64,000 nt of DNA from NCBI GenBank assembly GCA_014378065.1, contig JACMOK010000069.1, forward strand, positions 1 to 64,000, given 5' to 3'. Shown piece after piece: positions 1-64,000 of the stretch. Source of the stretch: Flavobacterium sp. (lineage in GTDB: Bacteria; Bacteroidota; Bacteroidia; Flavobacteriales; Flavobacteriaceae). Position 1 is the stretch's first letter; every line of letters begins with the position of its first letter. The position numbers were made by a program, and so were the translations under genes. The notes under the pieces were generated by a model, which was not told where the DNA came from, ran no database searches, and saw only the letters and a list, made by a program, of their open reading frames with translations.

Positions 1-912
1 GCAGACTATGCACAAAATGTCGCCACGACTTCCAAAGATTCCAATATTAAAAATAAAATAGCCATCATCTATGCCCAAGGAGAAATAGGAAGCGGAGAGG
101 GCGATGTGGGTACAATTGGAGAAGATTCTATGCGCCGTTCGTTGCAAGAAGCCAAAAAGGATAAAAACACGAAAGCGATTGTATTGCGCATTGACTCGCC
201 TGGTGGAAATGCATTAACTTCCGATTTAATTTGGAGGGAAATCGAATTGACCAAAAAATCGAAACCCGTGATTGTATCTATGGGGAATCTCGCTGCTTCC
301 GGCGGCTATTATATTGCTTGTAACGCCAATCGTATTTTTGCAGAGAATAATACCATTACCGGATCTATCGGCGTTTTTGGCCTATTGCCTAATTTCACCC
401 AACTGACCTCAAAAATGGGAATCAATGCAGAACAAGTAAGCACCCATGAGAATGCGGCCGACTACAGTTTGTTTAAGCCTATGGATGAAAGATACAGAGC
501 ATTCGCTCAGGAAGGTGTCGAAAAAATATACATTACTTTTGTTAACCGAGTGGCTGCAGGCAGAAGGATGACTTTTGAACAAGTGGATGCTATTGCTCAA
601 GGTCGCGTATGGTCTGGTGCGGAAGCTTTAAAAATTGGACTGGTTGATAAAATTGGAGGTCTCGATGATGCTTTAAAATATGCGGCCGCTTTGGTTAAAT
701 CTAAAGAATACAAAACCCAAAATTTCCCTACCTACGAAAAAAACATTCAAGACTTGCTGGGCAATTTGGGAATTCCTTTTTTAAAAACCAAAGAAAATAT
801 GATTCGGGAAGAAGTTGGGGAAGAAAATTATAAAGTCATTGAACAAATCCGTAAAGTACAATCCAGAAAAGGCATTCAGGCAAGTTTACCCTTTGAATTC
901 AACATCAATTAA
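1..912 (+). CDS. sppA: Signal peptide peptidase SppA (protease IV family), 5' end outside window
   Basis: Frame is open from base 1 (ADYAQNVATTSKDSNIKNKIAIIYAQGEIGSGEGD...). LRIDSPGGNALTSDLIWREI and GNLAASGGYYIACNANRIFAENNTITGSIGVFG are typical of SppA. Confidence 0.93.
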   Translation, partial: ADYAQNVATTSKDSNIKNKIAIIYAQGEIGSGEGDVGTIGEDSMRRSLQEAKKDKNTKAIVLRIDSPGGNALTSDLIWREIELTKKSKPVIVSMGNLAASGGYYIACNANRIFAENNTITGSIGVFGLLPNFTQLTSKMGINAEQVSTHENAADYSLFKPMDERYRAFAQEGVEKIYITFVNRVAAGRRMTFEQVDAIAQGRVWSGAEALKIGLVDKIGGLDDALKYAAALVKSKEYKTQNFPTYEKNIQDLLGNLGIPFLKTKENMIREEVGEENYKVIEQIRKVQSRKGIQASLPFEFNIN

Positions 913-963
913 AAAAGTATTTAACCCGCATTGACCACATAAATTCATCTTAAATTTTTTATC

Positions 964-3528
964 ATGATTAAGACTGTACTAAAAATTATTGGCATCTTGC
1001 TTTTGCTCGCAGTAATTTCAGCGTTTGCTATTCCTTATTTTTTTAAGGATCAGATTAAAGCCAAAATTGCTAAGGCCATCAACGAAAAAGTAGACGCTAG
1101 CGTTTCCTTTGCAGATGCCGATTTGAGTTTGTTCAAAAGTTTTCCGCAAGCGAACGTAACGGTCAGCCGACTATTGATCATCAATAAAGCGCCATTTCTG
1201 GGAGATACTTTAATTTCGTTGGGCGAAGTGAATCTTAAAATGTCCATCAAAGAATTGTTTAAAGCCAAAGAGGAGCCTATGATTGTTGAGGCGGTGTCGA
1301 GTCAAAATGGTTTGATCAACATTATTTTCAATAAAGAGGGCGTGGGTAATTTTGATATCGCCTTAAAAAATAATAGCAAAAATGATGGAAAGAGCAATCC
1401 GCTTTCACTTAAAATAAAAGAATACAACGTAACCAATCTAAAATTCAAATATTTTGATGAAAGTGCTAAAATTAAAATGATTATTGACAGCATTAACCAT
1501 TCGGGTACCGGAGATTTTGCAGCTTCAAAATTGGATCTTGTGACAAAGTCGACCGCAAAGATTTCGCTATTTATGGATAAAGTGAATTACATGAATCGGG
1601 TGCCATTGACTTTGGATGCGGTCTTGGGAATTGATCTTGACAAAAGCAAATATACTTTTAAAGAAAACAAAGCATTAATCAATTTGCTGCCATTAGAATT
1701 TGACGGTTTCATTCAGCTGGTGGAAGCAGGGCAGGAATACGATTTAAAATTTAAAACGCCAACTTCGAGTTTTCAGAATTTTTTAGGATTAATTCCAGCA
1801 GCGTATGCCGGAAGTTTAAAAGACGTGAAAACTACGGGAGATTTTACCATTTCCGGGTTTGCTAAAGGATTGTACGGCGATAAAAGCGTACCTAAATTCA
1901 ACGTCGCCATCGGATCAAACAATGCTTCATTCCAATATGCAAATCTTCCAAAATCGGTTCAAAGCATCGTAATTGACACCAAAATCATCAACGAAACGGG
2001 TTTAATGAATGACACCTATATCAATCTCGATAAGCTGTCTTTTCGAATTGACCAGGATATTTTTAATGCAAAGGCTACAATAAAGAATATTTCAGAAAAT
2101 CCTTTAGTCGATGCGCAATTGAAAGGTATAATTAATTTGTCAAATGTTTCACATGCCTATCCGATAAAGTTAAAGGTGCCGCTATCCGGAGTTTTAAATG
2201 CCGATGTAAATACTAAATTTGACATGAAATCTGTAGAAACCAACCAATATGAAAACATGCAGAATTCTGGAGATATGACCTTAACCGGTTTTAAATATGT
2301 TGACGATACCAACAAAACCACGAATATTAATAAGGCCATCCTTCAGTTTACCAACACCCGCATTAACCTTCAGGAATTAGATTTGACAACTGGAAAAACC
2401 GATATGAAAGTGGATGGTGTTCTTGAGAATTTTTATGGTTTTATGTTTAAAAATCAGGAACTGAAAGGCAATTTTAACATGCAATCAAATCAGTTTGCCG
2501 TATCCGATTTTATGACAACGGTTCCGCCTAAAGCCAACGAAAAGCCAAAAGAGGCAGTCAAAATTCCGGCCTTTCTGAATTGTTCATTGACGGCACGCGC
2601 CAATACCGTCTTATATGACAATCTGACGATGAAGAATGTATCGGGAAAAATCATCATTAAAGACCAAAAAGTAACCTTAGTCAATGTCAAATCTTCGATC
2701 TTTGGAGGGCAAATTGCGGCGAATGGCGACGTGTCGACCAAAGGCAAATCGCCAGTTTTTAATATGAATTTAGGACTAAGCGAAGTAGACATTCAGCAAA
2801 CTTTTACCCAATTGGAGATGTTAAAGAAAATTGCGCCGATTGCTGGCGTGATTAATGGAAAATTGAATTCTACAATTAAAGTATCCGGAAATTTAGATGC
2901 TACAGAAATGACGCCAAATTTGGCCAGTTTGTCCGGCGATCTTATCGGTCAATTACTATCAACAACCATAAGTCCGAGCAACTCGGAACTCTTGACTACT
3001 TTATCTGACAATATCAAATTCATCGATTTGAAAAAACTAAACTTAAACGATTTAAAAACCGCGTTGACTTTTAAAGACGGAAAAGTAAATTTAAAGCCCT
3101 TTGATATAAAATACCAGGATATTAAAGTCAATGTTGGAGGGCAACATGGTTTTGACCAAAGCATGAATTACAACCTTAAGTTTGATGTACCAGCAAAATA
3201 TCTGGGAACCGAAGCCAATAAACTGATTGCTAAATTAACACCGGCCGAGGCCAACAAGTTGCAAAACGTACCCATCAACGCAGTGATTACTGGAAATTTT
3301 AAAAGTCCGAAAATAACCACCGATATGAAAAGTGCGGTGACTAATTTGGCCAACCAGTTGGTCAATCAGCAAAAGGAAAAATTGATTCAACAAGGAACAT
3401 CTGCTCTAGGAAATATTTTGAACGGCGGAACGAAAAAAGATACAACCAAACCCAAAACGCCTGTAAAAGAGGATCTCAAAACCAAGGCTGGAGATTTGTT
3501 AAATGGCTTATTTAATAAGAAGAAATAA
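964..3528 (+). CDS. AsmA-like family protein
   Basis: 854-aa ORF with N-terminal TM, AsmA-type N-terminus and C-terminal region (SGDLIGQLLSTTISPSNSELLTTLSDNIKF...LKPFDIKYQDIKVNVGGQHGFDQSMNYNLKFDVP). Confidence 0.85.
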   Translation: MIKTVLKIIGILLLLAVISAFAIPYFFKDQIKAKIAKAINEKVDASVSFADADLSLFKSFPQANVTVSRLLIINKAPFLGDTLISLGEVNLKMSIKELFKAKEEPMIVEAVSSQNGLINIIFNKEGVGNFDIALKNNSKNDGKSNPLSLKIKEYNVTNLKFKYFDESAKIKMIIDSINHSGTGDFAASKLDLVTKSTAKISLFMDKVNYMNRVPLTLDAVLGIDLDKSKYTFKENKALINLLPLEFDGFIQLVEAGQEYDLKFKTPTSSFQNFLGLIPAAYAGSLKDVKTTGDFTISGFAKGLYGDKSVPKFNVAIGSNNASFQYANLPKSVQSIVIDTKIINETGLMNDTYINLDKLSFRIDQDIFNAKATIKNISENPLVDAQLKGIINLSNVSHAYPIKLKVPLSGVLNADVNTKFDMKSVETNQYENMQNSGDMTLTGFKYVDDTNKTTNINKAILQFTNTRINLQELDLTTGKTDMKVDGVLENFYGFMFKNQELKGNFNMQSNQFAVSDFMTTVPPKANEKPKEAVKIPAFLNCSLTARANTVLYDNLTMKNVSGKIIIKDQKVTLVNVKSSIFGGQIAANGDVSTKGKSPVFNMNLGLSEVDIQQTFTQLEMLKKIAPIAGVINGKLNSTIKVSGNLDATEMTPNLASLSGDLIGQLLSTTISPSNSELLTTLSDNIKFIDLKKLNLNDLKTALTFKDGKVNLKPFDIKYQDIKVNVGGQHGFDQSMNYNLKFDVPAKYLGTEANKLIAKLTPAEANKLQNVPINAVITGNFKSPKITTDMKSAVTNLANQLVNQQKEKLIQQGTSALGNILNGGTKKDTTKPKTPVKEDLKTKAGDLLNGLFNKKK

Positions 3529-3567
3529 TAACTTTTCTATTCTCCAAAGATGCTAAATATGGGTTTT

Positions 3568-4362
3568 TTACAACTCCATACGCACGACGTAGCCCTCGTG
3601 ACTTCGCACATTAAAAACAGTGCCGTCTGCAAAAATTAAGTATTGTCCTTTGATTCCGATCAGTTTTCCATTAAAATGGGGAGTGTTTTCTAAACTTAAA
3701 CTCTTCACTTTTTTTGGATAAGATAAAACGGGATATTTCATTTCATAGACGTCGGTAGCGCCTTGATAGAAAAATTCTTGTACTTCATCGGGTAAAAGTT
3801 GTTGCAGTTTTAATTTGTGTTCTATTAAATCAGCAAAGACAATTTCATTAGTCAACATTTTACGCCAATTGGTTTTATCAGAATAATGACTTTTTAAAAG
3901 GACCTCGGTGATTCCGGCCAAGTAACGATTGGGAACTTCTACTACTACCAAAGCTTTTTCAGCACCTTGGTCGATCCAACGCGTTGGCATTTGCGTTTTT
4001 CTGGTGACGCCCACTTTAACTTCACTCGATAAAGCCAGGTAAACAAGGTGCGGCTGTAATTGCACTTTAGATTCATATACTAAATCCCGATCGGCGACAC
4101 CCAAGTGCGCAGTACTCAATTCGGGTTTCATAATCCAATCTCCCACTGATGGACTAGAATAAAAACAATCATAGCAAAATCCTTGGCGGTAAATTTTCTT
4201 TTTTTTGTAACAATTTAAACATTGATATCCATCAAAATGAAGGGAAATTTCTTTGTTAAGAAGTTGGTTTAAATTAAGGAAATCATTTTCAAAAACCAAA
4301 TAATACTGGATCGGATTTCCCAATTCGGTTTGCATTTTGGTAAGAACACCTTGATAAGTCAT
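3568..4362 (-). CDS. DUF2797 family protein with zinc-ribbon-like CxxC pairs
   Basis: 264-aa ORF; CLNCYKKKKIYRQGFCYDC; VYLALSSEVKVGVTRKTQMPTRWIDQGA. Confidence 0.75.
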   Translation of the reverse strand: MTYQGVLTKMQTELGNPIQYYLVFENDFLNLNQLLNKEISLHFDGYQCLNCYKKKKIYRQGFCYDCFYSSPSVGDWIMKPELSTAHLGVADRDLVYESKVQLQPHLVYLALSSEVKVGVTRKTQMPTRWIDQGAEKALVVVEVPNRYLAGITEVLLKSHYSDKTNWRKMLTNEIVFADLIEHKLKLQQLLPDEVQEFFYQGATDVYEMKYPVLSYPKKVKSLSLENTPHFNGKLIGIKGQYLIFADGTVFNVRSHEGYVVRMEL

Positions 4363-4473
4363 TCGATTCTATAGGATTTCTTGATTTTTTTACTATTTTT
4401 GGTATGGTCGTAAAGTTATGAATTTGGAATCGACATTTCCAAATTCAACTCTAAAATCTAAAACCAATAGAAC

Positions 4474-6000
4474 ATGCCCTTACCAATTATAAATTCTATT
4501 GCTTCTTGGGTTTTAAAACAACGCATTCATCAAATGGAGTTGTTTTTAAAGTATCCAAATGAAGTACAAGAAGAGTTGCTGATGAATCTGATTCGTTCGG
4601 CAGAAAATACGGTCATTGGCAAAAACTACGATTACTTTTCAATCAAATCCTATCAAACTTTTACAGAGCGGGTTCCGATATCTACCTACGAAGATTTAGA
4701 GCCACTTATCGAAAAAACGCGTCAGGGCGAGCAAAATATTTTCTGGCCTACACCGGTAAAATGGTTTGCCAAATCAAGCGGAACCACCAATGCCAAAAGT
4801 AAATTTATTCCAGTCAGCAATGAAGCTTTAGAAGATTGCCACTACAAGGGAAGTAAAGATTTGCTTTGCCTGTACTTAAACAATAATGAAGATTCTGAAT
4901 TGTTTATTGGGAAAAGTCTGCGTTTGGGTGGAAGTTCACAGATTTACGAAAACAACAACACCTTTTTTGGAGACTTGTCTGCCATTTTAATTGAAAACAT
5001 GCCGATTTGGGCTGAATTTAGCAGTACCCCGAGCAACAAAGTGTCATTGATGAGCGAATGGGAGAGCAAAATTCAGGCAATCATTAATGAATCTAGAAAC
5101 GAAAACGTGACCAGTTTTGCAGGTGTTCCATCGTGGATGCTAGTCTTAATGAATAAGATTTTAGAAGAAACAGGAAAGGAAAATTTGTTTGAGATCTGGC
5201 CCAATTTAGAGGTTTATTTTCACGGCGGGGTGAGTTTTGATCCGTATCGCGAACAATATCAAAAAATACTGAAGGGTCATGATTTTAAATACTACGAAAT
5301 TTACAATGCCTCTGAAGGATTTTTCGCTATTCAAGATTTGAACAATTCAAATGATTTATTGTTAATGCTAGACTATGGCATCTTTTACGAATTTATACCA
5401 ATGGATATTTTTGGAACTCCCGAAGAAAAAGCCATTCGACTATCAGAAGTAGAATTGCATAAAAACTACGCGGTAGTCATTACAACAAACGCCGGCTTGT
5501 GGCGCTATTTGGTTGGTGATACACTCCGATTTACATCACTGGAACCGTATCGCATTCGGGTAACCGGCCGAACCAAGCACCACATTAATGTTTTTGGGGA
5601 AGAACTTATGGTTGAAAACGCAGATCGTGCTATTGCCCATACGTGCCAAATGACCAAAACCGAAATTGTAGATTATACGGTAGCACCAATTTTTATGAAA
5701 GATAAAGAAAAAGGTGGGCATGAATGGATTGTCGAATTCAAGAAGAAACCTGAAAATCCTGTGATATTCCAAAAGATTCTGGACGACACTTTACAATCTT
5801 TGAATTCTGATTATGAAGCCAAACGATACAATAACACCACTTTAAATCCGTTAGTTTTAAATATTGCGCGACCAAATTTGTTTTATGATTGGTTAAAAGA
5901 ACAAAATAAGTTGGGCGGCCAACATAAAGTCCCGAGGCTATCCAACGAACGGCACTATCTCGAACAACTAAAAAATATGCACGTCGGCATTACCCATTAA
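4474..6000 (+). CDS. GH3 auxin-responsive promoter family protein (acyl-adenylating family)
   Basis: 508-aa ORF; FAKSSGTTNAKSKFIPVS and NAGLWRYLVGDTLRFTS are GH3 family motifs. Confidence 0.88.
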   Translation: MPLPIINSIASWVLKQRIHQMELFLKYPNEVQEELLMNLIRSAENTVIGKNYDYFSIKSYQTFTERVPISTYEDLEPLIEKTRQGEQNIFWPTPVKWFAKSSGTTNAKSKFIPVSNEALEDCHYKGSKDLLCLYLNNNEDSELFIGKSLRLGGSSQIYENNNTFFGDLSAILIENMPIWAEFSSTPSNKVSLMSEWESKIQAIINESRNENVTSFAGVPSWMLVLMNKILEETGKENLFEIWPNLEVYFHGGVSFDPYREQYQKILKGHDFKYYEIYNASEGFFAIQDLNNSNDLLLMLDYGIFYEFIPMDIFGTPEEKAIRLSEVELHKNYAVVITTNAGLWRYLVGDTLRFTSLEPYRIRVTGRTKHHINVFGEELMVENADRAIAHTCQMTKTEIVDYTVAPIFMKDKEKGGHEWIVEFKKKPENPVIFQKILDDTLQSLNSDYEAKRYNNTTLNPLVLNIARPNLFYDWLKEQNKLGGQHKVPRLSNERHYLEQLKNMHVGITH

Positions 6001-6003
6001 TTT

Positions 6004-6135
6004 ATGAGATTAATAATTTTATTTATTATCGCTTTGATTTCTTTAAATGCCTGTGGCCCGCACCGAATGAGTTGTGGAGCTAGGGGAATTTGCAATACTG
6101 CTGCTGAAACTACTAAACTTGATAGGAAATCCTGA
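6004..6135 (+). CDS. Putative 43-aa small lipoprotein (below the ORF-track cutoff)
   Basis: Reads MRLIILFIIALISLNACGPHRMSCGARGICNTAAETTKLDRKS*; hydrophobic leader followed by a lipobox-like LNAC; 3 nt after the GH3 stop. Confidence 0.55.
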   Translation: MRLIILFIIALISLNACGPHRMSCGARGICNTAAETTKLDRKS

Positions 6136-6309
6136 GGGTATTCGTGTTAGTGCCTTATTAGAGCATGAGATTTATCGAGAATAGACAATAATACTTTTAT
6201 TTGTCTTTGTTCAAAACAAAAAAGTCATCTCAAATACAAATTAAGTTCCACGAGAAAGAAGTCGCGTTTGGTATTAAACCGATGAGACTTTATTAGTTAT
6301 CTAACCAAT

Positions 6310-7542
6310 TTACGATGCAATTTCCAGTCTCTTTAGTAAGTTTTTACTTAAGGTGTCTTGTGCATAATCTCTATCAATACGCAATATTTTTTCATCTGAA
6401 CTCGGTAAGTCATACATCGCATCGGTAAGAATTGCTTCACATAAAGATCGCAACCCTCGGGCGCCAAGTTTATATTCAAGGGCTTTTTCAACAATAAAGT
6501 CCAACGCTTCCTCAGTAATGTTGAAATCCACACCATCCATAGCGAATAGTTTTTGATATTGTTTGATTAATGCGTTTTTAGGTTCCGTCAGAATCGCTCT
6601 CAATGTTTCTCTATCCAACGGATCCATATGGGTTAGCACCGGAAGACGGCCAATGATTTCAGGAATCAATCCAAAATCTTTGATATCTTTTGGTATGATG
6701 TATTGCAATAAATTGTCTTTATCAATATTATCTGCATTTTTAGAAGTGCTGTAACCCACCGCTTGACGGTTGAGACGCTTAGAAATTATTCGTTCGATGC
6801 CGTCGAAGGCTCCTCCCGCTATAAATAAAATATCTTTGGTATTGACTTCAACAAATTTTTGGTCTGGATGTTTTCGTCCTCCTTTTGGCGGAACATTCAC
6901 TACTGTACCTTCCAACAATTTTAACAACGCTTGTTGCACCCCTTCGCCAGATACGTCACGAGTGATGGAGGGATTATCGCTTTTACGAGCAATTTTGTCT
7001 ATCTCGTCAATGAACACAATTCCTCTTTCAGCCTTGGTAACGTCATAGTCTGCCGCTTGTAAGAGTCTTGTCAATATGCTTTCGACATCTTCGCCAACAT
7101 ATCCCGCTTCTGTTAAAACAGTGGCATCTACAATGGCCAAAGGAACGTCGAGCATTCTAGCAATGGTTTTGGCTACTAAAGTTTTGCCGGTTCCGGTTTG
7201 ACCTACCATAATGATGTTGCTTTTTTCAATTTCGACATCATCATTGAGTTGCTGCTGCATCAAGCGTTTGTAATGGTTATAAACTGCAACGGCCATGACT
7301 TTTTTGGTTTGATCCTGCCCAATAACGTACTGGTCTAAAAAGGCCCTAATTTCTTTTGGTTTTTTTAACACCAAGTCTACCACTAGTTTGGAATTCCCAT
7401 TCGTTTTAAGTTCTTCCAAAACGATCCCATGCGCCTGTTCAATGCATTTATCACAAATGTGGGCATTGATTCCCGCAATTAATAGATTGGTTTCTGGTTT
7501 TTTTCTTCCACAGAATGAACAATCTAATATTTCTTTTGCCAT
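6310..7542 (-). CDS. clpX: ATP-dependent Clp protease ATP-binding subunit ClpX
   Basis: N-terminal zinc domain [26 protein letters not shown], Walker [26 protein letters not shown]. Confidence 0.98.
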
Positions 7543-7627
7543 TTTTATTTAGATTTGAGAGTTGAGGATTGAGCTATTCGCTAATTAGTTAAAAATAGAC
7601 TAATATAACAGTCCTGAAATCCTATTT

Positions 7628-8302
7628 TTAGCTTCTTCTTAAAACCTCATCGATCATTCCGTAATCTTTGGCTTCATCAGCAATCATCCAATAATCACGT
7701 TCACTGTCTTTATGCACTCTTTCAAATGTTTGCCCAGAATGTTTCGAAATAATTTGGTACAACTCATCTTTTAGCTTTAACATTTCGCGTAGGTTGATTT
7801 CCATATCTGTCGCTACACCTTGCGCTCCTCCTGAAGGCTGGTGAATCATCACTCGGGAGTGCGGCAGGGCAGAACGTTTTCCAGCGGCACCGGCACACAA
7901 TAAAACAGCACCCATAGAGGCCGCCATTCCGGTACAAATCGTTGCTACATCTGGCTTGATATATTGCATGGTGTCGTAAATACCCAATCCGGCATAAACG
8001 CTTCCGCCTGGCGAATTTAGATAAATCTGAATATCTTTAGAAGCATCTGCACTTTCCAAGAAGAGCAATTGGGCCTGAACAATGTTGGCAATTTGATCGT
8101 CAATTCCGGTTCCTAGAAAAATAATTCTGTCCATCATTAGACGTGAAAATACATCGAGTTGCGAGATATTGAGTTGGCGTTCTTCGATGATGTAAGGGGT
8201 CATTCCTGTTGGTGTCATTGCATTGACAAGCTTGTCGTAGTACAAGTTGTTTACACCATGATGTTTTGTAGCAAATTTTTTAAACTCTTTACCGTAATTC
8301 AT
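7628..8302 (-). CDS. clpP: ATP-dependent Clp protease proteolytic subunit ClpP
   Basis: GMAASMGAVLLCAGAAGKRSALPHSRVMIHQPSGGAQG catalytic motifs; upstream of clpX on the same strand. Confidence 0.98.
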   Translation of the reverse strand: MNYGKEFKKFATKHHGVNNLYYDKLVNAMTPTGMTPYIIEERQLNISQLDVFSRLMMDRIIFLGTGIDDQIANIVQAQLLFLESADASKDIQIYLNSPGGSVYAGLGIYDTMQYIKPDVATICTGMAASMGAVLLCAGAAGKRSALPHSRVMIHQPSGGAQGVATDMEINLREMLKLKDELYQIISKHSGQTFERVHKDSERDYWMIADEAKDYGMIDEVLRRS

Positions 8303-8340
8303 AGTAATATATCTTTTTTATAGCTTTTTTTGAAACAAAT

Positions 8341-8370
8341 TGAGCGTCAAAACCCAAATTTTGACGCTCA
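8341..8370. terminator. Perfect hairpin between tig and clpP (terminator or attenuator-like)
   Basis: TGAGCGTCAAAA-CCCAAA-TTTTGACGCTCA, 12-bp perfect inverted repeat; only weak T-richness follows on the minus strand. Confidence 0.6.
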
Positions 8371-8392
8371 AATATAGTCATTATTTTTAAAT

Positions 8393-9718
8393 CTATTCGC
8401 CGTAAGAAGCGGCAATAAATTCTTGGTAAGAAACTTCTTTCGTTTTTGCGTTTGCTTTTTCTTTAAAAAGCTGTAACATTTTGTCGCTGGCGACCTGTTC
8501 AGACATCCGTCTGACCTCATCCTGATTCGACAAAACTCTAGCGACAATACTTTCCACTTCTTGGTCTGTAGGATTTGTTTGTCCGTATTGTGCCATTTGC
8601 TGGCGGATGGCATTTGTAGTAAATGCTTTTAAATCTTCGAAATTAATTTGGATGTTGCTTTGTGCCAATGCTTTTCCTTCTATAAGTTGAAAACGCAATC
8701 CCTTTTCCGATCTCGCATATTCGGCTTCGGCTTCGGCTGGCGATAGTTTTTTGTCTCCCACCGTTTGCAACCACTTTTTTAGAAATTCAGAAGGCAGTTC
8801 AAATTTCGTATTGTCGATTAAAAAATTGGTGACATCCGCTAATAACTTTTGATCAGATTGCTGCGCGAATTGGTTTTCGGCATCCATTTTAATTTTTGCT
8901 TTCAATTCGTCCAAAGAAGCAATTTTTCCTTCTCCAAACAATTTATCAAACAATTCTTGATTTAATTCAGCCAACTCAGTTCCGTTGATGGCTTCTATAG
9001 TAAACGCCACCTCAACTGCTAATTCATGCACGTCATCATGGCCTATTTTCATCACGTCCATCAACTGGTGGTCGTCCTCAAACAATCCTTGGGTATTAAC
9101 AGTCACCACATCGTCTACCTTTTTTCCCAGAAAAAGTTCGGCAGTTTTGCGGTCTTTAAATATGGTTAGTGACAACGTCGCCTTAGCATTAATGCCTTTC
9201 TCTTCGTTGATAAAAGTGCCGGTTACATCACAATTTTCTGCCACAACAGTATGTGGAATGGCTTTGCCAAATTGTTTTTGAATACGTTGCACTTGCTCCT
9301 CTATTAATTTGGTGTCTGCTTTAACTACATATTTTACGATGTCGTTTTCGGCCTCAAGATTTAGTTCAAATTCTGGTGCCAAACCAATTTCATATTCAAA
9401 AACCAACTCGGCATCATCCCATGAAAAATTTCCATTGATTTTGGGAAGTGGTGAACCCAACATATTTAGTCTTTCCGATTGCAAATACCTGCTTAAAGCC
9501 AATTCGATTACTTTATTTATTTCTTCGATTTTGATGCCTTTGCCATATTGCTTTTCCACAAGGTCTTTCGGTACAGCTCCTTTTCTAAATCCTTTAACGG
9601 TAGCCAAGGGCATTTTTTCGTTTATTCTTTTTTGTACCTGACCTTTGTAATCCATTGGGGTGACGGTCATGACAATTACTTCATTTACTGCGTCAATTGC
9701 TACTCTTTTAATATCCAT
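8393..9718 (-). CDS. tig: Trigger factor
   Basis: 441 aa; N-terminal GFRKGAVPKDLVEKQYG signature-like motif; tig-clpP-clpX order. Confidence 0.95.
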   Translation of the reverse strand: MDIKRVAIDAVNEVIVMTVTPMDYKGQVQKRINEKMPLATVKGFRKGAVPKDLVEKQYGKGIKIEEINKVIELALSRYLQSERLNMLGSPLPKINGNFSWDDAELVFEYEIGLAPEFELNLEAENDIVKYVVKADTKLIEEQVQRIQKQFGKAIPHTVVAENCDVTGTFINEEKGINAKATLSLTIFKDRKTAELFLGKKVDDVVTVNTQGLFEDDHQLMDVMKIGHDDVHELAVEVAFTIEAINGTELAELNQELFDKLFGEGKIASLDELKAKIKMDAENQFAQQSDQKLLADVTNFLIDNTKFELPSEFLKKWLQTVGDKKLSPAEAEAEYARSEKGLRFQLIEGKALAQSNIQINFEDLKAFTTNAIRQQMAQYGQTNPTDQEVESIVARVLSNQDEVRRMSEQVASDKMLQLFKEKANAKTKEVSYQEFIAASYGE

Positions 9719-9805
9719 TGCTTCTTTAATTTACATCCTAAATTTGGGTGGCAAAATTAATACATTTTTGCAACCCCACCAAGCTTTTAAGATTTTGTGA
9801 TTGTA

Positions 9806-10150
9806 TTATTTATTTCCGCCGGTTAGAGAAAACATTACCGACTGCAATATCGAGAGAATAATACTAAAAAACAGCGCCGTCAATATACCGTCAACAGCAA
9901 ATCCGCCGACGATTTTGGTACACAATAAAATTATCAGCGCGTTGATTACCAGTAAAAACAACCCTAAAGTCAGGATCGTCACGGGCAAAGTCAATAGTAC
10001 CAATATTGGTTTTATAAAAAGATTCAGCAAAGCCAAAACGATCGCAACAATAATTGAAGTAGTAAAACTGGCCACCGTAACGCCGGGCATAAAATGCGCT
10101 ATAACAATTACTAGAAAAGCGGTGACTAAAATTCTGAGGATTATATTCAT
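9806..10150 (-). CDS. Phage-holin-family (4-TMS) small membrane protein
   Basis: 114 aa, about four TM helices, ALLNLFIKPILVLLTLPVTILTLGLFLLVINALIILL. Confidence 0.8.
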   Translation of the reverse strand: MNIILRILVTAFLVIVIAHFMPGVTVASFTTSIIVAIVLALLNLFIKPILVLLTLPVTILTLGLFLLVINALIILLCTKIVGGFAVDGILTALFFSIILSILQSVMFSLTGGNK

Positions 10151-10199
10151 CTTTTTAATTTTTAATTTTACTAAAAGTAGTCAATTTTTTAGTGCCGCT

Positions 10200-10967
10200 T
10201 TAACTTTTCAAAAATGAACTTGTAATTTCATAAAACCGCGTCGGGTTTTCAGCATGAAGCCAATGGCCTACATTGGAAATGGTCTCAAATATTGCATTGG
10301 GAAAATGCAGTCGAATGCCCGCAACATCTTCGTCTGTGACATAATTAGAGTTTCCGCCGCGAACAAATAAGGTAGGTTTATCGAACGATGCATTCGCCGG
10401 GAGCGCCATTCCGATATTCTCTATTTGTTGGTTGAATGCCGCCAGATTAAAACGAAAGGCCAATTGTCCGGGTGTTTGCCAATACAAACTTTTCATCAGA
10501 AACTGTCGGGTTCCAATATCTGGGATGCTGTTTTTTAAAATGCCATCGATATCACTTCGTTCTGGTTTATTTGAAAAATCAATGGCATTCAAACCGTCAA
10601 GAATTTCGGTGTGGTGCGGGGGATAATATTTGGTACCGATATCGGCAACAATCAATTTATTTACTCTGTTAGGATGCTGGACTGCATAAAGCATCGCCAG
10701 TTTGCCGCCCATCGAATGTCCGATGATGGAAATCGTTTCGAGTTGCTGGTCGAGACAATAATCCAAGATATCTTGGACCATGGCGTCGTAATTGAAAATT
10801 TCGGAATGAAAACTGCGTCCGTGGTTGCGGAGATCAAGGGCGTGGACTTGAAATCCATCGGAGGCGTAGTGGTTCGCGAGGGTTTTCCAATTGTCGGACA
10901 TGCCCAAGAATCCGTGGAGTATTAATAAAGGTTGGCCGTGCCCTTCTATTTTGGAGTAAAGTGTCAT
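10200..10967 (-). CDS. Alpha/beta fold hydrolase (YbfF-like esterase)
   Basis: LLILHGFLGMSDNW, DLRNHGRS, nucleophile elbow GHSMGG, C-terminal NVGHWLHAENP. Confidence 0.92.
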   Translation of the reverse strand: MTLYSKIEGHGQPLLILHGFLGMSDNWKTLANHYASDGFQVHALDLRNHGRSFHSEIFNYDAMVQDILDYCLDQQLETISIIGHSMGGKLAMLYAVQHPNRVNKLIVADIGTKYYPPHHTEILDGLNAIDFSNKPERSDIDGILKNSIPDIGTRQFLMKSLYWQTPGQLAFRFNLAAFNQQIENIGMALPANASFDKPTLFVRGGNSNYVTDEDVAGIRLHFPNAIFETISNVGHWLHAENPTRFYEITSSFLKS

Positions 10968-10984
10968 TTTGATGGTCGTTGCGG

Positions 10985-11107
10985 CTTGTTGGTTTGCGTG
11001 AGGGATGGCAGTGGAAATCGCCCGATTGTACCCTATTTTTTTTTAAGTTTGCTTTTGGTGGATCGGGCATTGAAACGTACAGCCCGACCCATAGGGGCAC
11101 GCCCCGA
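10985..11107 (-). repeat. Interspersed palindromic element, copy C (minus orientation)
   Basis: Element strand: GGGGCGTGCCCCTATGGGTCGGGCTGTACGTTTCAAT-GCCCGAT...ATCGGGC-GATTTCCACTGCCATCCCTCACGCAAAC; shares flanks with copies at 28079 and 47073. Confidence 0.7.
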
Positions 11108-11821
11108 TTATTTTAATTTCTGAAGGTACATGTTAACCACATTGTCGAGTCCGAGGTACAAGGCTTCAGCAATCAGGGCATGACCAATTGAAACTTCGAG
11201 TAAACCCGGAATATTCTGCTGGAAAAACTCGATGTTATCCAGGCTCAGATCGTGTCCAGCGTTGATGCCCAAATGTAAGGCATTGGCGTGTTCCGCCGCA
11301 AGGATGTAAGGCGAGATACCCGATGGGTTTCCGAGACTGTACTGGTGTGCAAAGGCTTCAGTGTATAATTCGATACGATCAGTTCCGGTGGCTTTCGCAC
11401 CATCAATCATTTTTGAATTGGGATCAACAAAGATGGAGGTCCGAATGTTGTTGCGCTGAAATTCTTGAATGACTTCTTTTAAAAAAGACTGGTGCTGCAC
11501 CGTATCCCATCCCGCATTGGAGGTGAGTGCACTGATGGCATCGGGCACTAAGGTAACCTGCGTGGGTTTGATCTGAAGCACCAAATCGACAAAACTTCTT
11601 TCGGGATTGCCCTCTATATTATATTCAGTGTAAACAACTGCCTTCAGGCTGCGCGCGTCCTCATACCTAATGTGGCGTTCGTCGGGTCGAGGATGAATTG
11701 TGATGCCGTGGGCGCCAAATTGCTGAATATCGGCTGCCACTTTAAGCAAGTCAGGAACATTTCCGCCGCGGGCATTTCTCAAAGTGGCAATTTTGTTAAT
11801 ATTTACGCTTAACTTTGTCAT
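11108..11821 (-). CDS. pdxJ: Pyridoxine 5'-phosphate synthase
   Basis: LSVNINKIATLRNARGGNVPDLL, GAHGITIHPRPDERHIRYEDA, INAGHDLSLDN. Confidence 0.97.
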   Translation of the reverse strand: MTKLSVNINKIATLRNARGGNVPDLLKVAADIQQFGAHGITIHPRPDERHIRYEDARSLKAVVYTEYNIEGNPERSFVDLVLQIKPTQVTLVPDAISALTSNAGWDTVQHQSFLKEVIQEFQRNNIRTSIFVDPNSKMIDGAKATGTDRIELYTEAFAHQYSLGNPSGISPYILAAEHANALHLGINAGHDLSLDNIEFFQQNIPGLLEVSIGHALIAEALYLGLDNVVNMYLQKLK

Positions 11822-11885
11822 AGGATATCGAATTGAAAAAAGATTTGGTTTTAATCTTTATACAAAAATACGAAGTTAAACTAGG

Positions 11886-11920
11886 AGGTCTTGCATAATT
11901 TTGATTATTTTGCAAGACCT
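11886..11920. promoter_or_regulatory. 10-bp perfect inverted repeat enclosing TAATTTTG, upstream of CBS gene
   Basis: AGGTCTTGCA-N15-TGCAAGACCT; the loop starts with TAATTTTG, which matches the Bacteroidota -7 consensus TANNTTTG. Confidence 0.5.
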
Positions 11921-11935
11921 ATTGCGCCCACCTTT

Positions 11936-12595
11936 ATGACTGAAATTAAAAACTATATCAACACCGATTTTAAACCGATCAACAGCAATGATACGATTGC
12001 AGTGGTGCAGGATTTTTTCTTTGAATTGGCTTTTTCGCACTTTCCGGTGATCGAAGAAGGAGTGTATTTAGGCTGTATGGCTTCGGAGGATATTGAAACT
12101 TTTGATGCCGATAAAAACGTAATGGATTACCGATATACGCTCGAAGGATTTTTTGTCAGATCGAATGATCTTTGGTTGGATGTACTTGAAGTATTTGCTA
12201 AAAACCATACCAATATTGTTCCGGTTCTCGATCACACCAACCAATATATAGGCTATTATGAACTTGAGGATATCATGAAGTTTTTTCACGAAACTCCATT
12301 CCTTAAAGAACCCGGCGGTATCATAGTGGTGAAGAAAGCGGTCATAGACTACGCAATGAGTCAGATTACGCAAATCGTTGAAAGCAACAATGGCAGACTT
12401 TTGGGATTGTTTATCTCGGAAGCCGATGTGGAGAGTGTTCAAATTACGATTAAAATTAGTTTGGGAGCAATGAATGATATTATTCAAACTTTCCGCCGCT
12501 ATAATTATGAAATTATTTCGGAACACCAGCAAGACAATTATATCAACAACCTCAAAGAACGTTCGGATTATCTGGATAAATACCTTAATATTTAA
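11936..12595 (+). CDS. CBS domain-containing protein (probable start MTEIKNYINTDF)
   Basis: CBS-pair-like sequence followed by an ACT-like C-terminus (GGIIVVKKAVIDYAMSQITQIVESNNGRLLGLFIS). The start at 11936 fits better than the ORF-track start at 11891, which falls in the inverted repeat. Confidence 0.85.
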   Translation: MTEIKNYINTDFKPINSNDTIAVVQDFFFELAFSHFPVIEEGVYLGCMASEDIETFDADKNVMDYRYTLEGFFVRSNDLWLDVLEVFAKNHTNIVPVLDHTNQYIGYYELEDIMKFFHETPFLKEPGGIIVVKKAVIDYAMSQITQIVESNNGRLLGLFISEADVESVQITIKISLGAMNDIIQTFRRYNYEIISEHQQDNYINNLKERSDYLDKYLNI

Positions 12596-13479
12596 TGAAA
12601 GTAGCGATCTACGGACAGTATTATCAAAATAGCACCGAGCCCATCATTAGGGATATCTTCGTGTTTTTCAATAAGAATGGCGTAGAAATGGTGATCGAAG
12701 CCAATTTTTTAGAAATGTTATACGAGAAAAAAATCGTTCAAAAAGAATACAGCACATTCCACTCGCATAGTCAACTGAATTCGAGTTTTGATATGTTGAT
12801 TAGTATTGGCGGAGATGGGACGATATTGCGGGCGGCGACCTTAGTGCGTAATTCCGGAATCCCGATACTTGGAGTGAATGCCGGAAGACTGGGTTTTTTA
12901 GCTTCGGTACAAAAGGAAAATATTGAAAACTTTTTACAATTTGTAATTGCAAAAAAATATACAATTTCACCAAGAACGTTATTGTCATTGAGTTGTACGC
13001 CGAAAAACGCTGAAATACAAGACCTCAATTTTGCTATGAATGAAATTTCCGTCAGCCGAAAAGATACAACCTCGATGATTACCATTGACACCTATCTCAA
13101 CGATGAGTTTTTAAATTCTTACTGGGCCGATGGTTTGATTATCGCAACTCCAACCGGATCAACTGGTTATTCGATGAGTTGTGGCGGTCCGATTTTGACT
13201 CCTGATGTAAAGAGTTTGGTTATTACGCCGATTGCTCCGCACAATTTAAACGCCCGTCCTCTGGTTATTCCTGACAAAACGGAGATCCGACTGAAAGTTT
13301 CTGGAAGAGAAGAAAACTATCTTATTTCGCTCGATTCCAGAATTGCTTCGGTTAAAAATGAATCGGTATTGGTAATCAAAAAGACGCCTTTTAAAATCAA
13401 TATGGTGGAAATTCCAGGAGAAACTTTTCTCAAAACACTGCGCAACAAACTACTTTGGGGTGAAGACAAAAGAAATTGA
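12595..13479 (+). CDS. nadK: NAD kinase
   Basis: SIGGDGTILRAATLVRNSGIPILGVNAGRLGFLA, TPTGSTGYSMSCGGPI; start overlaps the CBS stop codon. Confidence 0.97.
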   Translation: MKVAIYGQYYQNSTEPIIRDIFVFFNKNGVEMVIEANFLEMLYEKKIVQKEYSTFHSHSQLNSSFDMLISIGGDGTILRAATLVRNSGIPILGVNAGRLGFLASVQKENIENFLQFVIAKKYTISPRTLLSLSCTPKNAEIQDLNFAMNEISVSRKDTTSMITIDTYLNDEFLNSYWADGLIIATPTGSTGYSMSCGGPILTPDVKSLVITPIAPHNLNARPLVIPDKTEIRLKVSGREENYLISLDSRIASVKNESVLVIKKTPFKINMVEIPGETFLKTLRNKLLWGEDKRN

Positions 13480-13593
13480 CACAATTTACAAAGCTTTTAT
13501 ACTACAAGACAAATAATTGCCGTTTCCTACCTAATTCTTTTACAGGATCAGAAATTTTATTAACTGCCAGATATAATTTAACAGAAATACTAA

Positions 13594-13630
13594 TTTGATG
13601 ACCGATTAGTACTCATAATTATTATATTTG
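13594..13630 (+). promoter_or_regulatory. Putative Bacteroidota promoter for DUF6089-uppS-bamA cluster
   Basis: TTTG (13594) - 25 nt - TATATTTG (13623-13630); the spacer is slightly long. Confidence 0.4.
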
Positions 13631-13648
13631 CACGCTATTTTTAATTTA

Positions 13649-14332
13649 ATGAATAGATTTTTTGGCTTATTTTTTCTAATTTTTGGGGTCACCTCATCAA
13701 ATGCGCAGATTCATGAAATTGGCGTGTTTCTAGGCGGAAGCAATTATATAGGAGATATAGGAAAGATGGATTACATTGCGCCCAATGAGCCAGCTTTCGG
13801 ATTATTGTATAAATGGAATAAAAGCCCAAGACACTCTTGGCGGATTTCCTTCATGCAATCGAAGATAACTGGAAACGATAAAAAGGCTACTGCTGCGTCA
13901 AGAAAGTTAAGAAACTACAGTTTTGCAAATACCTTACAGGAAATTTCGGCAGGGCTAGAATTTGATTTTTTTAATTTTGATTTGCATGATTCGAAGCCTA
14001 AAGTTACGCCATACCTTTATTCAGGTTTAAGTTATTTGCGTTATGACGGTTTGTATTTTACAGATGGCGAGCTAAAAAAAGGAAAAGCGCACGGATCATT
14101 AGCTATTCCAATTGTACTAGGCATCAAAGGCAGGTTGATGGACCATTTGATCTTGGGGGTGGAATCTGGCGTTCGGTTTGCGCTTCATGACGATCTGGAC
14201 GGCAGCAATCCTTATGATAAAAGATTAACCGCATTGAAATTTGGAAATACTAAAAGTAATGACTGGTATGTTTTTACTGGCTTTACTTTAACTTACACTT
14301 TTGGCAATAAACCCTGCTTTTGCGCAGACTAA
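13649..14332 (+). CDS. DUF6089 family outer-membrane beta-barrel-like protein
   Basis: Signal peptide MNRFFGLFFLIFGVTSSNAQ, barrel-like strands; directly upstream of uppS-bamA. Confidence 0.8.
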   Translation: MNRFFGLFFLIFGVTSSNAQIHEIGVFLGGSNYIGDIGKMDYIAPNEPAFGLLYKWNKSPRHSWRISFMQSKITGNDKKATAASRKLRNYSFANTLQEISAGLEFDFFNFDLHDSKPKVTPYLYSGLSYLRYDGLYFTDGELKKGKAHGSLAIPIVLGIKGRLMDHLILGVESGVRFALHDDLDGSNPYDKRLTALKFGNTKSNDWYVFTGFTLTYTFGNKPCFCAD

Positions 14333-14336
14333 CAAA

Positions 14337-15077
14337 ATGAACCTGATAGCGAAGATTAACAAAGACAATTTACCCAAACACCTGGCCATTATTATGGACG
14401 GTAACGGTCGGTGGGCAAAACAAAAAGGTCTGTTGAGAGCGCTTGGCCACGAAAACGGCACAAAATCGGTACGTTTAGTTGTAGAGAGCGCTGCCAAATT
14501 GGGTATTCAGAATCTAACGCTGTACGCTTTTTCTACCGAGAATTGGAATAGGCCCAAATTAGAAGTGGATATTTTAATGAAATTGCTGATCAATTCCTTA
14601 AAAAACGAACTTAAAACCTTAACTGACAATGATATCCGATTGCATTCTATTGGCAATCTGGATTTGCTTCCAAAATCGGCACAAAAACAATTGGAGGATG
14701 TTATTGATAGAACCAAACACAACACGCGAATGACGCTGACACTGGCCTTAAGCTATGGTTCTAGGGAAGAAATTATCAGTGCCGTTAAAAGTATTAGCGA
14801 TAAAGTTAAAAATAATATAATTTCAATTGACGCTATTGACGAATCAATTATTAATCAGCATCTTTACACGCGAAATTTACCAGACGTAGATTTATTAATA
14901 AGAACCAGCGGTGAGCATAGGATTAGTAATTTTTTGTTGTGGCAAATAGCCTATGCGGAATTGTATTTTACGGCTGTGTTGTGGCCTGACTTTAAAGAAG
15001 AAGATTTGTATGAGGCTATTATTAGTTATCAAAAAAGAGAACGTAGATTTGGAAAAACAAGTGAACAAATTAAATAA
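14337..15077 (+). CDS. uppS: Isoprenyl transferase (undecaprenyl diphosphate synthase)
   Basis: HLAIIMDGNGRWAKQKGLLRALGHENG, LYAFSTENWNRP, DLLIRTSGEHRISNFLLWQIAYAELYF. Confidence 0.97.
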   Translation: MNLIAKINKDNLPKHLAIIMDGNGRWAKQKGLLRALGHENGTKSVRLVVESAAKLGIQNLTLYAFSTENWNRPKLEVDILMKLLINSLKNELKTLTDNDIRLHSIGNLDLLPKSAQKQLEDVIDRTKHNTRMTLTLALSYGSREEIISAVKSISDKVKNNIISIDAIDESIINQHLYTRNLPDVDLLIRTSGEHRISNFLLWQIAYAELYFTAVLWPDFKEEDLYEAIISYQKRERRFGKTSEQIK

Positions 15078-17721
15078 TTTTTTAGTGTTACAGAGAAGCA
15101 TAAAACTGGTCCTTACCCTATTGATTTTTGGAAGTATTTCCCAATTAAAAGCCCAAGATAAAGTTCCGTTTGATCAAGGTACCAAATACATCTTAGCCGA
15201 TGTTGATGTAACCGGAAAGATAAGCTACAACAAACAAACTGTCATTACATTTGCCGGGCTTGAAAAAGGGCAAGACATCACAGTTCCGGGAGAAGAGATC
15301 AGCAACGCCATCAAAAAATTAGGCAAACTAGGGCTTTTTAGCGAAATTGATTTTTATATCACTAAGATTGCCGGCGACAGTATTTACCTCGAATTAAATA
15401 TTAATGAATTACCAAAATTAAGCGAAGTCAAATTTGTTGGAGTCAAAAAAGGCAAAACTGAAGGTCTTATCAAGGACAACGGCTTAACAAAAGGCAAAAT
15501 CGTCAATGAAAATTTGATTACGACCACTAAAAATTATATTGAAAACAAATACAAAAAAGACGGTTTCTACAACACCAAGGTCACCATCACTACGATTCCC
15601 GATACAATTAGTGGAAATGAAGTAAAAATGCTGGTCAGCATATACAAAGGCAACAAGATAAAAGTAAAACATATTGTTTTTGAAGGCAACGAAAAATACA
15701 CAGATGCACAACTTCGTGCCGCAATGAAAAACACCAAACAAAAAAAATTCCTTCGGGTGTTTAAGGCTTCTAAATATATTAAGGACAAGTACAAAGAAGA
15801 TTTGACCAAAATCATCGATAAGTATAAGGAAAAAGGGTATCGTGATGCTCGCGTGGTTTCTGATACCGTCGCATTTGATAAGAATAAAAAAGACCTTGTA
15901 ATCAAAATCAATTTGGAAGAGGGACAGAAATATTATTTCGGTAATATTAAATTTATTGGCAATACCATTTATACCGATCAGGGGTTGAGCCGAATGTTGG
16001 GCATTAAAAAAGGAGATGTATACAATGGCGTGTTATTAGAAAAAAGAATCGCCGACAAGTCAAAACCCGATGGAGAAGACATCACCAATTTATATCAAAA
16101 TAGCGGCTATCTATTTTCTAACATCAATGCGGTAGAAGTAAAAACAGCCAATGATACAATCGATTTTGAAATTAGAGTTGTTGAAGGGCCGCTGGCGTAC
16201 TTTAACAAAATTTCAGTAGTAGGAAATGACAAAACAAATGATAAGGTGATTTACAGGGAACTGCGAACCAAACCAGGTCAAAAATATAGCAAAGAAGAGT
16301 TGGTGAGGACGATTCGTGAAATTGGTCAATTGGGATTTTTTGATCCAGAAGCCATCAAGCCTGAATTCCGAAATGTAGATGCCGCAGCGGGCACGGTAGA
16401 CATTGAATATAATTTAGTAGAAAAAGGCTCCAGTCAGATAGAACTGCAAGGAGGCTACGGCGGCGGCGGGTTTATTGGAACTTTAGGATTATCATTCAAT
16501 AATTTTTCAGTCAGGAATATTTTTAATAAAGACGCCTACAAACCGCTGCCAATGGGTGATGGTCAAAAGGTTTCACTTCGTTTACAAGGAAGCACCTACT
16601 TTCAAACCTACAGCGTTTCGTTTTCTGAACCATGGTTTGGCGGTAAGAAACCAGTACAGTTTAGCAGCTCGTTTGCCTACAGTAAGCAATACGCGCAGAA
16701 CCAATTTGGTGGCGGTGCTGACAAAAGCCAGAGTTTTAATATTATTTCATTATCGGTAGGTTTAGCCAAACGATTATCGGTGCCTGATGATTATTTTGTA
16801 TTGTCGCAATCTGTCGGATTTTTATATTATAATTTGAATAATTTTAACAGCGGCTTGTTCCGAACCTTCAGCAATGGATCATCTAGAAATCTGTCTTACA
16901 CCATTGGGTTGAGTAGGAACAACAAAGGAATCAATCCGATTTTTCCAACTTATGGCTCTGAATTCAGTGTAACTGGAAAATTTACGATTCCGTATTCTCT
17001 CTTCAATAATATAGATTACGCTAATCTAGGAAAACTAGAAGCCTACAAGCGACAAAATGAAACTTCAAGTCCTATTATAGGGGCAAATGGAGCCGACATT
17101 CAGCCCGGAGCCTACATAAACGAGAGCGGTAACAAAGCAGATACTTATCAAGATGCTGCTGCAGACCAAGGAAAAATTGATCAAAAAGAATTTAAATGGC
17201 TCGAATATTACAAAATTAAATTTAAAGCCGATTGGTTTACCAAAATTTATGGTAAATTAGTGTTGCGTTCCCTAGCAGAATTTGGTTATTTAGGACAGTA
17301 TGACAGTTCAAGAAAGTTGGTTCCTTTTGAAAGATTTTATGTTGGAGGAAGTGGTTTGGCAAATTTTGCGCAAGACGGAAGGGAAACCATTCAGTTAAGA
17401 GGTTATCCAGACAATGCGCTGTCTTCAAGCGACGGTGGGGCCATCTATAATAAGTTTTCATTAGAGATGCGTTATCCAATTACTTTAAAATCTGCAGCTT
17501 CTATATATATTTTGGGCTTTCTTGAAGGCGGCGCTTCTTATGATACTTTTAAAACTTACAACCCATTTGTGTTGAAACGTTCTGCGGGTGTCGGGCTTCG
17601 AATTTTTATGCCCGCCTTCGGGTTATTAGGAATCGACTTTGGTTACGGATTTGATCCTTTAACTGGACAAGCCAAAGCAAACGGAATGGAAACCCATTTT
17701 ATAATTGGTCAACAATTTTAA
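15061..17721 (+). CDS. bamA: Outer membrane protein assembly factor BamA (probable GTG start at 15061, overlapping uppS)
   Basis: POTRA repeats and C-terminal Omp85 barrel (GGSGLANFAQDGRETIQLRGYPDNALSS; terminal aromatic FIIGQQF). Confidence 0.93.
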   Translation: MNKLNNFLVLQRSIKLVLTLLIFGSISQLKAQDKVPFDQGTKYILADVDVTGKISYNKQTVITFAGLEKGQDITVPGEEISNAIKKLGKLGLFSEIDFYITKIAGDSIYLELNINELPKLSEVKFVGVKKGKTEGLIKDNGLTKGKIVNENLITTTKNYIENKYKKDGFYNTKVTITTIPDTISGNEVKMLVSIYKGNKIKVKHIVFEGNEKYTDAQLRAAMKNTKQKKFLRVFKASKYIKDKYKEDLTKIIDKYKEKGYRDARVVSDTVAFDKNKKDLVIKINLEEGQKYYFGNIKFIGNTIYTDQGLSRMLGIKKGDVYNGVLLEKRIADKSKPDGEDITNLYQNSGYLFSNINAVEVKTANDTIDFEIRVVEGPLAYFNKISVVGNDKTNDKVIYRELRTKPGQKYSKEELVRTIREIGQLGFFDPEAIKPEFRNVDAAAGTVDIEYNLVEKGSSQIELQGGYGGGGFIGTLGLSFNNFSVRNIFNKDAYKPLPMGDGQKVSLRLQGSTYFQTYSVSFSEPWFGGKKPVQFSSSFAYSKQYAQNQFGGGADKSQSFNIISLSVGLAKRLSVPDDYFVLSQSVGFLYYNLNNFNSGLFRTFSNGSSRNLSYTIGLSRNNKGINPIFPTYGSEFSVTGKFTIPYSLFNNIDYANLGKLEAYKRQNETSSPIIGANGADIQPGAYINESGNKADTYQDAAADQGKIDQKEFKWLEYYKIKFKADWFTKIYGKLVLRSLAEFGYLGQYDSSRKLVPFERFYVGGSGLANFAQDGRETIQLRGYPDNALSSSDGGAIYNKFSLEMRYPITLKSAASIYILGFLEGGASYDTFKTYNPFVLKRSAGVGLRIFMPAFGLLGIDFGYGFDPLTGQAKANGMETHFIIGQQF

Positions 17722-17736
17722 AATTTACTATATTTG
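17705..17736 (+). promoter_or_regulatory. Putative Bacteroidota promoter upstream of ompH
   Basis: TTG (17705-17707) - 21 nt - TATATTTG (17729-17736). Confidence 0.5.
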
Positions 17737-17766
17737 GCACGGTATTTAGTAATAAAAATTCAAGTT

Positions 17767-18795
17767 ATGAAAAAACATTTTTTATTTCTGCTTTTCATTT
17801 TAACTGTTTCATCGGCGGTTCACGCACAATCACGAGGAGTTAAAGTTGGTTACATAGACATGGAGTATATTTTACAAAATGTTCCCGATTATACCGAAGC
17901 CAAAAATCAACTCGAGCAAAAAGCACAAAAATGGAAGCAAGAAATTGAAGTCAAAAAGAATGAAATTACAAAGCTCAAAGAACTTCTTAAAACCGAACGG
18001 GTATTGCTTACCAAAGAGTTGTTAGAGGAAAGAGAAGAAGAAATCACCTTTCAAGAAACAGCGTTGTTGGATTACCAACAAAAAAGATTCGGCCCCACCG
18101 GCGATTTATCCATTCAAAAAGCAGTGTTAGCCCAGCCCATACAAGACCAAGTTTTTACTGCTGTTCAGGATATCTCTGAAGCAAAAAAATATGATTTTGT
18201 TTTTAATAAGACCTCTGATTTGACCATGCTTTTCGCAGCCAAACGCTATGACATCAGCGACCAGGTTATAAGAGTAATAACGCGTTCGGCTAAAAGAAAC
18301 CAATTGAGTAAAAAACAACTCAAGGAGGAAGCTACCAAAGAAGCCCAGGAAGATATGGTAGATGAAAGTCCAGCTTTAGCCGAAAGGCAAAAAAGATTGG
18401 ATGAAAAGAAACAAGTCCGAGAAAAATTGGTTGCCGATAGAAAGTTAGCTACAGAAGAAAAGAAAAAGGCATTCGATGCCAAGAGAAAGCAGTTGCAGGC
18501 CGAGAAAGAGGCTAAGAAAAATGGAACTACGCTGCCACCAGTAAGTGATGAGCCAGCAAAGTTTCCCGAAGAAAAATTAATACAGGCAAACGAAAAACCG
18601 TCATCTGATAAACCAGTGGATAGCACCCGAATTAACGCCAAGCAGAGAACAGCAGACGAAAGGGCTAAAGTTTTGTCAGATCGTAAAAAAGCGTTAGAGG
18701 ATAAAAAGAAAAAAGTACTGTCCGATAGAGAAGCAGCTAAAAAGGAAAAAGAAGACAAAGCCAAAGAAAAAACAAAAGAAAAGAATAATAATTAA
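17767..18795 (+). CDS. OmpH/Skp family outer membrane chaperone-like protein with long K/E-rich tail
   Basis: Signal peptide MKKHFLFLLFILTVSSAVHAQ, KVGYIDMEYILQNVPDYTEAKNQLEQKAQKWKQEIEVKKNEI. Confidence 0.9.
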   Translation: MKKHFLFLLFILTVSSAVHAQSRGVKVGYIDMEYILQNVPDYTEAKNQLEQKAQKWKQEIEVKKNEITKLKELLKTERVLLTKELLEEREEEITFQETALLDYQQKRFGPTGDLSIQKAVLAQPIQDQVFTAVQDISEAKKYDFVFNKTSDLTMLFAAKRYDISDQVIRVITRSAKRNQLSKKQLKEEATKEAQEDMVDESPALAERQKRLDEKKQVREKLVADRKLATEEKKKAFDAKRKQLQAEKEAKKNGTTLPPVSDEPAKFPEEKLIQANEKPSSDKPVDSTRINAKQRTADERAKVLSDRKKALEDKKKKVLSDREAAKKEKEDKAKEKTKEKNNN

Positions 18796-18811
18796 TTAAT
18801 ATTTAAAAATG

Positions 18812-19312
18812 ATGAAACAATTCAAAACTTTAGTAATGGTCGCCTTGATATCTATTGGTGGCATCCAAGCTATAAATGCACAAGCTAAAACGGCTCATGT
18901 TGATGTAAGTGAACTGATGGCTAAAATGCCAGCAATGCTAGAAGCGCAAAAACAATTGGAAAAATTAAGTGCAACCTACGATACAGAATACAAAACGATG
19001 GTAGAGGAATACCAAAATAAATTAAAAAAATATGAGCAGGAAGCCTCAACTGTAACTGAGGCTGTCAATGAAACCAGATCGAAAGAAGTGCAAGACATGC
19101 AAAAAAGAATTGTAGATTACAGAGACAACGCTCAAAAAGAACTGCAACAGAAAGAATCCGATATCGTAAAACCAATTATGGAAAAAGTGAAAGTTTCAAT
19201 CGCTAAAGTTGGGAAAGCAAAAGGGTTTCAATATGTTCTAAATTCTGAAGGATTGCTTCTTGCCGATGGTCCTAATTTGACTGCTGATGTCAAGAAAGAT
19301 TTGGGATTTTAA
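18812..19312 (+). CDS. OmpH/Skp family outer membrane chaperone
   Basis: Signal peptide, TAHVDVSELMAKMPAMLEAQKQLEKLSATYDTEYKTMVEEYQNKL. Confidence 0.92.
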   Translation: MKQFKTLVMVALISIGGIQAINAQAKTAHVDVSELMAKMPAMLEAQKQLEKLSATYDTEYKTMVEEYQNKLKKYEQEASTVTEAVNETRSKEVQDMQKRIVDYRDNAQKELQQKESDIVKPIMEKVKVSIAKVGKAKGFQYVLNSEGLLLADGPNLTADVKKDLGF

Positions 19313-19332
19313 ATTAAATCATTTCTGATAGA

Positions 19333-19376
19333 AAAACTGCCCACTCGAATGAACCCGAATGGGCAGTTTTTTTTAT
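19333..19376 (+). terminator. Rho-independent terminator after the ompH pair
   Basis: AAAACTGCCCACTCG...CGAATGGGCAGTTTT followed by TTTT; one mismatch in the stem. Confidence 0.85.
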
Positions 19377-19385
19377 ATTTGGTTT

Positions 19386-20168
19386 GTGATTAATAATCAA
19401 CCCATAGGACTATTTGATTCCGGCATAGGTGGAAGCTCCATTTGGGCAGCCATTCACGAATTAATGCCATTCGAATCAACCATTTACTTGGCAGACAGTA
19501 TCAATGCGCCTTATGGTGAAAAGTCAAAAGATGAAATTATAGCCCTGAGCACAAAAAATACCGATTTTCTTTTGAACAGAAATGCTAAAATAATTGTCGT
19601 TGCTTGCAATACCGCTACTACTAATGCCATAAAAGAACTAAGAAATTTATACAAGCATATTCCGTTTATTGGCATTGAACCAGCAATAAAGCCAGCTGCT
19701 TTGCATTCAAAGACACGATCGATAGGGATATTGGCAACTAAAGGAACATTAAGCAGCGAACTTTTTAACAAAGCCGTTGAGATATATCACGAGACCAAAG
19801 TTATTGAACAAATTGGTTTTGGACTGGTAGAACTCATTGAGAACGGTGCACTCAATTCTAATGAAATGTCAAAATTATTGCATTCCTATCTTGACCCCAT
19901 GGTAGCTGCAAATATTGATTATTTGGTTTTGGGGTGCAGCCATTATCCATATTTGATTCCGCAAATCAAAAAGATATTACCGCCACATATTAAAATTATT
20001 GATTCAGGGCAGGCAGTGGCAAGACAAACACAAAAAATACTAAACGAAAAAATAGGGTTTCACTCAGAGGACGTAAAAATTGAAACTATTTTTTATACCA
20101 ACTCTAATACAAAAGTGCTGTCGGATATATTGCACAACCAATATAAAATAGAATACAGTGCATTTTAA
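19386..20168 (+). CDS. murI: Glutamate racemase (probable GTG start at 19386)
   Basis: PIGLFDSGIGGSSIW, YLADSINAPYGEKS, VVACNTATTNAI, LGCSHYPYL. Confidence 0.95.
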   Translation: MINNQPIGLFDSGIGGSSIWAAIHELMPFESTIYLADSINAPYGEKSKDEIIALSTKNTDFLLNRNAKIIVVACNTATTNAIKELRNLYKHIPFIGIEPAIKPAALHSKTRSIGILATKGTLSSELFNKAVEIYHETKVIEQIGFGLVELIENGALNSNEMSKLLHSYLDPMVAANIDYLVLGCSHYPYLIPQIKKILPPHIKIIDSGQAVARQTQKILNEKIGFHSEDVKIETIFYTNSNTKVLSDILHNQYKIEYSAF

Positions 20169-20178
20169 GGCGAGACTA

Positions 20179-20688
20179 TTATTTATACCACTTGGAGTAC
20201 ATTACATAATTGGAAGCTATGCGTTCTATTTCGCCTTTAAAATCAGAAACATTAATGTCTTTTACTCTACGGGCTGGCACACCAGCATAAATCGTTCCTG
20301 ATGCAACAATCGTGTTTTGGGTAACAACTGCTCCCGCCGCAATGATTGAATTGGTTTCTACCACACAATTGTCCATGACAATAGCGCCCATACCGATCAA
20401 GACATTATCTCGCAATTGACAACCATGAACGATAGCATTATGACCAATAGAAACGTTATTTCCAATTACCGTGGCGTGTTTTTGATAGGTACAATGAATT
20501 ACGGCACCATCCTGAATATTGACGCGATCGCCAATTGTAATACTATTTACATCCCCTCTAATCACCGCATTGAACCAAATGCTACAAGCATTACCAAAGG
20601 TCACATCGCCAATAATGGTGGCATTTTCTGCAACGTAGCAATCGTCCGGAATAACTGGCGTTTTGCCGTTTATCGATTTTATCAACAT
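20179..20688 (-). CDS. Gamma carbonic anhydrase family protein (left-handed beta-helix hexapeptide repeats)
   Basis: IRGDVNSITIGDRVNIQDGAVIHC, VSIGHNAIVHGCQLRDNVLIGMGAIV. Confidence 0.93.
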   Translation of the reverse strand: MLIKSINGKTPVIPDDCYVAENATIIGDVTFGNACSIWFNAVIRGDVNSITIGDRVNIQDGAVIHCTYQKHATVIGNNVSIGHNAIVHGCQLRDNVLIGMGAIVMDNCVVETNSIIAAGAVVTQNTIVASGTIYAGVPARRVKDINVSDFKGEIERIASNYVMYSKWYK

Positions 20689-20695
20689 AGTATAA

Positions 20696-20723
20696 AAAAA
20701 TGATCCCGAATAAATCGGGATTA
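20696..20723 (-). terminator. Rho-independent terminator downstream of porP/sprF-type gene
   Basis: On the minus strand AATCCCGA-TTTA-TTCGGGATCATTTTTTT. Confidence 0.85.
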
Positions 20724-20726
20724 TAG

Positions 20727-21725
20727 TTAATTAATAGCTGGACACTTACAATGGTACTTCTCCTTTTTACAAAAGAGATTCATTCCTAAGGTAATTTGAT
20801 GATACCCGCCGTTGTCAAACTTCACGGCACCCGTCACAGCTGAGTACGTATAAGAAAACATGTATTCTTTATAATTTATGCCTAGAATAGGCGTGATGAG
20901 TTGTAGTTTTTGTGTCTGTATCGCATTATTTTTAACGTATTCGGCACCGTCTAGACTCCTTCTGTAAGACAACCCTGCCCAGAGTCTTCCAAAATCCAGC
21001 TGTTTGTATACTTTCAAATTGACATCAACCGATTTTTCTTTCGTCTGGTTTACCAGTTGAAACATGAAAGACGGTTCCCATAGTAAGTTGTCTTCATCTC
21101 CAAAAGTGTAACCCGCATTTAAGATTATCTTTCTTATATTGTCGTTTTCAAATTCTGTATAGATTTCTCTTCGGGTTTCTATTGCATTTTTAAGTGTTGC
21201 ATGGGCATAGAAATCCAGATAGTTGTAAGACATACCAACATCAACATTAAAATACGAATCTCGCTGTACAATGGTACCGTCAATGATAGGATCAAAATCT
21301 CCAGATCTCAAAAAATCAGTTTCGTCTAATGAGCTTTGCACCAAACCTACACTTAGACCAAAAGACAGTTGATTCAAATCGACGTTATCTCTAGAAAACA
21401 TGATGTGATGTGCATAAGTTAGCTTAAAACCCTTCTGAGAATGGTAACCGTTTTTATCATTGTAAGCGATTATACCCGCGCCGGACTGCTCCCCTATACT
21501 CCCATTAAAGCTTACGGTTTGCATGGCTGGAGCATCTTTTTGTCCAAACCATTGTTGGCGCGCCGTAACCCTCAACTTAGAGCAATTGGCCGCACCTGCC
21601 ATCGACGGATGCAATAAATAATAATTATCGGACAAATAGTCTGAATAAACTGCTACGCCTTCTTGTGAAAATGAAAACTGCGTAGTAAAAACCAAAACCA
21701 ATAACAATAATTTTTTGAAATTCAT
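20727..21725 (-). CDS. PorP/SprF family type IX secretion system membrane protein
   Basis: FSQEGVAVYSDYLSDNYYLLHPSMAGAANCSKLRVTARQQWFGQKDAPAMQTVSFNG. Confidence 0.92.
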   Translation of the reverse strand: MNFKKLLLLVLVFTTQFSFSQEGVAVYSDYLSDNYYLLHPSMAGAANCSKLRVTARQQWFGQKDAPAMQTVSFNGSIGEQSGAGIIAYNDKNGYHSQKGFKLTYAHHIMFSRDNVDLNQLSFGLSVGLVQSSLDETDFLRSGDFDPIIDGTIVQRDSYFNVDVGMSYNYLDFYAHATLKNAIETRREIYTEFENDNIRKIILNAGYTFGDEDNLLWEPSFMFQLVNQTKEKSVDVNLKVYKQLDFGRLWAGLSYRRSLDGAEYVKNNAIQTQKLQLITPILGINYKEYMFSYTYSAVTGAVKFDNGGYHQITLGMNLFCKKEKYHCKCPAIN

Positions 21726-21730
21726 TTTAT

Positions 21731-24700
21731 CTATCGTTTTAATGCAAAATGGGATCTGAATATTTTACTAATCGTATTTTCTTCATAATGAACTATGAAC
21801 CAATAGTCTGAAGATGGAAGGCTTTGTTGATTAAAAGTTCCGTCCCAGCCTAAACCTAAAGGGGTGATTTCTTTCAATAATTTTCCAAAACGGTCAAAGA
21901 TATAAATTTTTGCTTTAGCTTGTCCTTTCAAATCGAAAATATTCCAAGTGTCATTGTAACCGTCGCCATTGGGTGTAAAATATCTCGGATAATTTAAAAG
22001 ATCAATCTCTTTTTTGTATTCGCCACACTCACTCCTTACCACAACATCATGATGCCCTGCTGCCACATTGCTAAAAAGATAATTGCTTTGAAATGCCCCA
22101 TTATCAAGTTGGTATTGATAGTTTCCGGCAGGACTTACCATTACTGTAATGATTTGATTATCAGCAAAATATTCTGATGATACAACCGAAATTGTAGCAG
22201 GTGTTGGCGCGAGATTTACCGAGGCTGTTACCATGCTCGAAACGCAGTTGGTAGCTGCATTTGTCGCAATTACGCCATATACTCCGGCAGCCGTTGCTGG
22301 ATAAAAACTTTGGTTTTCAAAAGGAATCAGCGTATTGACTCCATTGTCTATGCGAAACCATTCAAAACTATGCGAGGTATTGGATAGATGAGAGTCCAAA
22401 ATATAAGGCGTCAAAACAGCATTGGTAGAACTGTCTACACAAACATACCCATTTTGTAACTGCGGAAAAGGCTGCGGATGAACCACAACAGTAATCGCAC
22501 CCGGAAAACTCAGACAATCCAAATTAAAGTAAATGATCAAACTATAGTTCCCACCCATCGCGGTCCTGGCCCCCAAAATGATCGGATTCTGGACAGACGA
22601 GGTATACCCATTTGGTCCAGACCACAAGTAGCTGGCTCCCACCACTGCAGTTGTCGTTAAGGCGATCGATTCGCCAACGCAAACATCACTACCCATGACA
22701 ACTGGCGCGGGCGGTATCGTGGGCGCGGAATTTATTGAAAATGAGGCCGAATTGGAAACGCAGCCGGTACTATTATTTTTTACCATAATGTCATATATCC
22801 TATTTGGTATTAAACCAATAAATATGGGGCTCGACTGATAAGTTAGACCACCATCGATGCTAAAAAGTGTGTTAGTCCCAATCGGAGTAGTTATTGAAAT
22901 ACTTCCAAACGGATTAGCACAAGTGGGTTGCACTATCGATGCTGTTGCTGGAAGCGGATTCTGTGGCATGGGATTTACTGTGACAACAGTAGCTAAAGAA
23001 ACGCAGCCAGTTATGTTATTTCTAGCGGTAATCGTGTAACTATTATTGGGTGCTATTCCGGAAAAGTTGCTATCTGTTTGATAAGTTACTCCATTGTTGC
23101 TGCTATATTCGAAATTAGTTCCTAAGGGTGAAATAATTTGTATCGTAGCTGTCGGATTGTAACAGTTGGGTTGACTAATTGTAACGGATGGGGCGGCAGG
23201 ATTTGAAGGAAGAGCAGCGATGGTAAACGTTGTTGCCGGGGAGACACATCCCGATGCAACATTCCTGACCGTTAGGCTGTAGGTTGTGTTGGGGAGCAAG
23301 GCCGCAAATATGGGACTATTTTGATAAGTAATGCCATTGTTATTACTGTATTGAAAATTGATACCCAAGGGAGCACTAACCACTGCAGTTGCCGTTGGAA
23401 CACTACAAGTTGGTGCGATGGTAATACTCGCAATTGGAGCAATTGGAACTGACAAAGCCGGCGTAATGACCACGCTACTGCTGCTAGATATACATCCCGT
23501 AACCATATTTCTAACTATCACATTATAGCTGGCTGCATTTAAACCCACAAACGATACACTACTTTGGTATGTTGTTCCCCCATTCACACTATATTCTAGC
23601 ATCATCCCCAAAGGCGAAGCTACTATAAAACTTCCTGTATTTGTTGCGCAAGTAGGCTGAGTGACAACCGTTAAAGGAACCGGCGGATTTGTCGGAATCG
23701 GATTTACTACAAAAGAAGCCGCCGACGAAATACAACCAGTAAGTCTATTTCGTACAGTAATACCGTAAATCGTATTCGGCAACACCGACAAAAACGAAAC
23801 CGGATTTTGATAAGATATGCCGCCGTCAATGCTGTATTCCAAATCGGTTCCCAAAGGGGCAGTAACCACAATTTTCGCTGCTGCAAGGCATGTCGGTTGT
23901 GTTACTGTAGCTGTCGGAGCTGCTGGATTCGTTGGAATTGAATTCACCACTACTGCTGTAGCGAGAGAAATACAGCCCGTCGTAACATCTCGAACCGTAA
24001 TAGAATAGGTATTGTTTGGTGTTAATCCAGAAAAAGTCAAGCTGTTTTGATAAGAAGTACCTCCATCATTGCTATACTCAAACGAAGTGCCTAGTGGTGA
24101 TGAAATTACAATTGTACCGGTAGCAATAGTGCAGGTGGGCTGAATCAAAGTAGTAGCCGTTGGAGCCGCAGGTGGTAACGAAATGGCATTAACAGTGACT
24201 GTGGTGGCAGAAGAAATACAACCTGAGACGTTATTCTTTACTGTAATGTTGTAGGTTGCGTTTGGAGCCAATCCTGAAAATACCGTAGCGCTTTGATAAG
24301 TGATTCCACCATTTATGCTGTACTCTAAATTAATTCCAATTGGAGCAGTAATTTGGATCACACCAGTCGGAGCATTACAAGTAGGTTGAAAAGTAGTGCT
24401 TCCAGTAGGTGCAACTGGAATAGGCAATACAGGGTCGATAGTTACCACAGCAGAGATCGATACACAACTGGTCAAATTGTTGCGAACTACTACACTGTAG
24501 GAAGTTGCGGCATTTAAGCCAGTAAACGAAACGCCATTTTGGTAGGTATTGCCTCCATCGCTGCTGTATTCTAAATTTAAACCAACCGGCGAAGTGACAT
24601 TGAAGCTGCCCGTATTTAAGATACAACTAGGTTGCGAAACAATGCCAACTGGCTGACCTGGGTTTGCGGGAATCGCATTCACTACAAATGCACTCGGCGC

Positions 24701-27040
24701 AGAAATACAGCCCGTAAGCATATCTTTAACAGTAATATTATAGACATTGGGTGACAAACCAACAAATGAAATACCAGATTGATAAGTGGCTCCTGAATTA
24801 GCACTATACTCCAGGTTGGTTCCCAACGGCGCAGAAATAGCTATAGTCCCGCTGGTAACTAAACAATTCGGTTGGCTTATGATTCCGGAAGCTGGTGACG
24901 GATTTGAAGGAAGCGGATTAATAACCACTTGGGTAATCGTCGAAACACATCCCGTTACCATATCCTTTACATTTATTCCGTAGGAGGTATTGGCGGCCAA
25001 AGCTGAAAAAATCGGACTACTTTGGTAAGCCAGGCCACCATCGATACTATATTGCAAATTCGCCCCAATAGGAGCTGTTACCACCAGAGTCGCGCTAGGA
25101 ACAAAACAAGTAGGCTGAAACGTTATGCTTACCGTGGGCGTTGTTGGCACCCCTAATAGCGGATTTATCACTCCAATAACCGTTGTCGACGTGCATTGCG
25201 ATATCGCATTGCTAACTACAACATTATAGCTACCCGATGTAATTGCCGCAAAAATGGGGTTGCTTTGGAAAGTAACGCCATTATCTATGCTATATTCTAG
25301 GTTGGCTCCCAGAGGCGAGGTAATCGTTATAGAACCATTGGTGACAGTACAATTGGGTTGAACTATTGTAAATAATGGAGCGATTGGAGTCAGATCAATC
25401 CGTATCGGCACCGGGCCTGCCGAAAAGGCTGCACAATTGCCCGACGCTGCCAGATTATAATTTACGGTATAATTTCCAGGCAAACTCAAACTAGGATTGA
25501 TTTGACCGGTTGCCGAATCAATACTTAAACCACTTGGCATTGCGCTGTAAACACCACCTGTAGTGACCGATGTGGTGATGGTCTGAAGTGTATTAATGCT
25601 GGTACAGTAAGCCGCTACCGGATAAGAAAAAGTCCCTGAAGGAGAAGGGGAAGCGCTCAGCGTAAAAGGTTTTACAACAATACATCCTGATAAACTACTT
25701 TCCACGCGTACCCAGATTGTAGCCGCAGTGGAACTAATTATATAATTACTTAAATCTGCGTCAGGTATAAGTCCTACCGAGCTTCCATTATAAGCTTCAT
25801 TGTTAGCATTCGTACTATAGTACGAAACCAAATAAACTAAAGGGTCAAGTGGTCCTAAAACTGCAGCGGTTTGATCTATATTAAAATTATAAGGTGGCGG
25901 TAATAAAGTGCATATATTATTATTTACAGGAAGTACAATCGGCGTTTCTGGCAAAAAGGCTATGCCTATATCATCGTGTGCCATCAAACAATTACTTGGA
26001 GTATAAACATTTAAACTGTAGGTGCCTCCAGTCGTTACAGACAAGATCTCGCTATTTTCGCCCGGAAGTACCACCCCATTATGAAGCCATTCGAAAGTAT
26101 TGGGCGCCACGATTAATCCAGAATTGATAATCACTGTTTCGCCAAAGCACACATTCTTATTGTTTGCTAAATTAAAGTCATCCACCAATACTAAAGGATC
26201 AATTCTAAAATTCTTAAGAAATACGCCCGAATCGAGATAATTATCAGTAACGTTACCAATTGCAAGTTTAATATGGTATGTCTCTCCACATTGTATCGCT
26301 GAAGTTGCGGTCAATACTGTCGTAAATCCATCATACTCTACCGTTTCTACGCTAGAATTGTTCGGATTCATTCCGAATGGTCCGTTATTAAAATAATAAG
26401 CACAATTGGTGCAGCTTCCATTATTATTTGGGCCATTGTTGACCGTGTCGATAGATATTGGTATATTAGTGTTAGGTACAAGCGCAATGTTTTTTGCGTT
26501 GTTAGAGTACAGTCCGGTTATTCCCGGACCACTTAAAAAAAATCCAAAGGTATCATTGATAAAATTGACGTAACCTGCATATTCCTCTGATCCAAAAACG
26601 AAATCAAAATTTACTTCAAGACCAGTAGCCAAGAAATCAAATTCAAGAATTGCAGAACTAGAAATTGAGCTTCCAGACAATTGTTGTAAATCCGGATCTA
26701 CTCCAAACGGAGAGGATGAAAAAATCTGCCCTGTTCCTAAGTTATTGTGAGAAGTATTCGGACCCATGGCAAACATGGCTTTCCCTGTCGTCATTAAAAC
26801 GCCACGCTTAATACCCATGTTGGTTTGGTTAAAATTGGTGTTGAATTCAGCGACTTGATCCTTGACTTGATTGGCATTGGCAGCCGTTCCGTTAAACTTA
26901 ATATTTAGAGGGGTTACTCCCAGCCCCACCAAAACATCTCGAACCAATTGCGCAGGAGTTTTGGCCGTGTCGTCTATCATTAATTGCGCGTGCATAGCAC
27001 TTCCGAAAAAAAGCAATCCGAAAAAAATAATCTTTTTCAT
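21731..27040 (-). CDS. Giant T9SS-exported adhesin-like protein: choice-of-anchor L N-terminal domain, 11 tandem ~81-aa modules, gliding-motility-associated (type B) C-terminal domain
   Basis: Signal peptide MKKIIFFGLLFFGSAMHAQ at 27040; FDFVFGSEEYAGYVNFINDTFGFFLSGPG; C-terminal YFTPNGDGYNDTWNIFDLKGQAKAKIYIFDRFGKLLKEITPLGLGWDGTFNQQSLPSSDYWF. Confidence 0.92.
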   Translation of the reverse strand: MKKIIFFGLLFFGSAMHAQLMIDDTAKTPAQLVRDVLVGLGVTPLNIKFNGTAANANQVKDQVAEFNTNFNQTNMGIKRGVLMTTGKAMFAMGPNTSHNNLGTGQIFSSSPFGVDPDLQQLSGSSISSSAILEFDFLATGLEVNFDFVFGSEEYAGYVNFINDTFGFFLSGPGITGLYSNNAKNIALVPNTNIPISIDTVNNGPNNNGSCTNCAYYFNNGPFGMNPNNSSVETVEYDGFTTVLTATSAIQCGETYHIKLAIGNVTDNYLDSGVFLKNFRIDPLVLVDDFNLANNKNVCFGETVIINSGLIVAPNTFEWLHNGVVLPGENSEILSVTTGGTYSLNVYTPSNCLMAHDDIGIAFLPETPIVLPVNNNICTLLPPPYNFNIDQTAAVLGPLDPLVYLVSYYSTNANNEAYNGSSVGLIPDADLSNYIISSTAATIWVRVESSLSGCIVVKPFTLSASPSPSGTFSYPVAAYCTSINTLQTITTSVTTGGVYSAMPSGLSIDSATGQINPSLSLPGNYTVNYNLAASGNCAAFSAGPVPIRIDLTPIAPLFTIVQPNCTVTNGSITITSPLGANLEYSIDNGVTFQSNPIFAAITSGSYNVVVSNAISQCTSTTVIGVINPLLGVPTTPTVSITFQPTCFVPSATLVVTAPIGANLQYSIDGGLAYQSSPIFSALAANTSYGINVKDMVTGCVSTITQVVINPLPSNPSPASGIISQPNCLVTSGTIAISAPLGTNLEYSANSGATYQSGISFVGLSPNVYNITVKDMLTGCISAPSAFVVNAIPANPGQPVGIVSQPSCILNTGSFNVTSPVGLNLEYSSDGGNTYQNGVSFTGLNAATSYSVVVRNNLTSCVSISAVVTIDPVLPIPVAPTGSTTFQPTCNAPTGVIQITAPIGINLEYSINGGITYQSATVFSGLAPNATYNITVKNNVSGCISSATTVTVNAISLPPAAPTATTLIQPTCTIATGTIVISSPLGTSFEYSNDGGTSYQNSLTFSGLTPNNTYSITVRDVTTGCISLATAVVVNSIPTNPAAPTATVTQPTCLAAAKIVVTAPLGTDLEYSIDGGISYQNPVSFLSVLPNTIYGITVRNRLTGCISSAASFVVNPIPTNPPVPLTVVTQPTCATNTGSFIVASPLGMMLEYSVNGGTTYQSSVSFVGLNAASYNVIVRNMVTGCISSSSSVVITPALSVPIAPIASITIAPTCSVPTATAVVSAPLGINFQYSNNNGITYQNSPIFAALLPNTTYSLTVRNVASGCVSPATTFTIAALPSNPAAPSVTISQPNCYNPTATIQIISPLGTNFEYSSNNGVTYQTDSNFSGIAPNNSYTITARNNITGCVSLATVVTVNPMPQNPLPATASIVQPTCANPFGSISITTPIGTNTLFSIDGGLTYQSSPIFIGLIPNRIYDIMVKNNSTGCVSNSASFSINSAPTIPPAPVVMGSDVCVGESIALTTTAVVGASYLWSGPNGYTSSVQNPIILGARTAMGGNYSLIIYFNLDCLSFPGAITVVVHPQPFPQLQNGYVCVDSSTNAVLTPYILDSHLSNTSHSFEWFRIDNGVNTLIPFENQSFYPATAAGVYGVIATNAATNCVSSMVTASVNLAPTPATISVVSSEYFADNQIITVMVSPAGNYQYQLDNGAFQSNYLFSNVAAGHHDVVVRSECGEYKKEIDLLNYPRYFTPNGDGYNDTWNIFDLKGQAKAKIYIFDRFGKLLKEITPLGLGWDGTFNQQSLPSSDYWFIVHYEENTISKIFRSHFALKR
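22715..25395 (-). repeat. Array of 11 tandem ~243-bp coding modules in the adhesin
   Basis: Module pattern: P..P.....QPTC...(G).I.I.aPlG.nleYS.nGG.tYQ....F.gL.pn..Y.itVrn..TGCiS.......N..P. Confidence 0.9.
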
Positions 27041-27086
27041 TCGTAGTGATACTGTTAAAAAAAGTTTAATATTCAAATATAGCATA

Positions 27087-27113
27087 TTGCCAAAAATATC
27101 TTTGTTAAATTTG
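27087..27113 (+). promoter_or_regulatory. Putative promoter for nifU
   Basis: TTG (27087-27089) - 16 nt - TAAATTTG (27106-27113), 18 nt before ATG 27132. Confidence 0.45.
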
Positions 27114-27131
27114 CAAAAAAATAAACCTATC

Positions 27132-28031
27132 ATGATTAACATCAGCGCAAAAGAAACTCAAAATCCAGCCATATTTAAGTTCGAGTTCCCCGATTTTATT
27201 ACTAAAAACAAAAGTTTCGAGTTTAAAAATATAGACGAAGCCAAAAGCTCCCCGTTAGCACAACAGTTATTTTACTTGCCTTTTGTAAAAACGGTGTACA
27301 TTTCAGCAAATTTTATCGCCATCGAACGTTACGATATTGTAGCATGGGAAGATGTCAAAGATGCCGTTGTAGAGCAAATTGAGAATTTTGTAAACAATGG
27401 CGGTGTTATTATTGCCGATGAGGAATTAAAATCGCAAAAACAACCCGTTACTGTGTATGGCGAAACCACGCCGAATCCAGCCACGCTCAAATTTGTAATC
27501 AACAAAATGGTTACAAAAACGGCTGTAGAATTCAAAAATATAGACGAAACCAAAGCCTCTCCGCTGGCTAAAGAATTGTTCCGTTTTCCTTATGTTAAAG
27601 AAATATTTATCGATGAGAATTATATTAGCGTCAGCAAATATGAAGCCTATGAATGGAATGACATCACGCTTGAACTTCGATCATTTATCAAACTCTTTAT
27701 CGAAAATGGCGGAATGGTTTTGGACGAAACCCAACTGACTGCCAATCCAAAAATCGAAAAACAGCAAATTGAAAATTTCGACCACCTCGACACCACCTCG
27801 CAGCAAATCATTAATATACTCGAAGAATATGTCAAACCGGCCGTAGCTGCCGATGGCGGAAACATTCTTTTCGATTCTTACGACCCTATCGAAAAACGCG
27901 TGAAAGTAGTTCTTCAAGGCGCCTGTAGCGGTTGTCCCTCGTCGACATTTACCTTAAAAAGCGGCATCGAAAACATGCTTAAAGACATGCTCAAAGACGA
28001 AAATATCACAGTAGAAGCCATAAACGCCTAG
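27132..28031 (+). CDS. NifU family protein with two tandem Nfu N-terminal scaffold domains
   Basis: KETQNPAIFKFEFPDF and GETTPNPATLKFVINKM repeats; C-terminal GACSGCPSSTFTLKSGIENML. Start moved from 26871 to 27132. Confidence 0.93.
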   Translation: MINISAKETQNPAIFKFEFPDFITKNKSFEFKNIDEAKSSPLAQQLFYLPFVKTVYISANFIAIERYDIVAWEDVKDAVVEQIENFVNNGGVIIADEELKSQKQPVTVYGETTPNPATLKFVINKMVTKTAVEFKNIDETKASPLAKELFRFPYVKEIFIDENYISVSKYEAYEWNDITLELRSFIKLFIENGGMVLDETQLTANPKIEKQQIENFDHLDTTSQQIINILEEYVKPAVAADGGNILFDSYDPIEKRVKVVLQGACSGCPSSTFTLKSGIENMLKDMLKDENITVEAINA

Positions 28032-28078
28032 ACTTACGCCACATTAGAAAGTGTTTCCAATGGAGGGGATTTTTATCA

Positions 28079-28176
28079 GAAGCTATTTCCCGCTATCCGT
28101 TCCAATTCCCGATTTTAAAATCCCGTTTAAAAATTAACTTGCCCCAATCGGGAGATTTCCACTGCTATCAGGGCTA
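28079..28176 (+). repeat. Interspersed palindromic element, copy A
   Basis: GAAGCTATTTCCCGCTATCCGTTCCAAT-TCCCGATT...AATCGGGA-GATTTCCACTGCTATCAGGGCTAA. Confidence 0.75.
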
Positions 28177-28188
28177 AAAATGCCAATT

Positions 28189-30207
28189 ATGAACGAACTA
28201 TCCAAAGAAACGAGTCCGTATCTGCTGCAACACGCCAGCAATCCCGTGCACTGGAAAGCTTGGAATACAGCATCGCTACAGCAAGCCCTATCCCAAAACA
28301 AACTGATGATCATCAGTATTGGTTATTCTGCTTGCCATTGGTGCCACGTCATGGAACACGAAAGTTTTGAAGACGAGGGCGCAGCGCAAACCATGAATGC
28401 TCATTTCGTATCGATCAAAATCGACCGAGAAGAACGTCCTGACATAGATGCAGTATATATGAAAGCTGTCCAAATCATGACAGGTCGGGGTGGCTGGCCG
28501 ATGAATGTCGTTGCGCTACCTGATGGCCGACCGGTTTGGGGCGGAACTTATTTTCCCAAAAACGACTGGATCAATACCTTGTCGCAGTTGCAGGCGCTTT
28601 ACGAATCCAATCCTGAAAAATTAATCGATTATGCAGAGAAATTACAGGCCGGAATCGAAAACCGCAACGAGATAACAACCGAACAAACGGAAACGGAAAT
28701 CTCGCAAGACCTGTTAATTCCATTAGTCGAAAAATGGAAGAAAAGCTTCGATTGGGAATTTGGCGGGATGGCGAGGGCTCCCAAATTTATGATGCCCAAC
28801 AATTACCAATTCTTACTTCGGTACGGGCAACAACAGCAGGATTTTAAACTATTAGAGTTTGTTGATCTGACCTTGACTAAAATGGCTTACGGTGGCCTTT
28901 TTGACACCGTTGACGGCGGATTTTCGCGCTATTCGGTCGATATGAAATGGCATGTTCCTCATTTTGAAAAAATGTTGTACGACAACGGGCAACTAGTTTC
29001 GCTTTATTCTGTGGCGTACAAAAGAACTCAAAATCCGCTCTATAAAGAAGTCATTGAAAAAACCTTAGCCTTTGTTTCGAAAGAATGGCTCACAGCAGAA
29101 GGCGCTTTTTTTAGTGCGCTCGATGCCGACAGTTTAAATGAAGAGAACCATTTGGAAGAAGGCGCGTTTTATGTTTGGACCAAAACAGCACTACAACAAT
29201 TGCTCGGCAACGATTTTGAATGGTTCAGCATCGTTTTCAATATTAATCCTTTTGGTCATTGGGAAGAAGACCATTATGTTCTGATTCAAAACCAATCGCT
29301 GGAGACAATAGCTGCCGAAAACAACATCGAAATTTCGACTTTGTTAGCCAAAAAGAAAAGTTGGGAAAAAATATTGTACGAAGCCAGAGAAAAACGCAGC
29401 AAACCACGACTTGACAACAAATGCCTGACTTCGTGGAATGCCTTAATGCTCAAAGGTTATGTAGATGCTTACAAAGCCCTGCAAGACGACGCCTATTTAG
29501 TAACAGCTTTACGAAATGCCGATTTTATCATCACCCGGCAATGGGCTGCGGAAGGCCATTTGTGGCACAGCTATAAAGATAATAATAGCACTATTAATGG
29601 TTTTCTGGAAGATTATGCCTTGGTGATTGCCGCCTTTTTGTCGTTATATGAAGTTACGTTTGATCAAAAATGGCTCGGTTACGCACAACAATTAACCGAT
29701 TACGCACTCGACCATTTCTATGATCCGAACGATGCGTTTTTTACTTTTACTTCTGACCTGGATGCCGCACTAATTTCACGTCATTTTGAAATCGAGGATA
29801 ATGTTATTCCCGCTTCCAATTCTGTAATGGCGAAAAATTTGTTCCAACTTGGCCTTTATTTCAACAATACCCACTATGAAAATATTTGTAAAAAAATGAT
29901 ATCCCAAATCGTGCTTGGTATCGACTACCCGTCAGCATTTTCGAACTGGCTCGATGTTTTTTTAAATTTTTCAGATCAAAATAAAGAATTAGTAATTTGT
30001 GGAACGGACGCTTTGTTTTGGAACGCAAAAATCAACAGCCGTTACTTTCCAAATGTTGTGATGGCTGGCGCAAATCGACCGTCGGCTCTTCCTATTTTGG
30101 AACATCGTTTTGTGGAGGGAAAGACATTATACTACGTTTGTCAAAACAGAACCTGTTTGGCACCGGAAACCAATTTTGAACAAGTTATTAAAGTTTTAAA
30201 TAGCTAA
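28189..30207 (+). CDS. Thioredoxin domain-containing protein (DUF255 / YyaL / SPATA20-like)
   Basis: MNELSKETSPYLLQHASNPVHW, GYSACHWCHVMEHESFED, IDREERPDID, GRGGWPMNV. Confidence 0.95.
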   Translation: MNELSKETSPYLLQHASNPVHWKAWNTASLQQALSQNKLMIISIGYSACHWCHVMEHESFEDEGAAQTMNAHFVSIKIDREERPDIDAVYMKAVQIMTGRGGWPMNVVALPDGRPVWGGTYFPKNDWINTLSQLQALYESNPEKLIDYAEKLQAGIENRNEITTEQTETEISQDLLIPLVEKWKKSFDWEFGGMARAPKFMMPNNYQFLLRYGQQQQDFKLLEFVDLTLTKMAYGGLFDTVDGGFSRYSVDMKWHVPHFEKMLYDNGQLVSLYSVAYKRTQNPLYKEVIEKTLAFVSKEWLTAEGAFFSALDADSLNEENHLEEGAFYVWTKTALQQLLGNDFEWFSIVFNINPFGHWEEDHYVLIQNQSLETIAAENNIEISTLLAKKKSWEKILYEAREKRSKPRLDNKCLTSWNALMLKGYVDAYKALQDDAYLVTALRNADFIITRQWAAEGHLWHSYKDNNSTINGFLEDYALVIAAFLSLYEVTFDQKWLGYAQQLTDYALDHFYDPNDAFFTFTSDLDAALISRHFEIEDNVIPASNSVMAKNLFQLGLYFNNTHYENICKKMISQIVLGIDYPSAFSNWLDVFLNFSDQNKELVICGTDALFWNAKINSRYFPNVVMAGANRPSALPILEHRFVEGKTLYYVCQNRTCLAPETNFEQVIKVLNS

Positions 30208-30265
30208 AGATAAAGCGATTGCTTTTTTTGCTAATTTTGAAAGATAACCAATCAATATAAACATT

Positions 30266-30676
30266 ATGGGATTAGGAACATTTTTTAAGAATTTATTCGG
30301 TTCGGCAAAACAATCTGCCGAAAGTTTTGCTGATAAAACTGAAGGTTTTGTAGAAAACTCATATGCTAAAGCAAAAGAGAATGCTGCGCCAATGATCGAA
30401 AAAGCGAACGTGTATGCAGATGTTGCCAAAGAAAAGGCTGGTGAATATTTCGAAAAAGCGGGAGAAACCGTTGGAGATGTGGTCGAAACTGTTAAAGACA
30501 AAGCAGCACCCATCGTAGCAAAAACCGCAGCGTTTGCAGAAGATGCCAAAGAAAAAATTACGGAAACGATTGACAACGCCAAAGAAAGAGTAAATTCATT
30601 TACAGACGATGGTGCTGCGGAAATCAAACAAACTACTGCCGAAACAAGCAACAGAATAGAAGAAGATGCAGATTAA
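30266..30676 (+). CDS. Hypothetical Ala/Lys/Glu-rich amphipathic-helix (LEA/YtxH-like) protein
   Basis: 136 aa; recurring KAKENAAPMIEKANVYADVAKEKAGEYFEKAGETV / VKDKAAPIVAKTAAFAEDAKEKI. Confidence 0.7.
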   Translation: MGLGTFFKNLFGSAKQSAESFADKTEGFVENSYAKAKENAAPMIEKANVYADVAKEKAGEYFEKAGETVGDVVETVKDKAAPIVAKTAAFAEDAKEKITETIDNAKERVNSFTDDGAAEIKQTTAETSNRIEEDAD

Positions 30677-30709
30677 GTTTTAAAAAAAGTATATTTTTGT
30701 ACTGAATGA

Positions 30710-30737
30710 CAACCTTCTCCTCATGAGAAGGTTTTTT
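30710..30737 (+). terminator. Rho-independent terminator
   Basis: AACCTTCTC-CTCAT-GAGAAGGTT-TTTTATT; overlaps the ORF-track start of the MscS gene. Confidence 0.8.
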
Positions 30738-30749
30738 ATTGATAAGAAA

Positions 30750-31580
30750 ATGAAATTAGCAGCAGAAATTGGTTTTGTCGAGCAGTACACTACTTCCTTT
30801 ATTAAAGTTTTGGTTGATTATTCTCCTAAATTGGTAGCAGCCGTTCTATTATTGTTTGTGGGAATTTGGGTCATTCGGGTTATCAATAAGATTACCCGAA
30901 AAATCATGGTTCAGCGCGAAATAGAACCCACGTTAATCAAATTTCTTTCAGACATTATTTTTTGGGGATTGCGGATCGTGCTTTTTATTGCAGTGATTTC
31001 AAAATTGGGCATTGAATCTACTTCTTTCGTCGCCATTCTCGGTGCAGCCGGATTGGCGGTAGGTTTGTCATTGCAGGGTTCGCTTTCTAACTTTGCTGGC
31101 GGGATGTTGATTATACTTTTCAAACCTTTTAAATTGGGAGATGCCATTGAGGCGCAAGGCGCTTCTGGTACCGTCATCGACATTCAGATTTTCGTTACCC
31201 AATTGCTTACCGGCAACAACCAAGTGATTTTTGTTCCCAATGGCGCCTTGTCGAACGGCACCATTATCAACTATTCTAAAGAAGAAAATAGGAGAACGGA
31301 TCTTACTTTAGGTATTTCGTATGAAACCAATATCAAAACAGCAAAAGACATTATTACAAAAATTATGTTGGAGCATCCAAAAGTTTTAAAACTGCCTGAA
31401 GCCAGCGTTTCGGTAAAAGAATTAACCGATTCTGGAATAAAATTAGCCATTCGAGCTTGGACAAAAAATGACGATTTTGGCGATGTTACCTCGGCTATTT
31501 TAGAAAATTGTAAAATGGCATTTGACGAGGCAGGCATCTTTTTCCAACCTTTTGTTAAAGAAAATTCGAAGGGCTCGTAA
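30750..31580 (+). CDS. Small-conductance mechanosensitive channel (MscS family)
   Basis: AILGAAGLAVGLSLQGSLSNFAGGMLIILFKPFKLGDAIEAQGASGTVIDIQIF. Confidence 0.95.
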   Translation: MKLAAEIGFVEQYTTSFIKVLVDYSPKLVAAVLLLFVGIWVIRVINKITRKIMVQREIEPTLIKFLSDIIFWGLRIVLFIAVISKLGIESTSFVAILGAAGLAVGLSLQGSLSNFAGGMLIILFKPFKLGDAIEAQGASGTVIDIQIFVTQLLTGNNQVIFVPNGALSNGTIINYSKEENRRTDLTLGISYETNIKTAKDIITKIMLEHPKVLKLPEASVSVKELTDSGIKLAIRAWTKNDDFGDVTSAILENCKMAFDEAGIFFQPFVKENSKGS

Positions 31581-31628
31581 ACCAATGCTATATTTTTGTA
31601 GTTTTAAAATCAATAAAAAAACAACACG

Positions 31629-32312
31629 ATGAAAAAACATTTTCTTTGGATTTTTTCCATATTCACGATGTCTTCTGTCGCTCAAGTCAATTTAAAATAC
31701 GAAGTGCTCGATCCTAACAGAGCGGGGAAAATTTTCAGAAATCCTTTGAGCGAGAAATCTAAACCCAAAGGTTCTCCCTATTTACAGCAGATGTTCGCGG
31801 GGGCCAAAGTCGAGAATGTCAGTCAAAAAACATTCATGCGCTACAATGTTTATAATGATGAGTTTGAATTTATGACGGCAAAAAATGACACCTTGATTTT
31901 AGATAAAATTGAAGATTTCAGCCCGATTATTTTTGCAGGAACCAATAAAAAGTATAAGTTAGTGGCTTACACCAACAGCACCGGAAAGTTATTCAATGGT
32001 TATTTAATTGACTGCTACGAAAAGAGTGGATTTGCTTTATTGAAAAAAGAAAACATCACTTATTATGAAGAACGAATCGCAAAAACGTCGCTCGAAGTTA
32101 ATTTACCTTCAAAATATGTCAAATCCGAGGATACTTTTTTTCTAAAAAATCAAGAACACGGAATTTCCGAATTTCCCGCAACTAAAAAACAATTGCTGAA
32201 ATTATTTCCGGAAAAAAAGCAAGTCATTGAAGCTTTCTTAAAAGAATACAAAATTTCCTTTAGCGAAGATAGTGATCGGATCAGAATTGTAGATTTACTG
32301 GCTACCTTGTAA
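31629..32312 (+). CDS. Conserved hypothetical secreted protein
   Basis: 227 aa, N-terminal signal peptide MKKHFLWIFSIFTMSSVAQ; no family recognised. Confidence 0.7.
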   Translation: MKKHFLWIFSIFTMSSVAQVNLKYEVLDPNRAGKIFRNPLSEKSKPKGSPYLQQMFAGAKVENVSQKTFMRYNVYNDEFEFMTAKNDTLILDKIEDFSPIIFAGTNKKYKLVAYTNSTGKLFNGYLIDCYEKSGFALLKKENITYYEERIAKTSLEVNLPSKYVKSEDTFFLKNQEHGISEFPATKKQLLKLFPEKKQVIEAFLKEYKISFSEDSDRIRIVDLLATL

Positions 32313-32313
32313 T

Positions 32314-32982
32314 TTAGTTTTTTGATGCTGTCATCACAAAATCTTTCAAATAACAGGGCTCAAAATAAGCAACATTCACAAAATTATTTTTTTCGTATTG
32401 TTCATTACTTAAAAATCCCATTTCATTGGCAGAAGGATAAATTAAATCGTCTCTAAAAATAAAATTTGGTTTCGTCAAAACTCCTTTGCATTTTGCAGAA
32501 CAATCACCAATAAAATAAATCGCCTCGTCATACCCAATAAAAGAATTTTCACTGATGATTTCCGCTTTCACCTCGCGGACTTTTTGATGCGTTGCATTAA
32601 AAACGGCACTGTAAACCTCCATCCGTCTTGCATCAATCATCGGAATGATTAGCCCCTCGGGTATGGTAATTTTGGCAGCCAAAACAGCCAATGTATCCAC
32701 TGCAATTAATGGAATGTCCAATGCAAAACACAATCCTTTTGCCGCCGAGAGGCCAATGCGCAAACCAGTATAAGAACCCGGACCTTGACTTACCGCGATA
32801 GCGGCGATATCTTTAAGTGACAGTTGCAATGATGCCAATGTGGCCTCGATAAAAACATGCAGTCTTTCGGCGTGAGAATAGCCTTCCTCAGACATTTCAT
32901 TGCAACACAAAGTAATTCCATTTTTGGCTACAGACACCGAACAATTCTTGGTTGCCGTTTCAATGTTTAGAATATAAGCCAT
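32314..32982 (-). CDS. tsaB: tRNA threonylcarbamoyladenosine biosynthesis protein TsaB
   Basis: ILNIETATKNCSVSVAKNG, VSQGPGSYTGLRIGLSAAKGLCFALDIPLIAVDTL. Confidence 0.95.
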   Translation of the reverse strand: MAYILNIETATKNCSVSVAKNGITLCCNEMSEEGYSHAERLHVFIEATLASLQLSLKDIAAIAVSQGPGSYTGLRIGLSAAKGLCFALDIPLIAVDTLAVLAAKITIPEGLIIPMIDARRMEVYSAVFNATHQKVREVKAEIISENSFIGYDEAIYFIGDCSAKCKGVLTKPNFIFRDDLIYPSANEMGFLSNEQYEKNNFVNVAYFEPCYLKDFVMTASKN

Positions 32983-34283
32983 TATTTTGAAGGAGCGTTG
33001 GTTTTGTTATTTGCGACAGTAACCCGGTCACCCGAATTTAAATCTTTGGTCACTGTGGTGTAAGGCCCAACGATCACGACATCTCCTTTTTTTAGTCCGC
33101 TTGTGACTTCAATATTCGTGTCATCTTGAATACCGGTTTTGATAATCCGGATTTTGCATTTTTCGCCCACTTTTACAAAAACACATTCGAACTTTTTATC
33201 ACTTTTGGGCTTCACTTTGTTTTCTTGTGACGCGGCATCATCCACCACTATTTTTTTCGATGGTGTCGTATCCGATTTTACGACCACCGAACTAATCGGG
33301 ATGGCTAATATTTTTTCCTTTCGCTTTGTGATGATGTCAACAGTTGCCGTCATTCCCGGCCGGAATGGAGAATAACTTGCCGGTTTCCCTTGAGATAAAT
33401 CTGCATAGGACGCTTTCAATATTCTGACTTTTACTTTAAAATTAGTTACCTGATCTGCCGTTTGAGTAGTGCTGGCGGAATTTGAAATGCTGGTCACCAA
33501 TCCTTTAAATTGCTTTTTTAAATAAGCATCTACCTCAACGTTGGCCGAATCTCCAACGTTGATTTTGACAATATCATTTTCATTTACATCGACTTCCACT
33601 TCCATATTATTCAGATTGGCCACCCTCAAAATTTCGGTTCCTGTCATTTGTTGTGTTCCTAAAACCCGCTCTCCCAATTCCACGTTAAGCATTGAAATTG
33701 TTCCGTCTGCGGGTGCGTAAATCGTTGTTCTGCCCAAATTGTCCTTGGCCTCGTTGACCGTTGCCGAAGCACTCTGTACATTGTAATATGCCGATTGTTT
33801 TGAGGCTTTAGACCCTTCAAACACTGCAATTGCTTTGTCCCATTCCGATTTGGAAATGATGCCTTTTTCAAATAATGTTTTGTTGCGATCATAGCTGGCT
33901 TTGGCCTCCTTAAAAGTGGCATCAGCTTGACCGAGTCCGGCCTTGGTTTGCGACAATCCGGCAATGGTTCTGTTGTATCCCGAGGTATATAAGTCGGGGT
34001 TTATTTTAACGAGCAGCTCACCTTTTTTTACCACCTGCCCTTCTTTTACGGGTAATGATATAATTTCGCCCGACACTTCCGAAGAAATTTTTACTTCTAT
34101 TTCAGGCTGGATTTTTCCAGTAGCCGATACAGTTTCGACTATCGTCATTTCATCTACTTTAGCAATTTCCACTTCAGTTCCCTTTTCTTTATTGCCGATA
34201 ATGCCTGTTTTAGAAAGCACAATTAAAACAATAATTAAAAGTACGGCACCACCGATTAAGTAATACATTGCTTTTTTTGACAT
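32982..34283 (-). CDS. Efflux periplasmic adaptor subunit (HlyD/MacA-like)
   Basis: N-terminal TM, GKIQPEIEVKISSEVSGEIISLPVKEGQVVKKGELLVKINPD. Confidence 0.92.
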   Translation of the reverse strand: MSKKAMYYLIGGAVLLIIVLIVLSKTGIIGNKEKGTEVEIAKVDEMTIVETVSATGKIQPEIEVKISSEVSGEIISLPVKEGQVVKKGELLVKINPDLYTSGYNRTIAGLSQTKAGLGQADATFKEAKASYDRNKTLFEKGIISKSEWDKAIAVFEGSKASKQSAYYNVQSASATVNEAKDNLGRTTIYAPADGTISMLNVELGERVLGTQQMTGTEILRVANLNNMEVEVDVNENDIVKINVGDSANVEVDAYLKKQFKGLVTSISNSASTTQTADQVTNFKVKVRILKASYADLSQGKPASYSPFRPGMTATVDIITKRKEKILAIPISSVVVKSDTTPSKKIVVDDAASQENKVKPKSDKKFECVFVKVGEKCKIRIIKTGIQDDTNIEVTSGLKKGDVVIVGPYTTVTKDLNSGDRVTVANNKTNAPSK

Positions 34284-34286
34284 GAC

Positions 34287-35735
34287 TTATAGTTTTTTAA
34301 TGATTGGAATTCCAAAATAGAATTCAACAATTTTGGTTCTGAAAATATAATCGTATTTGGTTCTGATCACCTCAGATTGGGCATTAGACAATAAGGTCTG
34401 CGCCTGATTAAAATCGAACGCATTCATCATGCCCACATCGTATCGCTCTTTGGCATAATTAAAAGCCCCTACTCTGGCTTCAAGTGCCACCATGGCAGAT
34501 TCATAACTATTAAAAGCACCCTTTGCATCTGTAAAAGCGGTGTATACGGTTCGTTCTAAATCCAATTCGCTTTGAGACATCGCAATTTTTGACCGCTCTA
34601 AAGCTACTTTGGAGCGCGCTACATTGTTTTTTACAGAAAACCCGTTTAAGATAGGCACATTTAACTGTACTCCAAAATTATGGCCTTTGTTGGCACTGAA
34701 TTGATCAAATAGTGGTGCCGCTTTGCCATAGACCGCCTCAAAATTGGGTTGAAATATACTATAATTTGAGCCATCAACCGTTACAAAAGCACCCGTATTT
34801 GCAGTTGGGTTTTGGGCATTAAGTTGCGATCCAACAATTCTATCAGCGTACCCTGCTCTCGTACTAAAGCTATAAAACCCTTGTAAAGTTGGCATGTAAG
34901 CTCCTTTTGCAATCTCCACATCTTTAGTCGCTAAGTCCATGTTGGCTCTGGCAAGTTTCAATTCAACACGAACTTCTTTTGCCTTTTGATATACGGCATC
35001 GGGTGTCTGAAACATGACTTCACTTTGTTGGGCGTCGTAATCGGTATCGGCGACATCAAACTCCTGGAAATTATCCAGTTGCAGCAATTGTGCTAAGCTC
35101 AGTTTCGAAATTAAAAAGGCGTTTTCAGCCGCTATTACTCTTTGTTTATCCCCGGCAGTGGTTGCTTTAATGTCGAGCAAATCGCCTCTTGGGACCGAAC
35201 CGGCATTTACTAATTCTTGGGTGCGTTGCAATTGCCTTTCATTACTAAGCTGTTGTTCTTTCTGTACTTTGATGTTTTCCCTATTGAAAAGTATTTGTAA
35301 AAACGCATTGGCCACATTTAGTGATACGTCATCTTTCATTTTAGACAACTGATATTGAGACGCTATGATGGCAAGTTTTGCCCGTTGAAAACGCTTTTGA
35401 TTCTGAAGCCCTTTGTAAATGTCTATACCAGCATTCAGTCCGGCGGAAGTAAACTGCGTAGTTTCGTTTTCTAAAAGTCCGGTTGTGATGTTTTGATTGA
35501 GTCCGATATTCCAAGAATGAGATGCAGTAGCATTGACTGAGGGTAGAAAATTTCCAAACGCAGTTTTCTTGTCAATGGCCGCCAATTGAGAATCGAGTTC
35601 TGTTTGTTTGACGGAGATGTTGTGCTCCAAGGCATAGTTCACGCATTCTTCAATCGTCCATTTTTTGGATTGTGCTCGTGTTGACCAACCCAACAGCAGT
35701 ATAAAAAAGATAGAAATCCAAGTGATTTTTTTCAT
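34287..35735 (-). CDS. TolC family outer membrane protein
   Basis: WTIEECVNYALEHNISVKQTELDSQLAAIDKKTAFGNFLPSVNATASHSW; start MKKITW at 35735. Confidence 0.93.
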   Translation of the reverse strand: MKKITWISIFFILLLGWSTRAQSKKWTIEECVNYALEHNISVKQTELDSQLAAIDKKTAFGNFLPSVNATASHSWNIGLNQNITTGLLENETTQFTSAGLNAGIDIYKGLQNQKRFQRAKLAIIASQYQLSKMKDDVSLNVANAFLQILFNRENIKVQKEQQLSNERQLQRTQELVNAGSVPRGDLLDIKATTAGDKQRVIAAENAFLISKLSLAQLLQLDNFQEFDVADTDYDAQQSEVMFQTPDAVYQKAKEVRVELKLARANMDLATKDVEIAKGAYMPTLQGFYSFSTRAGYADRIVGSQLNAQNPTANTGAFVTVDGSNYSIFQPNFEAVYGKAAPLFDQFSANKGHNFGVQLNVPILNGFSVKNNVARSKVALERSKIAMSQSELDLERTVYTAFTDAKGAFNSYESAMVALEARVGAFNYAKERYDVGMMNAFDFNQAQTLLSNAQSEVIRTKYDYIFRTKIVEFYFGIPIIKKL

Positions 35736-35816
35736 ATAATTTGAATGAAAGTACGGCAAACGATCCCGCACAAATTTAACATTTTTATAAAAACTAAGCT
35801 TTTTTTTTGCAATAAT

Positions 35817-36944
35817 TTACTCTTTTTTGTCTCCAGGTTTATCCTCCGTTTTTAAACCTTGGTTCCACACTTTCAATTTATCCGGACCTTTGACGCCGCT
35901 TTTAATTTCGACATAGATACCATCACTGACACCTAAAACAATATTTTTTCTTTCAAATTTTTGATAGCCTGTTTCTACTTCAACAAAGGGCTTTTGGGTT
36001 TTGGCATCAAACTGAATTAAAGATTCTTTTATGGCCAACACATTTTCTGCTTTTTCTAAAATAATAGAAGCGTTGGCGCTCAGCCCCGCTCTGATGAAAG
36101 TATCGTCGCGATTGGTTAAGGAAGCTTTGATTTCAAATTGAATCGCACCATTTTCTGTTTTGCCTTTTGGAGCAATGTCGGTCAGAACGGCTTCAAATTT
36201 TTTGTTTTCGATCGCACCCACGGTAATTTCGATAGGCAATTTTTCTTTAATCTTTCCGACTTCAGATTCATCTACCTTACCTACAAATATCATTCGACCC
36301 ACATCCGCTACGCTTGCGATTGTCGTACCTTCATTAAAATTATTGCTTTCGATGACTTGGTTGCCCACTTTCACCGGAACGTCAAGCACCATCCCGTTGA
36401 CGGTAGATCTGATTAGGGTATTGGCATAATTTCCAAGACCGGTAGTCGTGCCGGTTCTCACTATATCATTGGTTTGTCTCGAGGCGTTGTAATTTTGTTT
36501 GGCCTGTTTGTAAGCCAATTGCGCTGCCTCAAAATCATTGGTTGAAATCACGCCTTTATCAAAAAGTGTCTTCTGCCGCTGGAATATTTTCTCTTGATTG
36601 TCGAGTTCATTCTTGGCGCTTCGCACTTGGTTTTGGGAATTACTTAAATTGGAGACGTTGGCTACGACTTTAATCTTTGCGATCAAATCGCCCGCTTTGA
36701 TGCTTTGGCCTGCTTTGATATATACTGCTTCAATGATTCCTGAAATGTTGGGCTTAATCAATACTTCTTCGTTTGGCACAATATTTCCGGTCGCAATTGT
36801 GTTTTTTGTTATGGTTTTAGTTTCGGATTTGTCTGTTTCAAAAATGATCGGCGATTCTTGATTTTTGGCATACAAATAATACAACGCGCCAAAAAACACG
36901 ACAGCTATCAAAATTAAAATCGTTATAGTTCCTCCTTTTTTCAT
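35817..36944 (-). CDS. Efflux periplasmic adaptor subunit (HlyD/MacA-like)
   Basis: ATGNIVPNEEVLIKPNISGIIEAVYIKAGQSIKAGDLIAKI. Confidence 0.92.
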   Translation of the reverse strand: MKKGGTITILILIAVVFFGALYYLYAKNQESPIIFETDKSETKTITKNTIATGNIVPNEEVLIKPNISGIIEAVYIKAGQSIKAGDLIAKIKVVANVSNLSNSQNQVRSAKNELDNQEKIFQRQKTLFDKGVISTNDFEAAQLAYKQAKQNYNASRQTNDIVRTGTTTGLGNYANTLIRSTVNGMVLDVPVKVGNQVIESNNFNEGTTIASVADVGRMIFVGKVDESEVGKIKEKLPIEITVGAIENKKFEAVLTDIAPKGKTENGAIQFEIKASLTNRDDTFIRAGLSANASIILEKAENVLAIKESLIQFDAKTQKPFVEVETGYQKFERKNIVLGVSDGIYVEIKSGVKGPDKLKVWNQGLKTEDKPGDKKE

Positions 36945-36981
36945 TTTGTTTTGTTTTATCGTTTTGTTGTTTCATTACATT

Positions 36982-38247
36982 TTATTCTGCGCGCAAAGCA
37001 TCGACAGGTTTGACATTGATAGCCGTTTGTGCCGGGATAAATCCTGCTAATAGTCCAGAGCCGATTAATATCAGCAAGGCAATAAAAACCACCTTCAAAT
37101 CGACACTTGGATTGGCAAACATCATATCTTCGCTCGGCATTGATGCTAAAATTTTGTTAACCACTGCGAGCAATCCTGTGGCTACCGCAATCCCAAACAT
37201 CCCCGCGATGATGGTTAAGAAAATCGCTTCGGTCAATATTTGAGTTCGAATGGCGCTGGGTGTTGCTCCTAACGCTCTTCGAATTCCAATTTCTTTGGTG
37301 CGTTCTTTCACTACGATCAGCATGATATTGGAGATGCCGATCACGCCCGAAAGCAAAACCAGCGTGCCTACAAAATAGGCTATAAACCTTAAAATAAGAA
37401 ACAATCCTTGCACTTTGCTGAATTCTTCAAACAAGTCAAAATTGCCAATCGCACGATCGTCGTCTGGATGAATCGAGTGACGGGCTTTGATAAATTCAAA
37501 GATTTTAGGTTTCAACAACGTAATCGACGCATTGTCATTGGCCGTCAACGCCATCCACCCAACGGTATCTCCAAAATTAAAAGCCTGTTGGAAGGTTGTA
37601 AAAGGAATAAAAATATTTTTTTGTGCCGATTCAGCATCACCGTTGTTTTTGGATTTGGAATTGTAAATTCCCACGACCATAAAATTGACGCCATTGATTT
37701 TGATATATGTTCCAATGACTTGTTCTGTTTTTTCGTACAATCCGTCAATTACGCCTTGACCAATAACTGCAATTTTTCTTTTAAGCACAATATCCTGCTG
37801 GTTCACAAATCTTCCGTTGACGATGGTCATCGACTCTTGTTTGATGAGTTCGGGATAATCTCCGTAAACGGTAAAGGCCGCTGTTTTTGTGCCTCGAATT
37901 ACATTGTTAGCGCCTTGATATCCGCCCAACTGGTTCCGGGGAGAAACGTACAACAAATCTGGAAAATTGGCTTTTAAAGCCGGAACATCATCGTTCTTGA
38001 AATTGAATTGTCGGATCTGCGGCAATCCTTTGTAGGCCTTGGAAGTGCCTTGTGTCCACATAAACATGGTGTTGGTGGCAATTCCGGAGAAGCCCTTTTT
38101 AACCCCATTTTCAAGTCCGTTGCCTGCAGCTAGCAATATTACCAAAATAAAAATGCCCCAAAAAACGCCAAAAGCGGTCAAGATGGTCCTAAAGGTGTTG
38201 GCACTTAGGGCTTCTAAAATTTCGTTCCATTTATCGCGGTCAAACAT
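36982..38247 (-). CDS. ABC transporter permease (MacB/FtsX family)
   Basis: GVIGISNIMLIVVKERTKEIGIRRALGATPSAIRTQILTEAIFLT. Confidence 0.95.
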   Translation of the reverse strand: MFDRDKWNEILEALSANTFRTILTAFGVFWGIFILVILLAAGNGLENGVKKGFSGIATNTMFMWTQGTSKAYKGLPQIRQFNFKNDDVPALKANFPDLLYVSPRNQLGGYQGANNVIRGTKTAAFTVYGDYPELIKQESMTIVNGRFVNQQDIVLKRKIAVIGQGVIDGLYEKTEQVIGTYIKINGVNFMVVGIYNSKSKNNGDAESAQKNIFIPFTTFQQAFNFGDTVGWMALTANDNASITLLKPKIFEFIKARHSIHPDDDRAIGNFDLFEEFSKVQGLFLILRFIAYFVGTLVLLSGVIGISNIMLIVVKERTKEIGIRRALGATPSAIRTQILTEAIFLTIIAGMFGIAVATGLLAVVNKILASMPSEDMMFANPSVDLKVVFIALLILIGSGLLAGFIPAQTAINVKPVDALRAE

Positions 38248-38249
38248 AA

Positions 38250-39494
38250 TTATTCGTCTCTAAGTGCTACAATCGGTTTTATTTTTGCTGCGCGATAAGC
38301 AGGGAAAAATCCGGCTAAAGCGCCGGCAAAAATTAATAAAAACAAGGTCGTTAGCGCCACATTAAAATCGACTTGCGGATTTAAAAAAAAATCGCTTTTT
38401 ATTTTCGGCCCCACTACCTCCAATAGCAGCAAGCTCATCAGCAGCCCAATGAATCCGGCTAATGTGGTAATGAAAATAGATTCGTGCAGAATCATTCCGA
38501 TAATAGAAAGGGGTGAAGCGCCCAATGCCTTCCTGATCCCGATTTCCTTAGTTCTTTCTTTAACGATGATTAGCATAATATTGCTTACGCCCACCACTCC
38601 TGCGATAATCGTACAAATGCCTACCCACCAAAAAAACAACCGGATATACAAATTCAGATCGTAAAACTGCTTTGCATCTTTAACAGAATTGTGAATTCCG
38701 ATGGCACTTTCGTCATCTGGAGCAATGGAGTTTTTACTTCTCAGCAACTGACCGAGCCCTTCTTCAAATTTATTGGCCGCTGCTAGTGCCTGGTCGTAAC
38801 TGTCGCTTTTTTTCATTGTGTAAAATAATACACTTACTTTATCTGCGGCACCGTATGCCTTTTGCATTGTGGTAAGAGGCATGTAAATTCGTGTCTCTTC
38901 TCGCTCTCCAGCAGGATCAACAAAAACGCCGACCACTTTAAAATTGATATTATTGACGGTGATTTCTTCCCCGATCGGGCTTTTTGTCTTGAATAAATCT
39001 TGCTTCATTTTCATGCCAATGACAGCTACCTTTTCATTATTCATCATATCATTGTTATTGATAAATCGGCCTTCGGCTATCGTCGCGTTTTCGATCGCTT
39101 GGTAATCCGGATACACCCCTCTATATTGGTAATTCCCAGTTTCTCTTCCATAAACTACAACGCCATTCCATTCGTTGAAAGTGGCTGCTTTTTTGTCTAA
39201 CTGCTCTTGATATTTCTGAACCGTAACCTCATAATCGCTATTGCGGAATTGAATTCGTCTGCCCGGATTGAGCCCTTTGTATTCTTTAGCAGTAGTACCC
39301 GACCAAACTTCGATGATTCCAGCTGCATCGCGTTCAAACTGTTTCTCAATTCCGTTTTGGAGGCCCTTACCCACCCCAAGCAGAATTACCAAAATAAAAA
39401 TTCCAGACGCCACGGAAATTCCAGTGAGAAAAGTTCTCAGTTTATTTTTGGCGATTGCCTCAAATATTTCCTGCCAGCGTTCAATATTAAACAT
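38250..39494 (-). CDS. ABC transporter permease (MacB/FtsX family)
   Basis: GVVGVSNIMLIIVKERTKEIGIRKALGASPLSIIGMILHESIFIT. Confidence 0.95.
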   Translation of the reverse strand: MFNIERWQEIFEAIAKNKLRTFLTGISVASGIFILVILLGVGKGLQNGIEKQFERDAAGIIEVWSGTTAKEYKGLNPGRRIQFRNSDYEVTVQKYQEQLDKKAATFNEWNGVVVYGRETGNYQYRGVYPDYQAIENATIAEGRFINNNDMMNNEKVAVIGMKMKQDLFKTKSPIGEEITVNNINFKVVGVFVDPAGEREETRIYMPLTTMQKAYGAADKVSVLFYTMKKSDSYDQALAAANKFEEGLGQLLRSKNSIAPDDESAIGIHNSVKDAKQFYDLNLYIRLFFWWVGICTIIAGVVGVSNIMLIIVKERTKEIGIRKALGASPLSIIGMILHESIFITTLAGFIGLLMSLLLLEVVGPKIKSDFFLNPQVDFNVALTTLFLLIFAGALAGFFPAYRAAKIKPIVALRDE

Positions 39495-40188
39495 AAGATG
39501 CAGCCCTTACTTGTTCTATTATTTTATCATCGATAATAAGACCATCTTTTAAAATGACATTTCTTTTGCACATTGCGGCAATATCCGGTTCGTGGGTAAC
39601 AATTAAGACAGTTTTTCCCTCATCATTGATGCCTTGAATTAATTCCATCACTTCGTAAGAGGTTCTGGTGTCTAAAGCACCGGTCGGCTCATCAGCCAGC
39701 AGTACTTTTGGATTGGAGGCCATCGCTCTAGCAATGGCAACGCGTTGTTTTTGGCCACCAGAAAGTTCATTTGGCAAGTGATGGGAATGCGAGGCAAGAC
39801 CTACTTTCTCAAGATAACTCATCGCAATTTCGTTGCGCTCTTTTCTTTTGATGCCTTGATAATATAGCGGCATGGCTACATTATCAAGTGCAGTTTTATA
39901 ATTGATCAAGTTGAAGGATTGAAATACAAAACCCAAAAATTTGTTGCGGTATTGGGAAGCGATCGTTTCGTTAAGATTTTTGATAGCCACGCCATCCAAA
40001 GCATAAGTTCCAGAGTCGGCTTCATCTAAAATTCCCAAAATGTTAAGTAAAGTTGATTTCCCTGATCCTGATGATCCCATTATGGCCACCAATTCTCCTT
40101 CTTTCACATTAAAATTAATCCCTTTTAATACATGCAGTTCCGAACTTCCCATCTTATAGGACTTGTGTAAGTCGTGTATTTGTATCAT
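39487..40188 (-). CDS. ABC transporter ATP-binding protein (LolD/MacB type)
   Basis: Walker A GSSGSGKST, signature LSGGQKQRVAIARA, Walker B VLLADEPTGALD; start MIQIHDLHKSYKMG. Confidence 0.97.
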   Translation of the reverse strand: MIQIHDLHKSYKMGSSELHVLKGINFNVKEGELVAIMGSSGSGKSTLLNILGILDEADSGTYALDGVAIKNLNETIASQYRNKFLGFVFQSFNLINYKTALDNVAMPLYYQGIKRKERNEIAMSYLEKVGLASHSHHLPNELSGGQKQRVAIARAMASNPKVLLADEPTGALDTRTSYEVMELIQGINDEGKTVLIVTHEPDIAAMCKRNVILKDGLIIDDKIIEQVRAASYV

Positions 40189-40361
40189 ATTTTTCGGATA
40201 ATTTTCTGACAATATTAACAATCTGCAAACGAAATTGTAATAAGGAAATGTTAATAAACCAAATCATTTTGTCGATAAGACATAATCGCAATCAATTTGT
40301 TACAAATGCAAAGAAATATATTGGGTTTGATTAGTTTTGCAAATAAATTTGATTTGAAGCC

Positions 40362-41759
40362 ATGTACAAAATATTTTACACTGTTTGTTGTTTTGCCTTG
40401 ATAGGCATGGCTCTGAGCTGCACGTCTTCTCAAAAAATTGCCGCGCTGAAACCCGAACCAGATGAGGCATCGCCTTTGCTTTATGACAATGCTGTTTCAT
40501 TTATTAATTTGCCAATCAAAATCAAACTTAAAGAAGTTGAAAACCAGACCAACAAGTTATTGACCGGACTGATCTATGAAGATACCAATATCGAAGACGA
40601 TGACTATGAAATAAAAATTTGGAAACTGGCGCCCATTTCAATTCAAAACGAAAAGGGTAAAATCAAGACGATCCTTCCGTTAAAAGCGTTTGTAAAGTAT
40701 CGGCTCGGAACCAATCGTTTCGGAATTTCACTTTACAATACCAGAGAATTTAATTTTAATGGCAACGTAACTTTAGTAAGCGACGTTAGTCTGACCAATT
40801 GGCAACTCATCAGCAGCACCGAACTCAAATCGCTCGATTGGAATGAAAGTCCTTCTGTCACTATTTTAGGAAAAGTGGTGCCGATTACCTATCTGATTAA
40901 TCCTGCAATACGGATTTTCAAATCAAGAATTGAAAAAAGCATTGATGATGCTATCGGAAAATCGATGGATTTTAAGCCAAACGTGCTGGAGGCACTCGAA
41001 AAAGTATGTATTCCTTTTGAAATGAGCAGCAACTACCAAAGCTGGCTTCGCGTGGCTCCTATTGAAATGTATACGACCAACGCAGCGCTACAAAAAGAAA
41101 TTATTACTTTCCAAATGGGCCTTAAATGCAATATAGAAACTTTGTTAGGTCAAAAGCCGTTAAGCAAATTTGACCGAAATAAAATGGTGTTAAAACCGGT
41201 ATCTAAAATGCCGCAACACATTAATGCAAATATTGTGGCGGTTTCTACTTATGAAGATGCTTCTCGTATTATGACAAAAAATTTTCATGGACAAGAATTT
41301 GGTTCTGGCAGCAAAAAAGTAACGGTTCAAAATGTAGCAATCTGGCACAAAGATGGCAAAATGATCATCGCATTGGATTTGTCAGGAAGCTTAAACGGAA
41401 AAATTTATCTTGCCGGTTTTCCGCAGTACAATCAACAATCAAAAGAGATTTACTTTGACCGACTCGATTATGCCATCGATACCAAAAGCCGTTTGCTGCG
41501 TTCTGCGAATTGGCTGGTACAAGGGTATGTTTTAAGAAAGATTCAAGAAAGTTGTCGTTACTCTATCCAACCCAATTTAGAGGAAGGAAAACAAAATATA
41601 TTGCCTTATTTAAAGAACTATTCTCCTATTCCGGGCGTTTTTGTAAACGGTGTCATAGAAAATATTGAATTTCAAAAAATCCAGTTGACCAATAAAGCGA
41701 TAATTGCCTTTATACAGGTCAATGGCGAAGTCAACATTACGGTAGACGGACTGCGGTAA
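40362..41759 (+). CDS. DUF4403 family protein (lipoprotein)
   Basis: MYKIFYTVCCFALIGMALSCTSSQK lipobox; 465 aa; INLPIKIKLKEVENQTNKLLTGLIYEDTNIEDDDYEIKIWKLAPI. Confidence 0.85.
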   Translation: MYKIFYTVCCFALIGMALSCTSSQKIAALKPEPDEASPLLYDNAVSFINLPIKIKLKEVENQTNKLLTGLIYEDTNIEDDDYEIKIWKLAPISIQNEKGKIKTILPLKAFVKYRLGTNRFGISLYNTREFNFNGNVTLVSDVSLTNWQLISSTELKSLDWNESPSVTILGKVVPITYLINPAIRIFKSRIEKSIDDAIGKSMDFKPNVLEALEKVCIPFEMSSNYQSWLRVAPIEMYTTNAALQKEIITFQMGLKCNIETLLGQKPLSKFDRNKMVLKPVSKMPQHINANIVAVSTYEDASRIMTKNFHGQEFGSGSKKVTVQNVAIWHKDGKMIIALDLSGSLNGKIYLAGFPQYNQQSKEIYFDRLDYAIDTKSRLLRSANWLVQGYVLRKIQESCRYSIQPNLEEGKQNILPYLKNYSPIPGVFVNGVIENIEFQKIQLTNKAIIAFIQVNGEVNITVDGLR

Positions 41760-41762
41760 AAC

Positions 41763-42032
41763 TCAATTCTTTTTCTTGTTCAATCTGTAAACGGCATATC
41801 CGATTCCGCCAACCAATATGTATGGTATCACCATCAGGTAAACAATACCATCATTTACGGCTTGCGCTTTCTGCGCGTTCCCCTCGCTTTCTAATGCGGC
41901 TCGACACATAGCACACTGGGCGTTTGCCGCGAGAGAAAACAAAAACAGACAAAGTGCAACAATGGCTGTCGCGATTTTGTTTAAACACAGATTACTGCGC
42001 TTCGTGTTGTATTTCGGGCTTTTAATGGGCAT
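41763..42032 (-). CDS. Small membrane protein with CAMC motif in cox-assembly cluster
   Basis: 89 aa; leader LFLFSLAANAQCAMCRAALESEG and C-terminal TM. Confidence 0.75.
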   Translation of the reverse strand: MPIKSPKYNTKRSNLCLNKIATAIVALCLFLFSLAANAQCAMCRAALESEGNAQKAQAVNDGIVYLMVIPYILVGGIGYAVYRLNKKKN

Positions 42033-42606
42033 AATACGGCGCGATCATTTCGTATACAATAACACCCGTTACAGCAACATACAACCAAATGGGGAATGTA
42101 ATTTTTGCTATTTTTTTATGGCGATCAAATCTTTGTGCCAGTGCCCTGACGTAAGTAATCAGTACCAAAGGAATAATCGCAATCGATAAGATAATATGGG
42201 AAATTAACAGCATCAAATAAAGGTATCTGGTTACACCTAAGTTAATGTTTTCGGATAAATCCAATATGCCATTGTGATTCGTATCTCCAAAAACCGTCGA
42301 TTCAGCCGACATGTGATAGGCTATATACATACCTAAAAAGAGTACTGAAAGTGTGATGGCAAGACCCATGAGATTTTCATGAAGTTCTCGTTTTCCATTT
42401 TTAATGGCAAGAACTGCGGCGACTAAAACCACGGCTGTAATGCCATTAATGGTTGCATAAATGGGTGGTAAAAAAGAAAGTGGCACCACCTCATAGCCAA
42501 AATCCTTTAGTCTGACTCCAAATAAAAGCGCCACCGTTAGCGGAATGGCAATAGATATAATTATAATCCACTTATTGTACTTTTGCTCTACTGAATTGTC
42601 TTCCAT
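42022..42606 (-). CDS. DUF420 domain-containing protein (CtaM-like)
   Basis: Multi-TM protein, FLPPIYATINGITAVVLVAAVLAIKNGKRELHENLMGLAITLSVLFLGMYIAYH. Confidence 0.88.
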   Translation of the reverse strand: MEDNSVEQKYNKWIIIISIAIPLTVALLFGVRLKDFGYEVVPLSFLPPIYATINGITAVVLVAAVLAIKNGKRELHENLMGLAITLSVLFLGMYIAYHMSAESTVFGDTNHNGILDLSENINLGVTRYLYLMLLISHIILSIAIIPLVLITYVRALAQRFDRHKKIAKITFPIWLYVAVTGVIVYEMIAPYYAH

Positions 42607-43292
42607 TATTCTTCTAATAAAATTGCTATGTCCTGTTGAATGGCTTTAACCCCTTCTTTTTCTATCCCATCATAATATAAAATCGGATTGCCATACTCGT
42701 CTTTACGGCAACGAATATTTCCATTCTTATCGATTAACGCAAACAAACCTGAGTGTTCAAATCCGCCATTTACTTTGCTATTTTCGCCGGCATACAAGTT
42801 AAACCCTTTGTTGGCAAGGGCATAAATGTAATTTTTATCTCCGGTTAAAAAATGCCAATTCGAAGATTTGACACCAAGTAGTTCCGCATGTGCCTTTAAC
42901 ACTTCAGAAGAGTCATGCTCGGGATCAATAGTAATAGAGACAAGCCCGAAATTAGGATTGCCAAAAAACTTATTTTGTATGGCAACCATGTTGCGGTTCA
43001 TTTTTGGGCAGATGGATGGGCAAGTGGAAAAGAAAAATTCTAAAACATATACTTTGCCTTTATAGTCAGCATTGGTGATGGGATTATTGTTTTGATCTGT
43101 TAACTTAAATTGCGGTACTGGACCAATCTTCATCAATTTTTCATCCACTTTGCCGTGATTGGAAATATTGTCCAAACGGTCACCTTTAACGATGTCATTG
43201 ATTTTAATCCTGTTGATGATTTTCGGAATTGCATAAATTCCGAAAAGAAGTATGATCAATGAAATGCCGATATAGGATTTATTTTTTAGCAT
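42606..43292 (-). CDS. SCO family protein (SCO1/SenC copper chaperone)
   Basis: FFFSTCPSICPKMNRNMVAIQ; FGLVSITIDPEHDSSEVLKAHAELLGV. Confidence 0.93.
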   Translation of the reverse strand: MLKNKSYIGISLIILLFGIYAIPKIINRIKINDIVKGDRLDNISNHGKVDEKLMKIGPVPQFKLTDQNNNPITNADYKGKVYVLEFFFSTCPSICPKMNRNMVAIQNKFFGNPNFGLVSITIDPEHDSSEVLKAHAELLGVKSSNWHFLTGDKNYIYALANKGFNLYAGENSKVNGGFEHSGLFALIDKNGNIRCRKDEYGNPILYYDGIEKEGVKAIQQDIAILLEE

Positions 43293-43299
43293 GATATCA

Positions 43300-43938
43300 T
43301 TAAATTTGGCGGTCGGCATTGTTTCTTTTGAGTGCCAGACGGTATTCAGCAAGAATTACTTTAACATCATCGGTCATTTCATTGTATAAGTCGGACGGAG
43401 ATGATGTATTATAGCCCTCTTTGTATTCGTCTTTATCCTTTCGACCGCGCAGGTTCCTTTTTTTGTCAATGATAAAAACGTTTGGGCTTCCAAAGTCGCT
43501 GCCCAATTTTCCCTTCAATTTTAAAGTGTTATAATAGGCTTGAATGTCTGAGACTGGTGCAAAAACAAACAACCATTTAGATTCATTCGTAAGATCAGCC
43601 AAGCCTTTCAAGATTTCCTTTACCTGATTTTCTGAACCCTCGGGTGCAATCATTACAAACTGAAAGTCTTTAAAATCCCTATTTTTATTGTATATCTTCT
43701 GATTGAGATTAAAATAATTTCCTTTGTTATACAAAATATTGTTTCCGGTAAATCCGAGAATAGTAATTTTATTATTTAAAGAAACGCTTTTTCCGTCTAA
43801 AGAATTCCAGCGTCCCAAATCTGGAATTGTTTTGGTTACTGTTGGTAAAAACATAAAGCTGTTAACCCCGGTAGCAAAAAAAAGATATGCGACAATCGGA
43901 AAGATAAACAGGAAAAATAAAACGAAATTTTTTTTCAT
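43300..43938 (-). CDS. Cysteine-free SCO/thioredoxin-fold-like membrane protein
   Basis: N-terminal TM; VFIIDKKRNLRGRKDKDEYKEGYNT resembles the SCO C-terminal region; no Cys in the translation. Confidence 0.65.
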   Translation of the reverse strand: MKKNFVLFFLFIFPIVAYLFFATGVNSFMFLPTVTKTIPDLGRWNSLDGKSVSLNNKITILGFTGNNILYNKGNYFNLNQKIYNKNRDFKDFQFVMIAPEGSENQVKEILKGLADLTNESKWLFVFAPVSDIQAYYNTLKLKGKLGSDFGSPNVFIIDKKRNLRGRKDKDEYKEGYNTSSPSDLYNEMTDDVKVILAEYRLALKRNNADRQI

Positions 43939-43970
43939 TTTGAGGAATGCCAGATTACGGTACAAAAATA

Positions 43971-44002
43971 AAAAAAAGGCACGCAGTGCGTACCCTTTTT
44001 GT
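43971..44002 (-). terminator. Rho-independent terminator after COX4-like gene
   Basis: Minus strand AAAAAGGGTACGCACTGCGTGCCTTTTTTTT. Confidence 0.8.
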
Positions 44003-44016
44003 GAATTAATATGGTG

Positions 44017-44367
44017 TTAAAAATTCCATTTTATGGTAGAACTTTTAAAAACTTCGCAGATATAATCCGCTTCAACTAAAAGTATAAAAAGTAAGTACAA
44101 TACTAAAAAAATTATCGGCGCCACGACGGTCCATCGCAAACTGGTTTTTTCGCCTTCCATGTGCATAAAAGCCCAAACAATATAATAGGCCTTAAAAATG
44201 GTTAGGATAATAAAAATCCAATTTAATAAGTTCATGCTTAGAAAATTGTTCATATGCAAAACATCTGGCTTCTTAATTCCAAGAAAAACTTCAACGATGG
44301 TAACCGCGGAAAGAATTCCAAAAACCAACCAAATTCTTTTTAAATTAGAAACGTGCTCGTGAGACAT
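44017..44367 (-). CDS. Cytochrome C oxidase subunit IV family protein
   Basis: 116 aa, three TM helices, IVWAFMHMEGEKTSLRWTVVAPIIFLVLYLLFILLVEADYI; located in a cox cluster. Confidence 0.88.
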   Translation of the reverse strand: MSHEHVSNLKRIWLVFGILSAVTIVEVFLGIKKPDVLHMNNFLSMNLLNWIFIILTIFKAYYIVWAFMHMEGEKTSLRWTVVAPIIFLVLYLLFILLVEADYICEVFKSSTIKWNF

Positions 44368-44386
44368 AATATAGTGACTTTAAAAA

Positions 44387-45415
44387 TTAGACCAAGTAGA
44401 AGAAAGTAAAGACAAATACCCAAACCAAATCGACAAAGTGCCAGTACAATCCTACCTTTTCAACCATCTCATAACTTCTTCTTTTATCGTAGGTGCCGAT
44501 GAGCACATTGAAGAAAATGATAATATTGATCATCACTCCTGAAAAAACGTGGAAACCGTGGAAACCTGTGATAAAGAAAAAGAAATCTGCAAACAACTTA
44601 CTTCCGTACTCATTTCGTACCAGGTTAGCACCTTCTACGACCACGCTGGCATTGGCCAATCGAATTTCAGATTCTGCTCGGGTCAAAACCGTTTTATGTT
44701 TGTGGTGGCTTAAGGCATGGTCAATTTTGAGATCGTTTTTCACCGACGCATCATCCTTGTAAACTACTTCGGTTCGCACTAAAATTTCTGGATGAGCCTT
44801 AAAACCCGCTTGCACCTCCGCCACAGTAAAGTTTGGTAAAGCTGCTTCTTCCATAAACCATCGGCCTTTATTTTGTTCTAAACGTTCTCTTTGTTTAGGC
44901 AAAGTCGCTGCAAAATCTTCCAACTTAACTCTTTTGCCCGTTTGATCTACAAATTGAAGCAAGCTTCCTCCTTTAGTTTCGATAGCGCCATATTCTCCAT
45001 GAATGAAATTTTTCCATTCCCAGGCCTGAGAACCAACGAAAATAAAACCTCCAATAATGGTTAAAAACATATAAAAAGCAACTTTGCTTTTGTTCATATT
45101 ATGGCCGGCATCTACAGCCAAAACCATTGTAACGGAGGAAAAAATCAGGATAAATGTCATCAATGCGACATAATACATAGGAGCAGAAACGCCATGCATA
45201 AATGGAAAGTGGGTAAATACCTCGTCGGCCAAGGGCCAAGTATCGATAAATTTAAATCTTGAAAAACCGTATGCAGCTAAAAATCCTGAGAAAGTCAAGG
45301 CATCTGATACTATAAAAAACCACATCATTAATTTGCCGTAACTCGCCCCAAAAGGCTCATTGCCGCCATTCCACGTTTGCTGTTCACTGTTTGCAGTAGT
45401 AACTGTCGATCCCAT
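44387..45415 (-). CDS. Cytochrome c oxidase subunit 3 with large soluble insertion
   Basis: COX3 helices and C-terminal FFFITGFHGFHVFSGVMINIIIFF...VGLYWHFVDLVWVFVFTFFYLV. Confidence 0.93.
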   Translation of the reverse strand: MGSTVTTANSEQQTWNGGNEPFGASYGKLMMWFFIVSDALTFSGFLAAYGFSRFKFIDTWPLADEVFTHFPFMHGVSAPMYYVALMTFILIFSSVTMVLAVDAGHNMNKSKVAFYMFLTIIGGFIFVGSQAWEWKNFIHGEYGAIETKGGSLLQFVDQTGKRVKLEDFAATLPKQRERLEQNKGRWFMEEAALPNFTVAEVQAGFKAHPEILVRTEVVYKDDASVKNDLKIDHALSHHKHKTVLTRAESEIRLANASVVVEGANLVRNEYGSKLFADFFFFITGFHGFHVFSGVMINIIIFFNVLIGTYDKRRSYEMVEKVGLYWHFVDLVWVFVFTFFYLV

Positions 45416-45457
45416 AAAAGTTATTCGTTAAAAAGTTCCCAAATTTACGTTTTTTTC

Positions 45458-46051
45458 TTATTTAAAGAAATATAAAAATAAAAACAAATAAACCCATAAT
45501 AAATCCAGAAAGTGCCAATACATCGCACCTAACTCAATTCCAAGGGTTTGAGATGAATTGTATTTTTGTTTAAAATGATTATAAATTATAATAAGAAGTG
45601 AAATCAATCCGCCGGCAAGATGCACCAAATGGACTAACGTTACCACATAGAGAAAAGTAGTTGTAATTGAACTAGCACTTCCTGTAAAATAATACCCTTT
45701 CGCAACGATTTGTCCGAACCCAGCAAACTGCAAAATGACAAACAAAATACCAAGCGCTAAAGTAGCTAAAAGATATGAAGTTACAGCACTTCTTTGGTCT
45801 TTTTGCACTGCCTTTTTTGCCAAATAAAACGTAAGACTGCATCCAATAATTACTGCAGTACTAAAGAAAAAGGGCAGCGGCAATTGAAAATCTTTCAACC
45901 AGTCAGTCCTCGATTTACTTACTACAAAAGCACTTGTCAATCCGGCAAACATCATTGTCATACTCACCATTGCAAACAACAAAATCAATTTATAAGACCT
46001 GTCACTTCTTAATTTATACTCTTGGGCGGTCATTCTTTCTTCAACCATCAT
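45458..46051 (-). CDS. Cytochrome c oxidase subunit 3 (second COX3-family protein)
   Basis: YVVTLVHLVHLAGGLISLLIIIYNHF...ELGAMYWHFLDLLWVYLFLFLYFFK. Confidence 0.93.
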   Translation of the reverse strand: MMVEERMTAQEYKLRSDRSYKLILLFAMVSMTMMFAGLTSAFVVSKSRTDWLKDFQLPLPFFFSTAVIIGCSLTFYLAKKAVQKDQRSAVTSYLLATLALGILFVILQFAGFGQIVAKGYYFTGSASSITTTFLYVVTLVHLVHLAGGLISLLIIIYNHFKQKYNSSQTLGIELGAMYWHFLDLLWVYLFLFLYFFK

Positions 46052-46977
46052 CGTAAAAATTTATCTAAAATGTATACTACTTGTAAAATCGTGATATAAG
46101 AAACGCTGACCAACATTAGCGTTCTGGCTGCTTTGGCTGTACGTAACTGGTACAACCGCACTGCATAAAACAACATCCAAAGCCCTAGCAGCAAAACGAC
46201 ACCAGCCGTTAAAGGTGTAATGTGTAAACTTCCGGTATATCCTAATGCGGGCAAAAGCGAAGCAATAATGAGCCAGACAGTATATAAAATAACCTGTAAA
46301 GCAGTCGATTTGTCTTTTTTTCCGGAAGGCAACATAAAAAAACCTGCCTTTTCATAATCTTCATACAAAAACCATCCAATAGCCCAAAAGTGCGGGAACT
46401 GCCAAAAAAACTGTATCAAAAATAAGGTTCCTGCTTCTATGCCAAAATTTCCCGTAGCAGCAACCCACCCCAACATGAAAGGAATGGCGCCAGGAAAAGC
46501 ACCTACAAAAACCGATAAAGAAGTCATCGTTTTTAAGGGCGTGTAAACACTCGTGTATAAAAAAATGGAAATTGCGCCGAACATCGCGGTTACGGGATTG
46601 ATCGCATACAATATTGCTATGCCAATAATTGTTAAAACAGCGGCAATAACTAGAGCAGTGTTCGCCGACATTCTTCCCGCCGGCACCGGTCGATTTTTGG
46701 TGCGGTCCATGAGCGCATCCAAGTCTTTTTCGATAACCTGATTAAAAGCGTTTGAGGCACCAACCATACAGTAGCCTCCGACGGCTAATTTTATTAGAAC
46801 AACCCAGCCTGCAATGTTAAAGTCAACCACCCCCAGCATAAATCCAGCCAGTGAGGAAAAGACAACACTGACCGCCAGTCTGGCTTTAGTGATTTCGAGA
46901 AAATCAATATAAACGGATTTTAAGGAAAGGGTATTTGCAGTTGCGCTCAAGGTGTAATTTATATTTTTCAATCCCAA
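46048..46977 (-). CDS. ctaB: Heme o synthase (protoheme IX farnesyltransferase)
   Basis: GASNAFNQVIEKDLDALMDRTKNRPVPAGRMS; VFVGAFPGAIPFMLGWVAATG. Confidence 0.96.
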   Translation of the reverse strand: MGLKNINYTLSATANTLSLKSVYIDFLEITKARLAVSVVFSSLAGFMLGVVDFNIAGWVVLIKLAVGGYCMVGASNAFNQVIEKDLDALMDRTKNRPVPAGRMSANTALVIAAVLTIIGIAILYAINPVTAMFGAISIFLYTSVYTPLKTMTSLSVFVGAFPGAIPFMLGWVAATGNFGIEAGTLFLIQFFWQFPHFWAIGWFLYEDYEKAGFFMLPSGKKDKSTALQVILYTVWLIIASLLPALGYTGSLHITPLTAGVVLLLGLWMLFYAVRLYQLRTAKAARTLMLVSVSYITILQVVYILDKFLR

Positions 46978-46991
46978 GGTTTCTTGAACTG

Positions 46992-47023
46992 CAAATGTAC
47001 TTCATAGTTGGGGATTTGACAAA
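46992..47023 (-). promoter_or_regulatory. Bacteroidota-type promoter for ctaB-cox operon
   Basis: Minus strand TTTG (47023-47020) - 20 nt - TACATTTG (46999-46992); very short leader to ATG 46977. Confidence 0.6.
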
Positions 47024-47072
47024 AAACAATTCATAAAAATAAAGCCAAAATAAAACCGAGTATTTGTTTTTC

Positions 47073-47175
47073 TGCATCTATTTCCTGCTTTCCGCTGCAA
47101 TTCCCGGGCAAGAAAAATTAGATTTGGCTATCTATTTTTTCTTGCCCGGGAGATTTTCACTTCAATCAGGGCTAG
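47073..47175 (+). repeat. Interspersed palindromic element, copy B
   Basis: CTATTTCCTGCTTTCCGCTGCAAT-TCCCGGGCAAGAAAAA...TTTTTCTTGCCCGGGA-GATTTTCACTTCAATCAGGGCTAG; 16-bp perfect stem. Confidence 0.8.
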
Positions 47176-47184
47176 GCTTACTTA

Positions 47185-49308
47185 TTAATAATCAAAATAC
47201 CAATTAAAAATATCACAACGCAATCCCACCGAGAACCAATTGGTACTCTGTTTAAACGTTGTTTCTGTCTCCTGTGTCGGGTCAAAACTCCGGTAGATAT
47301 AACTTGCAAATAATTTTAGATTGGTAGCCGGATTTACCAAATATCCTGCTTGAATGTCAGCTATAAAGACACTGGTTTTATTGCCCTGTCCGATTTTAAC
47401 TCCAGAATCATACGCCCTGTTGCTGTCATAATCCAAATAAATATTGCCTCCATAATTCAAAGAGTCTGTTGGTGTATTAAAATCTAAGCCGCGTTCGCCA
47501 TAGGTAAACTTGCCATCAGCAAAATACCTTCCTTGGTGGTAGCGAGCTACTGCAATAACTTCCTTGAAATTACCGCCCCATTGGTGGCCTAAACTTTGGT
47601 TGGCATGTCCGTAATTGGTCAGTGGGTCGCTGTGTGAATAAACATAAGGACGCACATGGTTGTATTCTACCTGAAGCAATAAATGTTCGACATTGAAAGC
47701 ATTGAAATATTTTATCCCCAATTGATAACCATATTTGTTTTTCCAGCTTTGGTTGCTTTTCTTAATTTCGGTTAAGGAAAATTCATCAAGTAGAAATTGC
47801 CCATAAAAATTAATCTGGTTGTTCCATTTGTATTTTGTGGTCAGTCCCAACAGTGCATTTCCAGACTTGGAAGACGAAGAAAATTCAACCGAACGATAAA
47901 AAATAATTGGGTTTAAAAAACTCATATCAAAACCCCTTCCGTTGGTATTGGCCCAAATCACCGATTCAAACAGTCCAATATTAAGGCGCTTTGTCGCATT
48001 CCAACTCAGATAATGGTTGGCCATATATTTTGTCGTGTAAGTACCATCCAGTGCCGTGGCTTCTCGACGTATGTCTTTGAGAAACATGTAAGTGTTGGTG
48101 TATTTTATTTTCCAAAAATTGGTGTTTATTTTAAAAAAAGGATACGGACTCACGCCATCTGTTGTAATTAACGACCGATAGCCATCGCCTATAAAATTTC
48201 GCCCATAACCCAATTGAATATTAATCATTTTGCTCGGCGTGTAAGTCAAATTTGCTTCGGCCAAGGGCATGTCAAAAGCATCCGCTTTAAAATTTTTTGT
48301 AATCCCTATTCCAGGAATTACGGCCGATGAACTGCTGCCTTTTGCACCTATGGTTCTGGCATTGCTGTTGATGTAATCTGCAAACCGACCTTGGCTTTCG
48401 TAAATGGTAGTTGTAAAGTTCAATTCCTCGCCCAATTGACCTTGAATTTGAAGTCCTCTGGTGTTAATAAAAGTATTCGTCGAAATTCTGCCGCCACTTT
48501 TTCCGGATTGTAGATCAAAAATCGGATTTAGCGTAAACCAATAGCCATCTCCTTGAATCTGAATCATGTTTTCGTTCCAAAGTTTTCTGGCCCACAAGCC
48601 GGATTTGTTTTTCATCAATTTTTCATTGGCTTGGCGAAGATTGTAATATTTGTTTACTTCAGCATAGGTATACGGCTTTACGGCGGTGTGGTTGTTGGCT
48701 CCTACCTGATTCATTTCGGCGTCAAATTGTGCATAATAACTATGTGAAAACGGAATATTCAAATGGCTTTCAAATTTAGGATTGTTGAATTTATGGTAAA
48801 CCAGACTATCATATTCTTTAAGTTCTTTGTCTCGATTTTTAGTGTAGTTTTTTGCATCCGCAACTTTTAAGACTTCCGCTTCAGCGTACATCTGGGCTAC
48901 GCTCTTTAGTGGAATTGCGATTCGAATAGTATATTTTGCATAATAAGGCTGCCCATTGTGAGTGGGCGGACCGACTTTAGGAAATTGTATAAAAATCCTT
49001 TTTGCTTCTTGCGACAATTGTTCGTCATTGGCATCAACATACAAGACTTTAAAGTTGCCTTTGTCATCTACTTCAAAAAGCACATTGACATTGCCCTTAA
49101 AGTTGTTTTGCTGCAAATTCTCAGGAACTTTAAAATTGTTGTATACAAAATCTTGTACTTGATTGTAGAAACAATTTTCCAAATCCTTACCGGTATTATT
49201 TTGACAGTCGGCAAAAATCGGAACTTGTTCTGTATTCTGACTGCTTACTTGCGCCTTAACAAAAAAAGTAGTGAGTAGAAACAGTAAAAAAAAACTATAT
49301 TTTTTCAT
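47185..49308 (-). CDS. Gliding motility protein RemB-like outer-membrane protein
   Basis: 707 aa; signal peptide; N-terminal TonB-C-like segment; barrel-like remainder; overall resemblance to flavobacterial RemB. Confidence 0.7.
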   Translation of the reverse strand: MKKYSFFLLFLLTTFFVKAQVSSQNTEQVPIFADCQNNTGKDLENCFYNQVQDFVYNNFKVPENLQQNNFKGNVNVLFEVDDKGNFKVLYVDANDEQLSQEAKRIFIQFPKVGPPTHNGQPYYAKYTIRIAIPLKSVAQMYAEAEVLKVADAKNYTKNRDKELKEYDSLVYHKFNNPKFESHLNIPFSHSYYAQFDAEMNQVGANNHTAVKPYTYAEVNKYYNLRQANEKLMKNKSGLWARKLWNENMIQIQGDGYWFTLNPIFDLQSGKSGGRISTNTFINTRGLQIQGQLGEELNFTTTIYESQGRFADYINSNARTIGAKGSSSSAVIPGIGITKNFKADAFDMPLAEANLTYTPSKMINIQLGYGRNFIGDGYRSLITTDGVSPYPFFKINTNFWKIKYTNTYMFLKDIRREATALDGTYTTKYMANHYLSWNATKRLNIGLFESVIWANTNGRGFDMSFLNPIIFYRSVEFSSSSKSGNALLGLTTKYKWNNQINFYGQFLLDEFSLTEIKKSNQSWKNKYGYQLGIKYFNAFNVEHLLLQVEYNHVRPYVYSHSDPLTNYGHANQSLGHQWGGNFKEVIAVARYHQGRYFADGKFTYGERGLDFNTPTDSLNYGGNIYLDYDSNRAYDSGVKIGQGNKTSVFIADIQAGYLVNPATNLKLFASYIYRSFDPTQETETTFKQSTNWFSVGLRCDIFNWYFDY

Positions 49309-49330
49309 AATATAAATTGTGATTGCAAAT

Positions 49331-50074
49331 TTAATAATTACTATCAGAAATTTGTCCCTGCGCTATTGTTTTTGCACTTGATGTACCTATTCGTTTCACG
49401 CCCAATTGTACCATCCCGACAGCTTCCTCGTATGTTCTTACGCCCCCCGCTGCTTTTACGGAAAGTGGCGAGGCATTTTCGAGCATCATGATTATGGTCT
49501 CAAGGGTTGCGCCAGTAGGCAAATTATTTTTGGTTTCATAAAATCCGGTCGATGATTTTACAAAAACGGTATGAAAATATTCTTCCTTAAAATTAGAAAT
49601 GACCACTTTTTTAATTAGCGCGGAGAGCTGAATGATCTGTTTGTGGCTGAGTGCAGCCACCTCGATGATCCATTTTACAGTTTTATGATTTTCAAGTCCC
49701 AGCCGCGTGCATTGTAAAATTTCGTCTTTAACCAATGCTACATGCCCTAACATAAAGGCTTCATAATTGCATACAAAATCGAGATCGTCTGCGCCGTTCA
49801 GAATGGCCAGCTGTGCTTCTTCTAGCTTTTTACTAACTTCAGATTCGCCTTTAGGAAAATCTATAACTGTTCCGACTGCTACCTTTGAGTGGGCATCTAA
49901 TATCATTTTTTTTGCCACGGCAACCAGTTCAGGTCTAATCATAATGAGCTTAAACTGCTCCTCAATGGCTTCTTTAATAAACGCTTTGGCTATCTTTTGA
50001 TTCTCAGATTCGGTAATTCCGGCCTGTTTTGCTGTTTTAAGATAGGTCGAGTCAAGATATTGTTTGATATTCAT
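49331..50074 (-). CDS. deoC: Deoxyribose-phosphate aldolase
   Basis: VGTVIDFPKGESEVSKKLEEAQ, VFVKSSTGF, VKAAGGVRTYEEA. Confidence 0.96.
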   Translation of the reverse strand: MNIKQYLDSTYLKTAKQAGITESENQKIAKAFIKEAIEEQFKLIMIRPELVAVAKKMILDAHSKVAVGTVIDFPKGESEVSKKLEEAQLAILNGADDLDFVCNYEAFMLGHVALVKDEILQCTRLGLENHKTVKWIIEVAALSHKQIIQLSALIKKVVISNFKEEYFHTVFVKSSTGFYETKNNLPTGATLETIIMMLENASPLSVKAAGGVRTYEEAVGMVQLGVKRIGTSSAKTIAQGQISDSNY

Positions 50075-50149
50075 TTATAAATAATTTAAACCTGAAATAA
50101 GATTGAAAAGGATTTCTCCTTTTAAAAAATTTATCGCATTACATCCGAT

Positions 50150-50180
50150 AAAAATAAAAAAAATCCCACGGAAGCGGGAT
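50150..50180 (-). terminator. Rho-independent terminator after gcvH-vanZ pair
   Basis: Minus strand ATCCCGCTTCCGTGGGAT followed by TTTTTTT. Confidence 0.8.
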
Positions 50181-50199
50181 GATTTATCTGCCTATTATA

Positions 50200-50619
50200 T
50201 TAGGCGGTACGTATTTTAACATATTTGTAGTAACCCATTATCAAAAGTACCGCAACGATAGCGCCCGAAGTATTTGCCATTACGTCAAAAATGTCTGCTT
50301 TTCTTGTTGTCGTAAACAGCTGCTGAGCGATTTCTGTTAAAATTCCGTAGACAATCGAGGCCAAAAACACCGTTGCTAAAGTTTTATTTCTGTTGCTGCT
50401 GCTTTTCTTTAAATGTAAGAACCAAAGTACTGTAAACCCCAAATGCAAAATAAAGTGCACATATTTGTCGGCACCGCTGATGGCAATGGTTGGCAGCTGT
50501 TTGAAGCTCACCAAGCATAGGAAAGCAATAACCAAGGTCCATATTTCAGCCAACCACAAATAAAAAAACTTATGCGCCAATAAGCGCTGAATAGGCCTCG
50601 CTAGAAAGTAATTCATCAA
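50200..50619 (-). CDS. VanZ family protein
   Basis: 139 aa; [56 protein letters not shown]. Confidence 0.9.
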
Positions 50620-50950
50620 AATCAGATACGTTAGCTACTTTCACTTTAATCATCCATCCCTTTCCATAAGGATCAGAATTTACGGTCTCCGGACTGCTTT
50701 CTAAAGCGTCATTGAATGCAATGATTTCCCCAGCCAGAGGCAAAAAAAGATCCGAAACCGTTTTTACCGCTTCAACGGTTCCAAATACCTCATCTTTTTT
50801 AAGCGTCTGGTCTAACGTTTCCACTTCTACATAGACGATGTCACCCAATTCCTTTTGAGCAAAATCGGTAATGCCAATCGTAGCAACTTCTCCTTCCAGG
50901 AGAATCCATTCGTGGTCTTTTGTATACTTTAAATTTGAAGGAATCGTCAT
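50570..50950 (-). CDS. gcvH: Glycine cleavage system H protein
   Basis: [35 protein letters not shown]; lipoylation motif [20 protein letters not shown]. Confidence 0.97.
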
Positions 50951-51026
50951 GGTGTATTATTAGATGTTATTTTTTCAACTTCCACAAATGTAACCGTTGC
51001 CGGGATTATATTAAAATGTTTTATGA

Positions 51027-54000
51027 TTAATTTCCAAAATTATAACGCAGCGTAAATCCTGTTCTAATATTTGTTATCGGGAACGAGGTTGAAATTACAG
51101 CTTTGGAAAAAGAATGGTCATAATAGAAAATCGCTGTCAGATTTTTACTGAATGAGTAATCGGCGGTTAATTTTGCCGACCAAATATTCTGCCCGCCTGA
51201 TAGCTGGTTGTTGTTGTAATCGAGATAGCGCACAATGGTTTGGCTATTTCTATACGAAACATCGGCTTTTAAATTGATATCGCTTTTGATGATTCCAGTT
51301 GGAGTATCGGCCAGTCTTGAGGACATAATGACATCTTTAATTCGGTATCCCATGCCGACAATATATTCCACTCCTTTTACTTCGGTTAACAAATTGTTGT
51401 CGAAACTCATAGACAAGGCACGGTCTTTTTTCATTTCTGCAAGAAACTTAATTGAATTTTTCAACTCAAAATCGATTCGCATCAACGGACTAAATTGTTC
51501 GACCAAATTGATGTTTGAAATGAGCACCTTATTGTAAAAATTTCCTCCAGCATCGATATTCAAAGTACCGTCTGATCTTACACCGCTTGGTGCTTTATCA
51601 TATTCAAAATTAGAACGAAAAGAGTTTACCGTATAGGATGCCTTGTAACTATTTTGTAAAGAAAACCTTTTAAACCGATCCTTGAAAAATTTGTACCGCA
51701 TCAGACCGCTATATTTGATTGTCCAGTTCGGAATAGGAACACTGCGGAATGCGCCTAGTGAAACTCCTGAAGCGTCTGTGCCGGTATAGGCTGCCAAAAA
51801 CGAAGGCAACAACACCGCTTGGTTGTTTTTACCAAACCCTATCGGAAAGCCTTGGTTGGCGACATAAACAGCATAAGTAGGATCTGTGCTTGCCGGAATC
51901 GGATTACTGGCATCTCCATACCTTGGAATGCCCGGACTTGACGCATAATAATTAGCGGCCAAGCGATCTGCAATAATCAATCGATTGCTTTTTAAATCCT
52001 CGAATGCACCAGAAAAATTTTCATCGCTCTGACTGAAAGCGGTTTTTATCAAAACGGTGGAAATGGAATAATTTCCAAAAGTGTAGGGCGATCTTGAATT
52101 GTATTTTCCTTCACTAACGTCATATTGCTCTGAAAAATTTTCGACGTAAGTTCTGTCTGCATTTAAATCGATTTTAAAATCTGGAAACAAATCTACATTA
52201 GCCGTCAGGTTAAGTGTTTTGGTCGTTACCTGGGTAAAATTTTGGTTGAAATCCGGATAGTCGGTCAGCCAACCTCTTTTGGCCGCCTCGATACGTACAT
52301 CTTCTTGAGAACCAAACAAAAATCCGACTGTCGGTTTGGTGGTGCCAAAAAATCCGATACCGGGAATGTAACCAGGCAAAACGGTTCCTCTGTTTTCTGT
52401 ATAATTCAGTTGAATATTTTTGACGCTTGTCAAAATGCCAATCAGTCCGTTTACAAACAGATTGCCTTCTGTGGCCGTTGTCGGCGCATTGGTGTTAATG
52501 ATTTTTTGGCCTGGTTTTGGCGCAGCCGGAACTGCGGGTTTGGTTGGGGCCTTTTTCCCTTTTTTGGTAAGACCGATATATTTGTAAAAAGAATCCATGT
52601 TAAATGCGGTGTTCAACTTGTGAGAGGCTGCATTTTGTATCGTATTTCCGAGGTTATACGTTACATCATTTCTCACCACTTCCGCCAACGCTAAAGACGA
52701 CCGCTGCCAACTGTAATCGCCGGTGTACGAGTAGGTGGATTTTACAAAACTCAAGAATGGAATTTTATTGATTGGCAAGTCATAATTCAATACAAACTGC
52801 TGTGAATGTTGGTTCGGATCACCTGTATTCCAGTAATCATCCCAAATTGTAACCGTATTGTCTGGCTCATTATCTGCATTGAGATAATTTCTGACAATAT
52901 TGCTTGAGGTTGCGGTATAGTTTATTTTGAAGGCCTTTGTCAAATTGTAATTGAACCCATATTGATAATTAAATAAAAAGTTTCTTCTGTACAATGCATC
53001 TAGCGGAATACCTTGAACCTCCACCTGTCTGAACTGCTGCTTGTTGTATTGTCGCAGAATGCTGCTGCTAAAAGAAATATTTGATGGTAGGTAGTTGAAA
53101 TTGAAATCACTTAATAATTTCCAATAGTCACTTTTCTTAAAATATTTGCTCTTCTTAAATGGCTCGATTGCCTTGGGTTGAAAAGTAAAAGCATAATCGG
53201 CCGTAGTGTTGACCTGCTGATCTCGATAGCTTTCTATTTCAAAATTATGACGGTTGACTTCATTGTAAGAATACGACAACGTCAAATTTTCAGGATCATA
53301 AATGTGCTGTTTTTGCTTTGCTGATCTTTCTTTTCTAACGCCGATAAAGTTGATGCTTTGGCGTTTGGTATAGTCGATTGCACGGTCTTTGATATTGGCT
53401 TTTTCAGCAGAATCGGCCGTCACATCTAACAATTGCTTGAGCTTGATATCTTGGTTAAACGGATCATATTCGGGTGTAATCGTTTCTTCGCCGATGGCAT
53501 AATTAAAAGGTAAATTAATGCCCCATTTTTTTGGCAATAATTTCCCCAAACTCAAGTTGGTTACAATATTGTATTGCTGCAGATCTTCTCGACTTCTTTC
53601 ATTCGGACCTTGCTCTAACGTGCCGAAGCCAATGGTACTTATTTTACCCGTGGCCGAAAGCGTCGCGAAATCGGCAAGATTACCGTCTATATTAACCACT
53701 GCGGCCATTCCGCCTTTGTTGTCCATATCGGCCAATCGGAGTTCGTTAAACCAAACCTCCCCTTTAATTTCTCTTTGAGACGGTAAGTTTTGCGTATTGT
53801 TCTTTAACCCTACCATCAACGTTCTAACCAATCCAAAATTTGGATTTCCGCGCACTCCAATTCTCAATTTATCAGGTCTCGAGGGATCCAGCTGATTTTC
53901 GGTTTGGTAGTAAATCTCTCCGGGGAGTGTTGGCGGATTGCTGCGGGATAATATTTTTAATTGGGTCAATAATTCCAAAGGCAAATCAATGTTGTTGGAT

Positions 54001-57000
54001 TCGGGCCACACCAAAGTAGCGGGTACGACCCCTTGAATGCCAGCGGGAGTAACTTCCAATGGAATTTCTATCTGATAGAAATTTTCGGTAAAGTCATTTC
54101 CAAAACGGATAAAGGCAACCATTTCGTCGTTTTGCAGCGCCGGTGAATCATTGGGAAGCGCTTCGGCGTGCAGAAACATTTTTAACTTTTTAAATTGTCG
54201 CATGTCTACACTGACATTTTTAAAAACCGCTCTCGAGTCGCCCACTTCCAATCCGGTTCCAGAAACCCTTAGTGCAAGTGCTTGTTCATTTTGATTGATT
54301 ACTGTATTGTTATTGTACAACTGTTCTCTTACAACGCCTGGAGGCGAAACATAATTTATAGGTTGGCGGTTGGCGTTTTCCTCAATATTTACCGCTTCTA
54401 CATCGAAATTAGTAGTGTCCAAATTGTTGGTGTCGGTGTTTTCCAGTGGATCGAGTGTGTTTAAATACCGTCTCCATTCGCCTCTGACTAGATCTAATGT
54501 ACCAAATCGAACAGTAACATTATCCGCAAAATCAGTCATGTACATTCTCATGAAACGAATGGATCGAAAATCTGAAATCGGACCCACTTTACTCTCAAAT
54601 TGCGAAACTGGTATTTTAAATTGAAGCCATCTCACCGGAGTGGTCGTTCCCAAACTTGACCCCTGTGCGGTCGGACCTACCGTTTGCAAAAAATCGGTCA
54701 TGTATGGTGTGGTACCCACAGCCATGTTGGGCTCCAGATCTATATGGTATTCAAAATAAGCGTTGTAGCCGTCCATGGTATTGTCTCGGTTGATGTCTTC
54801 CACATCAGGCACCGTTGAATTGCCGCGGTTGGTGTCAGAAACATTTACGGGTGAGTTTCCTTGTAATCCGTTATAATTTTTATATCGATTTAATATACTT
54901 CCTGAAGCGGCCAAATAGTATTCGTAATTATCTGCCGCGGGATCTGGCAAACTTGCAAAGTTAGTGTAAATCGCACCTTCTTGACCGTCAGACAAACCAT
55001 CTAAACCAACATCTTGTACAGACCGATTGCCCTCATTGGTATCAAAAGCATAGATCAGAGATTGGGATACAGGAACTTTTCCCCAAGGAGTATCATATGT
55101 TATTTGATTCGAGCCGGCTTCAGGCAAGCCATTTTCAAACTGTTTTCTTCCATCTTTCAAAATATCTTCTGAAATAGAACCCAAATTAAAATATATTTTG
55201 CCTTTATTGTTCGGATCAAGCGCATCAGCTCCGTAATAAGGATCAATAATCCAAAATTGTATATACTCTACATTGCCTTGTTCAAAATTAGTAGAATTTA
55301 AAGATCTTGTAATTCCTCCAAAATTGTCTTTCGGATTGGGCAACGTGTTGGTTCCGGCAGCCGCAGGATTGTTGTTGTAAGGTCCTCTTTCACTTGGATA
55401 ATAACTTAAATCCAGTGTGTTAATGACGGTACTTTGACCGACCGCAATTTGCGTATTGGGAAAAAGCTCCTCACTATAAATTCGTCTGGTCTTGTTATAA
55501 GAGATTTCATCGACCGAAATTCCTGATGGTCGCTGCGTGTAGAAAATCGGGTCTATACTATACCAGTTTAATTTGGCTCTTTTATACCCGTACATTACAT
55601 CATTGAAGCCTTCTCCAAAATCTTTAACAGAAGTCGCCGGAGTAGAGGATAATGTCCAAGACAAAGCAGAACGCAAATCGATATTGGTTTGAGTACCTTC
55701 AAAATCATCTACATAAATGGTTGATTCCCCGTCAAATTTGTCGGCCTTAGGACTGTCGGGTTTTAAGAATGCTACTTCACCACGAAATGAAAAATTGGAA
55801 GGTACATCGGTATCGATATTGGGCAATTTATTGACCCATCTTGTAAGGAATGGGAATTCTGTAGAGAAATTTGTATTCAATCCAAAAATAGAATTGTTAA
55901 CTGATTCTTGTCCATAACTTGATTTTTGTGTCAATGGTCTTTCACTCATTTTTAGAAAAGTCGCTCCGATTAAAAAATGATCTGAAAATTTGTGCTCAAC
56001 ATTAAAACCCATGAATCTACGAGTCTGTTGTCCGAAAGTGGAATTATTTTCTACAGAAACTTCAATCGGTGTATTAGAAGCCTGCAATGCAGGATCCAAT
56101 ATTTGAACCCGACCTGCTTGATAATTCACACTATAATCTACACCTTCAAGCAATACTCTTCCGCCCGCGGTAACTACTACACTCCCCTTTGGTACATTGA
56201 ATGCGCCAATAGGAATACCTTCGCCTCCCGCAGATTTAAACTTGCCTTTAAGTTGGTATTTGTTTTTTTCACTGTCTTGTAATGCGGAAGCCTGTGTTTT
56301 ATCATACATTTCCTTAAACACAAATTTCTTCTGGTTGTCGTTATAAGTGTTAACATTGTTGTAATCTTCTGTTCCCACTTTTAATTTTTTAAAGATCAGC
56401 CCTCCGAATGGTTCAACGGTTGTGAAAATCAATCTTCCATTTTGAGTATCTACTGTAAGCCCCGGAATAAAATCAAAAAAACCATCCCCGCCCACTTGGG
56501 GATCATTGTTGTAATTTAACTTGTCTACATTGAACACTTTGAGCAAAGGCGTCTCAGAAATCCGGTCTTCGGGATTTGGTGTTGGTGGAAATGGTTGGGT
56601 TGGAACCGGGCTGATATAATTTAATGGTGAAGGATCGGTATACAATATGTTAAAGCGGAAATCCTCCTGCGCCAGTTGATAGGCTCCTGGAATCTGATAA
56701 ATATTCTTCATCATCAAATCCCAAATTGGGGTATCTACATTGGTTAAATTGCTTTTCAACATTTTTACTACCAAGGTTTGAGAGGTAATTGTTTCCGGCT
56801 GTCCGGTAGCGGGATCTGTTGGTCCGGCTTGCGTAGCATCTACTCCGTCATTGCCAAATTCGCCGACTTGATACACTTTATCTCCAACAGTATATTGGTA
56901 AGCCACAGCCAGAACCTCGTCGTTGGCCAATCGCTGTTGCAAAGAAAGATAACCCAATTGTGCATTAAACGTATATTCATTTGGGCTTAATTTTCTGGCG

Positions 57001-58325
57001 TTTTCCAATTTAGAATAATCTTGCCCTTCCGCAGGCGTAGGCGTTATATTAAATCCTGAATTTGAAGTGGCAATTTCCCTAATATTCGAGTTGAGATTTC
57101 CGCCGCCGGTAGCAATCAATCCAGGGTCGTATTTGTTGTTTTTATTATCAACCGGTGAATCGGGACCGGCAATAAAAAAATTACCGAGATTTACTGGGTT
57201 TAAAACCACCACATTATTGTCTGCCAAACCGCTAATTCTTGCTTCCCCTAAATCTTGTAAAGCGATGATGTTTCTCAGGTTGTTGTTGGTTGTGCTAATC
57301 CGATTTTGGCGGTTGGTGATCCAGACTTCCATACGGGTAATCTGCACCCTACTGTCAATAAACGGATAATTTTTGAGTGAACTGTCATATTTATTCCTAA
57401 AATACTGGGATAAGAAAAAGTGCCGGTCAGCATCATAATCGAGTGCAAACAATTCAAAATCCTGAATTGTTCCGCCACCCTGAGCCGTAACAGTTTTGGT
57501 CTGGGATTTCTGCTCGGAGAAGATTCCTGTCACCGTTGTTTTTCCAAATTGTAGCTGTGCTTTTACACCAAACAAACTTTGAGCACCGCGAATTAAAGAA
57601 CTGTTCAACGGAAGACTTACATTTCCAACTTCTATTTTCTGGATGATGTCGTCTTCGGTAGGCGTATATTCTAACTTAATCAAGTTTTGAAACGCAAAAG
57701 TAGATTCTGTGTCATAATTGGCTGTGACTTGCAATCTCGTCCCTACTTTGCCCATCAAACTCATACTAATTCTTTGGTCAAAATCGAAAGTAGTACTTTT
57801 ACGATTTCTTGGAGAAAAAGCGGGATTGTCTTGTTTGGTGTGGCGGAGACCCAAATCAATTTCAACAGAGCCTGTAGGTTTTACATCTATGCTGTTGCTT
57901 CCGAATATCGATTCAAAAAAACCCGAATTGACGTAATAACGGGGTAACAAGTCTTTTTTTCCTTCCTCAGAACCTTCTTTTTTTCCATCAATGGCATCCG
58001 ACTTTTTTTGAAAATACTTTCGCATCGATTCACGTAGCACCAATTCGTCGTATTCTTTAGGCGTTAAAATAATAGGATAATTGATATTAAAATCATCCAC
58101 CTTGTTGGTATAAATATAACGGTTTGTTACTGGATCGTAAGAGTAAGCTTCGATGATACTCGGCGGATTGGTCAACTGTAAGCTACCTACGGTGTAGCCA
58201 GGCTTTATGGAATCCTGCACTTCTTCTGTTACTTGCGACTGAACGCTTAAGCTAACACAGAAAATCAGTGTAAGAACAGCAATTTTCAAAATAGAATCGA
58301 TTTTTTTTTGGTACAATGTTTTCAA
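51027..58325 (-). CDS. sprA: Cell surface protein SprA (type IX secretion translocon)
   Basis: 2432-aa outer-membrane protein; ATFLKMSERPLTQKSSYGQESVNNSIFGLN, YVDDFEGTQTNIDLRS; adjacent to ruvA and maeB. Confidence 0.96.
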   Translation of the reverse strand: MKTLYQKKIDSILKIAVLTLIFCVSLSVQSQVTEEVQDSIKPGYTVGSLQLTNPPSIIEAYSYDPVTNRYIYTNKVDDFNINYPIILTPKEYDELVLRESMRKYFQKKSDAIDGKKEGSEEGKKDLLPRYYVNSGFFESIFGSNSIDVKPTGSVEIDLGLRHTKQDNPAFSPRNRKSTTFDFDQRISMSLMGKVGTRLQVTANYDTESTFAFQNLIKLEYTPTEDDIIQKIEVGNVSLPLNSSLIRGAQSLFGVKAQLQFGKTTVTGIFSEQKSQTKTVTAQGGGTIQDFELFALDYDADRHFFLSQYFRNKYDSSLKNYPFIDSRVQITRMEVWITNRQNRISTTNNNLRNIIALQDLGEARISGLADNNVVVLNPVNLGNFFIAGPDSPVDNKNNKYDPGLIATGGGNLNSNIREIATSNSGFNITPTPAEGQDYSKLENARKLSPNEYTFNAQLGYLSLQQRLANDEVLAVAYQYTVGDKVYQVGEFGNDGVDATQAGPTDPATGQPETITSQTLVVKMLKSNLTNVDTPIWDLMMKNIYQIPGAYQLAQEDFRFNILYTDPSPLNYISPVPTQPFPPTPNPEDRISETPLLKVFNVDKLNYNNDPQVGGDGFFDFIPGLTVDTQNGRLIFTTVEPFGGLIFKKLKVGTEDYNNVNTYNDNQKKFVFKEMYDKTQASALQDSEKNKYQLKGKFKSAGGEGIPIGAFNVPKGSVVVTAGGRVLLEGVDYSVNYQAGRVQILDPALQASNTPIEVSVENNSTFGQQTRRFMGFNVEHKFSDHFLIGATFLKMSERPLTQKSSYGQESVNNSIFGLNTNFSTEFPFLTRWVNKLPNIDTDVPSNFSFRGEVAFLKPDSPKADKFDGESTIYVDDFEGTQTNIDLRSALSWTLSSTPATSVKDFGEGFNDVMYGYKRAKLNWYSIDPIFYTQRPSGISVDEISYNKTRRIYSEELFPNTQIAVGQSTVINTLDLSYYPSERGPYNNNPAAAGTNTLPNPKDNFGGITRSLNSTNFEQGNVEYIQFWIIDPYYGADALDPNNKGKIYFNLGSISEDILKDGRKQFENGLPEAGSNQITYDTPWGKVPVSQSLIYAFDTNEGNRSVQDVGLDGLSDGQEGAIYTNFASLPDPAADNYEYYLAASGSILNRYKNYNGLQGNSPVNVSDTNRGNSTVPDVEDINRDNTMDGYNAYFEYHIDLEPNMAVGTTPYMTDFLQTVGPTAQGSSLGTTTPVRWLQFKIPVSQFESKVGPISDFRSIRFMRMYMTDFADNVTVRFGTLDLVRGEWRRYLNTLDPLENTDTNNLDTTNFDVEAVNIEENANRQPINYVSPPGVVREQLYNNNTVINQNEQALALRVSGTGLEVGDSRAVFKNVSVDMRQFKKLKMFLHAEALPNDSPALQNDEMVAFIRFGNDFTENFYQIEIPLEVTPAGIQGVVPATLVWPESNNIDLPLELLTQLKILSRSNPPTLPGEIYYQTENQLDPSRPDKLRIGVRGNPNFGLVRTLMVGLKNNTQNLPSQREIKGEVWFNELRLADMDNKGGMAAVVNIDGNLADFATLSATGKISTIGFGTLEQGPNERSREDLQQYNIVTNLSLGKLLPKKWGINLPFNYAIGEETITPEYDPFNQDIKLKQLLDVTADSAEKANIKDRAIDYTKRQSINFIGVRKERSAKQKQHIYDPENLTLSYSYNEVNRHNFEIESYRDQQVNTTADYAFTFQPKAIEPFKKSKYFKKSDYWKLLSDFNFNYLPSNISFSSSILRQYNKQQFRQVEVQGIPLDALYRRNFLFNYQYGFNYNLTKAFKINYTATSSNIVRNYLNADNEPDNTVTIWDDYWNTGDPNQHSQQFVLNYDLPINKIPFLSFVKSTYSYTGDYSWQRSSLALAEVVRNDVTYNLGNTIQNAASHKLNTAFNMDSFYKYIGLTKKGKKAPTKPAVPAAPKPGQKIINTNAPTTATEGNLFVNGLIGILTSVKNIQLNYTENRGTVLPGYIPGIGFFGTTKPTVGFLFGSQEDVRIEAAKRGWLTDYPDFNQNFTQVTTKTLNLTANVDLFPDFKIDLNADRTYVENFSEQYDVSEGKYNSRSPYTFGNYSISTVLIKTAFSQSDENFSGAFEDLKSNRLIIADRLAANYYASSPGIPRYGDASNPIPASTDPTYAVYVANQGFPIGFGKNNQAVLLPSFLAAYTGTDASGVSLGAFRSVPIPNWTIKYSGLMRYKFFKDRFKRFSLQNSYKASYTVNSFRSNFEYDKAPSGVRSDGTLNIDAGGNFYNKVLISNINLVEQFSPLMRIDFELKNSIKFLAEMKKDRALSMSFDNNLLTEVKGVEYIVGMGYRIKDVIMSSRLADTPTGIIKSDINLKADVSYRNSQTIVRYLDYNNNQLSGGQNIWSAKLTADYSFSKNLTAIFYYDHSFSKAVISTSFPITNIRTGFTLRYNFGN

Positions 58326-58328
58326 GTA

Positions 58329-58910
58329 CTATAAATTTTTTAAAGCTTGTTTGATGATGGATTCCACCGTAGCATTGGGCGTCTCTTTGACAATTTTGTC
58401 TACCGATTTTTCAGCCAATTTTTTGTTAAAACCAAGAACTTCCAAAGCAGATAACGCTTCATCCTTATTTGTATTGTTTTGGCTTAATGAAACTTCGTCT
58501 ATATCGTAGAGTTTTAACACTTTGTCCTTTAAGTCAAGTATAGCACGCTGTGCTGTTTTCGTGCCGATTCCCTTAATCGACTGTATGGTGCCCAAATCTC
58601 CGACTGCCAAGGCTTGAATAATTTGTTTTGGATCTAATGAAGACAACATTGTTCTGGCTATACTCGCTCCTATTCCCGAAACGGATAACAACATTTTAAA
58701 TATTTCTCTTTCTGATTTTTCAACAAAACCGAATAACGTATGGGCATCTTCCTTGATCTGAAGATAGGTGTAAATTTTTATAACCTCGTTATCGGGAAGC
58801 AGGGAATAGGTGTGCAGCGAAATATTAACGTGGTATCCGACGCCTCCACAATCAATCACAATATCGGTCGGTGTCTTTTCTAGTAATTTCCCTTGTAAAT
58901 GTGCTATCAT
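58329..58910 (-). CDS. ruvA: Holliday junction branch migration protein RuvA
   Basis: MIAHLQGKLLEKTPTDIVIDCGGVGYHVNIS; LLSVSGIGASIARTMLS; IKGIGTKTAQRAILDLKDK. Confidence 0.96.
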   Translation of the reverse strand: MIAHLQGKLLEKTPTDIVIDCGGVGYHVNISLHTYSLLPDNEVIKIYTYLQIKEDAHTLFGFVEKSEREIFKMLLSVSGIGASIARTMLSSLDPKQIIQALAVGDLGTIQSIKGIGTKTAQRAILDLKDKVLKLYDIDEVSLSQNNTNKDEALSALEVLGFNKKLAEKSVDKIVKETPNATVESIIKQALKNL

Positions 58911-58975
58911 GAGTATGGTAAAGTAATTCAAATATAACAAAAAACTTTAATTGCGGTAATGCTTCAGTGGATCTG

Positions 58976-61273
58976 TTAAAATTTAATGTCTAAGTTTTTT
59001 AATCGTTTGTGTTTTTCTTGGGCATCTACCACAGCAACAGCTGCCATATTAACCATTTCTTCCACACTCGCACCCAACTGAAAAATGTGTACTGGTTTTT
59101 CCATCCCTAGCATGATCGGCCCCACAGAATCTACCTTATATAATTCTTTGAGCAATTTATAGGTAATATTTGCCGACTCCAAATTAGGGAAAATCAATGT
59201 ATTTACCTTTTTTCCTGCGAGTTTGGAAAATGGAAATTTTGTCTTAAGCATATCGTGATTTAAAGCAAAATCAGCCTGAATTTCACCATCGACAATGAGG
59301 TCGGGGTAATATTTGTGCAGATAAGCAACTGATTCTCTGACTTTCGAAGCGCTTTCATTGGCCGATGATCCGAAATTGGAAAATGAGACCATTGCAATCA
59401 CGGGTTCCATGCCAAACATTTTTACAGTTTTGGCCGTCATCAATGCAATCTTTGCCAGATCATCGGCAGTAGGACTTGGATTAATCGCGGTATCAGATAA
59501 AAACATGGGTCCTCGATTGGTCATCATCATATTGGTCGTGGCAATTATGGATATTCCGGGTGCCTTGCCAATCAGTTGCATCATTGGCTTTACAACTGAA
59601 GGATAGCTTCTGGAGTAGCCGGTCACCAAAGCATCAGCTTCCCGTTCGTTGATCATCATCGCAGCAAAATAATTGCGTTCTCGCATCCATTTCTGGGCAT
59701 CGAGTAAAGAAATACCTCTTCTCTGGCGTGTTTTCCAATACATTTCGGCATAACGCAACCTCCTGCTATCTTCATCCTTGGTTTTGGGATCGTAAATAGG
59801 CACCTCAGCATCAAAGCCGAGCTCGTCTTTAAGTTCTAAAATAACTTCTCTGTTTCCGAGTAAAATAGGAAAGCCGATACCTTCTTCTAAAACAATTTGT
59901 GCCGCTTTTAAAACGTCAAGATGATCCGCTTCAGCAAACACGACGCGTTTCGGATCGGTTTTGGCCCGATTGGTTAGCAATCGAACCATTTTATTATCAG
60001 ACCCCAATCGTTCTAGCAGCTCTTCTTCGTATTTCTCCCAATCGTGAATGGGCTGCAGGGCCACGCCTGATTCCATTGCTGCCCTCGCAACCGCAGGCGC
60101 AACCATGGTGATCAACCTGGGGTCGAAGGGTTTCGGAATAATATACTCTCTTCCAAAAACAAGTTTCATTTCGCCATAAGCAATGTTTACTTGCTCTGGA
60201 ACAGACTCCTTCGCTAGGGCAGCCAAGGCACGAACCGCCGCCATCTTCATGGCTTCATTTATTTTTGTAGCCCGTACATCCAACGCACCCCGAAAGATAT
60301 AAGGAAATCCGAGTACATTGTTGACTTGATTTGGATGATCCGAACGGCCAGTAGCCATGATAATATCTTTTCGGGTTTCGATCGCTACATTGTAATCGAT
60401 TTCGGGTATTGGGTTAGCCATTGCAAAAACAATCGGGTTCGCCGCCATGCCCAGCAACATATCGGCAGAAAGAATATTTCCCGCGGAAAGTCCGAGAAAT
60501 ACATCCGCATTGACTAAAGCTTCTTTTAGTTGAATCCCTTTGGTTCCCTTGCAATATTTTCGTTGTAGCGGAGACAGATCTTTTCGGTCTGCTGACAGAA
60601 CGCCCTCCTTATCAAACATAATAATATTATCCAAATGAACGCCCAATAAAACATACAGATTGGCACACGCCAATGCCGCTGAACCTGCCCCGGAAATTAC
60701 AATTTTAATGGCCTGAATTTCTTTATCTGCTAATTCGAGGGCATTGAGCAAAGCCGCTGAAGAAATAATCGCCGTACCATGCTGGTCGTCGTGCATTACG
60801 GGAATGTTGAGTTCTTCTACCAATCGCCGTTCAATTTCAAAAGATTCTGGTGCTTTAATATCTTCAAGGTTGATGCCTCCGAACGTAGGAGCGATATTTT
60901 TTACAGTTTCGATAAAAGCATCGATGTCTTTCGTTCCGATTTCGATATCAAAAACATCAATGTCAGCAAATATTTTGAACAACAACGCCTTTCCTTCCAT
61001 CACTGGCTTAGACGCTTCCGGGCCGATATCTCCTAGCCCCAAAACTGCTGTGCCGTTAGTGATTACTGCAACCAAATTTCCTTTGGCCGTATATTTATAA
61101 ACGTTATTGACGTCTTTAACAATTTCGAGACAAGGCTCAGCAACACCAGGTGAATAGGCCAAAGACAAATCTCTCTGGGTAGCGTATTTTTTGGTAGGTA
61201 CGACTTGTATTTTTCCGGGAGTAGGTTTGGCGTGGTATAGTAGGGCTTCTCTTCTTTTGCTGTTTCTGTTCAT
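58976..61273 (-). CDS. maeB: NADP-dependent malic enzyme with C-terminal phosphotransacetylase-like domain
   Basis: [37 protein letters not shown]-terminal PTA-like region with [21 protein letters not shown]-type motifs. Confidence 0.95.
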
Positions 61274-61394
61274 TTGAAGTGGAATTTATTCCGACCTACA
61301 AAGGTAAAAGTCTAGTTGTAAAAAGGAAATTTTTGGGGAGTTTCTTTTAAAAGAATTCTTCTTAAGAGCGACGGTTATTTCATAATAGCGTAGA

Positions 61395-61428
61395 CAAAAA
61401 AAGCCTTTCTACACAGAAAGGCTTTTTA
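61395..61428 (-). terminator. Rho-independent terminator after amylase gene (bidirectional-looking)
   Basis: AAAAAGCCTTTCT-ACAC-AGAAAGGCTTTTT. Confidence 0.85.
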
Positions 61429-61456
61429 AGTAATAAAATGCAACTAACTCAAAATT

Positions 61457-64000
61457 TTATTGTTTGACCAACTTCATGGTTTTGACATTATTGTTGTCAT
61501 CAGTCGCTTTAACCATGTAAATACCACTGTTCAAATCGCTTACATTGAATTGGTATTCCTTAGAATGCAGTTTAAATCCTTTTACCAATTGCCCTGTCAC
61601 AGAATAAATTTCAACTTGACGGGTATTGGAATTAATCGAAAAATAATCAGCGGAAGGATTCGGGTATAAAGAAATACCTTCACTGACCTGGAAGCTATCG
61701 GTTTTTAAAGTACTTGGTTTGTTGCCGTAAACTCTGAATTGCCCCGGACCTAAATTAATCACATCGGAAGTATTTGTCACCGTAAACGGTGTATTGTTCA
61801 TCAAATTATACCAAACGCCCGCATATGGAAAATCTGGTGTGATGTTTAGCGCAGATACTGAGAAATTTGCCAAAACGACCACATTTTGAATTTGGTTAAC
61901 GGGAAGGCTGCTGTCATAAATATAAATTCTTTGTTTCAAATTGCTTCCATTTGGGCTGATCGTATAGTTCCCTTCAAATACCGGTTCTGTAGTTTTTAGA
62001 GCGATAAATCGGGCCCAATCATTGTAAATTTGAACCCTCTGAGGTACTGCAAGCCAATTGTCTGTCCATTGGGGTTGTGGTTTTGTGTCTAATTTACAAT
62101 CACCCGTAGCGGCATCGGTTTCAGAATTTACGGAACCGTCAGTACACGTATAAATAGAATCATCCATTCCTAAATCGGCAAAATGCCAAATCATTTTTGG
62201 CCCAGGAATCAATATTGACGCTGCTCCAATAGCTGACATTCTCGCTAAAGCATTATTTAGATTGTTAAACGGTGGAGCAGTGCCCGCGGTGTTGCCATAA
62301 TTTAAAGCTTCATACATCAACCTGTCTTTATCATGACTTTCTGGATAGCCTATCAATCTCTTCGCTGTAAAGCCGTGCGCTGTATTTCCCATTCTGGTGA
62401 TATCCGCATTTGCAGCATATCCTAATTCTAGTTGTTTGTAAGCGGTAAACATTTCACCCCACATCATGACCCCTTTACTTGGCGTTTCGCTTATTCGGTA
62501 GTTTGCCCATTGCTGCTCTTCATTGTCCGCTCCCAAATGTTCAAAAATAGCATAATGGTAAGGATCTAAACTCCAAGAATAATCAGCGTAATCTTTTAAA
62601 ACATCGACACGATCTTGCTGGTAAGAGTTTGTACAGGCATCACTACCCGTGCAATTTTGTGTAAAGCCCTTGGTTAAATCCCATCGGAAACCGTCGATTT
62701 TGAATTCCTCAACCCATTGTTTGATCACTCTTTTCACATAGCTTTTTGTGCGCGGCTGTTGGTGGTTAAAATCATTTCCAACACCATAACTATGGGTAGA
62801 CGTTACATTAAAATAAGGGTTTTCAGTACTTGGCCCGCCCCAACCATCACCATCCGGATCATTCATCCACATTCTGTCTAGAGGATTTCTTCCAAAAGCA
62901 TGGTTTAACGCTATATCTAGTATGACCGCAATTCCATTTTGATGGCACAGGTCGACAAATTCTTTCATTTTAGACGCTGGTCCATAAAATTTATCCAAAG
63001 CCAAATGGAAAGAGGGGTTGTATCCCCAACCTTCATTGCCTTCAAATTCCATTACTGGCATTAGTTCAATTGCATTGACTTTCAAATTTTTAAAATAATC
63101 AATTCTATCTATTAAATCTTGAAAATTCCGATGAGAATCGAAATCTCTGATGAGCACTTCGTACACCACCAAATCTTCCTTTTTGGGTTTCGCAAAATTC
63201 GTCACTTGCCAATTGTATGGTGCTGTTCCAGTTTTTAAAACAGTAACTTCTCGTTCTTGACCCGTTGGATAGGGTGGCAAGTTTGGATAGCTGCTTGCTG
63301 GAATATAAGGATCATCAAAAGGTGACAAGACCAAAGTAGAGTAGGGATCGGCGGTCTTTACCAAAGCAGGTGAATTTGCTATTGGCGTCGTATCTACAAC
63401 CCAATATTGATAAGAATAGTCAGTTCCGGGCGTTAATCCTGATAATTCGAGCCAAAATTTGGTTGATGAAGGATCTTTCTTCATCGCATAAGCTGCAGTC
63501 GGTTGCCAGTTATTAAAACTTCCCGCAACATACACAAAATCTTTAAACGGTGCGTCTAAAACTAAGGTTGCTTTACTCGCATCGCCAAGATTATAATTAA
63601 TCCCTTCCAACAAAGTGCCTGAAGGTAACGCCTGGGAGATAGTTCCCGGATTTACGATTGCCGTAAACTTTCTAGACTGGGTGGCAGTTCCTTGGGTAAT
63701 TAACAACTCATAATTTTGGTTTTCCGTTATATTGTTGTGTGGGAAGTTATAGACTGCTGTTCCGGAAGTGGTATTTATACTTACTCCATTGGCTAACAAA
63801 TTATAAGTAGCATTTCCATTGGTATTGGAGGCCTGTATCGTTAAGCTTCCGCCAGAACTAATAATAGTAGAGCTATTGGCTAAAGGAGAATTTAAGGACA
63901 CTTGAAAATACCCCACATTAAAAATAAAATCGCCACAACTTGGAGCCAATTTAAGGGTTTGTGTTCCGGTTGGATTTCTAAACACCATGCCCATTTTGGA
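61457..64000 (-). CDS. GH13 alpha-amylase family glycosyl hydrolase with T9SS type A sorting domain (N-terminus outside window)
   Basis: E-set/CBM48-like VAGSFNNWQP; GH13 motifs VILDIALNHAFGRNPL, IDGFRWDLTKGF, PESHDKDR; C-terminal LYPNPSADYFSINS...GIYMVKATDDNNNVKTMKLVKQ. Confidence 0.93.
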   Translation of the reverse strand, partial: SKMGMVFRNPTGTQTLKLAPSCGDFIFNVGYFQVSLNSPLANSSTIISSGGSLTIQASNTNGNATYNLLANGVSINTTSGTAVYNFPHNNITENQNYELLITQGTATQSRKFTAIVNPGTISQALPSGTLLEGINYNLGDASKATLVLDAPFKDFVYVAGSFNNWQPTAAYAMKKDPSSTKFWLELSGLTPGTDYSYQYWVVDTTPIANSPALVKTADPYSTLVLSPFDDPYIPASSYPNLPPYPTGQEREVTVLKTGTAPYNWQVTNFAKPKKEDLVVYEVLIRDFDSHRNFQDLIDRIDYFKNLKVNAIELMPVMEFEGNEGWGYNPSFHLALDKFYGPASKMKEFVDLCHQNGIAVILDIALNHAFGRNPLDRMWMNDPDGDGWGGPSTENPYFNVTSTHSYGVGNDFNHQQPRTKSYVKRVIKQWVEEFKIDGFRWDLTKGFTQNCTGSDACTNSYQQDRVDVLKDYADYSWSLDPYHYAIFEHLGADNEEQQWANYRISETPSKGVMMWGEMFTAYKQLELGYAANADITRMGNTAHGFTAKRLIGYPESHDKDRLMYEALNYGNTAGTAPPFNNLNNALARMSAIGAASILIPGPKMIWHFADLGMDDSIYTCTDGSVNSETDAATGDCKLDTKPQPQWTDNWLAVPQRVQIYNDWARFIALKTTEPVFEGNYTISPNGSNLKQRIYIYDSSLPVNQIQNVVVLANFSVSALNITPDFPYAGVWYNLMNNTPFTVTNTSDVINLGPGQFRVYGNKPSTLKTDSFQVSEGISLYPNPSADYFSINSNTRQVEIYSVTGQLVKGFKLHSKEYQFNVSDLNSGIYMVKATDDNNNVKTMKLVKQ

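Follow-up and report, generated by a model that had tools for sequence, protein, structure and literature searches.

The 64,000-nucleotide stretch of Flavobacterium DNA analyzed here, referred to below as the window, holds an intergenic element (copy B) between a gene encoding a 707-aa protein with a TonB_C domain (47185-49308, minus strand) and ctaB, encoding a 309-aa UbiA-family prenyltransferase (46048-46977, minus strand). The locus raises the question of what this element is, and whether it acts as part of a transcript or as DNA. An earlier note on the sequence had described a 16-bp inner stem around an 18-nt spacer, flanked by outer arms, and all of these parts are present. On the plus strand they follow in the order arm (47078-47101), TCCCGGGCAAGAAAAA (47102-47117), 18 nt (47118-47135), TTTTTCTTGCCCGGGA (47136-47151), and arm (47152-47175). 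Read on the minus strand, which is the family strand, the 5' outer arm is CTAGCCCTGATTGAAGTGAAAATC (47152-47175), to which alignment with our own covariance model, R1, assigns helices 1 and 2 together with the 5' half of helix 3. It is followed by the 5' strand of the apical hairpin, TCCCGGGCAAGAAAAA (47136-47151), which is of the "TCCCG" type, the apex (47118-47135), the 3' strand TTTTTCTTGCCCGGGA (47102-47117), and the 3' outer arm ATTGCAGCGGAAAGCAGGAAATAG (47078-47101, from the R1 alignment). The 18-nt "loop" at the apex pairs with itself, TAGAT with ATCTA, beyond a single T.T mismatch, and the stem of copy B is thus 16+5 bp with a 6-nt loop. The TAGCCC of copy B lies 10 nt from the stop codon of the TonB_C gene, which on the family strand is the upstream neighbor, ctaB being the downstream one.

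Copy B is a genuine and typical copy of a known and widespread family, the Flavo-1 RNA motif (Rfam RF01705; Weinberg et al. 2010, PMC2864571). The whole element (47074-47177, minus strand) matched positions 1-76 of the 76-position model in cmscan with 59.1 bits (E 2e-12) compared to a gathering score of 42, and scored 64.6 bits with R1. Copy B and RF01705 have in common this full-length match above the gathering score, the base, the middle helix, and the phylum; they differ in that RF01705 is catalogued as an RNA gene (Rfam type Gene; sRNA). Copy A (28079-28179, minus strand) lies between genes assigned by Pfam to an Nfu/NifU-domain protein and a DUF255 (Thioredox_DsbH) protein, antisense to both, and was recognized with 59.1 bits in cmscan and 77.2 bits with R1. 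The likeness of the two copies that had been claimed was borne out, the 28-nt right arm of copy B being 89% identical to copy A and the inner stem being different. A weak third copy (11003-11084, plus strand) covers only model positions 10-70 and was detected by R1 (34.1 bits, E 4e-8), falling under the Rfam gathering score. Folding of copy B as single-stranded DNA gave z = -6.1 for the minus strand and -5.2 for the plus strand; the folding energy of copy A was no better than that of shuffled sequences, and the family would therefore be missed by single-copy energy alone.

The prediction of tens of further copies held, as approximately 131 matches to the Rfam model were found in the window genome. 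By comparison, blastn returned 13 matches, and R1 113 copies in the window together with the fetched loci of this genome. Two relatives carried 101 (G004) and 46 (G011) copies. Flavo-1 was present in 12 of 12 relatives of the same genus, in all 44 genomes reached via ctaB loci, where counting stopped at 83 copies per genome, and in 45 of 297 Bacteroidota genomes, among them 18 of 18 of the same genus, compared to none of 14 control genomes. Among the structured repeats of Flavobacterium it ranks with the most abundant, and no function has been assigned to it since 2010; our literature search returned no functional study of RF01705 or of Flavobacterium palindromic repeats. An origin from a phage or virus was rejected, since the exact left-arm pattern occurred in just 1 of 2.9 million viral contigs. 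That sole contig (L344, IMGVR_UViG_2617271209_000002) carries an element that looks complete, with a short palindromic apex, and which may be host DNA at the edge of a provirus.

Alignments of 34 and 113 copies agreed on the consensus 5' TAGCC-CNG-AT-N-G ... G-ANAG-CN'GG-AAATAGCTCC 3'. Across the 34 aligned copies TAGCCC, G11-A12-T13, and G15 were invariant, and ANAGCNGGA in the 3' outer arm was nearly so. The juxtaposed A12/G98 and G15/A95 likewise showed no variation; they sit between the pairs N10-N100 (seen as U-A, C-G, G-C, and A-U) and N14-N96 (A-U, G-C, U-A, and C-G). The base and middle helices covary: 95-96% of cells were paired, the covariation score was reached by 0 of 500 shuffles, and slid controls gave 0.07-0.12 compared to 0.49. 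The inner hairpin, with a median of 10 paired positions from its base, is formed by many unrelated sequences. The expectation that stems would covary in a larger alignment was thus strongly confirmed, and the copies and their covariation support the idea that stems divergent in sequence but conserved in pairing reflect something acting on structure rather than sequence; neither of the outcomes named as refuting, a lack of further copies or of covariation, arose.

Inner-stem mismatches distinguish the two strands. On the family (Rfam) strand, G-U was found 47 times and A-C 9 times (p = 3e-7), an A-C on the family strand being what would be a G-U on the opposite strand. Divided by the context of the neighboring genes, the G-U to A-C counts were 17:4, 9:4, 12:0, and 8:1, and the excess, present in all gene contexts, is therefore independent of the regional direction of transcription. 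In the window genome, copies were antisense to both tandem neighbors in 48 cases and sense in 20 (context assigned from ORFs), this being the only genome significant alone; the complete genome of a relative (G010) gave 19:10 (p = 0.14), the two pooled gave 67:30 (p = 2e-4), and loci of other relatives showed no orientation bias (9:9). Replication-strand bias in G010 was not significant, at approximately 23:14 in a hand count that assumed the origin to be at dnaA, the GC skew having given no clear origin.

The earlier note had argued that copy B, pointing opposite to both flanking genes, is unlikely to be just a terminator. The orientation argument fails because copy B, in the Rfam orientation, runs with its neighbors, all three being on the minus strand; it is copy A, unlike copy B, that opposes its neighbors. 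The conclusion itself is still likely on other grounds. A transcription terminator or mRNA 3'-end stabilizer that works on the gene-sense strand would agree with the finding that, in the window genome, the element's 3' end is a median of 16 bp away from the stop codon of the opposite-strand gene. However, copies are not enriched between convergent genes (13 of the 103 classified copies compared to 21 of 144 background gaps), the A/T tracts are inside the stem with no T-run, and hence no U-run, after it, and the strand that tolerates G-U is in most cases the other one, mostly antisense to the genes. We consider such a role highly improbable.

A second reading at the transcript level is that Flavo-1 is a real RNA, produced from the family strand as an sRNA or cis element that a protein binds, as the Rfam typing implies. 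The covariation accords with this, and the G-U tolerance of the family strand also fits such an RNA. In F. psychrophilum several Flavo-1 matches coincide with transcribed 5' regions, but the matches there are sense or antisense indistinctly and many lie outside transcribed regions (PMC9723704). Weighing against an RNA further are the antisense placement relative to most tandem neighbors in the window genome, and the 131 copies, among which no common gene context was noticed and whose apical hairpins are unrelated in sequence. An RNA therefore appears unlikely, and from the G-U asymmetry and the orientation statistics we infer instead that the element acts as folded single-stranded DNA.

Comparison of orthologous sites bears on the same question. 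In a Flavobacteriaceae MAG whose ctaB is 84% identical (L104), a copy of another helix-3 subtype than copy B occupies the gap between these two genes, oriented alike and starting 10 nt past the stop codon, as in the window. A further locus (L097) also carries the L104 subtype ahead of ctaB, with another apex and in another upstream context, so that the contrast between copies A and B is visible at a single site too. The proposed comparison of this intergenic region among orthologs found a copy in L104 and Flavo-1 missing from the ctaB site in most other Flavobacterium species, which indicates that copies come and go over longer times. The 80 ctaB neighborhoods surveyed (L097-L176) held 4 copies, too few for statistics; this is a strong depletion near ctaB, 4 matches in 1.53 Mb where a rough genome-wide density would predict about 29. 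The L097 record (CALPOS020000007.1) bears the title Sphingobacterium thalpophilum; given a ctaB 85% identical to that of the window and the presence of Flavo-1, this MAG is probably mislabeled, and the labels of L154 (Bifidobacterium) and L155 (Nitrotoga) look wrong too.

Two pairs of sister species were compared at closer range, F. sinopsychrotolerans and F. psychrolimnae (G023/G056, ~89% syntenic identity) and F. ranwuense and F. yafengii (G024/G026, ~93%). Within contiguous syntenic stretches, all strong copies whose flanks could be aligned were matched at the same place and in the same orientation; none faced a clean empty site, and a single 40-bit match lacked a counterpart. The remaining G024/G026 sites were taken from fetched pieces, each of which contains a copy, and absence cannot show there. 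An automatic comparison of 22 flank-matched pairs, a small sample from draft assemblies of isolates, gave a median flank identity of 0.90 and a median arm identity of 0.95. Apical identity fell into two groups, 11 sites at 0.51-0.78 and 11 at 0.87-1.00, a split set after the fact, and non-orthologous copies had a median apical identity of 0.58 with a 95th percentile of 0.78. The two groups, taken with this percentile, indicate block replacement of the apex in half of the pairs. Clear replacements are L290/L303, L293/L301, G024 C1:958 kb / G026 C1:937 kb, L369/L394, and L346/L393. At G024 C1:868 kb / G026 C1:853 kb the unusual arms were kept and the hairpin within ATCCTTT...AAAGAT alone differs. 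The lowest bin also includes partial changes, such as L345/L391, where the lower stem was kept and only the apex altered. At L358/L399 the outer pairs changed too (arm identity 0.77), so that the whole element is sometimes exchanged. At a given locus the outer arms persist and the inner hairpin is often swapped whole for a different self-complementary sequence, which suggests that Flavo-1 acts as folded DNA and not as part of an mRNA.

Hairpins also recur at loci whose arms differ. In G026, TCCCGRTTTAGAAAAACAAGG...CGGGA is common to three copies, each with an arm type of its own, and the hairpin CTTATGAGCYGGKGTTCGGC is found at different loci in F. ranwuense (L369) and F. yafengii (L393), each locus being without it in the other species. 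Among similar inner hairpins within a genome, the outer pair N10 agreed no more often than elsewhere, in 17 of 57 pairs compared to 33% of others; because hairpin similarity is inflated by low-complexity T/A stems, the named examples weigh more. Most new hairpins had no identical donor, the best same-genome matches being 0.48-0.93 among the donor copies listed. In the absence of exact donors, gene conversion, template switching, and in-place fold-back renewal are all candidate routes. Some apical hairpins hold what appear to be other repeats, TCATTGCGAGGAACG(A/G)AGCAATC and TGAACTTGTTTCAGGAT, giving Flavo-1 the look of a nest for palindromes (G024:C19:181194, G026:C1:1517209, G024:C12:319912, and G026:C10:36150). 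We take these repeats to be widespread.

The missing donors are in keeping with the possibility that nothing is exchanged between loci and that fold-back repair, in which one arm serves as template for the other, lets the apex evolve in place and renews the palindrome locally. Paired changes in place, from GTCTC/GAGAC to GCCTC/GAGGC (L355/L374) and from AGC/ACC to TAT/ATA (L362/L387), would be explained in this way, as would the altered apex on a kept lower stem at L345/L391. Fold-back repair does not readily account for unrelated and often longer palindromes that arrive as blocks, for related hairpins at other loci behind different arms, as in the three G026 copies, or for the invariant A.G and G.A base mismatches that stay uncorrected, and we judge it a rather doubtful explanation for the family.

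Block replacement could alternatively be re-insertion of a REP-like non-autonomous element mobilized by a Y1 (RAYT/TnpA-REP) transposase. Flavo-1 resembles REP/BIME elements in being short, intergenic, high-copy, and hairpin-forming with one strand folding better, and its proximity to stop codons in the window genome is also REP-like; atypical secondary structures have been reported for the Bacteroidetes Y1 subclass 2.6 (PMC6006769). However, PF01797 (Y1_Tnp) is absent from the window genome (G000, 97% complete, 131 copies), from G004 (101), and from G011 (46), and G018 has three Y1_Tnp and zero Flavo-1. PF01797 was searched in this genome and 20 relatives, and across these 21 genomes Y1_Tnp and Flavo-1 are not associated; near 30 Y1_Tnp loci, Flavo-1 gave only two clear matches and a marginal one, and mobilization by a RAYT was rejected. 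That no strong copy in the syntenic stretches faced a clean empty site argues the same way, making a REP-like element very unlikely. Unlike REP/BIME, Flavo-1 is 75-130 nt long and forms a multi-part hairpin in which the hairpin is exchanged and the base kept, and no GTAG/GTGG or CGTC foot was noticed in the 34-copy consensus. Evolution of REPs by gene conversion was proposed in the title of Higgins 1988, as cited in PMC12306157.

With moderate confidence, we favor the explanation that Flavo-1 is a long-lived DNA element that folds when single-stranded, its base fixed and its apical hairpin replaced by copying from other copies. The family strand, exposed in replication or repair, would fold into a long imperfect hairpin composed of an outer base (helices 1 and 2, in which the invariant A.G and G.A juxtapositions surround two pairs), a middle helix, and a perfect apical hairpin. 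The base, kept at the locus, would probably be the binding site of a putative protein. The apical hairpin would be a replaceable module at a fixed site, swapped alone, with the middle helix, or sometimes with the whole element, the incoming sequence being either a hairpin from a different copy or some other palindrome. The most probable route would be local DNA copying once the hairpin stalls or is cut, by ectopic gene conversion or by template switching at short homologies such as ATCCTTT...AAAGAT. More speculatively, and as an idea we hold only tentatively, Flavo-1 sites might be fixed sockets, where a cellular enzyme would recognize the conserved folded base and bring about exchange of the hairpin at the apex, so that the palindrome moves and not the site, unlike in REP transposition. 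Any benefit of Flavo-1 to the cell is conjectural.

A folded single strand with a conserved base, a variable terminal structure, and asymmetric base mismatches is known from integron attC sites. The likeness is in working only; Flavo-1 is probably not a member, shows no cassette arrays, and GTT/AAC core boxes are not apparent in the 34-copy consensus. For the palindromic repeats of Volvox, we know of no comparison of orthologous sites. These nested repeats (PMC2670323) are likewise intergenic, variable-stem hairpins with palindromes within palindromes, but they belong to organelle genomes and have no fixed covarying base. New here are the kept base with its frequently replaced apical hairpin and the strand statistics pointing to DNA; the Flavo-1 papers we found make no mention of apex block replacement, modular sharing, or strand and orientation statistics. 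If the apex is swapped while structural constraint maintains the base, covariation in motifs of this kind does not have to signify an RNA gene, and Flavo-1 would offer a natural assay of DNA copying provoked by hairpins in bacteria. The G-U versus A-C strand test and the ortholog test can be applied to other high-copy orphan "RNA" motifs.

Elsewhere in the window, an 1803-aa ORF (21731-27142, minus strand) has 243-bp internal repeats, matches to fn3-like and other repeat domains, and a CHU_C type IX secretion signal. A 2432-aa homologue of SprA, a type IX secretion and gliding protein, is encoded at 51027-58325 on the minus strand (SprA_N, E 2e-208).
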